64,000 nt of DNA, taken from Oryzomicrobium sp. (GTDB taxonomy: Bacteria > Pseudomonadota > Gammaproteobacteria > Burkholderiales > Rhodocyclaceae). Below, one piece after another: positions 1 to 64,000 of the stretch. The stretch's first letter is position 1; the number at the start of each line of letters is the position of its first letter. The stretch spans positions 20,340-84,339 of the forward strand of contig NZ_JAJTBG010000007.1 of the NCBI RefSeq assembly GCF_021287045.1. Direction: 5' to 3'. Under the pieces are notes generated by a model, which saw only the letters and a list, made by a program, of their open reading frames with translations, was not told the DNA's origin and ran no database searches. The position numbers and the translations under genes were made by a program.

Positions 1-1
1 C

Positions 2-643
2 GCCACCTATGGCGGCAGCAGCGTGTTCCGCGAGGAGCGCCAGTACGAGGCGCCGCTCAACGTCTACGGCTACTCCAAGTTCCTGTTCGACCAGGTGGTG
101 CGCCGCCGCCTGCCCGATGCCGGCGCCCAGATCGTCGGCTTCCGCTACTTCAACGTTTACGGTCCCCGGGAGGACCACAAGGGGCGCATGGCCTCGGTGG
201 CCTTCCATCACTTCCACCAGTACCGAGCCGATCAGAAGGTCAAGCTGTTCGAGGGCTCCCACGGCTATGGTCCGGGCGAGCAGCAGCGCGACTTCGTCTA
301 CGTCGGCGACGTGGCCAAGGTGAACCTGTGGTTCCTCGACCATCCGAACGTGTCCGGTATCTTCAACCTCGGCTCCGGCCGCGCCCAGTCGTTCAACGAT
401 GTGGCGGTGGCCTCGATCAACGGCGCTCGGGCTCAGGAGAGCCAGCCGGCCATGGCCCTGGACGAACTCCGCGCCGCCGGCAAGATCGAATACGTACCCT
501 TCCCGGAGCAACTGAAGGGCAAATACCAGGCCTTTACCCAGGCCGATCTGACCCGCCTGCGCGAGGCGGGGTACGATGCTCCCTTCGCCACCGTCGAGGA
601 AGGCGTGGCCAACTACGTGAAATGGTTGAGCAGTCGTGTATAA
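2..643 (+). CDS. hldD: ADP-L-glycero-D-manno-heptose 6-epimerase, 3' part
   Basis: C-terminal two thirds of the NADP-dependent epimerase that makes ADP-L-glycero-D-manno-heptose for the LPS inner core. The reading frame is open from the left edge, so the N-terminal Rossmann glycine motif lies outside the window. The catalytic YxxxK of the extended SDR family is visible in [11 protein letters not shown], followed by the family blocks [22 protein letters not shown] and [17 protein letters not shown]. The stop overlaps the GTG start of cysM by 8 bp, so the two genes are probably translationally coupled. The family call is secure; only the start is missing. Confidence 0.93.
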
Positions 644-1535
644 GACCCTAGAGGATTTTGTCGGCAACACCCCCCTGGTGCGCCTGCAGCGCCTGCCGGG
701 CGCCGAGATCGAGGCCCGCGGCAACGTCATCCTGGCCAAACTGGAAGGCAACAATCCAGCCGGCTCGGTGAAGGACCGGCCGGCCCTGTCGATGATTGCC
801 CGGGCTGAGACCCGGGGCGCCATCAAGCCGGGCGACACCCTGATCGAGGCCACCTCCGGCAACACCGGCATCGCCCTGGCCATGGCCGCCGCCATCCGCG
901 GTTATCGCATGATCCTGATCATGCCGGAGAACCAGAGCCTGGAGCGGCGCCAGACCATGCGCGCCTACGGGGCCGAGTTGGTGCTCACCCCCAAGGATGG
1001 CGGCATGGAGTTGGCCCGGGACGTGGCCGAGAAGATGGTGGCCGAAGGCAAGGGCGTGATGCTCGACCAGTTCAGCAACCCGGACAATCCAGAGGCCCAC
1101 TTCCAGGGGACTGGCCCTGAAATCTGGCGCGACACCAACGGTCAGGTGACCCACTTCGTATCCAGCATGGGCACCACCGGCACGATCATGGGTACTTCGC
1201 GCTTCCTCAAGGCCCAGAACCCGACGATCCAGATCGTTGGCTGCGAGCCGTCCGAGGGTTCCCAGATCCCCGGCATCCGCAAGTGGCCGGAAGCTTACCT
1301 GCCCAGCATCTACGACCGGGCCCGGGTGGACCGGGTCGAGCCCGTCTCCCAGGCCGAGGCCGAGGACATGACCCGGCGCCTGGCGCGGGAAGAGGGCATC
1401 TTCGCCGGCATCTCCTCCGGCGGCGCCATGGCCGTGGCCCTGCGCATCGCCAGGGAGGTGGACAACGCCACCATCGTTACCGTCGTCTGCGACCGGGGCG
1501 ACCGCTACCTGTCCACCGGCGTTTTTCCGGCCTGA
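636..1535 (+). CDS. cysM: Cysteine synthase B (O-acetylserine sulfhydrylase)
   Basis: PLP enzyme that makes cysteine from O-acetylserine and sulfide or thiosulfate in the cytoplasm. The 299-residue length suits CysM. The PLP lysine is Lys46 in [11 protein letters not shown]; the substrate/phosphate loop TSGNTG is at 73-78, and the C-terminal GISSGGAM loop binds the cofactor phosphate. The start is taken as the GTG at 636 because it gives the usual N-terminus ([16 protein letters not shown]). It overlaps hldD and is followed 11 bp later by the exonuclease gene, suggesting one transcript. CysK is the alternative, but the sequence GSVKDRPA and the length favour CysM. Confidence 0.93.
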
Positions 1536-1546
1536 GGTAAGGGTTC

Positions 1547-2353
1547 GTGAAGTCTTCCGTTCCGCCGGTGCTGGTTTTCGACATCGAGACCATTCCCGAC
1601 GTGGCCGGCTACCGCCGGCTCCACGACCTGTCGAACGACCTGTCCGACGACGAGGTGGCCGAGCTTGCCTTCGCCAAGCGGCGGGCCAGCCACGGCAACG
1701 ATTTCCTGCCCCTGCACCTGCAGCGGGTGGCGACGATCTCCTGCGTGCTGCGCCTGGGTAACGAGTTCCGCGTGTGGTCCCTGTCCGAGCCGGAGCAGGG
1801 CGAGGGCGAGATCATTCAGCGCTTCTACGACGGCATCGAGAAGTTCACACCCCAGATCGTTTCCTGGAACGGCGGCGGCTTCGATCTGCCGGTGCTGCAC
1901 TACCGAGGCATGGTGCATGGCGTGTCGGCGCCGCGCTACTGGGACCTGGGCGACGGCGACTACGCCGATTCCCGGGACTTCAAGTGGAACAACTACATCA
2001 GCCGCTACCACACCCGGCATCTGGACCTGATGGACCTGCTGGCCCTCTACCAGCCCCGGGCCAACGCGCCACTGGACGAATTGGCCAAACTGATGGGCTT
2101 TCCCGGCAAGCTGGGCATGGACGGCGGCAAGGTGTGGGATGCCTGGAAGGACGGCAAGATTGGCGAAATCCGCGACTACTGCGAAACCGACGTGGTGAAC
2201 ACCTACCTGGTGTTCACCCAGTTCCGCCTGCTGCGCGGCGAGATTTCGCGCCAGACCAGGGACGAGGAGGTGGCTTTCGTGCGTACCCAGCTGGAGGCTC
2301 TGAACAAGCCCCACTGGCGTGAATTCCTCGCGGCCTGGCCGGCGGAAAAGTGA
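1547..2353 (+). CDS. Predicted PolB-like 3'-5' exonuclease (DnaQ-like fold)
   Basis: 268-residue protein of the predicted 3'-5' exonuclease family related to the proofreading domain of DNA polymerase B (PF10108 type). The metal-binding acidic motifs are visible: ExoI as DIET near residue 12, ExoII in WNGGGFDLPVL, and ExoIII in YCETDVVNTYL near the C-terminal third. There is no polymerase domain, so it is a stand-alone nuclease, perhaps for DNA repair; the substrate is unknown. The start is a GTG at 1547, 11 bp after cysM. Its stop precedes the promoter of tRNA-Val. Confidence 0.82.
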   Translation: MKSSVPPVLVFDIETIPDVAGYRRLHDLSNDLSDDEVAELAFAKRRASHGNDFLPLHLQRVATISCVLRLGNEFRVWSLSEPEQGEGEIIQRFYDGIEKFTPQIVSWNGGGFDLPVLHYRGMVHGVSAPRYWDLGDGDYADSRDFKWNNYISRYHTRHLDLMDLLALYQPRANAPLDELAKLMGFPGKLGMDGGKVWDAWKDGKIGEIRDYCETDVVNTYLVFTQFRLLRGEISRQTRDEEVAFVRTQLEALNKPHWREFLAAWPAEK

Positions 2354-2402
2354 AAAAAACGAGAAAAATCGAAATCCGGCTTGCGCAAGCCTAAAAGTTA
2401 GA

Positions 2403-2408
2403 TATAAT
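2403..2408 (+). promoter_or_regulatory. -10 box of the tRNA-Val promoter
   Basis: A perfect TATAAT lies 12 nt upstream of the mature tRNA 5' end, in a locally AT-rich stretch. No strong -35 hexamer is visible at the usual distance. The same perfect hexamer precedes tRNA-Pro at 10174. Confidence 0.7.
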
Positions 2409-2420
2409 GCGCACCTCTTT

Positions 2421-2497
2421 AGGCGCGTAGCTCAGTTGGTTAGAGCACCACCTTGACATGGTGGGGGTCGTTGGTTCGAATCCAATCGCGCCTACCA
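2421..2497 (+). tRNA. tRNA-Val (GAC)
   Basis: Folds as a complete 77-nt cloverleaf: acceptor AGGCGCG/CGCGCCT, D-arm GCTC/GAGC, anticodon stem CCACC/GGTGG with loop TTGACAT (anticodon GAC, valine), T-arm GTTGG/CCAAT with TTCGAAT, discriminator A and an encoded CCA. All stems are paired. Confidence 0.97.
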
Positions 2498-2600
2498 GAA
2501 TTCTTCAGGCGAAAGAAAATGTTCTTCCGAACTACCCAGGCCAAAACGTTTCGTTAATGGTCGAGTTCGCCTGAAACCTGGTAGCAGGTTTGTGAAAATA

Positions 2601-2632
2601 AAAAAGTGCGGCTTAGACCGCACTTTTTTTTT
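2601..2632 (+). terminator. Intrinsic terminator between tRNA-Val and thrS
   Basis: Inverted repeat of 11 nt (AAAAAGTGCGG / CCGCACTTTTT) with a 6-nt loop and a run of nine T. It ends tRNA-Val transcription. It lies only about 30 bp before thrS, so thrS needs read-through or a promoter inside this short gap; an attenuator role for thrS is possible but not shown. Confidence 0.85.
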
Positions 2633-2660
2633 GCCGATTTTTTGAGTGAGGTCGGAAAAG

Positions 2661-4592
2661 ATGTCCAGCGCCGTGGTGAACGTGCAGTTGCCCGACGGCT
2701 CCGTGCGGAGCTTCGATAAACCCGTGAGCGTGGCCGAGGTGGCCGCCTCCATTGGTGCCGGGCTGGCCCGTGCGGCACTGGCCGGCAAGGTCGACGGCAA
2801 GCTGGTGGATACCTCCTTCGTCATCGACCGCGATGCCAGCCTGGCCATCGTCACCGACAAGGATGCGGACGGCCTGGAGGTCATCCGCCACTCCACCGCC
2901 CACCTGCTCGCCTACGCGGTCAAGGAGCTGTTCCCCGAGGCCCAGGTGACCATCGGTCCGGTCATCGACAACGGCTTTTACTACGACTTCGCCTATACCC
3001 GTCCCTTTACCCCGGAAGATCTGGAAGCCATCGAGAAGAAGATGGCCGAACTGGCCAAGCGCGACATTCCCGTGTCCCGCGAAGTCTGGTCCCGGGACGA
3101 GGCGGTCAAGTTCTTCCTCGGCCAGGGCGAAAAGTACAAGGCCGAACTGATCGAGGCCATCCCTGCTGACCAGGAAGTGTCCCTGTACCGGGAAGGCGAT
3201 TTCGTCGACCTGTGCCGCGGCCCCCACGTGCCCTCCACCGGCAAGCTCAAAGTCTTCAAGCTGATGAAGGTGGCCGGCGCCTACTGGCGCGGCGATGCCA
3301 AGAACGAGATGCTGCAGCGCATCTACGGCACCGCCTGGGCCAAGAAGGATGAGCAGGACGCCTACCTGCACATGCTCGAAGAGGCGGAAAAGCGCGACCA
3401 CCGCCGCCTGGGCAAACAGCTCGACCTGTTCCACATGCAGGAAGAGGCGCCGGGCATGGTGTTCTGGCACCCCAAGGGCTGGGCCATCTGGCAGGAAATC
3501 GAGCAGTACATGCGCAACGTGTACCGGGACAACGGCTACCAGGAAATCCGCTGCCCGCAAATTCTCGACCGCACCCTGTGGGAAAAGTCCGGTCACTGGG
3601 AGCACTACAAGAACAACATGTTCACCACCGAGTCGGAGAAGCGCGACTACGCCATCAAGCCGATGAACTGCCCGGGGCACATCCAGGTGTTCAACTCCGA
3701 CCTGCGCTCCTACCGGGATCTGCCCCTACGTTACGGCGAGTTTGGCTCCTGCCACCGCAACGAGGCTTCTGGCGCCCTGCATGGCCTGATGCGGGTGCGC
3801 GGCTTCGTCCAGGACGATGGCCACATCTTCTGCACCGAGGACCAGATCGAGTCTGAGGTGACCGCCTTCAACGCTCTGGTGAAGAAGGTGTACGCCGACT
3901 TCGGCTTCCATCACGTGGCGGTCAAGCTGGCCCTGCGCCCGGACGGCCGGGTGGGTTCCGACGAAATCTGGGACAAGGCCGAAGAGGCCCTGCGCGCCGG
4001 CCTGAAGGTCTCCGGGCTGGAGTGGGAAGAGCTGCCTGGCGAGGGCGCCTTCTACGGCCCCAAGATCGAGTTCCACATCAAGGACGCCATCGGCCGTTCC
4101 TGGCAGTGCGGCACTATGCAGGTGGATTTCTCCATGCCGGGCCGCCTGGGTGCGGAATACGTGGCGGCGGACAATACCCGCAAAGTGCCCGTCATGCTGC
4201 ACCGCGCCATCCTGGGGTCCCTGGAGCGCTTCATCGGCATCCTGGTGGAAAACTACTCAGGTGCGCTGCCCCTGTGGTTGGCGCCGATCCAGTCGGTGGT
4301 GTTGAACATTTCCGAAAAACAGGCCGATTACGCCGAGGAAGTGGTCAAAACCCTGCGCCAGGCGGGCGTCCGGGCAGAGGCGGATTTGCGGAATGAGAAA
4401 ATTACCTATAAAATTCGCGAGCATAGCGTGAATCACCGCCAACCCTATCAGCTCATCGTGGGCGACAAGGAAAAGGCGGAACGCATGGTGGCCGTGCGAA
4501 TTCGCGGCGGCCAGGACCTCGGGCAGTTGCCCTTGAACGTTCTGGTGGAGCGACTCCGGGAGGAGATCGCGTCGCGAAAGGGCACGGCTTAG
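2661..4592 (+). CDS. thrS: Threonyl-tRNA synthetase
   Basis: Class II aminoacyl-tRNA synthetase of 643 residues (E. coli 642) that charges tRNA-Thr. N-terminal TGS domain (about 1-60), the editing/SAD domain with HSTAHLL near 75-80, then the catalytic core with the zinc-ligand region MNCPGH and motif 2 around [22 protein letters not shown], motif 3 around [11 protein letters not shown], and the anticodon-binding domain. ATG at 2661 is chosen over a GTG 15 bp upstream because it gives the normal N-terminus and has a GAGG at 2648-2651. It heads the thrS-infC-rpmI-rplT block. Confidence 0.96.
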
Positions 4593-4626
4593 TTTTTGCC
4601 CCCGCAGAAAGCGGGGGAAGACTTTC

Positions 4627-4641
4627 GGAGCGAGAGCCATA
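4627..4641 (+). promoter_or_regulatory. infC ribosome binding site and AUA start codon
   Basis: GGAG at 4627-4630 stands 8 nt before an ATA codon at 4639-4641, the only reasonable initiation site that gives the full IF3 N-terminus; no ATG, GTG or TTG lies in frame upstream of the conserved start. In E. coli infC starts with AUU, which lets IF3 repress its own translation by rejecting non-standard starts. AUA could serve the same purpose here; that is inference. Confidence 0.75.
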
Positions 4642-5160
4642 GCACTCAACAAGAGTCACCGCATCGGCCATGAGATCAATGTCCCGGAAATCCGGTTGAT
4701 CGGCGAAGATGGGGAGCAACTGGGGGTTGTCACTACCCGCAACGCAATGCAGATGGCCGATGAGGCTGGTCTTGAACTGGTGGAAATCGCCCCCCTGGCG
4801 AAGCCACCCGTGTGCCGGATCATGGATTACGGCAAGTTCAAGTACCAGGAGGCGAAGAAGGCGCACGAGGCCAAGCTGAAGCAGAAGCAGGTGCAGGTGA
4901 AGGAAATCAAGATCCGTCCCGGCACCGACGAGAACGACTACCAGATCAAGCTGCGCAACATGGTCCGGTTCCTGCAGGAAGGGGACAAGGTCAAAGTGAC
5001 GCTGCGTTTCCGGGGGCGCGAAATGGCCCACCAGGAAATCGGTATGCGCCAGCTGGAGCGGTTCAAGGCCGACGTGGACGAGTATGCCCAGGTCGAGCAG
5101 ATGCCCAAGATGGAAGGGCGCCAGATGGTGATGATGCTGGCGCCGGTCAAGAAGAAATAA
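4639..5160 (+). CDS. infC: Translation initiation factor IF-3
   Basis: 173-residue IF3, which binds the 30S subunit, keeps subunits apart and checks start codon pairing. N-domain includes [17 protein letters not shown] and the conserved [14 protein letters not shown]; the linker is Lys-rich; the C-domain has [17 protein letters not shown] and [14 protein letters not shown]. The first in-frame conventional start (TTG 4696) would cut off about 19 conserved residues, so the ATA at 4639 with its GGAG is preferred. It lies 46 bp after thrS and 117 bp before rpmI, the order conserved across Proteobacteria. Confidence 0.93.
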
Positions 5161-5183
5161 GCCCTTCTCGACCATGCAGGATC

Positions 5184-5203
5184 GGCCCCGGAGCATTGGG
5201 GCC
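5184..5203 (+). other. Hairpin in the infC-rpmI leader, possible L20 control element
   Basis: GGCCCC and GGGGCC form a 6-bp stem with an 8-nt loop in the 117-bp spacer before rpmI, with no T-run after it. In E. coli, L20 represses rpmI-rplT by binding a pseudoknot in this region. Position is the only support for such a role here. Confidence 0.25.
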
Positions 5204-5277
5204 TACAAGTGCCTGATAGGCTAGAAAGCGCTCCCGTCGGGGGCCGCCTGGCAGGCATCAAATAATGGAGCATTAAC

Positions 5278-5475
5278 ATGCCCAAGATGAAGACGAAGAG
5301 CGGCGCCAAGAAGCGCTTCAAGGTCCGCTCGAGCGGGAGTATCAAGCGTTCCCAGGCGTTCAAGCGCCACATCCTGACCAAGAAGACCACCAAGTCCAAG
5401 CGCCAGCTGCGCGGGATGTGCCAGGTGCACGATTCCGATACGGCCCAGGTGCGGTCGATGATGCCCTACGCCTAA
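5278..5475 (+). CDS. rpmI: 50S ribosomal protein L35
   Basis: 65-residue basic ribosomal protein with the family pattern [18 protein letters not shown] and a C-terminal half rich in Lys and Arg. It sits between infC and rplT, 17 bp before the latter, as in nearly all bacteria. The start ATG at 5278 follows a GGAG. Confidence 0.97.
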
Positions 5476-5492
5476 GCTAAGGAGAACGAAAG

Positions 5493-5852
5493 ATGCCCCG
5501 AGTCAAACGTGGTGTGACGGCCCGCGCCCGTCACAAGAAGGTCCTGGCCCAAGCCAAGGGTTATCGCGGTCGCCGCAAGAACGTATACCGCGTTGCCAAG
5601 CAAGCGGTGATGAAGGCCGGTCAGTACGCCTACCGCGACCGTCGTCAGCGCAAGCGTCAGTTCCGTGCTCTGTGGATCGCCCGTATCAACGCGGCTGCCC
5701 GTGAAGTCGGCCTGAAGTACAGCACCTTCATGAACGGCCTGAAGAAGGCGCAGATCGAAGTGGACCGCAAGGTTCTCGCTGATCTGGCAGTCTTCGACAA
5801 GGCGGCGTTTGCCCAACTGGCCAACCAGGCCAAGGCGAGCCTCGCTGCCTGA
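5493..5852 (+). CDS. rplT: 50S ribosomal protein L20
   Basis: 119-residue L20, an assembly protein of the 50S subunit that binds 23S rRNA. The long basic N-terminal tail ([22 protein letters not shown]) and the block [20 protein letters not shown] are diagnostic. It may also feed back on translation of rpmI-rplT, as in E. coli. A strong intrinsic terminator follows, so the thrS-rplT unit appears to stop here. Confidence 0.97.
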
Positions 5853-5868
5853 CCCGCAAGGGAACCCG

Positions 5869-5896
5869 AAAAGGAGGCGTAAGCCTCCTTTTTTTT
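5869..5896 (+). terminator. Intrinsic terminator between rplT and pheS
   Basis: AAAAGGAGGC and GCCTCCTTTT pair around a GTAA tetraloop, followed by further T residues (eight in all after CC). Its place just before pheS recalls the pheS attenuator of enterics, but no Phe-rich leader peptide is visible, so it may be a plain terminator. Confidence 0.88.
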
Positions 5897-5970
5897 CTGC
5901 TGTCGTCCGTCCTGCCGCCCCGCCGGCCCTGAGCCCCGACAAGTCTCAACAGCCTCACCGTTCTGTCTAG

Positions 5971-7026
<1,056 letters not shown>

Positions 7027-7104
7027 TTCCGGTTTTGACCCCGACTCGCTGACCGTTTCACGCTCGATCGCCCATCGCGCCACTCCCGAATATCCCGAGG
7101 TCGT

Positions 7105-9471
7105 ATGAAATTCTCCGAATCCTGGCTGCGCAGCCTCGTCAACCCGGCGCTCGACACCGCCGCCCTGTCCCATCTGCTGACCATGGCCGGTCTCGAGGTC
7201 GAAGAACTCGATCCGGTGGCGCCGCCGTTCACCCAGGTGGTGGTGGCCCAGGTCAAGGAAGTGGTCAAGCACCCAGATGCCGACCGTCTCAACGTCTGCC
7301 AGGTGGACATCGGCGGCACCGTCCAGCAGATCGTCTGCGGCGCGCCCAACGTGGCCGTTGGCCTCAAGGTGCCCTGCGCCCTGCCCGGCGCCGTGCTGCC
7401 CGGCGACTTCACCATCAAGGTAGCCAAGGTGCGCGGCATCGAATCCTCCGGCATGCTCTGTTCGGCCAAGGAACTGGGCATCGCCGAAGAGTCCTCCGGC
7501 TTGCTGGTGCTGCCCGACGACGCTCCGGTAGGGACGGCTATCCGCCAGTATCTGGATCTGGACGACCAGTGCTTTACCCTCAAGCTCACCCCCAACCGGG
7601 CCGACTGCCTGTCCCTGAGCGGCATCGCCCGGGAAGTGGCGGCCCTGACCACCACTCCGGCGCGCCTGCCGGAAGTGGCTTCGGTGCCGGCGACCATCGT
7701 CGACCGTCGTGCGGTAGCGCTGGACGCCCCGTCGGCTTGTCCGCGCTACTGCGGGCGGATCATCCGCGGCGTGAACGCCAAGGCGCCGACGCCGGCCTGG
7801 ATGGTGCGCCGCCTGGAACGCAGCGGCATCCGCTCCATCTCGGTCCTGGTGGACATCACCAACTACGTCATGCTCGAACTGGGTCAGCCCCTGCATGCTT
7901 TCGACGATGCCAAGCTTGCCGGCACGGTCCGTGCACGCATGGCCAAGGCAGGTGAGCAGCTGGAAATCCTCAACGGTCAGACCCTGACCCTGGCCGACGA
8001 CGTGCTGGTTATCGCCGACGACGCCAAGGCCCTGGCCGTGGCCGGCATCATGGGCGGCGAAGAGTCCGGCATCACCCTGGAAACCACCGACCTGTTCCTG
8101 GAATCGGCCTTCTTCGCGCCAGCGGCCATCGCCGGCCGGGCGCGCCGCTACGGCTTCTCGTCGGATGCCTCCCACCGCTTCGAGCGGGGCGTGGATTTCA
8201 ACTTGGCGCCCCGGGCCATCGAGCGGGCGACCCAACTGGTGCTCGAACTGTGCGGCGGCCAGGCCGGGCCAGTGGAAGAGGCGTGCGCCGAACTGCCCCG
8301 GCGCGCCCCGGTGCGCTTGCGCCCGACCCGGGTGGCCAAGGTGCTGGGCATCGATCTGGCCCCGGCGGACGTCGCCCGTCACTTGGCCAATATGGGTCTT
8401 GAGGTCCTCGAAGAGGGCGGTGATTTCGTCGTCACGCCCCCGTCCTACCGTTTTGACATCGAGATCGAGGAAGATCTGATCGAGGAAGTGGCGCGCCTGC
8501 ACGGCTACGACAACATTCCCTCGCCGGCGCCTCAGGGCAGCTTGGCCATGCTTTCCGTCACCGAAGACCGCCGCCCGGTGGCGACGGTCAGGCATCTCCT
8601 GGCCAGCCGCGGTTACCAGGAAGTGGTGAACTTCGCCTTCGTCGAAGAAAGTTGGGAGGCTGATTTCGCCGCCAACACCACGCCGATCCGCCTCGCCAAC
8701 CCCATCGCCAGCCAGCTGGCGGTGATGCGCACCACCCTGATCGCCGGGCTGGTAGAGAATCTCGCCACCAACCTCAAGCGCAAGCAGAGTAGGGTGCGCC
8801 TGTTCGAAACCGGCCGCTGCTTCTGGCGCGATGCCGGCGAACCGACCGGCTTCCGCCAGCCCTGGAAGCTGGCCGGTCTGGCCTACGGTGGCGCCTTGGC
8901 CGAGCAGTGGGGAGCTCCGGCGCGTCAGGTGGATTTCTACGACGTCAAGGCCGACCTGGAATTCCTGCTCCAGCCGTTGTCCGTCCGTTTCGAAAAGGCC
9001 GTCCATCCCGCCCTGCACCCCGGCCGCTCTGCCCGCGTCCTGATCAACGATCGGGAAATCGGCGTTCTGGGCGAACTTCACCCGGAATGGGCGCAAAAGT
9101 ACGATTTGCCGCTGGCGCCCGTGGTGTTCGAACTGGATCTCGATCCGCTCACCGCAGCCCGTCTGCCCCAGTTCGCCGAGGTTTCCAAGTACCAGGCAGT
9201 GGTGCGCGACCTGGCGGTGGTGCTGTCGATCGATACACCATTTGCCCAGGTGATGGCGGCCTTGAACCAGGGCCGTCCGGCCATCGTCCAGGACGTCCAG
9301 CTGTTCGACGTGTACACCGGGAAAGGGGTCGGCGAAGGGGAAAAAAGCCTTGCATTCCGTATAGTTATGCAAGATACTCAAAAAACTTTGCAGGATGCGG
9401 AGGTGGATGCCGCATTCGCCCAGTTGCTTGCTGCGCTGGAACGCGAGGTCGGGGCAAAACTCCGCGCCTAA
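7105..9471 (+). CDS. pheT: Phenylalanyl-tRNA synthetase beta subunit
   Basis: 788-residue partner of PheS. Domains in order: N-terminal EMAP/tRNA-binding-like domain (about 40-150, with HPDADRLNVCQVDIG), B3/B4 editing domain that removes Tyr (about 210-375), B5 DNA-binding-like domain (about 400-475), the catalytic-like core, and a C-terminal ferredoxin-fold anticodon-binding domain. Length and motifs are normal for the family. It is followed 12 bp later by ihfA. Confidence 0.96.
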   Translation: MKFSESWLRSLVNPALDTAALSHLLTMAGLEVEELDPVAPPFTQVVVAQVKEVVKHPDADRLNVCQVDIGGTVQQIVCGAPNVAVGLKVPCALPGAVLPGDFTIKVAKVRGIESSGMLCSAKELGIAEESSGLLVLPDDAPVGTAIRQYLDLDDQCFTLKLTPNRADCLSLSGIAREVAALTTTPARLPEVASVPATIVDRRAVALDAPSACPRYCGRIIRGVNAKAPTPAWMVRRLERSGIRSISVLVDITNYVMLELGQPLHAFDDAKLAGTVRARMAKAGEQLEILNGQTLTLADDVLVIADDAKALAVAGIMGGEESGITLETTDLFLESAFFAPAAIAGRARRYGFSSDASHRFERGVDFNLAPRAIERATQLVLELCGGQAGPVEEACAELPRRAPVRLRPTRVAKVLGIDLAPADVARHLANMGLEVLEEGGDFVVTPPSYRFDIEIEEDLIEEVARLHGYDNIPSPAPQGSLAMLSVTEDRRPVATVRHLLASRGYQEVVNFAFVEESWEADFAANTTPIRLANPIASQLAVMRTTLIAGLVENLATNLKRKQSRVRLFETGRCFWRDAGEPTGFRQPWKLAGLAYGGALAEQWGAPARQVDFYDVKADLEFLLQPLSVRFEKAVHPALHPGRSARVLINDREIGVLGELHPEWAQKYDLPLAPVVFELDLDPLTAARLPQFAEVSKYQAVVRDLAVVLSIDTPFAQVMAALNQGRPAIVQDVQLFDVYTGKGVGEGEKSLAFRIVMQDTQKTLQDAEVDAAFAQLLAALEREVGAKLRA

Positions 9472-9483
9472 TCAGGGAAGTTC

Positions 9484-9789
9484 ATGTCGACGCTCACAAA
9501 AGCAGAACTCGCCGACCTTCTGTTCGAAAAGGTCGGCCTCAACAAACGCGAAGCCAAGGACATGGTCGAGGCTTTCTTCGAGGAAATCCGCGACGCCCTG
9601 GAGCGCGGCGAAGGGGTCAAGTTGTCCGGTTTCGGCAACTTCCAGCTGCGCGACAAACCCCAGCGTCCCGGGCGCAACCCCAAGACCGGCGAAGAAATCC
9701 CCATTTCGGCACGGCGCGTGGTGACCTTCCATGCCAGCCAGAAACTGAAGGGCGAAGTGGAGCAGTCCTACGATGGAAACGAATCCTAA
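9484..9789 (+). CDS. ihfA: Integration host factor alpha subunit
   Basis: 101-residue HU/IHF family protein, the alpha chain of the sequence-specific DNA-bending heterodimer used in transcription, recombination and replication. The intercalating proline arm is in [20 protein letters not shown] and the N-terminus [22 protein letters not shown] is typical of IhfA. The location after pheT identifies it as alpha rather than beta. Its 3' end overlaps the following MerR-family gene by 17 bp. Confidence 0.96.
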
Positions 9790-10126
9790 GTCCGTGAGCC
9801 AGGACGACCTGCCGCCGATCCCGGCCAAGCGCTATTTCACCATCGGCGAAGTCAGCGAGTTGTGTGGGGTGAAGCCTCACGTGCTGCGCTACTGGGAGCA
9901 GGAATTCACCCAGCTCAAGCCGGTCAAGCGGCGGGGCAACCGGCGCTACTATCAGCACCACGAAGTACTGCTGGTGCGCCGCATCCGCGAGCTGCTCTAC
10001 AACCAAGGTTTCACCATCAGCGGTGCACGCCACCGTCTGGAAGAGGGTGACGAGCCCGCGTCCGGCCTGTCTCCGGCCGCCTTGCGGCAGGAGTTGGGCG
10101 TGGTTCTCGAACTGCTGCAAGTTTAA
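9773..10126 (+). CDS. MerR-family transcriptional regulator
   Basis: 117-residue small MerR protein. The winged helix-turn-helix lies at about 18-85 ([25 protein letters not shown]) and the effector domain is very short, so it has no obvious metal or drug pocket. It overlaps ihfA and precedes tRNA-Pro, a fixed arrangement in many Beta- and Gammaproteobacteria. Its targets are unknown; cotranscription with IHF-alpha suggests a housekeeping role. Confidence 0.85.
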
Positions 10127-10173
10127 GAAATCGGCGATAACGAAGAAAAAGATGCACAACGCCGGATTTTTGA

Positions 10174-10179
10174 TATAAT
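10174..10179 (+). promoter_or_regulatory. -10 box of the tRNA-Pro promoter
   Basis: Perfect TATAAT, 11 nt upstream of the tRNA, within an AT-rich stretch after the MerR-family gene. The tRNA therefore has its own promoter; no clear -35 is seen. Confidence 0.7.
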
Positions 10180-10189
10180 GCGCTCTGTG

Positions 10190-10267
<78 letters not shown>

Positions 10268-10277
10268 AAGAAAACGG

Positions 10278-10309
10278 AAAAGCCCGGTGAGCAATCACCG
10301 GGCTTTTTT
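10278..10309 (+). terminator. Intrinsic terminator after tRNA-Pro
   Basis: AAAAGCCCGGTGA and TCACCGGGCTTTT form a 13-bp stem with a GCAA tetraloop, followed by T residues (six in a row). It closes the thrS to tRNA-Pro region. Confidence 0.93.
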
Positions 10310-10645
10310 CATTTTTAGTTCCGGCTAACCTGGTGGGTCCGGCAGAAATCAGCCCTTCTTTTTTCTGGCTTTTATCTGGGCGTTGCCGCTCTTTAATCAG
10401 GCCGGCGTCAGGGGACTGATTCCGGAGAATCCCCCACGAAATTCACTAATGTTGAATAGCGGCGGTCCAGCGGCCTAGATATGCACCATCTCGATGCAGG
10501 ATTTATTACTTGCCGTTCATCGGCTACGGGTTATTCACATGCCTGATCCGAAAAATTCCTGCTTATAATTGTTGCAAGCCATTTTCTGGCTCAAGTATTA
10601 TCGCGGTTGAAACCTTCCACCCAAAATCATAATCAGGAGAAACAC
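10310..10645 (+). promoter_or_regulatory. Non-coding leader of the H-NS-type gene with a candidate promoter
   Basis: About 335 bp without a gene. A perfect TATAAT at 10564-10569 is the best -10 candidate for the H-NS-type gene, giving a leader of about 70 nt; no good -35 is visible. The stretch is more AT-rich than its surroundings, in keeping with H-NS-type autoregulation, which is inference. A single TTATTCACA (10531-10539) matches the DnaA-box consensus but stands alone. Confidence 0.45.
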
Positions 10646-10963
10646 ATGGATATTTCCACCCTGTCCCTGGCCGAACTCAAGCAACTGCAAAAGCAAATCC
10701 CCGCCGAGATCGGTAAGCGCGAAGAGCAGGAAAAGAAGAAAGTGTTGGACGAGGTGAAGGCCCTGGCTGAAGCCCGCGGCTTTTCCATCGATCAGTTGAT
10801 CGGCGGCGCCAAGGAAGCCAAGGTGCGCGTCAGCAAGCCGGTGGCGATCAAATACCGTCATCCCGAGAACACCGCTCTGACCTGGACCGGCCGTGGCCGT
10901 AAGCCCCAGTGGGTCGAAGCCTGGCTGGGCCAAGGGCGCAAGCTCGAAGAACTGGCCGTCTGA
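10646..10963 (+). CDS. H-NS-family nucleoid protein
   Basis: 105-residue H-NS/Bv3F-type histone-like protein that binds AT-rich DNA and silences transcription. N-terminal coiled-coil oligomerisation region (about 1-50) and the C-terminal DNA-binding motif [19 protein letters not shown] followed by W, the hallmark of the family. ATG at 10646 is chosen because AGGAGA at 10635-10640 precedes it; an in-frame ATG 39 bp upstream lacks this and would add an unrelated tail. Monocistronic: own promoter region before it and a terminator after it. Confidence 0.92.
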
Positions 10964-10992
10964 GCGGCCAGAACCAGTCTCTCCGAAGGCTG

Positions 10993-11022
10993 AAAGGGCG
11001 GATCTTTGGATCCGCCCTTTTT
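10993..11022 (+). terminator. Intrinsic terminator after the H-NS-type gene
   Basis: AAAGGGCGGATC and GATCCGCCCTTT pair perfectly (12 bp) around TTTG, followed by more T. Confidence 0.93.
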
Positions 11023-11135
11023 CTTTGCCGGTCCTGCTGGATTACCCCGTGGTGAAACGGGTTGCACGGGCCGTGCACAGAACAGGGCGCTCAGGCGATA
11101 ATGCGCGCTTCGCTTCCCTTGGCTTCACGACTTTC

Positions 11136-11876
11136 ATGCGCATTTTGCTGAGTAACGACGACGGTTATTTCGCCCCCGGTATCGAGGCTCTGGCCAAGGC
11201 CTTGGCGGATATAGCCGACATTACCGTGGTAGCCCCGGAACGCGATCGCAGCGGGGCGAGCAACTCCCTTACCCTGGATCGTCCCCTATCTTTACGGCGT
11301 GCCGCCAACGGGTTTTATTATGTCAATGGCACGCCCACCGATTGCGTTCATCTGGCTGTAACCGGAATGCTCGATGAATTGCCGGACATGATCGTTTCAG
11401 GAATTAACCATGGCGCCAATATGGGCGATGACACGGTTTATTCCGGAACCGTGGCCGCGGCAACCGAAGGTTATCTACTAGGGATTCCCGCGATAGCGGT
11501 TTCCCTGGTCAGCCGTAGCGACAAGCATTTTGAAACTGCGGCCCAGGTCGCCCGGCGTTTGGTCCGGCAATATGCGGAAAACCCCCTGAAAGAGCCGGTT
11601 CTGCTCAATGTCAACGTGCCGGATCTGCCGCCCGACCAGCTCGGCGAGGTGCGCATCACCCGCCTGGGCAAGCGCCACAAGGCGGAACCCGTAGTGCGGG
11701 CCAAGACCCCCCGGGGCGAGACCGTCTACTGGGTCGGCGCCGCCGGGTCGGCCCAGGACGCCGGCGAAGGCACCGATTTCCACGCAGTGGCCGCCGGCCA
11801 TGTTTCCGTGACCCCGTTGCAGCTCGATCTCACCCATACCGGGCAACTTCCCCTGATTCGCGACTGGCTGACATGA
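11136..11876 (+). CDS. surE: 5'/3'-nucleotidase SurE
   Basis: 246-residue metal-dependent nucleoside monophosphate phosphatase linked to stationary-phase survival. Metal and phosphate ligands are in the N-terminal [12 protein letters not shown], in ERDRSGAS (Ser) and in [13 protein letters not shown] (Asn). ATG at 11136 starts directly at the conserved [10 protein letters not shown]; the open frame extends upstream but without family similarity. The stop overlaps pcm as ATGA, starting a run of four overlapping genes that ends in rpoS. Confidence 0.95.
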
Positions 11877-12532
11877 ACCGACCCACTCTCGGACTTGGCA
11901 TGACCTCCGCACGCACCCGCGTGCGCATGATCGAGCGCCTGCGCGAGCAGGGCATCCGCGACGAGGCGGTGCTGGCGGTCATGGGCGACATTCCCCGCCA
12001 CCTGTTCGTCGAAGAGGCCCTGGCATCACGGGCCTACGAGGACACGGCGCTGCCGCTGGGCTTTTCCCAGACCATCTCCCAGCCGTTCATCGTCGCCCGC
12101 ATGATCGAGCTCCTGCGCAGCGGCCGGAGCGGCCTGGGAAAGACCCTGGAAGTGGGGGCCGGCTGCGGCTACCAGGCAGCGGTGCTGGGGCGCCTGACCA
12201 GCGAGGTCTACGCCGTGGAGCGGATCGCGCCGCTGCTGGAAAAGGCCAAGGCCAACCTGCGCACCCTCAAGCTCTTCAACGTGCGCCTCAAGCACGCCGA
12301 CGGCCAGTTGGGACTGCCCGAGGCGGCCCCGTTCGACACCATCATCCTGGCGGCCTCGGCCCCCGCCATGCCCCAGGCGCTTTTGCAGCAGCTGGCGCCG
12401 GGTGGCAGAATGGTGCTGCCGATCGGAAGCATCGAGCAGACGCTGCATCTCGTGGAGCGCACCCCCCAGGGGTTTGTTGAGACCAAACTGGACGCGGTCC
12501 GATTCGTCCCGCTACTTCCCGGAACAGAATGA
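11873..12532 (+). CDS. pcm: Protein-L-isoaspartate O-methyltransferase
   Basis: 219-residue SAM-dependent enzyme that methylates isoaspartyl residues in damaged proteins so that they can be repaired. The SAM motif I is [17 protein letters not shown] (about 91-107); the substrate-side blocks [20 protein letters not shown] and [13 protein letters not shown] are typical of PCMT. It starts in the surE stop (ATGA) and its own stop overlaps nlpD in the same way. The surE-pcm-nlpD-rpoS order is the classic stationary-phase cluster. Confidence 0.95.
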
Positions 12533-13488
12533 TTTTTCGTCGATTTGTTTTCCCCGTTCTCGGTATTGGCCTGTTGGCCGCCGGTTGTGCCACCCAGCAT
12601 CCCGCCCCGGTGGTGGACCGCGCCCAGCCCTCCGCGCGGGGGGCGGGTACGCCTGTTGCGGCCACCGGTGTGCCCGGTTGCCCCGAAAACTATACGGTCA
12701 AGAAGGGCGACACCCTCTACAGCATCGCCCTGGAACACGGTGCCGATTACAAGGACGTGATCGTCTGGAACCGGATCGACAACCCCAACCGCATTCTGGT
12801 TGGCCAGGTGCTGTGCGTGAAGGCGCCAGGCGATTCCGGCGTGGCCGTGGCCAAGCCCATCGGTCCGGGGGCGGCCATTGAGAAACGCTCCCTGGACGGC
12901 AGCGCCGCAGTGCCCGCTGCGCCGGTTGCGGCACCGGTTTCCAGCGACGGCATCAAGCGAGAGCCTCGCGCCGGCAAGGAACCCTATACCGATCAGGCCC
13001 TGGCGGCGGCCCAGGCTGGAACAGCGGCAGGGGCGGCGGCCGGGACGGTGGCGGCCAAGCCTGAGCAAAAAATTGAACCGAAGGCGGAAACCAAGCCGGA
13101 ATCCCGCGACTCCAAAGAGGGAGACGAGCCGGCCTGGGGCTGGCCTGCATCGGGAAAAACCCTGTCGGGATTCTCGGACAGCAGCAAGGGTATCGATATC
13201 GCCGGCAAGACCGGCGACCCGGTGCTGGCCGCGGCCGAAGGCAAGGTGGTTTATGCCGGTGTAGGACTGCGCGGTTACGGCAAGCTCGTCATCATCAAGC
13301 ACAACGCCACCTACCTGACCGCTTATGCTCATAACAGCAACGTTCTGGTGAAAGAAGGGCAGAACGTCGTGAAGGGGCAGAAGATTGCCGAGATCGGCAA
13401 CACGGATACCGATACCACGAAGCTCCATTTCGAGGTGCGGCGTCAGGGTAAGCCGGTGGATCCTCTGAAACATTTGCCGCCACGATGA
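12529..13488 (+). CDS. nlpD: NlpD-type lipoprotein, LysM plus degenerate LytM peptidase domain
   Basis: 319-residue outer-membrane lipoprotein that activates cell-wall amidases during division. Signal peptide with lipobox LAAGC (Cys20), one LysM domain at about 55-98 ([19 protein letters not shown]), a low-complexity Ala/Pro/Lys linker (about 100-205), and a C-terminal M23/LytM domain (about 220-315). As in E. coli NlpD, the LytM domain appears to lack the full set of catalytic zinc ligands, matching an activator rather than an enzyme. Overlaps both pcm and rpoS by 4 bp. In enterics the main rpoS promoter lies inside nlpD; here it was not located. Confidence 0.93.
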
Positions 13489-14477
13489 CCATGAACAGCC
13501 GCCATTCCGAGTTCGCCGATGATGCCGAGGAGGATTTCTCCGAAGATACTGCCGAACCGGAAGGGGCGGCTGACGGGGAGGGGAGCGACCTGAACGGGGA
13601 CTCCGCCCCCGAGCCGAATGGCGAGACGGCGGCGCCCGAGGTCGAACTCCTCAACGACGTCACCCAGATTTACCTCAACGACATCGGCGCCAAGCCGCTT
13701 CTGACCCCGGACGAGGAGGCGGCCACGGCCCGTTGCGCCCGGGACGGGGATTTCCAGGCGCGGCAGAAGATGATCGAGCACAACCTGCGGCTGGTGGTGA
13801 ACATCGCCAAGCACTACCTCAACCGCGGCATTCCCCTCCTGGACCTGGTCGAAGAGGGCAACTTGGGGCTGATGCACGCCCTGGACAAGTTCGAGCCCGA
13901 CCGGGGCTTTCGCTTTTCCACCTACGCAACGTGGTGGATTCGCCAGAACATCGAGCGGGCGATCATGAACCAGTCCCGCACCATCCGTCTGCCGGTGCAT
14001 GTGGTCAAGGAAATCAACGGCGTGCTGCGGGCGATCCGGCAGCTCGAGGCGAACCACGCCCAGGAATATGGGGTGGAGGAAATCGCCGCCCTGGTGGACA
14101 AGCCGGTGGATGACGTGCGGCGTCTGCTGGCGCTCAACGAGCACACCGCATCCCTGGATGCACCCCTGGACGTGGACCCCAACCACACGGTGGCCGACGC
14201 CATCGCCGACGAGAGCAGTGCCGACCCGGTCGGGCTGTTGCAGTCCTCCGAATTGTCGGGCCTGGTCAACCACTGGGTGACCGAGCTTTCCGACCGGCAG
14301 CGCCAGGTGATCGAACGCCGCTACGGCCTCAACGGGCTGGAAGTGGCCACCCTCGAATCCATCGCTGCCGACCTATGCCTGACCCGGGAGCGGGTCAGGC
14401 AGATTCAGGTCGAGGCCCTGGGCCAGTTGCGCCGGATCATCCGCCGGCGCGGCGTTTCCCGCGAGAGCCTGATTTAG
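13485..14477 (+). CDS. rpoS: RNA polymerase sigma factor RpoS
   Basis: 330-residue stationary-phase/general-stress sigma factor. After an acidic N-terminal tail (about 1-55), region 1.2 (DVTQIYLNDIGAKPLLT), region 2 (MIEHNLRLVVNIAKHYLNRG, DLVEEGNLGLMHALDKFEPDRGFRFSTYATWWIRQ), region 3 and region 4 with its helix-turn-helix (LESIAADLCLTRERVRQIQ) are all present. The first ATG (13485) overlaps the nlpD stop; a second at 13491 is equally possible. The last 41 bp overlap the 3' end of mltB on the other strand. Confidence 0.95.
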   Translation: MTMNSRHSEFADDAEEDFSEDTAEPEGAADGEGSDLNGDSAPEPNGETAAPEVELLNDVTQIYLNDIGAKPLLTPDEEAATARCARDGDFQARQKMIEHNLRLVVNIAKHYLNRGIPLLDLVEEGNLGLMHALDKFEPDRGFRFSTYATWWIRQNIERAIMNQSRTIRLPVHVVKEINGVLRAIRQLEANHAQEYGVEEIAALVDKPVDDVRRLLALNEHTASLDAPLDVDPNHTVADAIADESSADPVGLLQSSELSGLVNHWVTELSDRQRQVIERRYGLNGLEVATLESIAADLCLTRERVRQIQVEALGQLRRIIRRRGVSRESLI

Positions 14478-15615
14478 CCGCAGCGGCCGGCTTGGTCCTG
14501 GCCGCCGCCGGCGCACCGATGGGCCGGGGCGCCACTGGCACACCGTCCACCGCGCCGGTGCGCAGCGCTTCCGCGAGTTGGAACACCGACATGGAGTAGA
14601 AGCTCGAGCGGTTGTAGCGGGTGATCACATAGAAGTTGTCGAAGCCCAGCCAGTATTCGGTGGGCGCTTCCGGCGATACCAGATCCACCAGGGCCGCCTT
14701 GTTATCCACCTCTTCCTGGCCGGGGCGCAACAGGCTCGCCGGCACCGCCACGCCCCGCCCGGCCAGTTCGCTCAGGCTGCGTTGGGGGCGGATGCCCTCG
14801 TCCACCAGGGACTGGGCCTGGCCGGCATCGACCTGGACGGGCAGTGCGATCGCCGCGCCGCGCCGCCAGCCGTGGGCTTCCAGGAAGGCGGCGACGCTGC
14901 CGACCGCGTCCTTGCTGCTGCCGCGCAGATCGATCTGGCCGTTGCCGTCGAAATCCACCGCATAGCGGCGCAGGCTGCTCGGCATGAACTGGGGAATGCC
15001 GATGGCGCCGGCGTAGGAACCCTTCACGGCTAGATCGTCCATGCCGTTCTCCCGGGTAAACAGCAGGAACTGCTCCAGTTCGCCGCGGAAATAGGCGGCC
15101 CGGGGCGGGTAGCGGAAGGCCAGGGTGGCCAGGGCCTCGAACACCTTGAAGCGCCCCGGGTTCACCCCGTATTCGGTTTCCACGCCGATGATCGCGGCGA
15201 TGATTTCCCGGGGTACGCCGTAGCGCTCTTCGGCCGCCTCCAGCTCCCGGGCGTGTTCGGCCATGAAGGTCAGCCCGGCGCCGACGCGGCGGGCGTTTAC
15301 GAAACGTTCCCGGTAGCGGACCCAGGAGCGCTGCTCCACCCGGGTCGGCGGCGCGATGGCCTTCAGCACCGTCTTGTTCGGGGCGGTCAGGGCAAAGTCC
15401 CGGTGCAGGGTGGCCGCATCCATGCCGTACTTGGCTGCCATTTCGTCGATAAAGCTCTCCACGTCGGGATCGCCGAGAAAGGGCCGAGTTGCGGCGATGG
15501 CAGCGGCCACCCCTTCCTGGGCGGCAACGGGGGGGGCGGCAAAGACCGACAGGCCTCCCAGCCCCAGGGCAAAGCAGAGGGCGGGCAGGGCGTGGCGGCG
15601 GGAATGTGTCTTCAA
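14437..15615 (-). CDS. mltB: Lytic murein transglycosylase B
   Basis: 392-residue periplasmic peptidoglycan lytic transglycosylase. Signal peptide ending near AAPPVAAQ, then the SLT_2/MltB fold; the catalytic Glu lies in IIGVETEYGVNPGRF, with the family blocks GSYAGAIGIPQFMPSSLRRYAVDFDG and GSVAAFLEAHGW. The start is a TTG at 15615: no ATG fits a signal peptide, a GGAG stands 6 nt upstream, and the TTGA overlaps the stop of the preceding gene. A basic Ala-rich tail ends inside the antisense of rpoS. It may be a soluble relative since no lipobox is seen. Confidence 0.9.
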   Translation of the reverse strand: MKTHSRRHALPALCFALGLGGLSVFAAPPVAAQEGVAAAIAATRPFLGDPDVESFIDEMAAKYGMDAATLHRDFALTAPNKTVLKAIAPPTRVEQRSWVRYRERFVNARRVGAGLTFMAEHARELEAAEERYGVPREIIAAIIGVETEYGVNPGRFKVFEALATLAFRYPPRAAYFRGELEQFLLFTRENGMDDLAVKGSYAGAIGIPQFMPSSLRRYAVDFDGNGQIDLRGSSKDAVGSVAAFLEAHGWRRGAAIALPVQVDAGQAQSLVDEGIRPQRSLSELAGRGVAVPASLLRPGQEEVDNKAALVDLVSPEAPTEYWLGFDNFYVITRYNRSSFYSMSVFQLAEALRTGAVDGVPVAPRPIGAPAAARTKPAAAAKSGSRGKRRAGG

Positions 15616-17657
15616 CGGGGTCTCCGGAACAGGGCGGCGCGGGCCAGGGCCCGCAGCCGGGCGAGGGGGCGGCGCTGATCGGCGCCCTCGGGCGGGCGGT
15701 AGCGCAGCTGGATGTAGCAGGCGGCGGCCTCGTCCACCAGCGGCCCCCAGGCGGGAAATTGTACGGCGACGCGGCGGGCGAAGTCGGCCGGGCCCTCGTG
15801 GGGTGCCCGGGCCACGCCGCGGCGGGCGAGCCGGCGGCAGAGCGACTGCCACAGGCGTCCAGGGACGTCGGCTGGCGCGGCGCGGCGTCCGGGCCAGGCG
15901 GCCGCCAGTCCGGCCAGGGCCAGCAGGGCGCCGCAGGCGGCGGTGAGCAGGGGCAGCAGCCGGCGCCAGTCGGCGTCGGGCCAGCCCAGGCGCTCGAGCA
16001 GGTCCTGCTGGCGTTGGGAATTGTACCCGAGCACCCACTGGTTCCAGCCGTTCTGGGCGGCCTCCCAGCGGTAGCGTAACTGGCGCAGCAAGGGCCAGTC
16101 GACGCGCATCAGCGGGGGCAGGGGCTCGCCCAGTGGTGTGGCATCGGCCAGCCCCGACTCGACCCGGGCCGGCGATACGGCGGCAGTGGGGTCCATGCGC
16201 ACCCAGCCGTCGCCTGGGGCCCAGACCTCGGCCCAGGCGTGGGCGTCCGACTGGCGGACTACCCAGAAATCATCCAGAGGATTTCGCTCCCCGCCCTGGT
16301 AACCCGTCACCACCCGGGCCGGCACGCCGGCAGCGCGCATCACCACCACAAAGGCCGAGGCGAAGTGTTCGCAGAAGCCGCGCCTGGTGCCGAACAGGAA
16401 CTCGTCCACCGGGTTGGCGCCGAGCAGGGGCGGGGTCAGGGAATAGGTGAAGCCGTCATTGCGAAAGCGCTCGAGTAGCAGGGCGGCGATCCGGTAGGGG
16501 CGTTCGGCAGTTGGCAGCCGGGCAGTTTCCTGGCTCAGGGCGGCACCCAGGGCCCGGGCCCTGGGATTGCCGTGCTCCCCGATGGCCAGTGGTAGGCGCA
16601 GGGCTCGTTCCAGCATGGCCGGCATTTCATCCGCCGCCAGCCGGGCGGCGGGTTGGGCACGGGCCTCGTAGCGCAGGCGCTTGACTACCGGCGCGTCGCT
16701 TTGCAGCTCGCCGGTGGCAGCCAGCCGGGCGTCGCCCTGCCAGGCGGTGGGGTGGTCCAGGGCCAGCAGCCAGCGGTTGCCGTGGGGTTCCAGGGTCAGG
16801 GTGTAGGCGTAGTCGGGTTGGCCGGGGACGGCGGCGATGGCCGCCGTGGCGCGGCGCGGCGGAGGCAGGGCGCTCCAGGTGCGCCCGTCGAAGGCCTCCA
16901 GGACCGGGCCGCGGAAGTAGAGTAGGGATTTGGCCGGGGTCGGGCCGTCGAAGCGTACCCGGAAGGCGATCTCGCCGGATTGGATCAGCTTGGCGATGGA
17001 CCCCGGCGCCATGGTGTCGGACAGCCCGCTACGGCCACTGAAGGCGTCCCGGGGCAGCCCCCACAAGGGGCCGTCGATGCGCGGGAAGAGCAGGTAGAGG
17101 GCGGTCATGAACGGCAGGGCGAGCAGGGCGAGGGCCAGCCCCCGGCCGACCAGGGCCCGGGGCGCCGGGGCCTGGCCGCCGCTGTGCAGGCGGATCAGGG
17201 TGACGACGATGGCGGTGCAGCAGGCGAAGGCCCAGGCGCCGGTGACGAGGGATTGGGATTCGAAGAACTGGGCCAGCAAAAGAAAGCAGGCCAGCAGAAT
17301 GACCACCCAGGCGTCCCGGCCCGGGTAGGGGCGGGGGTTCGGCGGCGGGCGGAATTCATAGAACTTGAGGGCCAGCAGAAAGGCCAGCAGGGCGACACCG
17401 GGCCCGCGGCCGAACAGGGTGCGGAATTCCAGCCCGACGGCTGCCAGCACCGCCAGGGCGCCGGCCAGCACCAGCCAGGGCGGCAGCGGGGCGGCGTCGC
17501 GGCGCAGCAGCAGGGCGCGCCCGCCCAGCAGGACGGCCACCGCGATGCCGGCCCAGGGCGGCAGGGCCGGAAGCAGAGGGGCGGACACCAGGGCCGCGAC
17601 CCCGAGTAGCCAGGCCAGTTCGGTACGCTGGCGGCCGGCGGCGGATGGGGCGCTCAT
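15612..17657 (-). CDS. tgpA: Transglutaminase-like membrane protein (TgpA/DUF3488 family)
   Basis: 681-residue inner-membrane protein. The N-terminal DUF3488 region has about six hydrophobic segments (about 15-190). A periplasmic transglutaminase-like domain follows with the Cys-His-Asp triad suggested by GTRRGFCEHFASAFVVVMRAAGVPAR (Cys), SDAHAWAEVW (His) and VRMDPTAAV (Asp); a further hydrophobic segment and DUF4129-like tail close it. The related TgpA of Pseudomonas is essential; its substrate is not known. ATG 17657 overlaps the DUF58 stop (ATGA), and its stop overlaps mltB (TTGA). Confidence 0.9.
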   Translation of the reverse strand: MSAPSAAGRQRTELAWLLGVAALVSAPLLPALPPWAGIAVAVLLGGRALLLRRDAAPLPPWLVLAGALAVLAAVGLEFRTLFGRGPGVALLAFLLALKFYEFRPPPNPRPYPGRDAWVVILLACFLLLAQFFESQSLVTGAWAFACCTAIVVTLIRLHSGGQAPAPRALVGRGLALALLALPFMTALYLLFPRIDGPLWGLPRDAFSGRSGLSDTMAPGSIAKLIQSGEIAFRVRFDGPTPAKSLLYFRGPVLEAFDGRTWSALPPPRRATAAIAAVPGQPDYAYTLTLEPHGNRWLLALDHPTAWQGDARLAATGELQSDAPVVKRLRYEARAQPAARLAADEMPAMLERALRLPLAIGEHGNPRARALGAALSQETARLPTAERPYRIAALLLERFRNDGFTYSLTPPLLGANPVDEFLFGTRRGFCEHFASAFVVVMRAAGVPARVVTGYQGGERNPLDDFWVVRQSDAHAWAEVWAPGDGWVRMDPTAAVSPARVESGLADATPLGEPLPPLMRVDWPLLRQLRYRWEAAQNGWNQWVLGYNSQRQQDLLERLGWPDADWRRLLPLLTAACGALLALAGLAAAWPGRRAAPADVPGRLWQSLCRRLARRGVARAPHEGPADFARRVAVQFPAWGPLVDEAAACYIQLRYRPPEGADQRRPLARLRALARAALFRRPR

Positions 17658-18751
17658 GGGGCCATTTCCGGAGCGGGCATCGTCGCCGGCACGCCGTCGT
17701 CGGCAAAGCCGAACAGGGCGAGCCGGGCCAGGCAGGCTTCCCGGTGGGCTTCGCCCCGGGACGGAGGCAGGGCAGTACCGGGCAGGCGCAGCCCGTAGGG
17801 GGCGTCTAGGGCGTCGGCGGCGAGCACCCAGGCGCAGAGCACGGCCAGGCGCTTTTCCAGGGCCTGTTCCGGCGCCAGGCCGGTGGCGGGCGGCGGCACG
17901 TCCTCCCAGCGCAGCCACAGCTCTCCGGCAGCGTCGCTTTCGAACTGTTTGAGGGGCAGTTCGCTCCGGCGCCGCTCGCCGTCACCCTGGCGGGCCACCA
18001 ACTTCCAGGCCACGTGGCGCAACGGATCGGCGGGGGTGCGCGGGCGCAGCCCGGCGAAATCCTCGTTGCCGGCCTGGGTGCGCCGGGTAGACCGAGCGCC
18101 GCTGCCGGCCGCTTGGGGCGGCAAGGGCGGAGCCGGGTCCGCCGGGGCCGGATAGACCAGGGCGGACACGGTGGGGCGCCAGATCGACCAAGCGGTGAAC
18201 AGCCCCAGGGGGTAGCGGCTTTCCACCCGGATCGGCGGGATGGGCAGGGGGCCGCGCTTCGGGGCAGCCAGGGGCAGGACTACTTCCGCCTCGCTGCCGG
18301 CGGCCAGGTCGAGCCAGGCGGTGGGGCCGTCACCATCTGTCGGGGCGAAGCCGAAGCCGAAGCCCAGGCCGGGGCGGGGTTCGCTGCGGCGCTGGCTGGC
18401 ACGCAGCACGACGCCGAGGGTGGTGCCGGCCATGCCGTTTTCGGTGGGGCCGGCGGTCAGGGTCAGCCCCGCCAGGTTGCGGTAGGTGAGGCCCATGCCC
18501 AGGGTGCCGACACCGGCCAGCAGGAAGACCACGGCGTAGCCCAGGCCCAGGTCGTAGTTGACCGCCGCCAGCAGCATGGTGGCCAGGGTGGCGGCGAACC
18601 CCAGTCCGGCGCCGCTGGGCAGGATGTAGATACGCCGCTGGCCAAGAGTCAGCGGCACCGTGTCGGGGGCGCGGCCGTACAGCCAGCGCTCCAGGGCGCG
18701 GTCCCGCCAGCGGCGCAGGAAGCCGCTTCGTGCCGGCAGGGGCCGGGTCAC
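17654..18751 (-). CDS. DUF58-domain protein
   Basis: 365-residue protein with two hydrophobic segments near residues 45-90 and a C-terminal DUF58 region; the family core FAGLRPRTPADPLRHVAWKLVARQG is clear. DUF58 proteins are nearly always encoded with MoxR ATPases and transglutaminase-like proteins, as here, and are thought to work with them in envelope protein maturation, but no activity is proven. The start is a GTG at 18751 in a GTGA overlap with the moxR stop. Confidence 0.88.
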   Translation of the reverse strand: MTRPLPARSGFLRRWRDRALERWLYGRAPDTVPLTLGQRRIYILPSGAGLGFAATLATMLLAAVNYDLGLGYAVVFLLAGVGTLGMGLTYRNLAGLTLTAGPTENGMAGTTLGVVLRASQRRSEPRPGLGFGFGFAPTDGDGPTAWLDLAAGSEAEVVLPLAAPKRGPLPIPPIRVESRYPLGLFTAWSIWRPTVSALVYPAPADPAPPLPPQAAGSGARSTRRTQAGNEDFAGLRPRTPADPLRHVAWKLVARQGDGERRRSELPLKQFESDAAGELWLRWEDVPPPATGLAPEQALEKRLAVLCAWVLAADALDAPYGLRLPGTALPPSRGEAHREACLARLALFGFADDGVPATMPAPEMAP

Positions 18752-19716
18752 GGCAGGGGCACCGCCTCGATCAGGCTGCGGGCATCGGTGGCCGACAAGC
18801 CGCTCTCGCTACCCCGGTGGTGGAGGCGGTGGCCGGCCACGGCAGGAAACACGGCCTGGACGTCTTCGGGTAACACATGGTCGCGTCCGTCGATGAAGGC
18901 GTGGGCCCGGGCGGCAGCGAGCAGGCCCAGGGCGGCCCGGGGGGACAGGCCGTGGCGGAAGCGCTGGTCCTGGCGGGTGGCGGCGGTCAGGGCATAAACA
19001 TAGTCCACCACCGGGGCGGCGGCATGGACCTGGCCGGCGGCCTGTTGCAAGGCGGCCAGTTCGCCCGGGGCGAGCAAGGATTCCAGTGCATCGACCCGGT
19101 CGCGCCGGCTGCCGCCGGCGAGCAGCGCCTTTTCCGCCGCCGGGTCCGGGTAGCCCAGGGACAGGCGCATCAGGAAGCGGTCCAGCTGGGATTCGGGCAG
19201 GGGAAAGGTACCGACCTGGTGGGAGGGGTTCTGGGTGGCGATGACGAAGAAGGGCTCGGGCAGCCGCCGGGTTTCGCCGTCCACCGTGACCTGGCCTTCT
19301 TCCATGGCTTCGAGCAGGGCGCTCTGGGTCTTGGGGCTGGCCCGGTTGATCTCGTCGGCCAGCACCACCTGGGCGAACACGGGGCCGGGCACGAAGCGGA
19401 AGCGGGCGCCTTCGGCATCCCGTTCGTAGAGGCTCACCCCCAGGATGTCCGCCGGCAGGAGGTCGCTGGTGAACTGGAGGCGGGAGAAGTGCAGGCCGAG
19501 CAGCCGGGCCAGGGCGTGGGCCAGGGTGGTCTTGCCGACGCCGGGCAGGTCCTCGATGAGCAGGTGTCCCCGGGCGAGCAGGCAGGCCAACGCCAGGCGC
19601 AGGGCGTCCGGCTTGCCCAGGATGACCTCGTCTGCGGCGGCGAGGATGCGGACGATGGCGTGGTGGCGGGCAGCGGGCAGGGCGGAATCCATGATGGCCG
19701 AAGGGGAATGGAGCAT
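18748..19716 (-). CDS. MoxR-family AAA+ ATPase
   Basis: About 322-residue AAA+ chaperone-like ATPase. Walker A is EDLPGVGKTTLA, Walker B is VVLADEINRASPKTQSALLEAMEEGQV, sensor 1 is FFVIATQNPSHQVGTFPLPESQLDRF; the C-terminal lid follows. MoxR proteins help assemble or activate partner proteins, here presumably the DUF58 and transglutaminase proteins downstream. ATG 19716 is used; ATG 19692 is a close alternative and neither has a strong Shine-Dalgarno. First gene of a four-gene minus-strand operon. Confidence 0.9.
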   Translation of the reverse strand: MLHSPSAIMDSALPAARHHAIVRILAAADEVILGKPDALRLALACLLARGHLLIEDLPGVGKTTLAHALARLLGLHFSRLQFTSDLLPADILGVSLYERDAEGARFRFVPGPVFAQVVLADEINRASPKTQSALLEAMEEGQVTVDGETRRLPEPFFVIATQNPSHQVGTFPLPESQLDRFLMRLSLGYPDPAAEKALLAGGSRRDRVDALESLLAPGELAALQQAAGQVHAAAPVVDYVYALTAATRQDQRFRHGLSPRAALGLLAAARAHAFIDGRDHVLPEDVQAVFPAVAGHRLHHRGSESGLSATDARSLIEAVPLP

Positions 19717-20034
19717 GGCGGTGGGGGCGGGCAGAGCGGTCAAAGGGCGGAAAAGGCCGGCCAGTGCGGCATTTCAGCACGGTCGGCGAGTTGTGGCGCC
19801 CGGTAAAATGGGATGATAATGCCAGAAGAGAACGGCACTACCCCGGCCACGGCGATGGTCCGGGACACAACGATAACGGCCCTTGAGCGCCGGGTAGTCA
19901 TAACAGCAGCCGGCCCGTCCCCCAACCGGAGCCACGGCGCAGGAATCGTCGAGTCGACGGCCGCGAGTCCGCCAGTGCGGGCTCGTTTGCGCCGATAGAT
20001 TCGCTCCAGACCACTTCAACGCAGGGTAGAAGTT
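19717..20034. other. Divergent intergenic region, moxR operon / deacetylase
   Basis: About 320 bp between divergent genes. It must hold promoters for both directions. A GATAAT-like hexamer lies near 19813-19818 on the plus strand, but no convincing -35/-10 pair, operator or conserved small gene is visible. Confidence 0.3.
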
Positions 20035-20961
20035 GTGACCACCACCGCCTTCATCAGTCACAAGGATTGCTTTCTTCACGACATGGGGTCGTTCCATCCG
20101 GAATCCCCGAGCCGACTGACCGCCATTTCCGACCACCTGATCGCCCAGGGCATCGACGCCTATTTCACCCACTACGACGCGCCCCTGGCCACCCTGGAGC
20201 AACTGCGCCGCGTTCATCCGGTGGGCTACCTGGAAAAGCTCAAACGCAGTTCCCCGGAAAGCGGCATCGTGCACCTGGACCCGGATACGGCCATGAACCC
20301 CCACACCTGGCAGGCGGCCCTGCGCTCCGCCGGGGCCGGCGTCATGGCGGTGGACATGGTGATGCAGGGCGAGGCGCCCAACGCCTTCTGTGCCATCCGC
20401 CCCCCCGGCCACCATGCCGAGCGGGAGACGGCCCTGGGCTTCTGCTTCCTCAACAACGTGGCCATCGCCGCCCGCCATGCCCTGGAAGTGCATGGCTTGT
20501 CGCGGGTGGCCGTCGTCGATTTCGACGTGCACCACGGCAACGGCACCGAGGACATCTTCAAGGACGATCCCCGGGTGCTGATGGTGAGCATGTTCCAGCA
20601 CCCGTTCTTCCCCTACAGCGGCGCCGATTGCACTGCCGAGAACATGTGCAACGTCCCCCTGCCGGCGGGGACGTCCGGGGAAGAATTCCGCATGGTCGTG
20701 TCGGACATCTGGATGCCGCGCCTGCGCGAGTTCCAGCCCGAGATGATCTTCATCTCGGCCGGTTTCGACGCCCACTACGAGGACGACATGGGCAGCATGA
20801 AGCTGGTGGAATCCGACTATGCCTACGTCACCCGGGAGATCAAGCGCTTTGCCGACCAGGCCTGCAAGGGGCGCATCGTCTCCATGCTCGAAGGCGGCTA
20901 CGTGCTGTCGTCCCTGGCACGCAGCGTGGGCGTCCACCTGCGCGTACTGGCCGATCTCTGA
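20035..20961 (+). CDS. Histone deacetylase family (zinc amidohydrolase) protein
   Basis: 308-residue arginase-fold zinc enzyme of the class II HDAC/acetylpolyamine amidohydrolase family. Family motifs: [20 protein letters not shown] (catalytic His pair at 126-127), [12 protein letters not shown] (zinc ligands Asp164 and His166) and [13 protein letters not shown] (third zinc ligand Asp), ending with [12 protein letters not shown]. In bacteria these act on acetylated polyamines, proteins or other acylated amines; the substrate cannot be told here. The start is GTG 20035. dapA follows after 125 bp. Confidence 0.88.
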
Positions 20962-21086
20962 CCGCCCGGGGCGGTAGGGCGCCACGCCGTCCTGCCGCCC
21001 AAATCGGGGTTCTCGTTCGAGGACTTCCCGGCAACCGGCGTTCGGGTAGAATCGAACGCTTTAGATTTTCTCCTGCAAACTCCGCC

Positions 21087-21965
21087 ATGATTACCGGATC
21101 CCTCGTTGCCATCGTCACTCCCATGCAGGACGATGGCCGCCTCGATCTCGCCGCCCTGCGCCGCCTGATCGATTTCCACGCTGCCGAAGGCACCGACGGC
21201 ATCGTCATCGTCGGCACCACTGGCGAATCCCCCACCGTGGGCGTGGAAGAGCACTGCGAACTGATCAAGACCACCGTCGAGCACGCCGCGGGCCGCCTGC
21301 CGGTGATCGCCGGCACCGGCGCCAACTCCACCGCCGAGGCCATTGAGCTGACCCGCTTCGCCAAGGACGTGGGCGCCGACGCGGTGCTGTCGGTGGTGCC
21401 CTACTACAACAAGCCGACCCAGGAAGGGCTGTACCAGCACTTCCGCGCCATCGCCGAGGCGGTGGACATTCCAGTGATCCTCTACAACGTGCCCGGCCGT
21501 ACCGTGGCCGACATGAGCAACGACACCGCGATCCGCCTGTCCGCCATCGACAACATCATCGGCATCAAGGACGCCACCGGCAACATCGAGCGCGGCACCG
21601 ACCTGATCCTGCGCGCCCCCGAGGGCTTCGCCGTCTACAGCGGCGACGACGCTTCCGGCTGCGCCCTGCTGTTGCTCGGCGCCCATGGCGTGATCTCGGT
21701 GACCAACAACGTGGCCCCTCGCCTGATGCACGAGATGGTGGTGGCCGCCCGGGCGGGCGACGTCAAGACCGCCCGCGAGATCAACGCCAAGCTGCTCGGT
21801 CTGCACAAGCACCTGTTCTGCGAAGCCAACCCGATTCCGGTGAAGTGGGCCGTGCAGCAGCTGGGGCTGATCCCCGGCGGCATCCGCCTGCCCCTCACCG
21901 CCCTGTCCCCCGAGTACCACGAACGGGTGCGCGGGGCGATGCGCCAGGCTGGCGTCCTGGCCTGA
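21087..21965 (+). CDS. dapA: 4-hydroxy-tetrahydrodipicolinate synthase
   Basis: 292-residue TIM-barrel lyase condensing pyruvate with aspartate semialdehyde, the first step of the lysine/diaminopimelate branch. The Schiff-base lysine is Lys161 (IGIKDATGN), the catalytic Tyr is Tyr133 (LYNVPGRT) and the TTGES motif is at 44-48, all in the same positions as E. coli DapA. dapA followed by bamC (nlpB) is the classic gene pair. Confidence 0.97.
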
Positions 21966-21972
21966 CGATCCG

Positions 21973-22006
21973 GGCGGCGGCGCAAGCCGCCGCCTTCGCC
22001 CTTTTT
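21973..22006 (+). terminator. Possible terminator between dapA and bamC
   Basis: GGCGGCGGC and GCCGCCGCC form a 9-bp stem with a GCAA tetraloop; a CTTTTT run follows after 7 nt rather than directly. Partial read-through into bamC is likely. Confidence 0.4.
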
Positions 22007-22050
22007 GCACTTCCCCTTTTTCGCCAACCACGAAGCGAGAGCCGACGATT

Positions 22051-23211
22051 TTGAAGCGCCCTGACATTCATTCCGCCCGCCTGGCCATGGCTGCGGGTGT
22101 GGCGATGGCGGTAGCCGCCACTGCCGGCTGCGGCATCATGCCCGACTCGAAGAAGATCGATTACAAGTCCGCCAGCAAGGCCCAGGTTCCCACCCTGGAA
22201 GTTCCCCCCGACCTGACCGCGCCCACCAAGGACGACCGCTACGCCGTCCCCGACGTGGGCGGCAAGGGCACGGCCACCTTCTCGGCCTACAACGCCGAGC
22301 GGGACACCGCCAAGACCCAGGTGCAGAACACTGCCGTCCTGCCCCAGGTGGAAAAGACCCACATCGAGCGGTCCGGCACCCAGCGCTGGCTGGTGGTGGA
22401 CCAGGCGCCGGACAAGGTCTGGGACACCGTCAAGGAGTTCTGGCAGGAGACCGGCTTCATCGTCAAGGTGGAGCAGCCCGACGCCGGCGTGATGGAAACC
22501 GATTGGGCGGAAAACCGCGCCAAGATCGGCGAGGACTGGCTGCGCAACACCCTGGGCAAGCTGCTCGACTCCCTGTACTCCACTGGTGAGCGCGACAAGT
22601 TCCGCACTCGCCTGGAGCCGGGCGCCCAGCCGGGCACCACCGACATCTTCATCAGCCACCGCGGCATGGAAGAGGTCTACATCACGCCCCAGAAGGACCA
22701 GACCCGCTGGCAGCCCCGGGCCTCCGACCCCGACCTGGAAGCCGAGATGCTGCGCCGCCTGATGGTGCGCTTCGGCGTCGAGGAAAAGCGTGCCGAGGCC
22801 CAGATCGCCGCTTCCAGCACCAAGACCCAGGAGAAGGCCCGGGTGGTCAACGGCGGCGACGGTTCCGCTCAGGTGGTGGTGGACGAGCGCTTCGACCGGG
22901 CCTGGCGCCGGGTCGGCCTGGCCCTCGACCGGGTCGGCTTCACCGTGGAAGACCGGGACCGCTCCAAGGGCCTGTTCTTCGTCCGTTACGTGGATCCGGA
23001 ATCGGATGCCGCCAACAAGGACCCCGGCCTGCTCTCCAAGCTGGCGTTCTGGAAGAGCTCGCCGAAGGTGGAGAACAACGTTCAGTACCGCATCCTGGTG
23101 CGGGACGGCGGCGAATCCACCCAGGTCCAGGTGCTCACTCGCGAAGGGGGCTCCGATACCTCGGATACCGCCAAGCGCATCCTGGGCCTGCTCTACGAAC
23201 AGCTGCGCTGA
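22051..23211 (+). CDS. bamC: Outer membrane assembly lipoprotein BamC
   Basis: 386-residue lipoprotein of the BAM complex that inserts beta-barrel proteins in the outer membrane (older name NlpB/DapX). Signal peptide with the cysteine in AATAGCG (Cys29; a Thr at -3 is unusual), an extended N-terminal stretch with KIDYKSASKAQVPTLEVPPDL that contacts BamD, then two helix-grip domains (RWLVVDQAPDKVWDTVKEFW; VVDERFDRAWRRVGLALDRVG). The start is a TTG at 22051 since no ATG precedes the signal peptide. Confidence 0.9.
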   Translation: MKRPDIHSARLAMAAGVAMAVAATAGCGIMPDSKKIDYKSASKAQVPTLEVPPDLTAPTKDDRYAVPDVGGKGTATFSAYNAERDTAKTQVQNTAVLPQVEKTHIERSGTQRWLVVDQAPDKVWDTVKEFWQETGFIVKVEQPDAGVMETDWAENRAKIGEDWLRNTLGKLLDSLYSTGERDKFRTRLEPGAQPGTTDIFISHRGMEEVYITPQKDQTRWQPRASDPDLEAEMLRRLMVRFGVEEKRAEAQIAASSTKTQEKARVVNGGDGSAQVVVDERFDRAWRRVGLALDRVGFTVEDRDRSKGLFFVRYVDPESDAANKDPGLLSKLAFWKSSPKVENNVQYRILVRDGGESTQVQVLTREGGSDTSDTAKRILGLLYEQLR

Positions 23212-23246
23212 GTTCGCCGAGCCGTTCCCGACGGGATTCCTCCCGG

Positions 23247-23282
23247 CAACAAAAAGCCCCGCTTCGGCGGGGCTTTTTGTTG
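23247..23282. terminator. Bidirectional intrinsic terminator, bamC / chemoreceptor
   Basis: A perfect 16-bp stem (CAACAAAAAGCCCCGC / GCGGGGCTTTTTGTTG) with a TTCG tetraloop. The A and T flanks make it work on both strands, between the convergent bamC and chemoreceptor genes. Confidence 0.93.
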
Positions 23283-23358
23283 GGCAGTGATGCAGTGGGG
23301 AAGGGCCGCGGCGGAGTGTGTCGGCTTTGCCGATACCCCGCCGAAGCGGCCAGGCGGG

Positions 23359-24987
23359 TCAGAGGCGGAAACGCCCCACCACCTCCTGCATGTTGCGGGC
23401 AACGCCGTCCAGGGTGCGCGCGGCGCCGGCAGTTTCGGCGGTGGTGGCGCTGTTCTCCTCGGCGTGGGTGGCGATTTCCTCGACCCGGCGGGCCACGTCG
23501 GTGGAGGCCGACGACTGCTCGCGCAGGGCCTCAGCCACGTCCCCCACCAATTGGGCGACGCGCTGGGCCATCTCCTGGAGCTGGGACACCGTGTCGCCGG
23601 CTTCCCGTGCCAGGGTGACGCTGGTGTCCACCGAGGTGACGCCGGCCTGGATGCCTGCCACCACCTGGCGGGTCGATTCCTGGATGGCGCTTACCATCTG
23701 GGTGATCTCGCTGGTGGATTGGGCGGTGCGTTCCGAGAGCTTGCGCACCTCGTCGGCCACCACGGCGAAGCCGCGGCCATGCTCGCCGGCCCGGGCGGCT
23801 TCGATGGCGGCGTTGAGGGCCAGCAGGTTGGTCTGGTCGGCGATGTCGCGGATCACGCTGACGATGTGGGAAATCTGGGCCGACTGGCCTTCCAGCGCCG
23901 CCACCTGGGTCGCGGCGGTATTGACCACCTCCGAGACACGGGTGATTTCATCCACCATGCGCAGGAGGGTGTCCCGGCCGGTGCGGGCCTGGGTATCGGA
24001 GTCGGCGGCCAGGCGGCTGGAATCGGTGGTGCTGTCCGAGACGTGGTTGATCGAAACGGTCAGTTCCTCGATGTTGGCGGCGATCGCCGATGCCGCGGCG
24101 CTCTGGGCGCTGGCACTCTGCTCTAGTTGCGCGGCGCCGCTGTTGAGCTGCTGCGCGGCGCTGGAGATCCGGTCGGCGTTGTCCCGGGTCTGGGACAGGG
24201 TCGTGCGCAGGGAGCGCTGCATTTCGGCCATGGCGGCGATCAGCTTGCCCACCTCGTCCTGGCCAGCGGCCGGCACCGGGCCTTGCAGGTCGCCGGCGGC
24301 GATGCGCCGGGCGGTCTCGACGGCCACTTCCAGCTGTCGGGACATGCGGTTGGACAGCAGCAGGGAAGCCGCGATCGCGATGCCCAGGCCAAGGGCCAGG
24401 GCGACGATGCCGCCGGTCATGGCTTCATGGATGTGGGCATTGCCATCGTCAGAGGCATGGCTGGCGCCGTCCCGGTTGAAGGCGGTGAGGGCGTCAGTGG
24501 CGTCGCGCAGCTTGTTGGCCTTGTCCACCCAGGCGCCACGGCGAAGCTGCTGGGCTTCTTCCATCTTGCCTTCGTTCATCAGGGCGATGCCTTCTTCCAC
24601 CACCTTCCGGTAATCGGCGACGCCCTGCTGCACCTGCTCGACGAGCTTCTGCTCGTCGGGACCGCTGATCAGCGGCTGGTATTCCTTGACGATGGTCTGG
24701 AGGTCGCCGTCAAGCTTTTTCAGGGAGCTTTCGATCTTGGCGCGTTCCTCGGGCGAGGTGCCGAGCATGTATTCCAGGCTGCGCACCCGGTAGCGCAGGC
24801 GCTCCTGGCTGATCTTGCCGGTGGCCTGGATGGACGGGAGCCAGTTGGTGATGATCTCGTTGGTGCTGTTGCCCAGTTGGCGGATCTGCAACAGGCAGAA
24901 CAGGATCGCCAGCACCAGCACGCCGCCCGAGATGGCGAAGTTGAGAAAGAGTTTGGTGCGCAGACTCAGGTTGTCGAACCACTGCAT
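23359..24987 (-). CDS. Methyl-accepting chemotaxis protein
   Basis: 542-residue transmembrane chemoreceptor. TM1 at about 15-33, a periplasmic four-helix-bundle sensor (about 35-185), TM2 about 190-210, HAMP domain about 210-262, then the cytoplasmic coiled coil with the signalling tip [37 protein letters not shown], which contacts CheA/CheW. There is no C-terminal NWETF-type pentapeptide for CheR docking. No chemotaxis genes lie nearby, so this is an orphan receptor; the ligand is unknown. Confidence 0.94.
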
Positions 24988-25304
24988 TTGGGGTCCCCTC
25001 GTTGTTTTCGTCGGCAGGCCTGGCCTGCCGGGTTTGGTGCTACCGTCGCGGCGGGCGCGGTGGTGCTGCGAAAAGGCTAGTGCAGGCTCCCCGTTCCGGC
25101 AAGTCGTCGCCGCCCGGCGGTAGGGCGGGAGTGATGTAGTAAAATTTGCCGGCTTGCCTGGGCGGTTGTCATATACGTCGCTCAGATGGGGGGCCGGCGC
25201 AGGGCGCCGGATAGAACAACATCATGGGCAGGGCGCAACGATACCAGAGCGTGCTGCACCATGCCTGCCGATCGTCTCCAACGGCCGCGGCCAGGAGGGA
25301 TGTC
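24988..25304. other. Divergent intergenic region, chemoreceptor / halogenase
   Basis: About 315 bp between divergent genes. It contains a 19-bp palindrome near the chemoreceptor start and a short CCGGCGC/GCGCCGG inverted repeat near 25192-25208. No promoter pair can be named with confidence and no small gene is evident. Confidence 0.35.
25012..25030. repeat. 19-bp palindrome upstream of the chemoreceptor
   Basis: CGGCAGGCC, a single T, then GGCCTGCCG: perfect inverted repeat, 25 nt before the chemoreceptor start on the minus strand. It may be an operator or a leader hairpin; no T-run follows it. Confidence 0.5.
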
Positions 25305-26651
25305 ATGAATTGGGAAACAACCGCTGCAAATCCGGCCGTACCCTCGTGCGACGTCCTCGTCATCGGCGGCGGGCCGGCGGGCTCCACCGCTGCGGCGTTG
25401 CTGGCTGAAAAAGGCCACCGGGTGACCTTGCTGGACAAGGACCGTCATCCACGCTTCCACATCGGCGAATCCCTGCTGCCGGCCAACCTGCCCCTGTTCG
25501 AACGCCTCGGCGTGGCCGACCAGGTGCGCGCCATCGGCATGGAAAAATGGGGGGCCGAATTCGTCTCGCCCTGGCACGATCAGCGGCAGACCTTCTTCTT
25601 CGCCCGGGCCTGGGACAAGTCCATGCCCCACGCCTACCAGGTGCGCCGCTCCGATTTCGACAAGGTCCTGATCGACAACGCCGCCGCCAAGGGCGCCACG
25701 GTGATCGAGGGCTGCAAGGTGCGGGCGGTGGACTTCCAGCCCGACGGCAGCGGCGCCACCGTCCAGGCCCGCCACGACGACGGCCGGGAAGAAACCTTCG
25801 CCGCCCGCTTCGTGGTGGACGCCTCGGGGCGCGACACCTTCCTGGCCAACCGCTTCCAGGCCAAGCAGCGCAACCCCAGGCACAACAGCTCGGCCATGTA
25901 CGGCCACTTCCGCAATGCCCGCCGCCACGAGGGGCAGGCTGCGGGGCACATCACCATCTTCTGGTTCGAGCACGGCTGGTTCTGGTTCATCCCCCTGTCC
26001 GACGGCGCCACCAGCGTCGGCGCCACGGTCTGGCCCTACTACATGAAGACCCGGCAGAAATCCCTCACGGACTTCTTCCTCGATACCATCCAGCTCTGCC
26101 CGGCCCTGGCCGAGCGGCTCCAGGGCGCCGAGCTGATGGCCGGGGTGGAGGCCACCGGCAATTTCTCCTACGTCACCGACCGCACCCACGGCCCCGGCTA
26201 CCTGCTGATCGGCGACGCCTACGCCTTCATCGACCCGGTGTTCTCCTCCGGGGTCATGCTGGCCATGAACGGCGCCTTCGCCGGCGCCGAGGCGGTGGAC
26301 ACGGCCCTGCGCGAACCGGCCCGGACCGCCCAGGCCATGGCCGCCTTCGACCGGGTGATGAAGCACGGGCCGAAGGAATTCTCCTGGTTCATCTACCGGG
26401 TCACCAACCCCACCATGCGCGACCTGTTCATGGCGCCGAGCAACAAGCTGCGCATGGAAGAGGCCCTGCTCTCGGTGCTGGCCGGCGACATCTTCGGCCG
26501 CACGCCGATCTGGCGCTCCCTGCTCGCCTTCAAGGCCATCTACTACCTCATGTCGCTGCGCCACCTGCCCCGTTCCCTGGCGGCCTGGCGCAAGCGGCGC
26601 ATGAACATTCGCTACGTGGAAATGCCGGAATCCGGCGTCGGAGGACAATGA
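25305..26651 (+). CDS. Flavin-dependent halogenase-like monooxygenase
   Basis: 448-residue FAD enzyme with the full set of halogenase marks: the dinucleotide fold VIGGGPAGSTAA (19-30), a candidate catalytic lysine Lys81 in GMEKWGAEF, the WxWxIP signature as WFWFIP (225-230) and FIDPVFSSG (308-316). ATG 25305 is preferred over ATG 25224 because AGGAGG stands 6 nt upstream. The stop overlaps the chorismatase gene (ATGA). Xanthomonadin loci contain such a halogenase, which fits aryl-ring halogenation of a polyene pigment; a halide-independent hydroxylase or reductase remains possible. Confidence 0.78.
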   Translation: MNWETTAANPAVPSCDVLVIGGGPAGSTAAALLAEKGHRVTLLDKDRHPRFHIGESLLPANLPLFERLGVADQVRAIGMEKWGAEFVSPWHDQRQTFFFARAWDKSMPHAYQVRRSDFDKVLIDNAAAKGATVIEGCKVRAVDFQPDGSGATVQARHDDGREETFAARFVVDASGRDTFLANRFQAKQRNPRHNSSAMYGHFRNARRHEGQAAGHITIFWFEHGWFWFIPLSDGATSVGATVWPYYMKTRQKSLTDFFLDTIQLCPALAERLQGAELMAGVEATGNFSYVTDRTHGPGYLLIGDAYAFIDPVFSSGVMLAMNGAFAGAEAVDTALREPARTAQAMAAFDRVMKHGPKEFSWFIYRVTNPTMRDLFMAPSNKLRMEEALLSVLAGDIFGRTPIWRSLLAFKAIYYLMSLRHLPRSLAAWRKRRMNIRYVEMPESGVGGQ

Positions 26652-27712
26652 GCGCTGTACCGCACCATCCGGGCGCAACACCCCTGATCGTCGCCTGTCA
26701 GCCCTGGACGGGCGAGCCGGCGGGGGATGCCCGGAACACCGCGCCGCTGCTGGCGCTCCAGGACGACCTCCTCGGGAGCGCCGTTTTTGCCGCCGCGCCG
26801 CTGGCCCTGCCCGGCGAGGCCCCCCGGAGCTTCGTTTCCACCCCGGTGCTCGACGGCCATCCGGCCTGGATCGAGGCCTGGCGCGGCGACGCGCCGCTGC
26901 GTGCCGGTCGTGCCGGACCCCTGGCATGGCGGGCCGGGCCCAACCTGCTGTTCGGCGCCGTCACCCTGGACGAGGCGGACTTCTCCCCCCGGGATGGCGC
27001 CACGCCCCTGCAACAGGCCGCCGAGGCCGCCTACAGGGCCGTCTTCGCCCTGCTTGCCGCCGAGGGCTATCCCTACCTGCTGCGGGTGTGGAATTACCTG
27101 GACGACATCAACGGCGAGAGCTTCGGCCTGGAGCGCTACCGCCAGTTCAACATCGGCCGCCAGGACGCCTTTCTCGCCAGCGGCCGGCCCGTGGTCCAGA
27201 ACGTGCCGGCGGCCTGCGCCCTGGGCACCATCGGCGGCCACCTGGTGGTGTTCTTCCTCGCCGGCCGGCAAGCGCCGATTCCGGTGGAAAATCCGCGCCA
27301 GACCAGCGCCTACCACTATCCCCGCGAGTACGGGCCGCGCAGCCCCACCTTCTCCCGCGCCGCCGTGGTGCGCCATGGCGGGCAGGACGTGCTGTTCATC
27401 TCCGGCACCGCCAGTATCGTCGGCCACCGGACCCTGCACATGGGGGACGTGGCCGCCCAGACCCGGGAGACCCTGGCCAACCTGGAGGCGGTGATCGCCG
27501 AGGCCAACCGGGTCGCGCCCGGCGCCGGCTACCGTCTGGCCGACTGCCTACTCAAGATTTACATCCGCCATCCCGCCGATCTTCCGGCCGTCCGGGCCGA
27601 AATCGGCCGGGTGCTGCCGGCGGCCCGGGCCTTCTACCTGCAAGCCGACGTCTGTCGCGCCGATCTTTTGGTCGAGATCGAAGCCAGTACCGGCCATTCC
27701 CTGGAGTTCTGA
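26648..27712 (+). CDS. Chorismatase (3-hydroxybenzoate synthase / chorismate lyase type, XanB2/FkbO/Hyg5 family)
   Basis: 354-residue member of the chorismatase family, which splits chorismate to 3- or 4-hydroxybenzoate or a dihydro derivative. Features of the family include an N-terminal domain, the block YPYLLRVWNYLDDINGESFGLERYRQFN, and a RidA-like C-terminal half ending in ADLLVEIEASTGHSLEF, which carries the catalytic glutamate. Older pipelines call these pteridine-dependent deoxygenases. In Xanthomonas, XanB2 gives 3-hydroxybenzoate as starter for xanthomonadin. Translationally coupled to the halogenase, it probably supplies the aryl group that is later halogenated. Confidence 0.82.
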   Translation: MSAVPHHPGATPLIVACQPWTGEPAGDARNTAPLLALQDDLLGSAVFAAAPLALPGEAPRSFVSTPVLDGHPAWIEAWRGDAPLRAGRAGPLAWRAGPNLLFGAVTLDEADFSPRDGATPLQQAAEAAYRAVFALLAAEGYPYLLRVWNYLDDINGESFGLERYRQFNIGRQDAFLASGRPVVQNVPAACALGTIGGHLVVFFLAGRQAPIPVENPRQTSAYHYPREYGPRSPTFSRAAVVRHGGQDVLFISGTASIVGHRTLHMGDVAAQTRETLANLEAVIAEANRVAPGAGYRLADCLLKIYIRHPADLPAVRAEIGRVLPAARAFYLQADVCRADLLVEIEASTGHSLEF

Positions 27713-27715
27713 ACG

Positions 27716-28608
27716 TGCCGTTTCCCGTTGCACCGTATTCCACGTTTCCCATCCTGTTACGCTCCCCGCTGCTGCGCCCCGGCCTGACCGCCGCCATCCT
27801 CGCCACCGCCTGCGCAGTGCTGGCCCAGCCTGCGGCAGCCGACGAAAAGCCCCTGTGGGAGGCCGGCATGGGCGTCGGCGGCCTGGTCATGCCCGACTAC
27901 CGGGGCTCCAGTCAGAGCCGCGCCTACGCCCTGCCGATGCCGTACTTCGTCTATCGCGGCGAATTCCTCAAGGCCGACCGCAATGGCGTGCGCGGCACCC
28001 TGCTCGACACCGACCGGGTCGAGCTCAACATCAGCGGCGCCGCCTCACTGCCGGTCAACAGCGACAAGAACGACGCCCGCCAGGGCATGACCGACCTCAA
28101 GCCCACCGTGGAAGTCGGCCCCTCCCTGGACGTGAACCTGTGGCGCACCACCGACCACCGCACCAAGCTCGACCTGCGCCTGCCGGTACGCGCCGCCTTC
28201 ACCGTCGAATCGAGCCCCAAGTCCCTGGGCTGGGTGTTCTCGCCGCGCCTCAACCTGGACGTGGAGGACGTGGCCGGCTTCAACGGTTGGAACCTGGGGC
28301 TGCTGGCCGGCCCCCTGTTCCAGTCGCGCCGCTACAACGATTATTTCTATTCGGTGGCGCCTCAGTACGCCGCCGCCGGCCGCCCGGCCTACCAGGCGGG
28401 CGGCGGTTACGCGGGCACTCAGGTGCTGTCGTCCTTGTCCAAGCGCTTCAAGAGCACCTGGGTGGGCGCCTTCGTCCGCTGGGACACCCTCAAGGGCGCG
28501 GCCTTCGAGGACAGCCCCCTGGTCAGGCGCGACCAGTACCTGGCCGCCGGGCTGGCGGTCGCCTGGGTGCTGGGCGAATCGTCGAAGAAAGTGGAGTGGG
28601 ACTATTGA
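27716..28608 (+). CDS. MipA/OmpV-family outer membrane protein
   Basis: 297-residue beta-barrel protein with a signal peptide (cleavage near AQPAAADEK), then the MipA/OmpV pattern GMGVGGLVMPDYRGSSQSRAYALPMPYFVYRG. The last residues (KVEWDY) end in an aromatic residue as expected for BAM-dependent barrels. The start is GTG 27716, 3 bp after the chorismatase stop, so it is in the same operon. It may help move or place the pigment at the outer membrane; family members are also described as MltA-interacting scaffolds. Confidence 0.83.
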
Positions 28609-28693
28609 TCGACCCCACCCGCCCGCCGGTGCCGACGTGCCGGCGGGTGGATCGAGCAGTAACCTTCTTCCATCTCTCCCGCGTGGTTCATTG

Positions 28694-29563
28694 ATGTCGT
28701 TTTTCCTGCCGCACGAACTCGTGCGCCGCTTGCCCCCGCCGCTGCGCCGCGTCCATGCCGCCGTGGCCGTCGCCCTCGGCTGGGTTCTCCTGGGCGTGCT
28801 GTGCCTGGGCTGGTCCCTGCTGGCGGTGCTCCTCTATCCCCTGCTGCCGCGCCGGGCCGGGCTGCGGGTCGGCCGCCTCGGCATCATGGGCGGCTTCCGC
28901 CTCTACCTGGCCGGCCTGTCGGCCTTGGGGGCCTGCCGCTTCGACCTGAAGGCCCTGGATACCCTGCGCGATTCCGGCCCCCTGATCATCGCCCCCAACC
29001 ATCCCTGCCTGCTCGACGCGGTGATGGTGGTGTCGCGCCTGCCCGACGTGGCCTGCATCATGAAGGCCGAGTTGATGGACAACCTGTTCCTCGGCGCCGG
29101 GGCGCGGCTCGCCCGCTACATCCGCAACGATTCCCTGTTCGGCATGATCCTGCTGGCGGTGGACGATCTGCACCAGGGCAACCACCTGCTGGTGTTCCCC
29201 GAGGGCACCCGTACCACCGGCGGCCCGGTGGGGCCGTTCAAGGGCAGCGTGGCCCTGGTGGCGCACCGGGCCCAGGCGCCGATCCAGACCGTGTTCATCG
29301 AGACCGATTCGCCCTATCTGAGCAAGGGCTGGCCGGTGCTGCGCCGGCCCGAGCTGCCCATCACCTACCGCATCCGCCTGGGACAGCGCTTCGACCCGCC
29401 CCAGGACCCCCATGCCTTCACCCGGGAGCTGGAAGCCTATTTCGCCGGGGCCCTGTCCCCGTCGCCCTCCCGGCCGCAGCCGGACCATGGGCCGGCGGAC
29501 GGGGCGTCCTGCCGCTGCGCCGACGCGGAGTCGGTACCGGTCCGCTCCCGGGCCGTGTCTTGA
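28694..29563 (+). CDS. PlsC-like acyltransferase
   Basis: 289-residue membrane-bound acyltransferase of the 1-acylglycerol-3-phosphate acyltransferase superfamily. Hydrophobic N-terminus (about 20-50), block I NHPCLLD (H-x4-D) and block III FPEGTR. The ATG at 28694 is chosen since upstream residues show no family similarity. Located between MipA/OmpV and a GT2 gene; in xanthomonadin/aryl-polyene loci an acyltransferase of this type is thought to attach the polyene to a glycerol- or sugar-linked lipid. The C-terminal 50 residues are Pro/Ser-rich and poorly conserved. Confidence 0.82.
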   Translation: MSFFLPHELVRRLPPPLRRVHAAVAVALGWVLLGVLCLGWSLLAVLLYPLLPRRAGLRVGRLGIMGGFRLYLAGLSALGACRFDLKALDTLRDSGPLIIAPNHPCLLDAVMVVSRLPDVACIMKAELMDNLFLGAGARLARYIRNDSLFGMILLAVDDLHQGNHLLVFPEGTRTTGGPVGPFKGSVALVAHRAQAPIQTVFIETDSPYLSKGWPVLRRPELPITYRIRLGQRFDPPQDPHAFTRELEAYFAGALSPSPSRPQPDHGPADGASCRCADAESVPVRSRAVS

Positions 29564-29609
29564 TTCATTTCTGATTCCCCACATTCTTTCCTCCCTCTTG
29601 CCTGTACCC

Positions 29610-30383
29610 ATGACCGAATCCGCCGCCGCACCCTCCACCACCCACCTGGTGCTCATCCCCAGCTACAACCCGGGGGAACAGGTCTATGCCACGGTGCGGG
29701 CCGCCCGGGCTTGGTGGAACCCGGTGTGGGTGGTGGTGGACGGCAGCCGGGACGGCACCGCCGAGGGGCTCCTGGCCATGGCCGCCGAGGACCCGGGGCT
29801 GCGGGTGGAGGTGCTGCCGGAGAACCGGGGCAAGGGGGCGGCGGTGCTGCACGGTCTGGACCTGGCCGCGGCGGCGGGTTTCACCCACGCCTTGACCATG
29901 GATTCGGACGGCCAGCATCCCGCCGATCTGATCCCCGCCTTTATGGCCCGCTCCCGGGAAACGCCGGGGGCCATGGTGCTGGGGGTGCCGGTGTTCGACG
30001 CCAGCGCCCCGGCGCTGCGCGTCAAGGGACGCAAGGTGTCCAACTGGTGGGCCAACCTGGAAACCCTGTGGATGGGCATCGGCGATTCGCTGTACGGCTT
30101 CCGCGTCTATCCCATCGACCCGCTGCGCGCGGTGATGCGCGGCCAGCGCTGGATGCGCCGTTTCGACTTCGATCCGGAAGCCGTGGTGCGCCTGGCCTGG
30201 CGCGGCGTGCCGCCGGTGAACCTGCCGGCCCCGGTAAAGTACCTGCGCCCCGAGGAAGGGGGCGTTTCCCACTTCAACTACCTGCGCGACAACACCCTGC
30301 TCACCTGGATGCACACCCGGCTGTTCATCGGCTTCGTGCTGCGCCTGCCGCTCTTGGCGGCGCGGCGCCTGGGCGGCCGCTGA
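29610..30383 (+). CDS. Family 2 glycosyltransferase
   Basis: 257-residue GT-A fold enzyme. The nucleotide-sugar binding region is LIPSYNPGEQVYATV and VVVDGSRDGT; the metal-binding DxD equivalent is TMDSDGQHPADL near residue 95. The DPM1-like layout and the FDFDPEAVVRLAWRGVPPVNLPAPVKY block suggest a lipid or undecaprenyl-type acceptor. Last gene of the pigment-like cassette; the following genes are convergent with no terminator visible in the 36-bp gap. Confidence 0.83.
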   Translation: MTESAAAPSTTHLVLIPSYNPGEQVYATVRAARAWWNPVWVVVDGSRDGTAEGLLAMAAEDPGLRVEVLPENRGKGAAVLHGLDLAAAAGFTHALTMDSDGQHPADLIPAFMARSRETPGAMVLGVPVFDASAPALRVKGRKVSNWWANLETLWMGIGDSLYGFRVYPIDPLRAVMRGQRWMRRFDFDPEAVVRLAWRGVPPVNLPAPVKYLRPEEGGVSHFNYLRDNTLLTWMHTRLFIGFVLRLPLLAARRLGGR

Positions 30384-30419
30384 ACAACTGGTGAAGGGGG
30401 CGCCCGGGGACGGCCGCGA

Positions 30420-30710
30420 TCAGCCGCCCAGGGACGTCCAGCGCACGATCTGGGGGCCGGCCAGGGCGGTCAGCACCATCAGGGCGGGCATGGCGGCGAA
30501 ATAGGTGCCCACCACCCGGCGGATGCGCGGGTGGGCCTGGTTCAGTTCCAGGAAATGGACGATCACCAGGCGGCTCTTCACTGCCACCAGCAGGGCGGCG
30601 GCCACCGCCAGGACGATGCCGCCGTAGTGGCTCTCGCCGAGAAAGCCCCCGCCCAGGGTGAGGGCGAGGAGGACCAGCCAGGTCCGGGTCAGGCGCTTGT
30701 CGGGGGTCAT
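30420..30710 (-). CDS. norF: NorF-like small membrane protein (cytochrome oxidase subunit IV type)
   Basis: 96-residue protein with three hydrophobic segments, matching the caa3-type COX IV/NorF family (VAVKSRLVIVHFLELNQAHPRIR is characteristic). It follows norE by 10 bp. NorF accompanies nitric oxide reductase and supports its activity, though it is not a core subunit. No norCBQD genes are present here, so these genes are an orphan pair. Confidence 0.78.
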   Translation of the reverse strand: MTPDKRLTRTWLVLLALTLGGGFLGESHYGGIVLAVAAALLVAVKSRLVIVHFLELNQAHPRIRRVVGTYFAAMPALMVLTALAGPQIVRWTSLGG

Positions 30711-30720
30711 GGCGCGCTCC

Positions 30721-31329
30721 TCAGTGCAGCACGTAAAAGAGGGGGAAGATGGCCAACCAGATCAGGTCGGTGGCGTGCCAGTAGCAGCCCAGGGCTTCCA
30801 GCCCCTGGTAGTCCGCCGCCGAATAGGCGCCCATGCGGGTGCGGGCCATCACCCAGAGCAGGCCGAGGATGCCCCAGCTGACGTGGACCAGGTGGTTGAA
30901 GGTCAGGTAGTAGTAGGTGGTGAAGAAGATGCCGGCGCTGCCGTCGATGCCCTGGGCGATGTTCCACTGCACCTCGAAGAACTTCACCACCGGATAGCCC
31001 AACCCCAGCACCAGAGCGGCCCCCAGCCAGCGCAGGCAGGCGCGCTGCTCGTCGCGGCGGATGGCGGACAGCGCCCGGGCGATGGCGTAGCTGCTGCTCA
31101 ACATGAACACCGTGTTGGCCGTGCCGGCCGCCAGGGACAGGCGCGCCGCGCCGGCGCTGAACGCCTCCGGATGGTGGGCCCGGGCGATGAAATAGACCAG
31201 GAACATCAGGCCGAACTCGGTGAGTTCGCAGAAGATGCCCACCCAGATGCCTTTGTTGCCGGGAATGCGGGCAACGGAAGCGTCGGCGGGGGGCGAGGGG
31301 GGATGGGGCAGGGTCAGGGTGGCGTTCAT
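30721..31329 (-). CDS. norE: NorE-like protein (cytochrome c oxidase subunit III family)
   Basis: 202-residue membrane protein with about five transmembrane segments and COX III blocks GIWVGIFCELTEFGLMFLVYF, FFTTYYYLTFNHLVHV and CYWHATDLIWLAIFPLFYVL. The short length (bacterial CoxC/CyoC are similar but usually linked to subunits I and II) and the COX IV-like partner point to NorE of the nor system. No oxidase catalytic subunit is nearby. Denitrification is suggested but not proven by this pair alone. Confidence 0.8.
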   Translation of the reverse strand: MNATLTLPHPPSPPADASVARIPGNKGIWVGIFCELTEFGLMFLVYFIARAHHPEAFSAGAARLSLAAGTANTVFMLSSSYAIARALSAIRRDEQRACLRWLGAALVLGLGYPVVKFFEVQWNIAQGIDGSAGIFFTTYYYLTFNHLVHVSWGILGLLWVMARTRMGAYSAADYQGLEALGCYWHATDLIWLAIFPLFYVLH

Positions 31330-31982
31330 GGCATCACGCGGGCAAGCCGCTCCACGGCGGAGCAGCCGTCATTGTGCGCCGCCGCCTTGGCCGGGGCAGG
31401 TACAGAAAAGTCAAAAAACCGGCATGACAGTTTGTTTGCCCCGGTCTTTGTCTGCTGCACTCGGCCCGGAGTGATGGCCCCGTGCCGGAAATGCGCAGAA
31501 GGGGTGCCGAAAGCCTGCCAAAAGCGCACTGAATGCAGGCGAGGCGTGCCGCCAGGGGGATGGGTTCCCGCAGCACAGTCGGTTTCGATCCCCTGTGCCA
31601 CAGGGGCGCCAGAGGGCGTGGGAATCGGGGGGGGGCGCACCGCGCGGGATTGGGTGCGGCGGGCCTGCCCGCTTGTCGGCCTGCCAGCCGTTCCGGCTCT
31701 CCGGGCGCACCCCGGCGCCGTGGCGGCGGGCCTCCCACCTGGGGGGAATACTTTAATAAAATTAATATATCCAGCCTGCTGAAATATGAAGGTCCGCGCC
31801 AGTATTGGAGTTTGGAATTCGGCCTGTTGGGACGTATTAAAAAAATTCAAGTATTGGGTGGCGCATTCCCGCTCGCTGCCGCCGCGCCTTGCCCCGCCGT
31901 TTGCGCCGAATCCGTGTTCGCGGGGGCGATGCCCGATTGGCGAACATGGCGCTCCGCCTTTCCGCCCCGCTCGCGCCGCTGC
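31330..31982. other. Non-coding region upstream of norE with an AT-rich patch
   Basis: About 650 bp without a supportable gene. Most is GC-rich, but 31741-31870 is markedly AT-rich (ATAAAATTAATATAT near 31756 and a run of seven A near 31839). It should contain the norEF promoter. I looked for FNR/Dnr boxes (TTGAT-N4-ATCAA) and saw none. An open frame on the minus strand through this region has no recognisable family features. Confidence 0.35.
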
Positions 31983-32031
31983 CAAAACAAACGGGGCGGG
32001 GCCACATGATGCACATGTGGTCCCGCCCCGT
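31983..32031 (-). terminator. Intrinsic terminator downstream of sodB
   Basis: On the minus strand, an 18-bp stem (31991-32008 with 32014-32031, one G-T wobble) with a 5-nt loop, followed by TTTGTTTT. Unusually long and GC-rich stem, about 40 bp after the sodB stop. Confidence 0.85.
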
Positions 32032-32071
32032 CGGCAGCGCCGGTGGGCGCTGCGGCGTCAGGAGACGTCGA

Positions 32072-32659
32072 TCAGGCGAAGTTCTGCGCGGCGAAGTCCC
32101 AGTTGGCCAGGGAAGCCAGGAAGGTTTCCACGAACTTGGGACGGGCGTTGCGGTAGTCGATGTAGTAGGCGTGTTCCCACACGTCGATGGTCAGCAGGGG
32201 CTTGCCCTCGCCGGTCTTGAGCGGGTTGCCGGCGGCGCCGGTGTTGGCGATGTCCACGGAACCGTCGTCCTTCTTCACCAGCCAGGTCCAGCCGGAGCCG
32301 AAGTTGCCCACGGCGGAGGCGGTGAAGGCCTTCTTGAACTCGTCGAAGGAACCCCACTTCTTGTTGATGGCGTCAGCCAGGGCGCCGGTGGGAGCGCCAC
32401 CGCCATTCGGCTTCATGGAGTTCCAGAAGAAGGTGTGGTTCCACACCTGGGCGGCGTTGTTGTAGATGCCGCCGGCCGGGGCCTTCTTGAAGATTTCTTC
32501 CAGACCCAGGTTCTCGTACTCGGTGCCCTTGATCAGGTTGTTCAGGTTGGTCACGTAGGCCTGGTGGTGCTTGCCGTAGTGGTACTCGAAGGTTTCTTCG
32601 GAGATGTGCGGCGCCAGGGCGTTCTTGGCGTAGGGCAGGGGGGGCAGTTGATGTTCCAT
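32072..32659 (-). CDS. sodB: Superoxide dismutase (Fe)
   Basis: 195-residue Fe/Mn-family dismutase that removes superoxide in the cytoplasm. Metal ligands are in [13 protein letters not shown] (His), NHTFFWNSM (His) and [20 protein letters not shown] (Asp and His). The N-terminus [20 protein letters not shown] and the pattern [13 protein letters not shown] fit the iron-type enzyme. The ATG at 32659 follows a GGAGAA on the minus strand. Monocistronic, with its own terminator. Confidence 0.95.
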
Positions 32660-32787
32660 ATTGTTCTCCGTTGCAGTGGGGGATGTTGGAGCGCCATACC
32701 AAGCCAGCAGACCAGCGAACCAGCCGGGAAGCGGCGCTCTGAACCTTTGGATTCTATGCGGGGGGCGTGGCGAGCACAACTTCGCGG

Positions 32788-34203
32788 TCAGCCGCGCTTG
32801 GGTGCGGCGGCCGGCACCAGGCTGGTGGATTCGACCCGGACCGCCGCCGATCCTTCGTGCAGGCGCAGGGACAGGCCGTCCCCCGGGCGCAGCGCCGCCG
32901 CCTGGCGGACGATACGGCCCTCGGCGTCGAAGGCCAGGGCGTAGCCCCGGGCCAGGACGCCTTCCGGCGACAGATGGGCGAGCGCCGCGCCCAGATGGGC
33001 GAGGCGCTGCCGGGTGCTTTCCAGGCGCTGGCGCGCCGTGCCGTGCAGGCGCTGCTCCAAGGCCGCCAGCCGGGCCTGCTGGGGCGCCACGCTGGGGCGG
33101 CGGGCGCGCAGCCGGCCGTCCAGGCGGGAGAGGGCGGTGTGCTGCTCGGCCAGCCGGCGGCGGCCGGCCTGGGCCAGACGCTGGGCCAGGGCTTGCAGGG
33201 TTTCCCGGTGCCGGGCGATGCGCTGGGCCGGGTGGATCAGGCGCCGCGCCAGGTAGTCGAGGCGCTGGCCGTGGTCGTCGATCAGCCGGCCGGCGCGGCG
33301 CGCCAGGCGGCGGTGCAGCTCGTCGAGCCGGTCGAGCAGGGCTTCCCGGTCCGGGCTGGCCAGTTCGGCGGCGCCGGTGGGGGTGGGGGCGCGCAGGTCG
33401 GCGGCGAAGTCGGTGAGGGTGAAATCGGTCTCGTGGCCGATGCCGCTCACCACCGGCAGGGGGGCGGCGGCCACGGCGCGCACCACCCGCTCGTCGTTGA
33501 AGGCCCACAGATCCTCGATGCTGCCGCCGCCGCGCACCACCAGCAGCACGTCCACCTCGGCCCGGGCGTAGGCGGCCTCCAGGGCGGCGACGATGCGCGG
33601 CGGTGCCTCGTCGCCCTGGACCGGGGTGGGGTAGAGAATCACCGGAATGTGCGGTGCGCGCCGCGCCAGGGTGGTGAGCACGTCGCGCAGGGCGGCGGCC
33701 TGGGGGCTGGTGACGATGCCGATGCGGCGCGGGTAGGCCGGGATCGGCAGGCGGTTTTCTGCGGCGAACAGCCCCTCGGCGTCGAGCCGGGCCTTGAGCC
33801 GCACGAACTGCTCGTAGAGATTGCCCAGGCCGGCGGGGCGCAGGGCTTCGACGTTGAGTTGGAAGTCGCCCCGGGGCTCGTAGAGGGACACCAGCACCCG
33901 GGCCTCGACCTTCTGGCCGTTCTCGGGGCGGAAGCCCAGGGTCTGCACCCGGCTGCGGAACATCACGCAGCGGGCCTGGGCCTGGTCGTCCTTCAAGGAG
34001 AAATAGGCGTGGCCGGAGGCGGCCAGGGTCAGGTTGGAGATTTCGCCGCTGACCCAGCACAGGGGGAAGTTGCCCTCCAGAATCTGGCGCACCCGGCGGT
34101 TGAGCGCCGAGATGGGCAAGGGCTTTTCTTCGCGCAGGGGCGGGGCGGACGAGGGGGAGGAATCCCCTGGAAACGATGAAAATTCGGGTGGAAATTCAGC
34201 CAT
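32788..34203 (-). CDS. xseA: Exodeoxyribonuclease VII large subunit
   Basis: 471-residue large subunit of the single-strand-specific exonuclease VII. N-terminal OB-fold (about 25-125; [31 protein letters not shown]), the catalytic exonuclease domain ([62 protein letters not shown]), a long coiled-coil region (about 290-400) and a C-terminal beta domain (ARGYALAFD). ATG 34203 is used; upstream frame has no similarity. The small subunit xseB is not adjacent. Confidence 0.94.
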
Positions 34204-34303
34204 GCCGGCATTGTAGCGGAGGCCGCCGCGGCCTGATTGATCCACAGGCCGGCGAACTGTCAAGGTGGGAGAGTGCTTGCTCACCCGCTATGCCGCTTGT
34301 CAC

Positions 34304-34365
34304 CGTGAATAAAATTCAACGTATTGATTTTTAACGATAAATATTCTTGCGTAAAAAATGTGCAA
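34304..34365. other. AT-rich stretch next to DnaA-box-like sites
   Basis: About 60 bp dominated by A and T (GAATAAAATTCAACG, TTTTTAACGATAAATATTC, GTAAAAAATG) in a GC-rich genome. It could be a DNA-unwinding element paired with the nearby DnaA boxes, or an ordinary promoter region for xseA. No perfect repeat array of 13-mers is visible. Confidence 0.35.
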
Positions 34366-34414
34366 GGTAAGCCGTATTTCGCTGCCACGGCCCTTTGCGG
34401 CGTTCCTCGACAAC

Positions 34415-34449
34415 CTATTCACAGAGTTATCCACAGACTTTGTGGATAA
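34415..34449. promoter_or_regulatory. Cluster of three DnaA-box-like sites
   Basis: CTATTCACA (34415-34423, one mismatch), TTATCCACA (34427-34435, perfect) and TGTGGATAA (34441-34449, perfect in the opposite sense) within 35 bp. Two perfect convergent boxes separated by 5 bp plus a third are unlikely by chance in GC-rich DNA. Such arrays occur at oriC and at DnaA-titrating or DnaA-reactivating sites. dnaA is not in this window. Confidence 0.6.
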
Positions 34450-34509
34450 ATCCGTACGGCATGGCGCCCTTGCCCGGGGACGGGGCGCCGGATAAAGTTC
34501 CGACTTTCG

Positions 34510-34531
34510 CGCCGTGACGTGCGTCACGGCG
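34510..34531. repeat. 22-bp palindrome upstream of exbB
   Basis: CGCCGTGACG, TG, CGTCACGGCG: perfect 10-bp arms. The core TGACGtgCGTCA has the shape of a dimeric regulator operator. It lies about 80 bp upstream of exbB. The regulator is unknown. Confidence 0.55.
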
Positions 34532-34544
34532 TTGCCCCGACCCC

Positions 34545-34569
34545 GGCGCCCCATCCCGGCGCCTTTTTT
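34545..34569 (+). terminator. Possible attenuator/terminator ahead of exbB
   Basis: GGCGCC, a 7-nt loop, GGCGCC and six T. The stem is short, so termination may be partial; it would control or insulate transcription entering exbB. Confidence 0.4.
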
Positions 34570-34612
34570 GGGGATCGCCGCCGGCGGTCCCGCCTGAATC
34601 CCGGAGAGTTCC

Positions 34613-35218
34613 GTGTTCGCCATCATTCAAGCCGCCGGCTGGCCCATCTGGTTCCTGCTGCTCGCCTCGATCATCGCCCTGGCCCTCATCATCGAGCGGC
34701 TCCAGGCCCTGCGCAGCACCAAGGTCGTGCCCGCCGGGCTGCTCCAGCAGGTGGTGCAGCAGTACCGACAGGGCGGGGTCAACGAACAACTGGTGGCCGG
34801 GCTCGAAGCCGGCTCCCCCCTGGGCCGGGTACTGGCCGCCGGCCTGCGCAACGTGCGCGCCTCCCGGGAAGTGATGAAGGAATCCATCGAGGAAGCCGGC
34901 CGCGCCGTCACCCACGAACTGGAACGCTACCTGACCACCCTTGGCACCATCGCCTCGATCTCCCCCCTGATGGGCCTGTTTGGCACCATCGTCGGCATGA
35001 TCGAAATCTTCGGCTCCCAAGGCCCCTCCGGCGGCAACCCGCAGCAACTCGCCCACGGCATCTCCATCGCCCTCTACAACACCGGCTTCGGCCTGATCAT
35101 CGCCATTCCCAGCATGATCTTCTGGCGCCACTTCCGCGCCAAGGTCGATGCCCTGGTGATCGACATGGAGCAGCAGGCGGTGCGGCTGGTGGAAGTGGTC
35201 CACGGCGACCGCACGTAA
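34613..35218 (+). CDS. exbB: MotA/TolQ/ExbB proton channel family protein
   Basis: 201-residue inner-membrane proton channel subunit that, with ExbD and TonB, energises outer-membrane transport. Three transmembrane segments: about 8-28, 125-150 and 160-185. The conserved block ISPLMGLFGTIVGMIEIF and the following GISIALYNTGFGLIIAIPSMIFW are typical of ExbB. The start is GTG 34613, with GGAGAG upstream. No tonB is adjacent; exbBD upstream of lpxK is a common betaproteobacterial arrangement, and a TolQR-like role cannot be ruled out. Confidence 0.88.
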   Translation: MFAIIQAAGWPIWFLLLASIIALALIIERLQALRSTKVVPAGLLQQVVQQYRQGGVNEQLVAGLEAGSPLGRVLAAGLRNVRASREVMKESIEEAGRAVTHELERYLTTLGTIASISPLMGLFGTIVGMIEIFGSQGPSGGNPQQLAHGISIALYNTGFGLIIAIPSMIFWRHFRAKVDALVIDMEQQAVRLVEVVHGDRT

Positions 35219-35228
35219 GGAGCCGGCC

Positions 35229-35648
35229 ATGGACTTTCGTCGCGGCCGCGGCCGGGAAGAGCCGGAGATCAACCTGATCCCGATGATCGACGTGCTGCTT
35301 GTCATCATCATCTTCCTCATGCTCACCACCACCTATTCCCGCTTCTCCGGGCTGGAGATCAACCTGCCCCAGGCCGATGCCGAGCAGAAGCAGGAAAAAC
35401 CCAACGAGATCAACGTGGCGGTCACCGCCGCCGGCCAGGTGGTGGTGGACAAGCAGACCCTGGCCAACGGCGAGGTCGGCACCATCGCCGAGGGCCTGAA
35501 GCGGGCCGCCGGCGACCGCCCCGACCCGCTGATCGTCATCAGCGCCGACGCCAAGGCCACCCACCAGTCGGTGGTGGACGTGATGCAGGCGGCCCAGGCG
35601 GCCGGCTACCCTCACATCTCCTTCGCCACCCAGCAGACCGGACACTGA
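35229..35648 (+). CDS. exbD: ExbD/TolR-family biopolymer transport protein
   Basis: 139-residue partner of ExbB. The single transmembrane helix (about 15-37) carries the proton-conducting Asp in INLIPMIDVLLVIIIFLMLTT, followed by a periplasmic domain ending in HISFATQQ. It lies 10 bp after exbB. lpxK follows 110 bp downstream. Confidence 0.9.
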   Translation: MDFRRGRGREEPEINLIPMIDVLLVIIIFLMLTTTYSRFSGLEINLPQADAEQKQEKPNEINVAVTAAGQVVVDKQTLANGEVGTIAEGLKRAAGDRPDPLIVISADAKATHQSVVDVMQAAQAAGYPHISFATQQTGH

Positions 35649-35758
35649 TGGATGCGGGGCGGCCGCCGCCGTCCCGCTCCATGCTCCGGGGCCTGGCGGC
35701 CGAGCTTTCGGCACACTGCCTGTAGGCCTGCCGCCGATTCTTCCCGACCGTTCCCCAC

Positions 35759-36919
35759 GTGACCCTTCCCTCCGCCCCGGCGCCCCGCGACGGCCTGGCC
35801 GCGGCCCTGGCCCGGGCCTGGTTCCGTCCCCGCCTGGCCGCCGGCCTGTGGCCCCTGGTGCCCCTATCCGGCCTATTCGCCGCCGTCAGCGGCCTGCGCC
35901 GCCTGGCCTACGCCCGGGGCTGGGCGCGGACCGAGCGGCTGCCGGTGCCGGTGGTGGTGGTGGGCAACCTCACCGTGGGCGGCGCCGGCAAAACGCCCCT
36001 GACCCAGGCCCTGGCCCGGGAACTGGCGGCCCGGGGCAAGCGCCCGGGCATCGTCAGCCGGGGTTACGGCGGCAGCGGCGGTGCGGCGGGCGACGCCCCC
36101 CGGCCGGTGGCCCCGGGCGACGATCCGGCGGTGGTGGGGGACGAGCCCCTGCTGCTGGCCGCCACCGGCGTGCCGGTGTGGGTCGGCCGGGATCGGGCCG
36201 CCGCCGCCCGCGCCCTGCTGGCCGCCCATCCGGATACCGACCTGATCCTGTGCGACGACGGCTTGCAGCACCTGCGCCTGGGCCGGGACTTGGAAATCGC
36301 CGTGTTCGACCGGCGCGGCCCCGGCAATGGCTGGCGCCTGCCCGCCGGCCCCCTGCGCGATCCGCTCCCCCGCCTGGGCCGGCTGGCCGGGGGGGGCGCG
36401 GTGGTGGTCAATGGCGGCCGGACCGCCCTGGCCGGCCGGCTCGACGCCCACCTGGGGGCGGTGCCGGTGTTCGACATGACCCTGGCGCCGGAGGACTTCG
36501 TCGCCCTCGACGACCCCAGCCGCCGCATCGCCCCGGCCGAACTGGCGGCCCGGCTGGCCGCCGGCGGCCGGCGGGCGGTGGCCATCGCCGGCATCGGCGA
36601 CCCGTCCCGTTTCTTCGCCACCTTGGGCGATCTCGGCCTGTCCTGCGAAAACCGGGCCTTTCCCGACCACCACGCCTACGGCCCGGAAGATTTCGCCGGG
36701 CTGGAGGATGCCGTGGTCCTGATGACCGAGAAGGATGGGGTAAAATGCCGCTCCCTGCCGCTGGCCGGCCGGGCGCAGGAGGCCTGGGTGCTGCCCGTGG
36801 CGGCCCGCCTCGCCCCGGACCTGGCGGCTTACGTTCTGGAGAAAATCGATGGATGCTCGCCTGCTCGACATCCTGGTCTGCCCGGTGTGCAAGGGCAACC
36901 TGGAATACCAAAAGACTAA
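35759..36919 (+). CDS. lpxK: Tetraacyldisaccharide 4'-kinase
   Basis: 386-residue membrane-associated kinase that adds the 4'-phosphate to the lipid A precursor (sixth step of the Raetz pathway). Walker A is in [19 protein letters not shown] (about 64-82), then GIVSRGYGG and the [19 protein letters not shown] region. It is longer than E. coli LpxK (328) because the reading frame continues through the start of the next gene, overlapping it by 71 bp. The start is a GTG at 35759. Confidence 0.92.
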
Positions 36920-37025
36920 GCAGGAGCTGGTCTGCAAACCCTGCAAGCTGGCCTACCCGATCCGCGACGACATCCCGGTGATGCTCGAACAGGAAGCCCG
37001 CCCCCTGAGCGCCGACGAGGCCTGA
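36849..37025 (+). CDS. Trm112-family small zinc protein
   Basis: 58-residue protein (E. coli YcaR type) starting [16 protein letters not shown], with two zinc-binding pairs, CPVC and CKPC, and the family ending [18 protein letters not shown]. Trm112 proteins activate methyltransferases in eukaryotes and archaea; the bacterial role is unclear. The start lies inside the 3' end of lpxK in another frame, and kdsB follows after 109 bp; lpxK-ycaR-kdsB is a conserved trio. Confidence 0.9.
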
Positions 37026-37134
37026 CCCGCCAGGGTTCAGCGCTTCCGGATTCCTTCCCGGCCGGGCTGCCGCGCCCCGCGCCGGATCATCCGCTCCCAG
37101 GCCTGTCGCCGGGACACCTTCCGCCTTCCTCGCC

Positions 37135-37941
37135 ATGACCGTTCCCTTCCACGTCGTCATTCCGGCCCGCTTCGCCTCCACCCGCCTGCCGGGCAAGCCG
37201 CTCCTCGATCTGGCCGGCAAGCCCATGGTGGTGCGCGTCGCCGAGGCCGCTGCCCGTGCCGGCGCCCAGTCCGTGCTGGTGGCTACCGACCATGACGGCG
37301 TGGCCGCCGCGGTGCGCGAGCACGGCTTCGCCGCGGCCCTGACCCGACCCGACCACCCGAGCGGCACCGACCGTCTCGCCGAGGTGGCCGAACAGCAGGG
37401 CTGGGGCGGCGATACCCTGGTGGTGAACGTCCAGGGCGACGAGCCCCTGATCGATCCGGCCCTGGTGGCGCTGACCGCCGCGCGGCTGGCCGAGAGCGGC
37501 GCCGACATCGCCACGGTGGCCCACCCGATCGTCGCCGCCGAGGACTTCTTCAACCCCAACGTGGTCAAGGTGGTGTGCCGGGCCGACGGCGACGCCCTGT
37601 ACTTCTCCCGAGCGCCGATCCCCTACGCCCGGGACGCCTTCGCCGCCAGCCGCGAAGCGCTGCCAGCCGGGCTGCCGGCCCTGCGCCACGTCGGGCTGTA
37701 CGCCTACCGGGCGTCCTTCCTGCACGCCTACGCCGGGCTGGCCGCCTCGCCCCTGGAGCAGTTCGAGGCCCTGGAACAACTGCGCGCCCTGTGGCACGGC
37801 TACCGCATCACCGTGGCCACGGTGGACCATCCCCCCGCCGCCGGAGTGGATACGCCGGAAGACGCCGAGCGGGTGCGGGCCGCATTCGTGACATCGGCCG
37901 AACGCGCTGAATCCAAGGCCCCTGGCGGCCGGGCGGTTTGA
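37135..37941 (+). CDS. kdsB: 3-deoxy-manno-octulosonate cytidylyltransferase
   Basis: 268-residue enzyme that activates KDO as CMP-KDO for LPS core synthesis. N-terminal nucleotide-binding motif [15 protein letters not shown], then [11 protein letters not shown] with the metal-binding Asp, [12 protein letters not shown], and [14 protein letters not shown]. Length is normal (E. coli 248). It works directly with the pathway of lpxK and the hldD gene at the left edge. Confidence 0.96.
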
Positions 37942-37992
37942 CCAACCCGGCCCATTGCGGGTAAGGTTCGCGCCGCCGGCGATCCCGCATAA

Positions 37993-38757
<765 letters not shown>

Positions 38758-38790
38758 GCCTCAGCACGTCCTTTCCTCCGGACCTGCCCG

Positions 38791-40077
38791 TTGATCGCTG
38801 CACGCTCCAGGAACGCGCTGTACTTCCAGTCCGGCGGCGTGACGGCGGTCATCAACGCCACGGCAGGGGGCGTCATCGACGCCGCCCGCAGCCTGGCCAA
38901 GGCCGGGGCGCCGATCGGCACCGTGCTGGCGGCGCGCAACGGTTTCTCCGGGGTGCTCAAGGAAGAGCTGATCGACACGGCCTCGTTATCCGACGAGGCC
39001 GTGCTGCGTTTACGCCAGCTGCCGGGCGGTGCTTTCGGCGCCAGCCGGCGGCTGCTGCCGCCCTACGACGAACGTCCCGACCAGTGGGACCGGGTGGCGG
39101 CGGTGCTGCGCGCCCACGACATCGGCCACGTGCTGGTCAACGGGGGCAACGGATCCATGGAGACCGCCCGCCTGTTCGTCGAACTGGGCCGGCGCTATGG
39201 CCTGGACATCACCGCCGTCGGCCTGCCCAAGACGGTGGACAACGACCTGCTCGACACCGACGTCTCCCCCGGCTTCGGCTCGGCGGCCAAGTACCTGGCC
39301 ACCTCGATGCGCGAAGCCAGCCTGGACCTGGCGGCCATGAGCGGCGGCGCCCGGGCCACCAAGGTGTTCATTCTCGAAGTGATGGGCCGCCACGCCGGCT
39401 GGATGGCCCTGTCCACCGCCCTGGCCCAGGACGCCCCCGGTGCGGCGCCCCACCTGATCCTGCTGCCCGAGGTGCCCTTCGACGAGGCCCGGGTGGCGGC
39501 GGCGGTGGAAGCCACCATCGCCCGGGTCGGCTACTGCGCCATCACCGTGGCCGAAGGGCTGTCCGGCCCCGACGGCAAGCCCCTGGCGGTGGAGCGGGAC
39601 TCCACCACCTACGGCCACGAGCAACTGGGCGGTGTCGGCCCCTGGCTGGCGGACCGGCTCCAGGCCCGGCTCGGCGTCAAGTGCCACTGCGCCGTGGCCG
39701 ACTACCTGCAACGCTCGGCGCGCCATCTGGCCTCCCGGGTCGATCTGGAGCAGGCCTGGGCCGTGGGGGCGGCGGGCCTGGAATGGAGCCTGTCGGGCAC
39801 TACCGGGGTGATGGTGGCGATTCGCCGCCTGGCCGACGAGCCCTACCGCTGGGACCTGGTGCCGGCCGCCCTGGAGGGCCTGGCCGACCGGGAGCGCAAG
39901 GTGCCGGCCGATTTCCTCACTGCCGACGGCCTCCACGCCAGCCCCGCCGGGCGCCGCTACCTGGCGCCCCTGATCGCCGGCGAAGCCTATCCGCCCTTTA
40001 GCCACGACGGCCTGCCCGACTACCGTTGGGATTGCCCCCCGGTGCGGGCACCGCGCCTGCCGCCCTTCGCCCTGTAG
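38791..40077 (+). CDS. pfp: 6-phosphofructokinase, PPi-dependent-type family
   Basis: 428-residue phosphofructokinase of the betaproteobacterial Pfp type, phosphorylating fructose-6-phosphate. Key blocks: QSGGVTAVINATAGGV (13-28), GGNGSM (118-123), PKTVDND (146-152; Asp150 is the catalytic base) and EVMGRHAGW. Lys147 at the position of E. coli Gly124 is typical of PPi-using enzymes, but Gly121 at the position of Gly104 is the ATP-type residue, so donor choice is not certain. The start is TTG 38791, the only start giving the full N-terminus. Same strand as adk, likely cotranscribed. Confidence 0.88.
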   Translation: MIAARSRNALYFQSGGVTAVINATAGGVIDAARSLAKAGAPIGTVLAARNGFSGVLKEELIDTASLSDEAVLRLRQLPGGAFGASRRLLPPYDERPDQWDRVAAVLRAHDIGHVLVNGGNGSMETARLFVELGRRYGLDITAVGLPKTVDNDLLDTDVSPGFGSAAKYLATSMREASLDLAAMSGGARATKVFILEVMGRHAGWMALSTALAQDAPGAAPHLILLPEVPFDEARVAAAVEATIARVGYCAITVAEGLSGPDGKPLAVERDSTTYGHEQLGGVGPWLADRLQARLGVKCHCAVADYLQRSARHLASRVDLEQAWAVGAAGLEWSLSGTTGVMVAIRRLADEPYRWDLVPAALEGLADRERKVPADFLTADGLHASPAGRRYLAPLIAGEAYPPFSHDGLPDYRWDCPPVRAPRLPPFAL

Positions 40078-40124
40078 CAGCGCCCTGCGCCGCTGGCCGC
40101 TGACCAACGGAGCTTCCCCGGCCC

Positions 40125-41900
40125 TCAGGCGGGGAAACGGGCCGCCAGGGCCTGGGATACGTCCGCCAGCACCCCATCCCAGTCCCCGAAGGACGACTGG
40201 TTGAAGATACGCAGGGAGGGATACCAGGGGCTATCGGCGCGGCGATGCAGCCAGCGCCACTCGCCGTCGAAGCGGTTGAGCATCCAGACGGGCCGGTTGA
40301 GGGCGCCGGCCAGGTGAACCACGGCGGAATCGATGGTGATCACCAGGTCCAGGTTGGCCGCCAGGGCGGCGCTGTCGGCAAAGTCGTTCAGCTCGTCTGT
40401 CCAGTCCAGCCAATCCACCCCGTCCGGAATGGCCGGACGCTCGTCTTCGGGGGCCCATTTCTGCAAGCTGACCCAGGTCACGTTCCGGTTTTCCAGCAGG
40501 GGCCGCAACCGCTCGAATTTCAGGCTGCGGCGGGCGTCGGCCTGGTGGGCCTTGCGTCCGGCCCAGGCAATGCCGATGCGCGGGCGCCCGGGGGCCGCCC
40601 GTTCCAGCCGTTCGCGCCAGTAATCCTGGGCCGGTGGGAGAACGCGGAGGTACGGCACCGTCCGCGGCACCGTATCCGGCCGGGTGCCAAAGGCCCGGGG
40701 CAGCGAAAGCAGCGGGTATTGCCAATCCCAGGCGTCGTTGTCCGCCGGCAGGCGGGTGAAGAACGCGACGCGGTCGCCGAAGGACCATTCCAGAAGGCGC
40801 TGGAGCGGCGGGGCGCAGGCGAAGCCCACCTTGGCGAAGCGTTCGGTGGCCAGGGGCAGGTAGCGGGAAAATTGCATCACGTCGCCAAAGCCCTGCTCGG
40901 AGATCAGCAGCAGCCGCTTGCCGGCGGTTTCGCCCTGGCCCGTCCACTGGGGCAGGGGGCTGTCCGGGCAGTTCAGGGTGCCGTTCGCGGCCTCCGCCGA
41001 GCCCGTCCAGCGGGCCTCGTAGTTTTCCCAGCCGGCCGCCCAGTCCCCCCGCTTCAATTGCAGCATGCCCAGGTTCAGGCGCGGCATGGCCATGTCGGGG
41101 TCCAGGTCGACGGCCTGGGCAAAGCATGCCTGGGCTTCGTCCAGGAATCCCAGGTCCTGGAGCAGGAAACCCTTGCTGTTGAGCACGGCCGGTTGTTCCG
41201 CCTGGATCGCCAGGGCCCGCTCATAGCATTCCATGGCCGCCGCGAAACGGCCGGCCCGGTAGTGTTCGATGCCCTGCTGGTGGTATTCCCCGTTGGCTGC
41301 GGCGAGGGCCTGGCGTGCCGCGCCGGACTGCTTCTTTTCCAGGTAGAGGACGCCGAGGTTGTTGCGGGCGATGGCATGGCGCGGATCGAGGGCCGCGGCT
41401 TTTTCATAGGCGGCCAGGGCGGCGTCCTGGTCTCTCAGGCGTTCCAGGGTGGCGCCCAGGTTGTTCCAGGAGAGGGCGTGGTCCGGGGCGATCTCCAGTG
41501 CCCTGCGGTAGCTGGCGGCGGCCTGTTCGTGCGCCCCGGCGTCGCCGTAGGCTAGGCCCAGGTTGTAGTGGGCATCCCGCTGCCCGGGGGCCAGCCGCGT
41601 GGCCTCCAGGCCGGCTGCCACGGCCCGTTCCGGCTGGCCCTGGCGCCGGTACAGTTCGCCCAGGTTGCTGTGGTAAAGAGCCACCTGGCCATCGCCGGCA
41701 ATGGCCGACTCCAGGCAGTTCACGGCCTCCGGCAGCTTGCCGGCCCTGAAGAGGAGCAGGCCCAGGGCATGCCAGGCGGGATGGAAGTGGGGTGCCTCGG
41801 CGACGATTTGGCGGCAGCACGTCTCGGCCTCCGCAAACCTGCCCTGGGATTCCAGGGCGGCGGCAGTGGCAAAGCGTTCCCGCAGGGCAGGAGAAATCAT
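40125..41900 (-). CDS. TPR-repeat glycosyltransferase
   Basis: 591-residue protein: about seven to eight tetratricopeptide repeats (about 5-290; for example NLGLAYGDAGAHEQAAASYRRALEIAPDH) followed by a GT-B glycosyltransferase domain related to family 9/41 (about 320-590), with ISEQGFGDVMQFSRYLPL, GIAWAGRKAHQ and LDLVITIDSAVVHLAGAL. Such TPR-glycosyltransferases often modify proteins. It lies 68 bp behind a large autotransporter, same strand, with a terminator between. The ATG at 41900 has no good Shine-Dalgarno. Role in glycosylating the autotransporter is inference. Confidence 0.8.
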   Translation of the reverse strand: MISPALRERFATAAALESQGRFAEAETCCRQIVAEAPHFHPAWHALGLLLFRAGKLPEAVNCLESAIAGDGQVALYHSNLGELYRRQGQPERAVAAGLEATRLAPGQRDAHYNLGLAYGDAGAHEQAAASYRRALEIAPDHALSWNNLGATLERLRDQDAALAAYEKAAALDPRHAIARNNLGVLYLEKKQSGAARQALAAANGEYHQQGIEHYRAGRFAAAMECYERALAIQAEQPAVLNSKGFLLQDLGFLDEAQACFAQAVDLDPDMAMPRLNLGMLQLKRGDWAAGWENYEARWTGSAEAANGTLNCPDSPLPQWTGQGETAGKRLLLISEQGFGDVMQFSRYLPLATERFAKVGFACAPPLQRLLEWSFGDRVAFFTRLPADNDAWDWQYPLLSLPRAFGTRPDTVPRTVPYLRVLPPAQDYWRERLERAAPGRPRIGIAWAGRKAHQADARRSLKFERLRPLLENRNVTWVSLQKWAPEDERPAIPDGVDWLDWTDELNDFADSAALAANLDLVITIDSAVVHLAGALNRPVWMLNRFDGEWRWLHRRADSPWYPSLRIFNQSSFGDWDGVLADVSQALAARFPA

Positions 41901-41903
41901 GGG

Positions 41904-41941
41904 ATGGAAAAAAGCCGCGGAGAGTCCAGATCCGCGGCTTT
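41904..41941 (-). terminator. Intrinsic terminator between autotransporter and TPR-glycosyltransferase
   Basis: On the minus strand: AAAGCCGCGGA, 9-nt loop, TCCGCGGCTTT, then more T (six in a row). The T-run ends 6 nt before the glycosyltransferase ATG, so that gene depends on read-through or an unseen promoter inside the autotransporter gene. Confidence 0.85.
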
Positions 41942-41968
41942 GAGTCGGTGAGGTTGCAGGGAGGCCGG

Positions 41969-44900
41969 TCAGAAATTCCAGCGGAGTTTGACCGAAGCCG
42001 TCTGGTTGTTGAAGCCCTCGCGCAGTTCCAGGTCGTAGCGGGCGGTGACTTCCGGCCCGTTCTTGAGCGACTTGGAGATGCCGAGGCCGGCCCGGGCCAG
42101 CCAGGGCTTGGGCGAGACGCCGTAGGTGACGAACGACTGGCCGGGTTCGCCGGCGAAGGCCGAAGTCATGGCGGCGCGCTTGCTCAGGGCGTCGTAGCCG
42201 ACCCCCAGGTTGCCCATCACCGCCAGGCCGTCGGCCAGCTGATGGCTGACCTTGCCGTCGGCGGCCAGCAGCAGCTGGTCCGTGGTGCGGCCATCGACCT
42301 TGAGGTTGAGCGCGTCGGCGCCGTGCTCGGTATATCCCGCATCCCGGATCCAGGTGTAGTCGGCGCGGACCGACGGCAGCCAGCGGGTCTGCTCCCCCAG
42401 GGCGTAGGACCAGCCCAGGCCCACGCCGGCGTGGGCGGTCAGGCTGTTGTAGGTGGACCGGGCCGTCTCGCCCAGGAAGCGGATCTGCCGGCTTCCCTCG
42501 TTGCGGTTGTTGCCCACATCGACCTGCCAGTTGATTTCCCGGGTCGCATCCAGGCTGTAGCTGCCGTAGCTGATCAACTGGTACAGATCCACCTTGGCGC
42601 TGTTGGGCGCCACGTCCGACTGCCCGGTCACGCTGGCGTTGGCATAGGCCAGGGCAAAGCCGACCCGGGTGCGGGCGGTGACGGAGCGGTCGATGCCGAG
42701 AGCCAGGCCGGCGGTGGTGGCCTTGTAGCCGGCCACGCCGCCCGAATTGTCCTGGCGGGCCCAGGAGCCGAAGGGCTTGGCCCACACGTTGCCGTCGTTG
42801 AAGAACTCCTCGCCGGACGACAGGCCCCGGTTGGCCTCGATGCGGGCCTGGATCACCCGGTTGACGCCGGACAAGGCCGAGTTGGCGGCGGCGATGCTGC
42901 TGCCGGTGAGCAGGGGCAGGGTCTGGCTGACCGCCTGGGAAACCTGCTGGGTCGTGCTCAACTGGCCCAGGGCGGTGCGCACGCGGGCCCAGGCCGGGTC
43001 GTTGCCGACGACCACCTGGTCCAGCACCCGGGCGGCGCCGAGGCCGGGGGTGTTGTTGTGCTCCTGGGCGCTGCCCAACACGGTGGGGCCGCCGTTGTCG
43101 CCCGCCGCGACGATCTTCAGGCCGAAGTCGTTGGCGGCGTAGACTCCCTTGAAATCGTACAAGGCCGAATTGTCGCCGACACCGGCGAATTGGCCGCTGA
43201 CCCCTCCGGTGGCGTGGATCACGCCGGTGAGGGTGGAGCCCACCGTGAGGGTGGGGGTGCCGATCACGTTGACGTACGCGACGCCGCCCAGAGTGGCGGA
43301 GCCGGACACGTTGATCTTGCCGTAGTTGGTCATGCTCGCCACTGCCGGGCTGAAGGTACCGGTATTGACGAGGTTGCCGGTGATGGCGGCGGTGCTGCCC
43401 TCGCCGATCTTGAGGGTGCCGTTGTTGGTGAAGCTGGAGACGGTGAACTGGTTGCCGTTCTGCAGCGTGTAGACCGCCCCGGAATCGACGAAGGTGGGGG
43501 TGTTCGGTGCCACCACGTCGCCGACGAACAGGGCCGTGTCGTTGCCTCGGATGTGGATGCTGTCGAGGGAGGACGTGCCATCCACGTTGATGGCGTAATT
43601 GCCGCCGCTGATGGTGCCGCTGTTGGTCAGGCCGCCCGAGATGGCGCCGTTGTCCACGACGGCGATGCCCGTATCGCTGCCGGCAATGGTGCCCGTGTTG
43701 GTGATGCCACCCGCCAGCAAGCTGGTGGGAAAGCCCGATGCGGAACCCACCTTGATGGCAACGTTGGCGCTTTCAATGCGGCCGTTGTTGACGAGCCCCC
43801 CGGTCAGCATGCTTCCCCAGTCCAGCCGGATCGCCCTGCTGTCGCCGTAGATATAACCGTTGTTGACGATGCCGCCGTTTACCGCCGCGCCATTGCCTAG
43901 GCCGATGCCGTAGTAGCCGCCGGTGATGGTGCCATAGTTGGTGATGCCCTGGCCGATCTCGCTGGCAGCATGTGCGCCGTCGTCAAAATAGCCGACGACG
44001 ATACCCCCCTTGAGGTCCGTCCCCTGTCCGCGAATGAGCTGATAGTTAGCGATGCTGCCCGTAAGGGTGGCCCCTTCGATAAGGATGCCGGCTCCAGAGC
44101 TTGTGTTGTCGCCGGCAATCGTGCCGCCGTTGATGATGTCACCATGGACCACGGTATTGCTGGTCAGCGCGATACCGCTGATTCCACCATTGAGAGGGCC
44201 AAAGTTCGTGATGTTGCCTCCCAGAGAGGCGTTTTCGAGGCGGATGCCTGTTCCGTCATCGAGGGTGCTGATGCGGCCGAAATTAATGATGCCGGCGACG
44301 GAACTGTTAAAGACACCGATGCCAAAGCCGCCATGGCCGACGTCGATGGTGCCGGTTTCGGCGTTGAGGATTTCGTCATGCACGAAGGCGCCGTTCCGAA
44401 TGCTGATGCCACCGCTGAGGGAGGTGCCGCCATCGTTGATGACGCCATAATTTGCAACACCGCCACCACCGCTACCAATGGTGGCGCTATCGATTGCAAT
44501 GCCCGTGCTGTTGTCTCCGCCAAGCTGGATGGTGCCGTAGTTGTTGACGCCGTAGTTTACGGTGCTGCCGTCCTTGACATAGATGCCCACCATGCTGCCC
44601 ATCGTGCCGTTGCTATCCGGCGCGGCAACGATGGTGCCATTGTTGGCGATACTGCCCTGGACGGTGCTTGTCCAATCGACGACGATACCGCCGCCATTGT
44701 CCCCCGTCATGGTGATCCGGCCGGTTGAGCTATTCTGGATGTTGCCAGAAACCGTGTTGTCCATCCGGATAAAAATACCGGTATTGGCATTGATTTCGCC
44801 ATTGTTGACGATATTCCCCTGCACGGAGGAGCCTTGCTCGATGCGAATGCCGGCGCTGTAAACGTCGTTGCCGGTAATGGTGCCCGAATTGGTGATGTCG

Positions 44901-45781
44901 CCGATGATGGTGGATTGGGCGCTGATATGAATCCCATCCCCATCCTGGCCGGAGATGGTTCCACCTGCCTCGTTGGTGATACCGCCGTTAATCACGGCCT
45001 GGAAAATGTCGATGCCGTTGTTCCAGGCAGAGATTTGGCCACCGGCCTGGTTGGTAATGCTGCCGAAGAGGCTTGGGGCGAACTGGCCGTAGGGGGTGCC
45101 GCCATGGATGCCGATGCCTGCTTGAGTGCCGCTCAGCGTCCCGCTGTTGGTGATGCCGCCAAAAATCTGGCCCTGGCTTTCCACCCGGATGCCGTATTTG
45201 CCGCCGCTGATTTCGCCGCTGTTGGTCACGCCATTGTTGATCGTGCCCCCTGCCTGGACTTGGATGCCTGCACCGTGGTCGCTGATGATGACGCTCGTAG
45301 CCGAGTTGACCACGCTGCCCACGGTGCCGGCATTGACCATGATGCCGTTGGTGCCAAGGGAAGACCCATCGAGAAACATGTGGGAAACAATCAGCCCGTT
45401 GTTTTGCAGGGTGCCGCTGAGGGCGTGCCCAGGTCCGATGTTTATACCGTTACCATTGAGGCCGCTGGTTTCGATGGCGCCTCCGTTGGTGATGTCGCTA
45501 CCCGAGATCACCTCGACGCCGGGGCCATTGTTCGTACTGGGCGCAACCGTGCCGGAGATTTCGAGGCAATGGCCGTTATCCAGCACCTGGGTGGAGCTCG
45601 AGTAGCCCGTTGCATCACAAGCTGCCAGGGCCTCGCCCCCTGCCAGGGCCAACACTGCAGCCGCTACTGCTGCCGTCATGGTGCGGATGCTGGAGGGCCT
45701 CCCGCCGGTGGCGGCCTTTTCGTGGGCGACGACGTAAGCCCGGCGTGCCTGGCTCCAGACGGTACTGTGGATTTTATTCAT
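41969..45781 (-). CDS. Type Va autotransporter with ESPR signal and beta-helical passenger
   Basis: 1270-residue surface protein. It begins with an extended signal peptide (MNKIHSTVWSQARRAYVVAHE, then a hydrophobic core to about residue 54). The passenger (about 55-900) is built of many short repeats such as GITNSGTISGG and NNGTI, predicted to fold as a beta-helix. The C-terminal autotransporter barrel (about 995-1270) ends in the aromatic residue of KLRWNF. ATG 45781 is preceded by GGGGAGG at 5-nt spacing. Likely adhesin or biofilm factor; no protease triad was noticed. A TPR-glycosyltransferase follows. Confidence 0.92.
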   Translation of the reverse strand: MNKIHSTVWSQARRAYVVAHEKAATGGRPSSIRTMTAAVAAAVLALAGGEALAACDATGYSSSTQVLDNGHCLEISGTVAPSTNNGPGVEVISGSDITNGGAIETSGLNGNGINIGPGHALSGTLQNNGLIVSHMFLDGSSLGTNGIMVNAGTVGSVVNSATSVIISDHGAGIQVQAGGTINNGVTNSGEISGGKYGIRVESQGQIFGGITNSGTLSGTQAGIGIHGGTPYGQFAPSLFGSITNQAGGQISAWNNGIDIFQAVINGGITNEAGGTISGQDGDGIHISAQSTIIGDITNSGTITGNDVYSAGIRIEQGSSVQGNIVNNGEINANTGIFIRMDNTVSGNIQNSSTGRITMTGDNGGGIVVDWTSTVQGSIANNGTIVAAPDSNGTMGSMVGIYVKDGSTVNYGVNNYGTIQLGGDNSTGIAIDSATIGSGGGGVANYGVINDGGTSLSGGISIRNGAFVHDEILNAETGTIDVGHGGFGIGVFNSSVAGIINFGRISTLDDGTGIRLENASLGGNITNFGPLNGGISGIALTSNTVVHGDIINGGTIAGDNTSSGAGILIEGATLTGSIANYQLIRGQGTDLKGGIVVGYFDDGAHAASEIGQGITNYGTITGGYYGIGLGNGAAVNGGIVNNGYIYGDSRAIRLDWGSMLTGGLVNNGRIESANVAIKVGSASGFPTSLLAGGITNTGTIAGSDTGIAVVDNGAISGGLTNSGTISGGNYAINVDGTSSLDSIHIRGNDTALFVGDVVAPNTPTFVDSGAVYTLQNGNQFTVSSFTNNGTLKIGEGSTAAITGNLVNTGTFSPAVASMTNYGKINVSGSATLGGVAYVNVIGTPTLTVGSTLTGVIHATGGVSGQFAGVGDNSALYDFKGVYAANDFGLKIVAAGDNGGPTVLGSAQEHNNTPGLGAARVLDQVVVGNDPAWARVRTALGQLSTTQQVSQAVSQTLPLLTGSSIAAANSALSGVNRVIQARIEANRGLSSGEEFFNDGNVWAKPFGSWARQDNSGGVAGYKATTAGLALGIDRSVTARTRVGFALAYANASVTGQSDVAPNSAKVDLYQLISYGSYSLDATREINWQVDVGNNRNEGSRQIRFLGETARSTYNSLTAHAGVGLGWSYALGEQTRWLPSVRADYTWIRDAGYTEHGADALNLKVDGRTTDQLLLAADGKVSHQLADGLAVMGNLGVGYDALSKRAAMTSAFAGEPGQSFVTYGVSPKPWLARAGLGISKSLKNGPEVTARYDLELREGFNNQTASVKLRWNF
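43471..45616 (-). repeat. Degenerate coding repeats in the autotransporter passenger
   Basis: Roughly 20- to 30-residue units with a recurring I-x-N-x-G-x-I core (ITNSGTISG, IVNNGEIN, IANNGTIV, IINGGTIAG) repeat across most of the passenger. The units are diverged at DNA level, so recent copy-number change is not evident. Confidence 0.8.
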
Positions 45782-45846
45782 GACGGCCTCCCCGCAGATG
45801 TGACGATTCAAGCGGGGGAGGGTAGCGGGATTTGCTTTTCTGAAAC

Positions 45847-45866
45847 TGAGCAAATCTGAGCAAATC
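45847..45866. repeat. Tandem 10-mer TGAGCAAATC x2
   Basis: Two perfect adjacent copies of TGAGCAAATC, one helical turn apart, about 65-85 bp upstream of the autotransporter start. Could be activator half-sites; the binding protein is unknown. Confidence 0.55.
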
Positions 45867-46036
45867 CGAGTGGAATATTGCGCTCGCAGCAATGCGCGCT
45901 GCGGCGGCCCAGGGCGGGCCGTTCGTCAGGGTGGCCGGAGCGTCGCGGCTTCGGTGTGGGGGGCGGGAATCGCGGGAGTTGCGGCCGGCAGACGGCCCCG
46001 TCGGGGGGGATGGGCCGCGTCAATGCTCAGGCCGTT

Positions 46037-46058
46037 TTCGCCACCTATGGGTGGCGAA
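46037..46058. repeat. Inverted repeat TTCGCCACC/GGTGGCGAA
   Basis: Nine-bp arms with a TATG loop, between the autotransporter promoter region and the end of the PEBP-like gene. No T-run on either strand, so a terminator role is weak. Confidence 0.4.
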
Positions 46059-46150
46059 GGCAGCGCTCGCCTTTGGTTGGCAAGGGGGATGGCATGCTCC
46101 GGCGCATCGCAGCCTTCCAGATCAGGGAAGGCACGATGCGCGCGGCGGGA

Positions 46151-46780
46151 TTACAACACCACCGCCGGATTCAAGGTATAGCGCACGGTAAGGCTGGCCT
46201 GGGCCAGGATGTGGCCGGCCATGGCGTCCCGGGCCTGCTGGCCGGTGAAGCGGCCGCTCACCGCCAGGCTCGGCACGTCCAGGGCGAACAGGGTGAACAC
46301 ATAGCGGTGCGGCAGTTCGTCGTTCCACGGCGGGCAGGGGCCGTCGTAACCGAAGTAGTCGCCGCTCATGTCGGCGTCGCCGGCGAACCAGCCGGTGTAG
46401 TCGTTGAGGCCGTGCCGGGCGCCGTGCAGGGTAGCCGGGCCGGCCTTGCCCCGGGGGGTGACCGCGTGGCTGAACTCGCCCTCGCCGATCTGGGTCAGTC
46501 CCGCCGGCAAGTCCACCAGCACCCAGTGGAAGAAATCCACCCGGGGCAGGCTGGCGGGCACGGTGCGGCCGGGCTGGTTCACGTCGTCGCCCTGGGAGGG
46601 CACGTCCGGGTCGTGGCAGATCAGGGCCAGGGAACGGGTGCCGGCGGGCACGTCGCGCCAGGACAGCTGGGGGTTGCGGTTACGGCCCAGGCAGACGTGG
46701 TGCGCCGGGTCCGGCAGGCAGAAGGCGAAATCGCCCGGGATGGGGGCGCCATCCACGAGGCTGGTGCTGGTCAGTTCCAT
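46151..46780 (-). CDS. YbhB/YbcL-family (PEBP-like) protein
   Basis: 209-residue phosphatidylethanolamine-binding-protein fold. The ligand-pocket blocks are ICHDPDVP (Asp and Pro), FFHWVLVDLPAG (His) and GYDGPCPPWNDELPHRYVFTLFALD, all family hallmarks. It appears cytoplasmic since no signal peptide is seen. Function in bacteria is unknown. The gene is transcribed toward the autotransporter promoter and lies 72 bp after murJ on the same strand. Confidence 0.87.
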   Translation of the reverse strand: MELTSTSLVDGAPIPGDFAFCLPDPAHHVCLGRNRNPQLSWRDVPAGTRSLALICHDPDVPSQGDDVNQPGRTVPASLPRVDFFHWVLVDLPAGLTQIGEGEFSHAVTPRGKAGPATLHGARHGLNDYTGWFAGDADMSGDYFGYDGPCPPWNDELPHRYVFTLFALDVPSLAVSGRFTGQQARDAMAGHILAQASLTVRYTLNPAVVL

Positions 46781-46852
46781 GGGCGGAATCCTCCGAATGG
46801 TGAACCGTGGGCCGGGGCCGGCGGGGGCGGGCCGTGGCTTAAGCCTCGCCCC

Positions 46853-48403
46853 TCACTCCGCGCCGCGGCGGCGGAAGTCCCTCATTCTAAAGCCCAGGGC
46901 GAACAAGGTGGCAAAGTAGGCCAGGACGCCGCCGCACACCAGCAGCACCAGGCGCACCAGGCGCTCGGCGCCGCCCATGGTCAGCCAGGCGGCTTCCGGG
47001 CCGCTGCCGACCCACAGGGCGGCAGCGAGCACCGCCAGGGCGATAGCCAGCTTGGCGGTGAACGGGCGCCAGCCGGCCTGGGGGGTGAAGATGTCGTGGC
47101 GGCGCAGACCGCGGTAGAGCAAGAAGGCGTTGAAGCAGGCGGCCAGGCCGATGGACAGGGCCAGGCCGGCATGTTTGAGGTGCCAGATGAAGGCCAGGTT
47201 CATCAACTGGGTGGCGGTCAGGGACACCAGGGCGATCTTCACCGGGGTCTTGACGTTCTGCCGGGCGTAGAAGCCCGGGGCCAGCACCTTGACCAGGATC
47301 AGGCCGGTCAGGCCGACGCTGTAGGCCACCAGGGCGGAACGGGTGGCCAGCACGTCGTGGGCGCCGAAGGCGCCGTGCTGGAACAGGGTCGAGACGAGGG
47401 GCACGCCCAGCACCGCCAGGCCCACGGCGGCGGGCAGGGTGAGCAAGAGGCACAGGCGCAGGCCCCAGTCGAGCAGGCGGCTGTATTCGTCGTGGTTGCC
47501 GTCGGCGTGGTAGCGGGACAGGGAGGGCAGCAGGATGGTGCCCAGGGCCACGCCGAGCATGCCGGAGGGAAACTCCATCAGCCGGTCGGCGTAGTACAGC
47601 CAGGACACCGAGCCGTTCTCCAGGAACGAAGCGAAGATGGTGTTGATGAGCAGGCTGACCTGGGACACCGACACCCCCACCACCGCCGGGGCCATCAGCT
47701 TGAGCAGGCGGCGCACGCCCTCGTCGCGGAAGCACACCAGGGGGTTGATCCACAGCCGGGGCAGCAGGTCCAGTTTCTTCAGGGCCGGCACCTGGATCGC
47801 CAGTTGCAAAAAGCCGCCGATGAACACCGCCCAGGCCAGGGCCAGCACCGGCGGATCGAAGTGGGGCGCGGCGAACAGGGCCATGACGATGAACGAGACG
47901 TTCAGCATCACCGGGGTGAAGGCCGGCAGGGCGAAGCGGCTCCAGGTGTTGAGGATGCCGGCGGCCAGGGCCGTCAGGGACATGAAGAAGATGTAGGGGA
48001 AGGCGATCCGGGTCAGGGTCACCGTCAGTTGCATCTTCTGCGCGTCGTCGGCGAAGCCCGGGGCGGACACCCAGACCACGTAGAAGGAGCCGGCCATGCC
48101 GATCAGGGTGACCAGCAGCACCACCAGGGCCAGGGCGCTGGCGACCCGGTCTACCAGGAGCTTGGTGGCCTCGTGGCCGCGCCGGTTGCGGTATTCGCCC
48201 AGGAGCGGCACGAAGGCTTGGGAGAAGGCGCCCTCGGCGAACAGGCGGCGCAGCAGGTTGGGCAGCTTGAAGGCGACGAAGAAGGCGTCGGTGGCCAGCC
48301 CGGCGCCGAAGGCCCGGGCGATGGCGAAGTCCCGGGCGAAGCCGAGGACGCGGGAAAGCAGGGTCATGCCGCTGACCGTGGCCAGCGCTCGCAAAAGGTT
48401 CAT
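46853..48403 (-). CDS. murJ: Lipid II flippase MurJ
   Basis: 516-residue integral membrane protein with about 14 transmembrane helices that flips lipid II across the inner membrane for peptidoglycan synthesis. The N-terminal [17 protein letters not shown] and [23 protein letters not shown] blocks carry the conserved Arg and Asp residues of the MOP superfamily flippase. Normal length. The ATG at 48403 gives the standard [14 protein letters not shown] start. Confidence 0.95.
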
Positions 48404-48555
48404 GGGAAGCGGGGGGCGTTTTATGGGCGCCCGGGCCGGAGCGGCAGGGGTGCGGGGGGCCGGGCGCCGGCCCCGCTCCGGAGCGGGCAGCGCATCTTAG
48501 CAGCCCGCCGCCGTTCCCGCTGCCCGGCCGCCTGCCGCCGCAGCGGCCGGGGCGC

Positions 48556-49434
48556 TCAGTCCGTCAGCCCCTGGCGGCCCACGTAATCCCGGGCGAACTG
48601 GTAGGCCACCCGGCCGCTGCGGGCGCCCCGCTCGGCGCTCCAGGCCAGGGCCTCGCGCCGGGCGGCGGCGGCCTTGGCGCCCTTGGGGCGGCTGCCCAGG
48701 TGTTCGACCCAGTGCAGGGCGATGGCCAGGTATTCGTCCTCGGAGAGGGGGTAGAACACCAGGCGCAGGCCGAAGCGCTCGGCCAGGGATATTTTTTCTT
48801 CCACCGCGTCGCCGGGGTGCAGCTCGCCGCTGCCGTTGTCGGCGCTGTGGTAACCCAGGTTGTCGCTGGCGTTCTCGGCCACCAGGTGGCGGCGGTTGGA
48901 GGTGGCGTAGATCAGCACGTTGTCGCCGGGGGCGCCCAGGGAACCGTCCAGGGCCACCTTGAGGGACTTGTAGCCGGTGTCGCCGGCGTCGAAGGACAGG
49001 TCGTCGAGAAAGAGGATGAAGCGCTCCGGCCGGTCGCGCAGCAGCTCGATCACGTCCGGCAGGTCGTCCAGATGCTGGCGGTCGATTTCCACCAGGCGCA
49101 GCCCCTGGCGGCGGTGGCGGGCGACCATGGCCTTGACCAGGGAGGACTTGCCGGTGCCCCGGGCCCCGGCCAGCAGCACGTGGTTGGCCGGCAGCCCGGC
49201 GACGAACTGGGCAGTGTTGCGTTCCACCAGTTGCTGCTCCCGGGTCAGGCCCACCAGCTCCGGCGCGGCATCCAGGGCGTCGTCGCGCAGGGCCTCCAGG
49301 CTGCCCAGGCTGCGCCGCCGGCGCCAGGCGAAGGCGCAGGAGGCGTTCCAGTCGGGGGCCTGGGGGCGGCCGGTGAGAAAGGTTTCCGCCAGGTCCAGGA
49401 TGCGGTCCAGGCGCAGCAGGGTGTCGTTTGCCAT
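48556..49434 (-). CDS. DUF815-type ATP-binding protein
   Basis: About 292-residue AAA-like ATPase. Walker A is LLAGARGTGKSSLVKA, Walker B is FILFLDDLSFD, and the block LIYATSNRRHLVAE is typical of DUF815 proteins. The function is unknown. ATG 49434 is given; a GTG three codons upstream (49443) has a better-spaced GGAG (6 nt) and may be the true start. It lies between murJ and the TRAP genes; a terminator separates it from the TRAP genes upstream. Confidence 0.85.
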   Translation of the reverse strand: MANDTLLRLDRILDLAETFLTGRPQAPDWNASCAFAWRRRRSLGSLEALRDDALDAAPELVGLTREQQLVERNTAQFVAGLPANHVLLAGARGTGKSSLVKAMVARHRRQGLRLVEIDRQHLDDLPDVIELLRDRPERFILFLDDLSFDAGDTGYKSLKVALDGSLGAPGDNVLIYATSNRRHLVAENASDNLGYHSADNGSGELHPGDAVEEKISLAERFGLRLVFYPLSEDEYLAIALHWVEHLGSRPKGAKAAAARREALAWSAERGARSGRVAYQFARDYVGRQGLTD

Positions 49435-49472
49435 GCGCTCCACGTTGTGCTCCGTCGTTGCGTGGGAAGAAG

Positions 49473-49496
49473 AAAAAACCCCCGCCGGAGCGGGGG
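49473..49496 (-). terminator. Intrinsic terminator after dctM
   Basis: On the minus strand CCCCCGC, TCCG, GCGGGGG and six T. It closes the malonate/TRAP operon and separates it from the DUF815 gene. Confidence 0.85.
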
Positions 49497-49520
49497 AAGG
49501 GGGGTAGTTTAAGGGAACTG

Positions 49521-50888
49521 TCAGCCGCCGCCGGGCAGGGTCGCCGGCCCCATGACGAGGTCGGGGAACCAGGTGGCGATGCCGGGGAAGAGGCAGAGCA
49601 GGGCGACGGCGACGAACATCAGTCCGACGAAGGGCATGACGCCCCAGATGACGTCCTTCAAGGGAATGTCCGGCGCCACGTTCTTGATGACGAAGATGTT
49701 GAGGCCCACCGGCGGGTGGATCAGGCCCATCTCCATGACCACGGTCATCACCACGCCGAACCAGATCAGGTCGAAGCCGGCGGCCTTGAGCGGCGGCAGG
49801 ATGATCGGGGCGGTCATCAGGATGATCGACACCGGCGGCAGGAAGAAGCCCAGGCCGATCACCATGGTGAGGATGGTGGCGAGCAGCACCCACTTGGAGA
49901 GTTGCAATCCGACGATCCACTCCGCCGCCGACTGGCTGATGTGCAGGTAGCTCATCACGTAGGAGTAGAGGAGGGACATGCCGATGATGAACATCAGCAT
50001 GGTCGATTCCTTGAGGGTGCTCGACAGGATCGGGGTCAGCTGGCGCGGGCGCCACAGGCCATAGACCAGGGCGATCAGGCCCAGGGCCAGCACCCCGCCC
50101 AGGCCGGCGGTCTCGGACGGCGTGGCGTAGCCGCCGTAGAGGGCCACCATCACGCCGATCAAGAGCACCACGAAGGGCAGCACCCGGGGCAGCATGCGGG
50201 TCTTGTCGGCCAGGGTCATGTTCAGCTCGTCCAGGTAGGCCGACTTCGGCCCCCCTGCCCGGTAGACGTCCAGGGCCTGGTTGTATTCCTTCTTGTAGCG
50301 CCAGGCCGCGTAGCCGGCGAACAGGCCCACCAGCAGCAGGCCCGGACCCACCCCGGCGAGGAACAGGCGCCCCAGGGACTGCTCGGCGGCCACCGCGAAC
50401 AGGATCATGGTGATCGACGGCGGCAGCAGGATGCCCAGGGTGCCGCCGGCGGCGATGATCCCGGCGGCGAAGCCCGGCGAATAGCCCCGGGCGCGCATCT
50501 CGGGGATGCCGGCGCTGCCGATGGCCGAACAGGTGGCCGGGCTGGAGCCGGCCATGGCGGCGAACAGGGCGCAGGCGAACACGTTGGCGATGCCCAGGCC
50601 GCCGGGGATCTTGTGCATCCAGGCGTGGATCGCCGAATACAGGTCGGCGCCGGCGCGGGACTTGCCGATGGCGGCCCCTTTGAGGATGAACAGGGGGATC
50701 GACAGCAGGGTGATGCTGGCCATTTCCTCATAGACGTTCTGGGTGACCGTATCCAGGGCGGAGCCGGGCATGAAGAAGAACATGAAGACGACGGCGATCA
50801 GCCCCAGGGCGAAGGCGATGGGCATGCCCGAGAACATCAGCAGCAAGGTGCCCAGGCCGTAGAGGGTTCCGACGAGGCTCTCGCTCAT
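49521..50888 (-). CDS. dctM: TRAP transporter large permease (DctM)
   Basis: 455-residue membrane protein with about 12 hydrophobic segments, the main transport subunit of a tripartite ATP-independent periplasmic transporter driven by the sodium gradient. Family blocks: AMAGSSPATCSAIGSAGIPEM and GGTLGILLPPSITMILFAV. The ATG at 50888 overlaps the dctQ stop (ATGA). Linkage to matB suggests malonate or a related small dicarboxylate as substrate. Confidence 0.93.
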   Translation of the reverse strand: MSESLVGTLYGLGTLLLMFSGMPIAFALGLIAVVFMFFFMPGSALDTVTQNVYEEMASITLLSIPLFILKGAAIGKSRAGADLYSAIHAWMHKIPGGLGIANVFACALFAAMAGSSPATCSAIGSAGIPEMRARGYSPGFAAGIIAAGGTLGILLPPSITMILFAVAAEQSLGRLFLAGVGPGLLLVGLFAGYAAWRYKKEYNQALDVYRAGGPKSAYLDELNMTLADKTRMLPRVLPFVVLLIGVMVALYGGYATPSETAGLGGVLALGLIALVYGLWRPRQLTPILSSTLKESTMLMFIIGMSLLYSYVMSYLHISQSAAEWIVGLQLSKWVLLATILTMVIGLGFFLPPVSIILMTAPIILPPLKAAGFDLIWFGVVMTVVMEMGLIHPPVGLNIFVIKNVAPDIPLKDVIWGVMPFVGLMFVAVALLCLFPGIATWFPDLVMGPATLPGGG

Positions 50889-51451
50889 GCGACCTCCTTG
50901 GATGCGGCGACGTGGGAGAAATAGGACAGGGTCTGCACCAGCAGCTGGAGGGCCAACAGCGTCATGCCCGTGGCCATCAGGCCGTAGGGAATCCACAGGG
51001 GCGGCGCCCAGGCCGACGAGGTGGTCTGGCCCTCGACGAAGGCCTCGTGGAAGAGGGTCCAGGACTTCCAGGCGAAGAAGGTGCAGAAGAGGCAGGAGGC
51101 GGCATCGCAGAACAGGCGGCGCAGCCGGTCGGCCCAGGGGGGCAGCAGGCTGGCCAGGGACTCGATGCCGACGTGGCTGCGTTGTTCCTGCACGTAGGCG
51201 CCGCACAGGAAGGTGGCACCGACCAGGAGGAAGACGGCGGCCTCGTCCTGCCAGTCGGTGGGCACGTGCAGGTAGTAGCGCAGGAAGACGCTGCCGGTGA
51301 GGACGAGGGCGGCGGCCAGCAGGGCCAGCATGGACAGGCCGAGGATGGCCCGGTTGAGCCCGGCCAGCCCCCGGGCCGCCAACCCGGTCAGGCCCCCGGC
51401 CGGCGGGGGCGTTGCCGGCTTGAGGCCTTCCAGTTCGAAACCGTGGCTCAT
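50885..51451 (-). CDS. dctQ: TRAP transporter small permease (DctQ)
   Basis: 188-residue membrane protein with four hydrophobic segments and the family pattern RYYLHVPTDWQDEAAVFLLVGATFLCGAYVQEQRSHVGIE. It pairs with DctM. It overlaps dctP upstream and dctM downstream by 4 bp each, so the three are translationally coupled. Confidence 0.9.
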   Translation of the reverse strand: MSHGFELEGLKPATPPPAGGLTGLAARGLAGLNRAILGLSMLALLAAALVLTGSVFLRYYLHVPTDWQDEAAVFLLVGATFLCGAYVQEQRSHVGIESLASLLPPWADRLRRLFCDAASCLFCTFFAWKSWTLFHEAFVEGQTTSSAWAPPLWIPYGLMATGMTLLALQLLVQTLSYFSHVAASKEVA

Positions 51452-52494
51452 CCGGTCACCTTTTCGGCCAGTTGCAGGAAGCGGGCGCAATTGGGCGATT
51501 TGGCGGCGTAGTCCTTCCAGGCGCTGTCCCGGGCGATGGCGCGCCACTTGTCGACGGTGGCGGCGTCCAGGTCGTAGGTCTTGGCGCCGGCCTTCTGGTA
51601 CACCGTGGCCACGTTGCGGTCGTCGGTCTTCACCGCGTCCAGGCCGTACTTCTCGATCTCGGCGCCGACCTGGAGGATCAGGGTCTGCTGGTCCTTGGGC
51701 AGCTTCTCGAACACGGCCCGGGACATCAGCAGCGGCACGGCCATGAACCAGAACGACTTGCTGCGGCCGGTGGTGAGGTGCTTGGAGACTTCTTCCAGTC
51801 GGAACGACAGCAGGCTGGTGGAAGAGGTGATGACCGAATCCACGGCGCCGGTCTGCATGGCGGCGTACAGCTCGTTGGAAGGCAGGGTGACCACGGCGGA
51901 GCCGGCGGCCTTGAGCATCAGGTCCACTTCCCGGCTGCCGCCGCGGATCTTCATGCCCTTGACGTCGTCCGGGGTGATCACCGGCTTGGTCTTGCTGGCG
52001 ATGCTGCCCGCTTCCCACACCCAGGTGATGGGTACGGCGCCCTTGTCGAACAGCAGGTCGTTGAGGGCCTTGCCGATCTCGCCGTTCTTCCAGGCGAAGC
52101 CTTGCTCGTAGGAGGTGACCAGGCCCGGCATCAGGGCGATGTTCAGCTCGGGCACCTCGCCGCCGGCGTAGGAGATGGGGAAGAAGCTCATGTCCAGGGC
52201 GCCGCGCCGCAGGGCGCTGAACTGGGCGTTGGTCTTCATCAGGGACGAGCCCGGATAGACGTTGAACTTGAGCGCCCCGCCGGAGCGCTTTTCCACCTCG
52301 GCGGCGAAGATGCGGCAGATGCGGTCGCGGAAGTCGCCGTCGTTGCCGGTGGAGCCGGGGAACTGGTGGGAGATCTTGAGGGCCGTGGAATTCTGGGCGA
52401 AGGCATTGCCGGAGAGCCCGGACAGGCCCACCAGGGGCAGGCTGGCCAGGGTGCCGCAGACCAGGCGGCGGGTGGGGTTGAAGGCTTGAGTCAT
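51448..52494 (-). CDS. dctP: TRAP transporter substrate-binding protein (DctP)
   Basis: 348-residue periplasmic solute-binding protein. Signal peptide with a TRRLVCG motif that resembles a Tat signal, cleaved near GNAFAQ. The DctP core includes KISHQFPGSTGNDGDFRDRICRIF, MKIRGGSREVDLMLKAAGS (the conserved substrate-binding Arg) and TGAVDSVITSSTS. A purine-rich GGAGGAG precedes ATG 52494. Malonate as ligand is inferred from the adjoining matB. Confidence 0.92.
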   Translation of the reverse strand: MTQAFNPTRRLVCGTLASLPLVGLSGLSGNAFAQNSTALKISHQFPGSTGNDGDFRDRICRIFAAEVEKRSGGALKFNVYPGSSLMKTNAQFSALRRGALDMSFFPISYAGGEVPELNIALMPGLVTSYEQGFAWKNGEIGKALNDLLFDKGAVPITWVWEAGSIASKTKPVITPDDVKGMKIRGGSREVDLMLKAAGSAVVTLPSNELYAAMQTGAVDSVITSSTSLLSFRLEEVSKHLTTGRSKSFWFMAVPLLMSRAVFEKLPKDQQTLILQVGAEIEKYGLDAVKTDDRNVATVYQKAGAKTYDLDAATVDKWRAIARDSAWKDYAAKSPNCARFLQLAEKVTG

Positions 52495-52555
52495 GGTCTC
52501 CTCCATTGGGATGGATGTGATGGATCGGTTGGGGTTGGGGTGGGGTGGCCGGCTG

Positions 52556-54073
52556 TTAGGCAGCCGTGCCGGTTTTTCCGTAGGTGTCGCGCAGCACGTT
52601 CTTGAGCACCTTGCCCATGGCGTTGCGCGGCAGTTCGGTGACGAAGTGGACGTGCTTGGGCACCTTGTAATTGGCCAGCTGGCCTTTGAGGGGCGTGATG
52701 ATGCCATCGCTGGCGAGGCTTTCGTCCTTGCGCACCACCACGGCGGTGACGGCCTCGCCGAAGTCCCGGTCGGGCACACCGATCACGGCGGATTCGACCA
52801 CGCCGGGCAGGGCGTCGATGGCCATTTCCACTTCCTTGGGATAGACGTTGTAGCCGCCGGAGATCACCAGATCCTTGGCCCGGCCGACGATGGTCAGGTA
52901 GCCGTCGGCGCTCAGGGTGCCCAGGTCGCCGGTGCGGAACCAGCCGTCGGCGGTGAACTCCTCGGCGGTCTTCTCCGGCTTGCGCCAGTAGCCCTTCATC
53001 ACGCCGCTGCCGCGGATCTGGATGCCGCCCACCTGGTCGGCGGCCAGGGGCCGGTCGTCGCCGTCGGCGATGCGCACCTCGACCCCGTCGATGGCCAGGC
53101 CCACCGAGCCGATGCGCCGTTCGCCGGCGAAGGGGTTGGAGGCGATGATGGCCGACTCGGTCATGCCGTAGCGTTCCAGCACGATCTGGCCGGTGCGCTG
53201 CTCGAATTCCCGGTTGGTTTCCGCCAGCAGGGGGGCCGAGCCGGAGATGAAAACGCGCATGTTGGCGGCGCTGGCGGCGGTGAAGCCGGGCTGGTCGAGC
53301 AGCCGGGTGTAGAAGGTGGGCACCCCCACCATCACCGTGGCCTGGGGCAGCAGGGCCAGCACCTGCTCGGCGTTGAACTTCTTGAGGAACAGGATGCGGC
53401 TCTTCGACAGCAGGGCGCAGTGGCTGGAGATGAACAGGCCGTGGGCGTGGAACAGGGGCAGGGCGTGGAGCAGCACGTCCTTCTCGGTGAAGCCCCACAG
53501 CTTGGTCAGGGCGCGGCCGTTGCTGAGCAGGTTGGCGTGGGTGAGCATGGCCCCCTTGGGGCGGCCGGTGGTGCCCGAGGTGTAGATGATGATGGCCACG
53601 TCGTCGGGCTGGGCGGTGGCGGTGGCGAAGACGTCCGATTCGCCGGCGGCCAGGGCGGTCAGGCTGCCGCTGCCGTCATCGGCCAGGGTCAGGCAGTGGG
53701 CCACGCCGTGGCGGGCGGCCAGCTCGCTCTTCACGGCGTGGTCGGCCGGGGCGCAGACGAAGACGCGGGGTTCGGCGTCTTCCAGGAAGTATTGCAGCTC
53801 GCCCAGCTGGTAGGCGGTGTTGAGGGGCAGGTAAATGGCACCCAGGCGCAGGGTGGCCAGGTAGAGGCAGAAGTTCTGTGCCGACTTGTCCACCTGGACC
53901 GCCACCCGGTCGCCGGGCTGGACGCCCAGGCGGGTCAGGGTGTTGGCGTAGCGGGCGGTCAGGCCGAGCATGTCGGCGTAGCTGATGACCTGGCCGTCGT
54001 CGGTTTCGAGGAAGGGCGCCTGGCCGGCGTCCCGGGCGATGGCTTCGAAAGTGGCGAAGATATTGGCGTTCAT
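52556..54073 (-). CDS. matB: Malonyl-CoA synthetase
   Basis: 505-residue ANL-superfamily ligase that activates malonate to malonyl-CoA with ATP. AMP-binding motif YTSGTTGRPKGAMLTHANL, the A5 motif ERYGMTES, A7 GWFRTGDLG, A8 IVGRAKDLVISGGYNVYPKEVE and the C-terminal catalytic lysine region MGKVLKNVLRD. The ATG 54073 matches the short MatB N-terminus MNANIFATFEA. A close homologue acting on methylmalonate or another acid is possible, but the TRAP and decarboxylase-like neighbours favour malonate. Confidence 0.9.
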   Translation of the reverse strand: MNANIFATFEAIARDAGQAPFLETDDGQVISYADMLGLTARYANTLTRLGVQPGDRVAVQVDKSAQNFCLYLATLRLGAIYLPLNTAYQLGELQYFLEDAEPRVFVCAPADHAVKSELAARHGVAHCLTLADDGSGSLTALAAGESDVFATATAQPDDVAIIIYTSGTTGRPKGAMLTHANLLSNGRALTKLWGFTEKDVLLHALPLFHAHGLFISSHCALLSKSRILFLKKFNAEQVLALLPQATVMVGVPTFYTRLLDQPGFTAASAANMRVFISGSAPLLAETNREFEQRTGQIVLERYGMTESAIIASNPFAGERRIGSVGLAIDGVEVRIADGDDRPLAADQVGGIQIRGSGVMKGYWRKPEKTAEEFTADGWFRTGDLGTLSADGYLTIVGRAKDLVISGGYNVYPKEVEMAIDALPGVVESAVIGVPDRDFGEAVTAVVVRKDESLASDGIITPLKGQLANYKVPKHVHFVTELPRNAMGKVLKNVLRDTYGKTGTAA

Positions 54074-54125
54074 GGCGTTGGGGTTGGGTATGCGGGCGTT
54101 GCGGAGCTGGCCCTTGTTATGAAAA

Positions 54126-55301
54126 TCAGGCCAGTGCGCTGACGGTGTCGGCCACACCGAATTCGGCGTAGTGGGCGAAGTCGGCGCTGGCGTTGGTGCT
54201 GGCGGCATCCGGACGGGTGAGGATGCTGTCGAGGGAGGTCTGGGGCAGGGTGCGTACGCTGCCGCCGGGGGCGATGTCCACCGACGAGGCGGCGCCGGCG
54301 GCGGCGATGTAGATGCCGCCGGAAATCTCGCCGGCGATGCGCAGGCGCACTTCCTGCCCGTTGCCCACCCGGCGGCGCAGGGTGCGGGCGAGGTGGACCA
54401 GGTACTGGGTGAGGATCAGGGCCTCGTCGCCCAGGCGCACGCTGTGGCCGGCACAATCGAGCAGCAGTTCCAGGGGGGCGGCGGCGCTTTCGGCCAGGGT
54501 GGCGAGCTTGAGCACGTCGGCGGCGCCGACGAATGCCCGGCCCCGGCAGGCCAGGGGGCCCGGCACCGCATCGAAGCCGGTGAGGGCGGCCGGCGGCGGC
54601 GCCGCTTCGTTCAGCCCATGGCCGAGGCGCTGGGCCAGGCGGCGGCGCTCGTCGTCCAGACCGTCGGGCGCTTGCTCCGAGGCGGGCAGAGCCGCCACCC
54701 ACTCGCGCAGGGCGGCGGCGTAGGCCGGCAGGGTGTCGTCGAGCAGGCGTTCGGCGCCGCCGTGGCGGCTGCGTGAACGGCCGTCGATGGCGGCCAGCAC
54801 CGTGGTCCGGTCGCCGCCGCCGGCGCTTTCCAGGACCCGGGGGCCGGACATGGCGAGCAGGGTGCCCGGAGCGTAGCAGCGTTGCCCGGCGGTGAAGGCC
54901 AGCATGCTGGCGCCGCCGAAGACGTTGCGCCCGAGCAGGGAAATCATCGGCAGGCCGTCGAGCCCGGCGTCGAGCAGCTCGGTCATCAGTCCGCGCAGGG
55001 CGCCCTGTATGGGCAGGCCATCGTCGAGCCGGGCGCCGGCGGAATCGATCAGCAGCACCAGGGGCTGCCGGTTTTCCCGGGCGCGGCGGACGGCGCGGCG
55101 CAGATCGGCGCATTCGGCAATGCCGAGCACGCCCTTGTCCCGGGCCGGATCGGTAGCGGCGGCCAGCACCGGGCGGCCCGCGACGCTGCCGTGGGCCAGG
55201 CGCAGGCCGGAGGTGGAGGGGAGGGGGGATTCGGTGCCGGCGTCGAACAGGGCGGTAAGCCGCGCTGCGACGCTGGCGCCGGTGAATCCGGAATGAGGCA
55301 A
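54126..55301 (-). CDS. Fused MdcD/MdcE-like carboxyltransferase (putative malonyl decarboxylase)
   Basis: 391-residue protein with two crotonase-type halves. The first (about 35-190) resembles the malonate decarboxylase beta subunit: LLIDSAGARLDDG, GRNVFGGASMLAF and LAMSGPRVLESAGG. The second (about 250-380) resembles the gamma subunit: LLLDCAGHSVRLG and RIAGEISGGIYIAAAGAAS. No biotinyl, ACP or CoA-transferase subunit gene is nearby, unlike mdc operons. The start is TTG 55301 with a perfect AAGGAGG 7 nt upstream. With MatB it would turn malonyl-CoA into acetyl-CoA; that is inference. Confidence 0.78.
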   Translation of the reverse strand: MPHSGFTGASVAARLTALFDAGTESPLPSTSGLRLAHGSVAGRPVLAAATDPARDKGVLGIAECADLRRAVRRARENRQPLVLLIDSAGARLDDGLPIQGALRGLMTELLDAGLDGLPMISLLGRNVFGGASMLAFTAGQRCYAPGTLLAMSGPRVLESAGGGDRTTVLAAIDGRSRSRHGGAERLLDDTLPAYAAALREWVAALPASEQAPDGLDDERRRLAQRLGHGLNEAAPPPAALTGFDAVPGPLACRGRAFVGAADVLKLATLAESAAAPLELLLDCAGHSVRLGDEALILTQYLVHLARTLRRRVGNGQEVRLRIAGEISGGIYIAAAGAASSVDIAPGGSVRTLPQTSLDSILTRPDAASTNASADFAHYAEFGVADTVSALA

Positions 55302-55373
55302 GACAGTTCCTCCTTGGGGTCGGGGTTGCGTGGCGTTACCGCCGGGCACCGTTTGGTGCTTCTTATGGTTGTT

Positions 55374-55383
55374 CTGGTATGCC
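55374..55383. promoter_or_regulatory. Candidate GntR operator 1
   Basis: TGGTATGCCA inside a wider inverted repeat TTCTGG-TATG-CCAGAA, about 75 bp upstream of the carboxyltransferase start. Matches the FCD-type GntR operator form (TGGT-N2-ACCA) with one change. Confidence 0.6.
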
Positions 55384-55551
55384 AGAATGGCGCCGTCAGT
55401 TGCCGTTGCGCGATGCGCTCTCTCTCTCAATCGGCCTGGAATCGAGGCTGTAAGGCACGGTGATCATGCCGTTCGCGGCCTTCTTTCCGATAAGGGCTGC
55501 CAGATGATTCTGAGGGCGACGCTGCACCGGTTTGGGGCATTGTTGGGTTCA

Positions 55552-55588
55552 ATATATACCAATAATTTTTTTTTGGTATACCAAAAAA
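55552..55588. promoter_or_regulatory. Candidate GntR operators 2 and 3
   Basis: A perfect 20-bp palindrome at 55569-55588 (six T, GGTATACC, six A) contains TGGTATACCA (55574-55583). A partial copy, ATATATACCA (7 of 10), lies at 55552-55561, 22 bp away centre to centre, about two helical turns. Both are upstream of gntR. Confidence 0.65.
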
Positions 55589-55674
55589 TGTTTTTAGTTT
55601 TTCTTGTGGCGCCATGGCTGTGCCAGCAGGAAAAAACTGTATGATTTGCAGGTCATTTATCGGGGTTTGATGCA

Positions 55675-56355
55675 ATGCCACAACAAGAAGGGGGCTCCCA
55701 GGCCGAGCGGATCAGTCGGGCCATCGAGGCCGACATCCTCAACGCCACCTATCCACCTGGGGAGCGGCTGGACGAGCGGCAGCTGGCCGCCCGCTTCGGC
55801 GTATCGCGCACGCCGGTGCGGGAAGCGCTCAACCGGCTGGTGTCCGACGGGCTGGCCGAACACCGGGCCCGCCAGGGAGTGTTCGTTTCGCGCATTTCCC
55901 TGGCCAGCGTGTTCGAGCTGTTCGAAATGCTGGCGGTGATGGAATCGGCCTCGGCGCGCCTCGCGGCGCGGCGCATGAAGCCGGCGGACGTGGCCAAGCT
56001 GCTGGCGGCGGCCCAGGAGACGCTCCAGGCGGCGGCCGACGACGAGGCGGCGGTCTATACCAGCGCCAACACCCGCTTCCATGAATTGATCTATGCCGGC
56101 AGCTGCAACCGCCTGCTGGAAGAATCGGTGAAACAGTTGCGCCGCCGCGCCGAGCCCTACCGGGGGCACATCCACCGGGTGGCCGGACGGCGCACCGCCA
56201 CCGCCCAGGAGCACATGGCCATCGCCGAGGCCATCCGCGACGGCAAGGGCGAGCTGGCGGCGGATCTGATGTTCCAGCACCTGGACATCCACCGTCCCGA
56301 GTTTTCCGATTACGTCTTCATTCTTTCCCGCTCGGTGGAGGGCGCCCTGTCGTGA
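55675..56355 (+). CDS. GntR-family (FCD) transcriptional regulator of malonate use
   Basis: 226-residue regulator. Winged helix-turn-helix at about 11-75 (GERLDERQLAARFGVSRTPVREALNRL) and an all-helical FCD ligand-binding domain (about 85-215) with the metal/ligand His residues in NTRFHELIYAGS and AQEHMAIAEAI. It is divergent from the carboxyltransferase-matB-dctPQM operon, the same arrangement as MatR in rhizobial mat loci. Probably represses the operon until malonate or malonyl-CoA binds. Confidence 0.9.
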   Translation: MPQQEGGSQAERISRAIEADILNATYPPGERLDERQLAARFGVSRTPVREALNRLVSDGLAEHRARQGVFVSRISLASVFELFEMLAVMESASARLAARRMKPADVAKLLAAAQETLQAAADDEAAVYTSANTRFHELIYAGSCNRLLEESVKQLRRRAEPYRGHIHRVAGRRTATAQEHMAIAEAIRDGKGELAADLMFQHLDIHRPEFSDYVFILSRSVEGALS

Positions 56356-56462
56356 GGGGTGCCGCGGCACCGCTGCGAAAAGACGCTTGATCCATCGAGG
56401 AAAAGCCGGTATATTCCGGCCTCTTTAGCAAAACCACCCTATCTTTTTTAGGAACGAATTCC

Positions 56463-56735
56463 ATGGCCAATAGCGCACAAGCTCGCAAACGCGCGCGTCA
56501 AGCCGAAAAGCAACGCGCCCACAACGCCAGCCTGCGCTCGACGCTGCGTACTGCGATCAAAAAGGTGCGCAAGGCGATCGACGCGGGTGACAAGGCAGCT
56601 GCTCAAGCGGTGTTTCAAGAGTCTGTGTCGGTGATCGACAGCATCGCCGACAAGCGGATTGTTCACAAGAACAAGGTCTCCCGCCACAAGAGCCGCCTGT
56701 CCGCCCAGATCAAGGCGATGGCTGCCGCTGCCTAA
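56463..56735 (+). CDS. rpsT: 30S ribosomal protein S20
   Basis: 90-residue helical ribosomal protein that binds 16S rRNA. Starts [23 protein letters not shown], with the conserved basic N-terminus and the [20 protein letters not shown] tail. Own promoter region upstream (AT-rich 56400-56460) and a terminator downstream. Confidence 0.97.
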
Positions 56736-56773
56736 CCGGCTCCGACAGCACGCTGCGCCAAGGCGCAGCCAAG

Positions 56774-56803
56774 AAAAACGGCACCCCAGGGTGCCGTTTT
56801 TTT
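56774..56803. terminator. Intrinsic terminator after rpsT
   Basis: ACGGCACC, CCAG loop, GGTGCCGT with seven T after it and a flanking A-run before it. The A-run may let it also act on the convergent DUF3579 gene. Confidence 0.9.
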
Positions 56804-56852
56804 ATGCGCGTTTTCCGGGAAGGTAGGGCGCTGAGCCGGGACCCGCCGTGCT

Positions 56853-57158
56853 TCAGTTGGCCGGGCGCTCGCAGCCTTCCACCAGTTGCAGCTCGTTGTC
56901 GGCGGCGAAGTTGCGCAGGAAGCGGTAGGCCAGGGGTTCTATGTCGTAGAGCTGGCCGTCGACGAAGACGGCCTTTTCGCCGGAGCTGGAGCAGGGGCCG
57001 ACGTAGGGGGAGTACTTCATGCGCTTTTCGGCGCCGAAGGCGGACATGACGCCGCAGAGCCGCTCTGCCCAGTCGCTGGGGCGGAACCGCCGGCCTTCGT
57101 GGGTCAGGCCGACGATGATGAAGTTGCGTGCGGTGGTGTCCGCGTTGTGATCCGTCAT
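56853..57158 (-). CDS. DUF3579-family protein
   Basis: 101-residue small protein found mainly in Betaproteobacteria; contains NFIIVGLTHEGRRFRPSDWAERLCGVM and YSPYVGPC, which define the family. Function unknown. ATG 57158 is used; an in-frame start further upstream would add an unconserved tail. Convergent with rpsT. Confidence 0.85.
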   Translation of the reverse strand: MTDHNADTTARNFIIVGLTHEGRRFRPSDWAERLCGVMSAFGAEKRMKYSPYVGPCSSSGEKAVFVDGQLYDIEPLAYRFLRNFAADNELQLVEGCERPAN

Positions 57159-57396
57159 GGTGCTCACTTGGTGGCGCGCGTGGGGCTGTCTCCGAAGCCC
57201 TGTCCTTCCGTGCCGATCCTGCGCGCCGGGAGGAGGTGTGGGCGCTTTTTTCGATGCGGATTCTAGCAGAGTCACGCCCCTCCGGGGAGGCGCCGTTTCA
57301 TCTGCCGCGAACGGCTTTTGCCCAGCAAAATGCGTTGCGCATTTCGTGACGGCTGCCTATACTCGCCTATCGCCCTGAACCGGTTAAGGTTTTTCC

Positions 57397-57612
57397 GTGC
57401 AACCTCTGCTCGTGACCAAATACGGCTTTCGCATTCGCACCCGGCATGGCGGGGTAGTGGACAATCTGCTCATCTACGGCCGCGACGAGCAGGAGGCGGT
57501 GACCAAGCTGCGCCAGATCTACCACGATTGCGAGGTGCTGGAGACGCGCCGCCAGGTCGGCGGCGGCCGTCACGCCGCGGCCTGCCTGGATGCCCTGGCG
57601 GAAGCCGGCTGA
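57397..57612 (+). CDS. Small conserved hypothetical protein
   Basis: 71-residue protein with a GTG start at 57397 (VTKYGFRIRTRHGGVVDNLLIYGRDEQEAVTKLRQIYHDCEVLETR). I do not recognise a named family. It looks like a single small alpha/beta domain: two beta-strand-like stretches and a helix. It lies alone between the divergent DUF3579 gene and argD. Codon usage resembles its neighbours, so it is likely real. Confidence 0.6.
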   Translation: MQPLLVTKYGFRIRTRHGGVVDNLLIYGRDEQEAVTKLRQIYHDCEVLETRRQVGGGRHAAACLDALAEAG

Positions 57613-58073
57613 TCGTTTAAGCACCGAATTTGATGGAGTGCCGACCCCTCTGGGCCGGCAACGTAGGATGCAGGGCCGGGACATGTTCCCGGCCTTTGTC
57701 GTTTACCGGCCTGGCCCCATGCTGGCGGCGAGCGGGTAACGGTGGAAATCATGATGTTTCGCACCATTTTGGTGCATTTTCGCGATTGGGGCGCCATCCT
57801 TGGCGCTTTCCCCACGCGCCATGCCGTAAAGATTGCGTCCGGAGCGGCACAAATGCCCGCGTCGGGCGCCTCCGGTTTGTGCCGGGGCGGTGATTTCGCT
57901 TAAACTCTGAGGTCTTACAAGCTGAGCGGCGGGATTCAGACCGGCCAGGGCGGCCAGCCCCGGAAGGTTCGACGGCCCCGCCGCTTATCCTTTTTTCCGC
58001 CCCGCCGGATGCGCTCGACGCGACACCGTTTCCGAGCCGCCGGGCAGGCCGGCGGCCGGCAGCGGGATTGCTC
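57613..58073 (+). other. Long region upstream of argD
   Basis: About 460 bp. It contains a weak hairpin (GGCCGGGA/TCCCGGCC at 57674-57694 followed by TTTGT) after the small protein gene, and the NtrC-type palindrome at 57761-57775. I searched for a sigma-54 promoter (TGGCAC-N5-TTGC) downstream of the palindrome and found only a poor match near 57886-57901. No gene is supported. Confidence 0.5.
57761..57775. promoter_or_regulatory. NtrC-type palindrome upstream of argD
   Basis: GCACCATTTTGGTGC, a perfect palindrome of the form GCACC-N5-GGTGC, the same form as the NtrC sites upstream of E. coli glnA. It lies about 300 bp before argD, a normal enhancer distance. Confidence 0.55.
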
Positions 58074-59246
58074 ATGTCTCACCTGATGAATACCTACGCC
58101 CGGCTTCCCGTGGCGTTCTCCCACGGCGAAGGTTCCTGGCTCGTCGATACCGACGGCAAGCGCTATCTGGATGCCCTTTCCGGCATCGCCGTCTCCACCC
58201 TGGGCCACAACCATCCCGACCTGGTGGCCAGCATCGCCGCCCAGGCCGCCCGGGTGCTGCACACGTCCAACCTGTACCGCATTCCCCTTCAGGAACAGCT
58301 CTCCGATCGCCTGGCCGCCGTGTCCGGCATGGACGAGGTGTTCTTCTGCAACTCCGGCTGCGAGGCCAACGAGGCCGCCATCAAGCTGGCCCGCTTCTAC
58401 GGCCACCAGCAGGGCGTGGACAATCCGGCCATTATCGTCATGGAAAAGGCCTTCCACGGCCGCACCCTGGCGACCCTGTCGGCCACCGGCAACCGCAAGG
58501 CCCAGGCCGGCTTCGAGCCCCTGGTGTCGGGCTTCGTGCGCGTTCCCTACAACGACCTGGAAGCGATCCGCAGCGTTGCCGGCCACAACCAGAACGTGGT
58601 GGCGGTGATGCTGGAGATGGTCCAGGGCGAGGGCGGCATCCACATCGCCGACCTGGAATTCCAGCGCCAACTGCGTGCCCTGTGCGACGAAAAGGGCTGG
58701 CTGCTGATCTGCGACGAGGTGCAGTGCGGCATCGGCCGGACCGGTACCTGGTTCGGCTACCAGCAGTCCGGCGTGCTGCCGGACGTGGCCACCCTGGCCA
58801 AGGGCCTGGGCTCCGGCGTGCCGATTGGCGCTTGCCTGGTCTCTGGCAAGGCGGCCGGCCTGTTCGGCCCGGGCAACCACGGTTCCACCTTCGGCGGCAA
58901 TCCGCTGGCCTGCGCCGCGGCGCTGACCACCCTGGACTGCATCGACCGCGACGGCCTGCGCGACAACGCCATCAAGGTCGGCGAGCTGATCCGTACCGGC
59001 CTGGCCGAGGCCCTGGCCGGCGTTTCCGGCGTGGTCGAGATCCGCGGCCGCGGCCTGATGATCGGCGTCGAGCTCGACCGCCCCTGCGGCGAGTTGGTGA
59101 CCCGGGGCCTGGAGGCCGGCCTGCTGATCAACGTCACCGCCGAGAAGGTAGTACGCCTGCTGCCGGCCCTGGTCTTCACCGAGGACGAGGCCCGGGAACT
59201 GGTGGCCCGCCTCGCGCCCCTGATCCGGACCTTCCTCGGCGCCTGA
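58074..59246 (+). CDS. argD: Acetylornithine aminotransferase
   Basis: 390-residue class III PLP aminotransferase converting N-acetylglutamate semialdehyde to N-acetylornithine (arginine synthesis), often also active in lysine synthesis. The PLP lysine is Lys243 in TLAKGLGSGVPIG, the cofactor Asp is in ICDEVQCGIGRTG, and FCNSGCEANEAAIKLAR binds the phosphate. ATG 58074 is used; ATG 58086 is the alternative. argF follows after 36 bp. Confidence 0.94.
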   Translation: MSHLMNTYARLPVAFSHGEGSWLVDTDGKRYLDALSGIAVSTLGHNHPDLVASIAAQAARVLHTSNLYRIPLQEQLSDRLAAVSGMDEVFFCNSGCEANEAAIKLARFYGHQQGVDNPAIIVMEKAFHGRTLATLSATGNRKAQAGFEPLVSGFVRVPYNDLEAIRSVAGHNQNVVAVMLEMVQGEGGIHIADLEFQRQLRALCDEKGWLLICDEVQCGIGRTGTWFGYQQSGVLPDVATLAKGLGSGVPIGACLVSGKAAGLFGPGNHGSTFGGNPLACAAALTTLDCIDRDGLRDNAIKVGELIRTGLAEALAGVSGVVEIRGRGLMIGVELDRPCGELVTRGLEAGLLINVTAEKVVRLLPALVFTEDEARELVARLAPLIRTFLGA

Positions 59247-59282
59247 TCCGGACGCCGCCCATAACGATAAGGAGGGAGACCC

Positions 59283-60206
59283 ATGTCGTCACTCAAGCAT
59301 TATCTCCAGTTCAAGGATTTCACCCGGGACGAGTACGCCTACATCTTCGAGCGCGCCGCCTGGATCAAGCGCAAGTTCAAGGGGTACGAGCGCTACTGGC
59401 CCCTGGCCGACCGCACCCTGGTGATGATTTTCGAGAAGGCCTCCACCCGTACCCGCCTGTCCTTCGAGGCCGGCATGCACCAGCTGGGCGGCGCCGCCAT
59501 CTACCTGAACACCCGGGATTCCCAGCTGGGCCGGGGCGAGCCGGTGGAAGACGCGGCCCAGGTGATCTCGCGCATGAGCGACCTGGTGATGATCCGCACC
59601 TTCGAGCAGGACATCGTCGAGCGCTTCGCCGCCAATTCCAGGGTGCCGGTGATCAACGGCCTGACCAACGAATACCACCCCTGCCAGATCCTGGCCGACA
59701 TCTTCACCTGGATCGAGCACCGGGGCGACATCACGGGCAAGACCGTGGCCTGGATCGGCGACTCCAACAACGTTTGCAACACCTGGCTGCAAGCCGCCGA
59801 AATCTTCGACTTCAAGGTCAATGTGTCCACTCCGGAAGGCTATGAAGTCGAGCCGGAGCGGGCCGGCGTGGCCGGTACCCACTTCGAGGCCTTCGCCGAC
59901 CCCATGGATGCCGTCCGCGGTGCCCACCTGGTGACCACCGACGTGTGGACCTCTATGGGCTTCGAGGCCGAGAACGAAGAGCGTCTCAAGGACTTCGCCG
60001 ACTTCCAGGTCGATGGCGACATGATGCGGGTGGCCGATCCCTCCGCTGTGTTCATGCACTGCCTGCCGGCACACCGCGGCGAGGAAGTCTCCGCCGAGGT
60101 CATCGACGGGCCCCAGTCGGTGGTCTGGGACGAGGCGGAAAACCGCCTGCACGCCCAGAAGGCCCTGATGGAATACCTGCTGCTCGGCCGGGTCGAGGCC
60201 AACTGA
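59283..60206 (+). CDS. argF: Ornithine carbamoyltransferase
   Basis: 307-residue enzyme making citrulline from ornithine and carbamoyl phosphate. Carbamoyl phosphate loop STRTR at 54-58, the HPCQ motif in NEYHPCQILAD, the ornithine-binding loop VWTSMGFE and the zinc/substrate cysteine in HCLPAHRGEE. An AGGAGGG precedes ATG 59283. Cotranscribed with argD and argG. Confidence 0.96.
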   Translation: MSSLKHYLQFKDFTRDEYAYIFERAAWIKRKFKGYERYWPLADRTLVMIFEKASTRTRLSFEAGMHQLGGAAIYLNTRDSQLGRGEPVEDAAQVISRMSDLVMIRTFEQDIVERFAANSRVPVINGLTNEYHPCQILADIFTWIEHRGDITGKTVAWIGDSNNVCNTWLQAAEIFDFKVNVSTPEGYEVEPERAGVAGTHFEAFADPMDAVRGAHLVTTDVWTSMGFEAENEERLKDFADFQVDGDMMRVADPSAVFMHCLPAHRGEEVSAEVIDGPQSVVWDEAENRLHAQKALMEYLLLGRVEAN

Positions 60207-60260
60207 CCCGGCCGGCCCAACCCCCATTCGTTTTCAATTTCCTGTTGTAAGGCACACATC

Positions 60261-61490
<1,230 letters not shown>

Positions 61491-61511
61491 CGGCGGAGAA
61501 GAGGTAGCCCG

Positions 61512-61733
61512 GTGGAAGGAACCCTGTTCGGCTTCACGGAAGAGCAGATTTCGGATTTCGGTTCGACCTTCGGGATCGGGCTGTTCATCCTCTTCATGCT
61601 GTTCATCATCGCCGAGATCGCCTGGAAGTCGAAGGCCGGCAAGACGGGCACCTTCGTGCTCTTCTTCGTCCTGGCCTTCGGCATGCTCGGCTTCATCGCC
61701 AAAACCATCATTCAGAAAATCTGGGGAATCTGA
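61512..61733 (+). CDS. DUF2788-family small membrane protein
   Basis: 73-residue protein with two transmembrane helices (about 18-38 and 47-68), start GTG 61512, 21 bp after argG. The pattern EEQISDFGSTFGIGLFILFMLFIIAEIAWKSKAGK is typical of DUF2788. Function unknown. Position suggests it is read through from the arg operon. Confidence 0.82.
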   Translation: MEGTLFGFTEEQISDFGSTFGIGLFILFMLFIIAEIAWKSKAGKTGTFVLFFVLAFGMLGFIAKTIIQKIWGI

Positions 61734-61736
61734 CCC

Positions 61737-62057
61737 ATGTCCCAAGCGACCCAATTCGACAACGTTTCCGTCGTCAAGCAGGCCAACGTCTACTTCGACG
61801 GCAAGTGCATCTCCCACACCGTGCTGTTCGCCGACGGCTCGAAGAAGACTGTGGGCGTGATCCTGCCCGCCTCCCTGACCTTCAACACCGGTGCCCCGGA
61901 AGTCATGGAAACCGTGGCCGGCTCCTGCCGCTATCGCCTCAAGGGCGAGACCGAATGGAAGACCTCCGGCCCGGGCCAGGCCTTCAACGTGCCGGGCGAC
62001 TCCAGCTTCGACATCGAAGTGGTCGAGCCCTACCACTACGTCTGCTACTTCGGCTGA
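61737..62057 (+). CDS. ppnP: Pyrimidine/purine nucleoside phosphorylase PpnP
   Basis: 106-residue cupin-fold enzyme (YaiE/DUF1255 family) that splits several nucleosides with phosphate. Motifs: [44 protein letters not shown] and the C-terminal [18 protein letters not shown]. It starts 3 bp after the DUF2788 stop. Confidence 0.93.
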
Positions 62058-62069
62058 GCGGAGGGTCGA

Positions 62070-62564
62070 ATGCCGTCTTTCGACTTTTCCTCCGAAGTGG
62101 ACATGGTGGCGCTCAAGAACGCCATCGACGCCACCGGCAAGAAGATCGTCGGCCGCCACGACTTCAAGGGCACCAGCGCCAAGGTCGAGATGAACGAGAA
62201 GGACAAGATCGTCACGGTCTATGCCGACTCGGACTTCCAGCTCGACCAGGTCAAGGTCATCCTCTTCCCCGAAATGGAGAAGAAGGAGCCCGACTGCACC
62301 AAGCGCCTGGACGCCCAGGCGGTGCAGAAGGTGTCCGGCGACAAGGTCAAGCAGGAGCTCAAGATCAAGATCGGTATCGAGAGCGAGCTGGCCAAGAAAA
62401 TCGTCAAGCTGATCAAGGACTCCAAGCTCAAGGTCCAGGCCGCCATCCAGGGCGACGCGGTGCGCGTCACCGGCGCCAAGCGCGACGTCCTGCAGGAAAC
62501 CATTACCCTGGTGAAGAAGTCGATCACCGACTTCCCCATCAAGTACGGCAACTTCCGCGACTGA
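62070..62564 (+). CDS. yajQ: YajQ-family nucleotide-binding protein
   Basis: 164-residue protein with two tandem RNP-like ferredoxin folds, beginning MPSFDFSSEVDMVALKNAID. YajQ proteins bind nucleotides and, in Xanthomonas, cyclic di-GMP. The C-terminal SIT-DFPIKYGNFRD end is characteristic. Only 12 bp after ppnP; a terminator follows. Confidence 0.95.
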   Translation: MPSFDFSSEVDMVALKNAIDATGKKIVGRHDFKGTSAKVEMNEKDKIVTVYADSDFQLDQVKVILFPEMEKKEPDCTKRLDAQAVQKVSGDKVKQELKIKIGIESELAKKIVKLIKDSKLKVQAAIQGDAVRVTGAKRDVLQETITLVKKSITDFPIKYGNFRD

Positions 62565-62594
62565 GCCACGGCCTGGGTCTCGGCCCGGCCGCCG

Positions 62595-62633
62595 CAACAA
62601 AAAAGCCCGTCATTGCGACGGGCTTTTTTGTTG
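62595..62633. terminator. Bidirectional intrinsic terminator, yajQ / GST
   Basis: CAACAAAAAAGCCCGTC and GACGGGCTTTTTTGTTG form a 17-bp stem with a 5-nt loop. T-runs on both strands serve the convergent yajQ and GST genes. Confidence 0.93.
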
Positions 62634-62738
62634 CCCCCGGCTGGAAATCCAGGCGGGGCGCCGATCTCCGGGGCGTCTGCCTGGAAAGCCGCGCCAGGCG
62701 CGGCGATCCGAGGGGTAGGTCCGGAGAGGCCCGTGGAA

Positions 62739-63350
62739 TCAGGCGTCCCGGGGGGCGGTTTCCTGGAACGAGGGGCGCTGTTCCAGCTTCTCGTAGAGCC
62801 GGGCCAGGTTGGGATGGGCTTCGCGCCAGGCGATTTCCGGGAAGCGGAAGTCCAGGTAGCCCAGGGCGCTGCCCACGGCGATGTCGGCCAGGCCGAAGTG
62901 GGTGCCCATGCAGTAGGCCAGGTCGCCCAGTTCGTCGGCCATGAAGGTCAGGGTGCGGGTGATCGCCTGGTTGTGCAGGGCGATCCACTCGACGTTCTGT
63001 TCCTTGGCCTTGCGCAGGGATTCGTTGCGGATCGCTACGGCCGAATCGAGCAGGCCGTCGGCCAGGGCTTCCCAGCGCTTCACTTCCATTCGTTCCCGGT
63101 TGGGCTGGGGCATCAGCTTGTTGTTGGGGGTGACGTTGTCCAGGTATTCGACGATCACCGGCGAATCGAACACCGGGGTGCCGTCGTCCAGCACCAGCAC
63201 GGGAATGCGACCCAAGGGGTTGTGCACGGGCACAGCGCTGTCGGGAGAGCGGGGGACGTCGATCACCAGGTCGTAATCGATCTTCTTTTCGGCCAGGACG
63301 ATACGCACCTTGCGGGCGTAGGGGCTGGTATGGGTGCCGAACAGCTTCAT
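62739..63350 (-). CDS. Glutathione S-transferase family protein
   Basis: 203-residue GST: N-terminal thioredoxin-like domain (MKLFGTHTSPYARKVRIVLAEK, with the VPVLVLDDG and FDSPVIVEYLD glutathione-binding region) and an all-helical C-terminal domain (LADIAVGSALGYLDFRFPEIAW). Substrate not predictable. Located between yajQ and purB in many Betaproteobacteria. ATG 63350 gives the standard GST start. Confidence 0.92.
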   Translation of the reverse strand: MKLFGTHTSPYARKVRIVLAEKKIDYDLVIDVPRSPDSAVPVHNPLGRIPVLVLDDGTPVFDSPVIVEYLDNVTPNNKLMPQPNRERMEVKRWEALADGLLDSAVAIRNESLRKAKEQNVEWIALHNQAITRTLTFMADELGDLAYCMGTHFGLADIAVGSALGYLDFRFPEIAWREAHPNLARLYEKLEQRPSFQETAPRDA

Positions 63351-63511
63351 GGTTCTCTTCTTGTCGGTTTCTCGGGCGAGAGGTCGAGCCGGATGAACAA
63401 CAGGGGCAAAGTATAGCATTCGCCCCGTGCCGCACCGGCCGGACCCGCCTAGCTAACGGGATGTGCACAAAGGGTGCGTGATAAAATACAAAGCTTTGAT
63501 GACCGGAGCGC

Positions 63512-63526
63512 GCACCAAAATGGTGC
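63512..63526. promoter_or_regulatory. NtrC-type palindrome upstream of purB
   Basis: GCACCAAAATGGTGC, the exact reverse complement of the palindrome at 57761, about 85 bp before purB. A TAAAAT hexamer at 63482-63487 could be a -10, which would put this site just downstream of the transcription start. Confidence 0.5.
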
Positions 63527-63600
63527 CAGCTTACCTGACTTGAAGCTGAATTTCTTCGCTTGTCTCTCCGATTGTCGCCACGATCCTTCCGTTTTCTTGG

Positions 63601-64000
63601 ATGTTCCCTATGCCCGCCAGTTTCCTCACGGCCCTCTCGCCCCTCGATGGTCGCTATGCCGCCAAGGTTGACGCCCTGCGCTCCGCCTTCTCCGAATACG
63701 GCCTGATCCGTCACCGTCTCAAGGTCGAGATCGAGTGGCTCAAGGCCCTGGCGGCCGAACCCCACTTTGCCGAGATTCCGGCCTTCTCCGCCGCCACCGT
63801 GGCCGAGCTGGACGCCCTGGTGAACAACTTCTCCGAAGCTGACGCCCAGGCGGTGAAGGACATCGAGGCCACCACCAACCACGACGTGAAGGCCCTGGAG
63901 TACTGGATCAAGGACAAGACCAAGGCCAACGCCGAGGTCACCAAGGTCAGCGAGTTCATCCACTTCGCTTGCACCTCGGAGGACATCAACAACCTGTCCC
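63601..64000 (+). CDS. purB: Adenylosuccinate lyase, 5' part
   Basis: First 133 residues of the fumarase-superfamily lyase that acts twice in purine synthesis; the gene runs off the right edge. The N-terminal LTALSPLDGRYAAKV, the TTNHDVKALEYWIKD block and EFIHFACTSEDINNLS match the E. coli-type PurB. Either ATG 63601 or ATG 63610 in the same frame could start it; the latter gives the more usual N-terminus. Confidence 0.95.
   Translation, partial: MFPMPASFLTALSPLDGRYAAKVDALRSAFSEYGLIRHRLKVEIEWLKALAAEPHFAEIPAFSAATVAELDALVNNFSEADAQAVKDIEATTNHDVKALEYWIKDKTKANAEVTKVSEFIHFACTSEDINNLS

Follow-up and report, generated by a model that had tools for sequence, protein, structure and literature searches.

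We propose that a 391-residue protein encoded beside the malonyl-CoA synthetase gene matB in Oryzomicrobium sp. is a self-contained malonyl-CoA decarboxylase, in which crotonase domains of the MdcD and MdcE types are fused and which works without MdcA, MdcC or biotin; we assign this reading a probability of about 0.7. The protein, here called FUS, is encoded in the window, the whole 64,000-nucleotide stretch of DNA that was analysed. In the proposed pathway, malonate would enter through the TRAP transporter DctPQM, MatB would join it to CoA at the expense of ATP, and free malonyl-CoA, bound between the two halves of FUS, would be split into CO2 and acetyl-CoA without the help of those three partners. 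The proposal draws on gene order, homology, predicted fold, a conserved oxyanion-hole position, co-occurrence across genomes and two open frames that join FUS to MatB; from these we infer the substrate and the reaction.

The malonate operon of the window

The genes between 49521 and 56355 of the window are ordered GntR, divergent from FUS-matB-dctP-dctQ-dctM, with the following features.

54126..55301, minus strand: FUS, a 391-aa single chain, MdcD-like (N) and MdcE-like (C), proposed malonyl-CoA decarboxylase (sequence, domains, alignment, fold match)
55309..55315, minus strand: AAGGAGG Shine-Dalgarno sequence, 7 nt upstream of the FUS TTG start (read from the sequence)
52556..54073, minus strand: matB, malonyl-CoA synthetase, 505 aa, 52 bp downstream of FUS (NCBIfam)
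51448..52494, minus strand: dctP, TRAP solute-binding protein (Pfam, NCBIfam)
50885..51451, minus strand: dctQ, TRAP small permease (Pfam)
49521..50888, minus strand: dctM, TRAP large permease (Pfam, NCBIfam)
55675..56355, plus strand: GntR/FCD regulator, divergent (Pfam, NCBIfam)
55570..55587, no strand: 18-bp palindrome TTTTTGGTATACCAAAAA, probable GntR operator, predicted (sequence comparison)
55371..55388, no strand: second operator-like site, CTGGCATACCAG on the minus strand, predicted (sequence comparison)

The identities given to GntR, MatB and DctPQM from the sequence alone hold: MatB reached 752 bits on NF005702, whose cut-off is 558, the level of a mat-pathway MatB, and Pfam recovered DctP, DctQ, DctM and GntR-FCD. 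The TRAP transporter is related to that of an mdc operon, and malonate is probably the acid it carries. The palindrome recurred unchanged in locus L005, with one base different in L013 and two in L014, and was not found in L012; the second site was present in L005 and L014 and not found in L012 or L013. Both sites would serve the GntR regulator as operators.

No MdcC acyl carrier was seen within the FUS operon, and the window has no biotin or ACP gene next to FUS, which agrees, at the level of the operon, with the lack of an MdcC or biotin partner described by the sequence-only reading. Its statement that MdcA is missing extends, for a full MdcA, to the genome. The single PF16957 match there covered 79 of 546 positions at 33 bits, above the Pfam cut-off of 25.4, but the protein concerned has its best score as a FadX/acetate CoA-transferase-like enzyme; this search found no full-length MdcA such as the mdc system has.

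Domains, conserved residues and fold of FUS

Two crotonase-type halves resembling MdcD and MdcE were correctly recognised in the unaided sequence. Pfam placed Carboxyl_trans at residues 29-212 and MdcE (PF06833) at residues 261-361, both above the gathering score (41.7 against 32.7 bits for MdcE), and PF06833 matched 36 of the 38 members of set A2 at E 0.001. The malonyl-CoA decarboxylase domain of MatA/MCD, PF05292, had no match in FUS (Pfam, E 0.01). FUS is proposed for the same reaction as MatA, in the same place beside MatB, with Carboxyl_trans and MdcE domains in place of PF05292.

The top structural match of the predicted fold was a carboxyltransferase, and fold and Carboxyl_trans domain together place FUS in the carboxyl transferase superfamily. 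The C half was clearly covered only by this rank-1 match, and by sequence the C half alone matched nothing in the PDB.

FUS shares with the MdcD-MdcE enzyme of P. aeruginosa (structures 5vip, 5vit and 5vj1; PMC5534430) both domains and the order in which they stand. It differs in being one chain, in belonging to an operon without MdcA, and in its tie to MatB, a source of malonyl-CoA and not of malonyl-ACP. It also scores far below the equivalog cut-offs: 55.9 and 44.0 bits on the MdcD models NF005530 and TIGR03133 (cut-offs 228 and 278) and 33.4 bits on the MdcE model TIGR03134 (cut-off 237), where the best stretch was the N half. A true MdcD (L120) reached 405 and 371 bits on the two MdcD models. 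The window's FUS was far below the cut-offs of all five NCBIfam models matched, and the best E-values among the 38 members (1.1e-32 for MdcD, 2.1e-31 for MdcE) also imply scores below them; annotation by named models would therefore miss the family.

The alignment of 55 FUS members kept the oxyanion Gly162 position in every one, as in MdcD-MdcE, and held His or Gln at the Gln100 position in all 55. The MdcE Ser142 position is mostly changed (Gly in 38, Ser in 7, the window's FUS among the latter) and the Tyr102 position is never Tyr; the structure paper gives Y102F as about as active as wild type (PMC5534430). In the window's FUS, Leu stands at the MdcD Arg180 position. These changes at the Ser142, Tyr102 and Arg180 positions speak against the proposal, while the residues invariant across the 55 members are all retained in the window's FUS.

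A fused chain also occurs in the canonical family. The 508-aa MdcD-MdcE fusion of genome G273 (L099) is, like FUS, one polypeptide, but it exceeds the MdcD cut-offs (337 and 317 bits), nearly reaches that of MdcE (226 against 237), and by our own reading adjoins an MdcG-like gene in a genome with neither a MatB nor an MdcA match. G273 was accordingly dropped as a FUS genome.

Occurrence of FUS and its link to MatB

An alignment scan of genome contigs yielded 46 loci, and a single-protein scan none. After duplicates from several searches were merged, 55 distinct rows remained. Left out were truncated loci (L042, L043, L045, L051, L054, L055), a Bifidobacterium false match (L057), and L046, the same gene as L096, which has a stop inside its tblastn match though an open 423-residue frame was reported. 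Matches were found in 41 genomes, from which G273 and seven with partial N-half matches only (G146, G065, G206, G213, G224, G303, G318) were removed to leave 33. Four of the 33 were kept on partial or split matches: G100 (L087) and G183 (L098) have full frames, G104 is L096, and the two pieces in G250 form one frame.

FUS was thus counted in 33 of the 300 genomes surveyed from the window's order, and each of the 33 also has MatB; the genomes are related, so Fisher values overstate their independence, and with many draft assemblies among them an absence may reflect a gap. Leaving aside the divergent marine clade D, MatB lay downstream of FUS on the same strand at 47 of 47 distinct loci (one being a weak contig-end fragment), and in two distant lineages the two genes form one open frame; Herbaspirillum autotrophicum has such a FUS-MatB protein, of 899 aa. 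Two observations speak against the proposal. In clade D, FUS adjoins a benzoate-CoA-ligase-family gene, not MatB. MatB itself requires neither FUS nor MatA, since 16 of 75 MatB genomes lack both; in most of these, gene calls and tblastn placed MatB amid seemingly unrelated genes, and in two (L104, L116) a DctPQM-MatB arrangement showed no decarboxylase on the fetched stretch.

A draw of 398 genomes from the phylum gave a sole match at E 1e-45, the N half of FUS in the window's own genome; the other FUS genomes evidently lay outside the draw. The result only suggests that FUS is absent outside the order. No match was found on plasmids.

MatA and the alternative explanations

The sequence-only reading set FUS "in place of MatA", suggested a route distinct from mat and mdc, and named beforehand, as what would count against it, complete matA or mdc genes elsewhere that account for growth on malonate. 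That search came out half each way: full MdcA is absent, and MatA is present on another contig (PF05292, E 2e-104). Replacement therefore stands for the operon, which has MatB without MatA, and fails for the genome, where the strong wording of a distinct route cannot be kept. A congener (G001) also has MatA. Of the 33 FUS genomes, 24 matched neither MatA nor MdcA; Janthinobacterium fluminis lacks MatA but has mdc genes. By family, MatA was found in 0/8 genomes of family f19, 0/8 of f29, 0/4 of f23, 4/8 of f22, 2/2 of f48, 1/2 of f39 and 1/1 of f1. FUS and MatA lie in a common operon at several loci (L007, L021, L022, L024, L027, L028, L035, L049), and one lineage carries FUS, MatB and MatA in a single operon, so FUS does not always replace MatA. 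Both this operon and the MatA of the window's genome leave room for redundancy or for another malonyl-CoA analogue.

MatB accepts substituted malonates. FUS might decarboxylate an analogue also made by MatB (methylmalonyl-CoA, hydroxymalonyl-CoA or another), with MatA, where present, handling malonyl-CoA. We regard this as unlikely. It would fit the clade C operons, where FUS and MatA occur together and have as neighbours two proteins that fall short of their NCBIfam cut-offs, one like a glycolate/2-hydroxyglutarate dehydrogenase and the other a BhcA-like aminotransferase, but it would leave MatB without a known malonyl-CoA decarboxylase behind it in the 24 genomes, and the kinship of the window's transporter to one in an mdc operon also speaks against it.

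Less likely again is that the window's FUS is redundant or decaying while MatA does the work. When five genes of the operon were compared between congeners, FUS was indeed the least conserved, at 73% against 91-98%, but its frame is intact behind a good Shine-Dalgarno sequence, its dN/dS against four relatives (0.29 to 0.48) is consistent with purifying selection, and its family-invariant residues are kept. MatA, for its part, lies apart from MatB, with an acyl-CoA-carboxylase-type pair and an epimerase-like gene as neighbours. It is very improbable that FUS acts as a carboxyltransferase, or as another thioester enzyme, with a biotin or acyl-carrier partner whose gene lies elsewhere: the Carboxyl_trans N half, the fold match and a biotin-carrier-like domain in the genome (L009:13165-15156) would suit it, but biotin-dependent acyl-CoA carboxyltransferases (AccD/AccA, PccB, MmdA) act with carboxybiotin, nothing at the FUS locus suggests biotin, MatB is the partner that FUS always has outside clade D, and the OAD_beta/MadB-type subunit (PF03977) of Na+-pumping biotin malonate decarboxylases matched 0 of 36 genomes, G000 included.

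Direct decarboxylation of malonyl-CoA by FUS is plausible from the in vitro activity of MdcD-MdcE, and is backed by the MatB linkage, the two FUS-MatB frames and the 24 genomes without MatA or MdcA matches. Suvorova et al. (2012) reportedly described TRAP transporters and GntR regulators of malonate genes, and are said to have named only the mdc and mat routes. Among the matches listed for open-licence PMC papers, none described an MdcDE-like fusion encoded next to MatB, and we found no decarboxylase activity reported for any FUS protein. We lean, with less confidence than for the enzyme itself, towards MatB paired with a stand-alone malonyl-CoA decarboxylase of the MdcDE type as a third aerobic malonate route, common in Burkholderiales, in some lineages a single bifunctional polypeptide that would take malonate, CoA and ATP to acetyl-CoA. 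Several uptake modules would feed it: TRAP transporters, peptide-type transporters together with an M20 deacylase, whose substrates are perhaps N-malonyl compounds, and a set resembling glycolate oxidase, through which substituted malonates may enter.

Precedent makes the chemistry plausible: in the 2017 structure paper, P. aeruginosa MdcD-MdcE decarboxylates malonyl-CoA in vitro, and the physiological relevance is left open (PMC5534430). Its kcat, 14-fold lower than that of human MCD, and its kcat/Km, 38-fold lower, weigh against the reading. If our reading is right, the FUS family would provide a MatA-independent malonate route, and FUS behind MatB would answer that question.

The proposed malonate locus and its candidate regulatory sites

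The single-chain MdcD/MdcE-like protein, FUS, is encoded at the head of a row with MatB (malonyl-CoA synthetase) and a TRAP transporter, DctPQM:

49521-56355: proposed malonate locus; minus-strand row FUS-matB-dctP-dctQ-dctM and a divergent regulator
55675-56355, plus strand: GntR/FCD regulator, divergent from the FUS row
55301: TTG start codon of FUS, with AAGGAGG ahead of it
55570-55587: 18-bp palindrome TTTTTGGTATACCAAAAA, between the regulator and FUS
55371-55388, minus strand: second site CTGGCATACCAG, also between the regulator and FUS

The length of 391 residues claimed in the sequence-only reading is also obtained from the TTG start. In the matching intergenic region of related loci, the palindrome was identical in L005, one base off in L013 and two bases off in L014; the second site was also present in L005 and L014, and neither was found in L012. 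A looser 12-base pattern (up to two mismatches) occurred 9 times in the window against 5.4 expected, which is not rare, so the evidence for the sites is their conservation and not their count. The 2-nt spacing of GT and AC fits the type that PMC4494728 calls MdcY among regulators of the FadR subfamily.

A related GntR-DctPQM set heads an operon for the ACP-type malonate decarboxylase system (mdc) in Herbaspirillum autotrophicum (L120), with 78% (DctM), 65% (DctP), 57% (DctQ) and 41% (GntR) identity to the window proteins. MdcA, MdcD and MdcE were called there by searches, and MdcC, MdcG, MdcB and MdcH by gene-row reading. This placement supports malonate as the putative cargo of the window transporter.

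Gene order and evolution of FUS loci

FUS loci fell into four gene-order groups; the remaining loci carried matB only.

Group A: GntR / FUS-matB-dctPQM; window, L005, L013, L014, one supported clade together with L012 (FUS-matB present; GntR and DctP unmatched on its short contig)
Group B: M20 deacylase-FUS-matB; some with peptide-type transporter genes (gene-row reading of L006) or weak Liv-type binding-protein matches
Group C: FAD/Fe-S oxidoreductase-FUS-matB-matA; BhcA-like aminotransferase and TRAP in some
Group D: marine clade; FUS alongside a Liv-type binding protein and a gene of the benzoate-CoA-ligase family, with MatB at a different locus (adjoining M20 in L089, the one genome examined)

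Outside group D, matB lay downstream of FUS on the same strand in 47 of 47 distinct rows, counting L019, whose matB match is a fragment of 37% identity where the contig ends. Many M20 loci (L006, L015, L016, L089 and others) carried an ArgE/DapE-type deacylase upstream of FUS-matB or matB, hinting at N-malonyl compounds as substrates. In a marine-clade genome (L008:7514-13394, G054), FUS sits in a benzoate-CoA-ligase/Liv-transporter cluster with, from gene-row reading, a divergent XRE plus shikimate-kinase-like regulator, which we take to resemble BoxR.

FUS and MatB share a single open frame of 899 aa in L014 and of 939 aa in L095, both draft assemblies. L095 has no ATG, GTG or TTG in the 17 codons ahead of MatB's conserved start; L014 retains the MatB ATG, so the case for fusion there rests on the missing stop. 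On the tree, which came from a fast search and left several forks open, the two are widely separated, so by that tree the fusion arose at least twice.

Values of dN/dS for FUS between the window and L005 (0.29), L012 (0.36), L013 (0.48) and L014 (0.39) fit purifying selection, about as weak as that on matB against L012 (0.35); in every other comparison FUS was less constrained than the remaining genes. Against the congener L005, DNA identity per 400 bases was 0.60-0.88 across 54000-57600 (FUS, GntR and beyond; dS 0.70-0.80) and 0.83-0.98 across 47600-53600, from within matB on (dS 0.15-0.20). This contrast suggests that one of the two tracts has been exchanged.

Other arrangements were also seen. 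L099:7191-8717 (G273) holds a canonical MdcD-MdcE pair in one 508-aa frame with an adjoining MdcG-like gene; MdcA was not found in that genome. Single-domain enoyl-CoA-hydratase-family genes adjoin matB at L107:8666-9517 and L109:4149-5000, in genomes lacking FUS and MatA, and are possibly another decarboxylase solution.

MatA, MdcA and the function of FUS

FUS had been proposed to replace MatA, the malonyl-CoA decarboxylase of the mat pathway, in a route distinct from both mat and mdc. In the window genome, MdcA was not found except as a short match inside a CoA transferase, and a PF05292 MatA lies on contig 22, so this one genome is not enough to assert the distinction. Near this MatA are a biotin-carboxylase and carboxyltransferase pair and a gene resembling methylmalonyl-CoA epimerase at a score below cut-off, presumably a propionyl/methylmalonyl-CoA set.

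Among 300 genomes of the order, 33 had FUS, 75 MatB and 68 MatA. MatB was present in all 33 FUS genomes. MatA occurred in 8 of the 33, versus 26 of the 42 MatB genomes without FUS, a contrast whose p values overstate independence since the genomes are related; in 23 of those 26, MatA lay within 12 kb of MatB. Among the FUS genomes by family, MatA was missing throughout f19, f29 and f23 (20 genomes) and split 4 to 4 in f22. An MdcA match was absent from 24 of 25 genomes with FUS and without MatA; G148, of this kind, holds a broken one. OAD_beta had no match in the 36 genomes searched. A second, partly overlapping set of 22 genomes was made up of 21 found by way of their loci and the congener G001; 7 of the 22 had MatA. 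Full MdcA occurred in two of the 21, Janthinobacterium fluminis and Herbaspirillum autotrophicum, both of them isolates and neither with a MatA match.

PMC5534430 describes decarboxylation of free malonyl-CoA by Acinetobacter and Pseudomonas MdcD-MdcE, malonyl-CoA resembling the malonyl-ACP arm; its authors left the physiological relevance open. In FUS, this activity would have become the main one, and placement in a MatB operon is as would be expected in that case. Alternatively, FUS may act on a different or additional substrate; the best arguments are that clade C has MatA in the same operon and that the malonyl-site residues are partly changed. The observation of FUS holds up, and the proteins found from it form a coherent family. 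Direct malonyl-CoA decarboxylation by FUS is unproven in the window genome and likely across the family.
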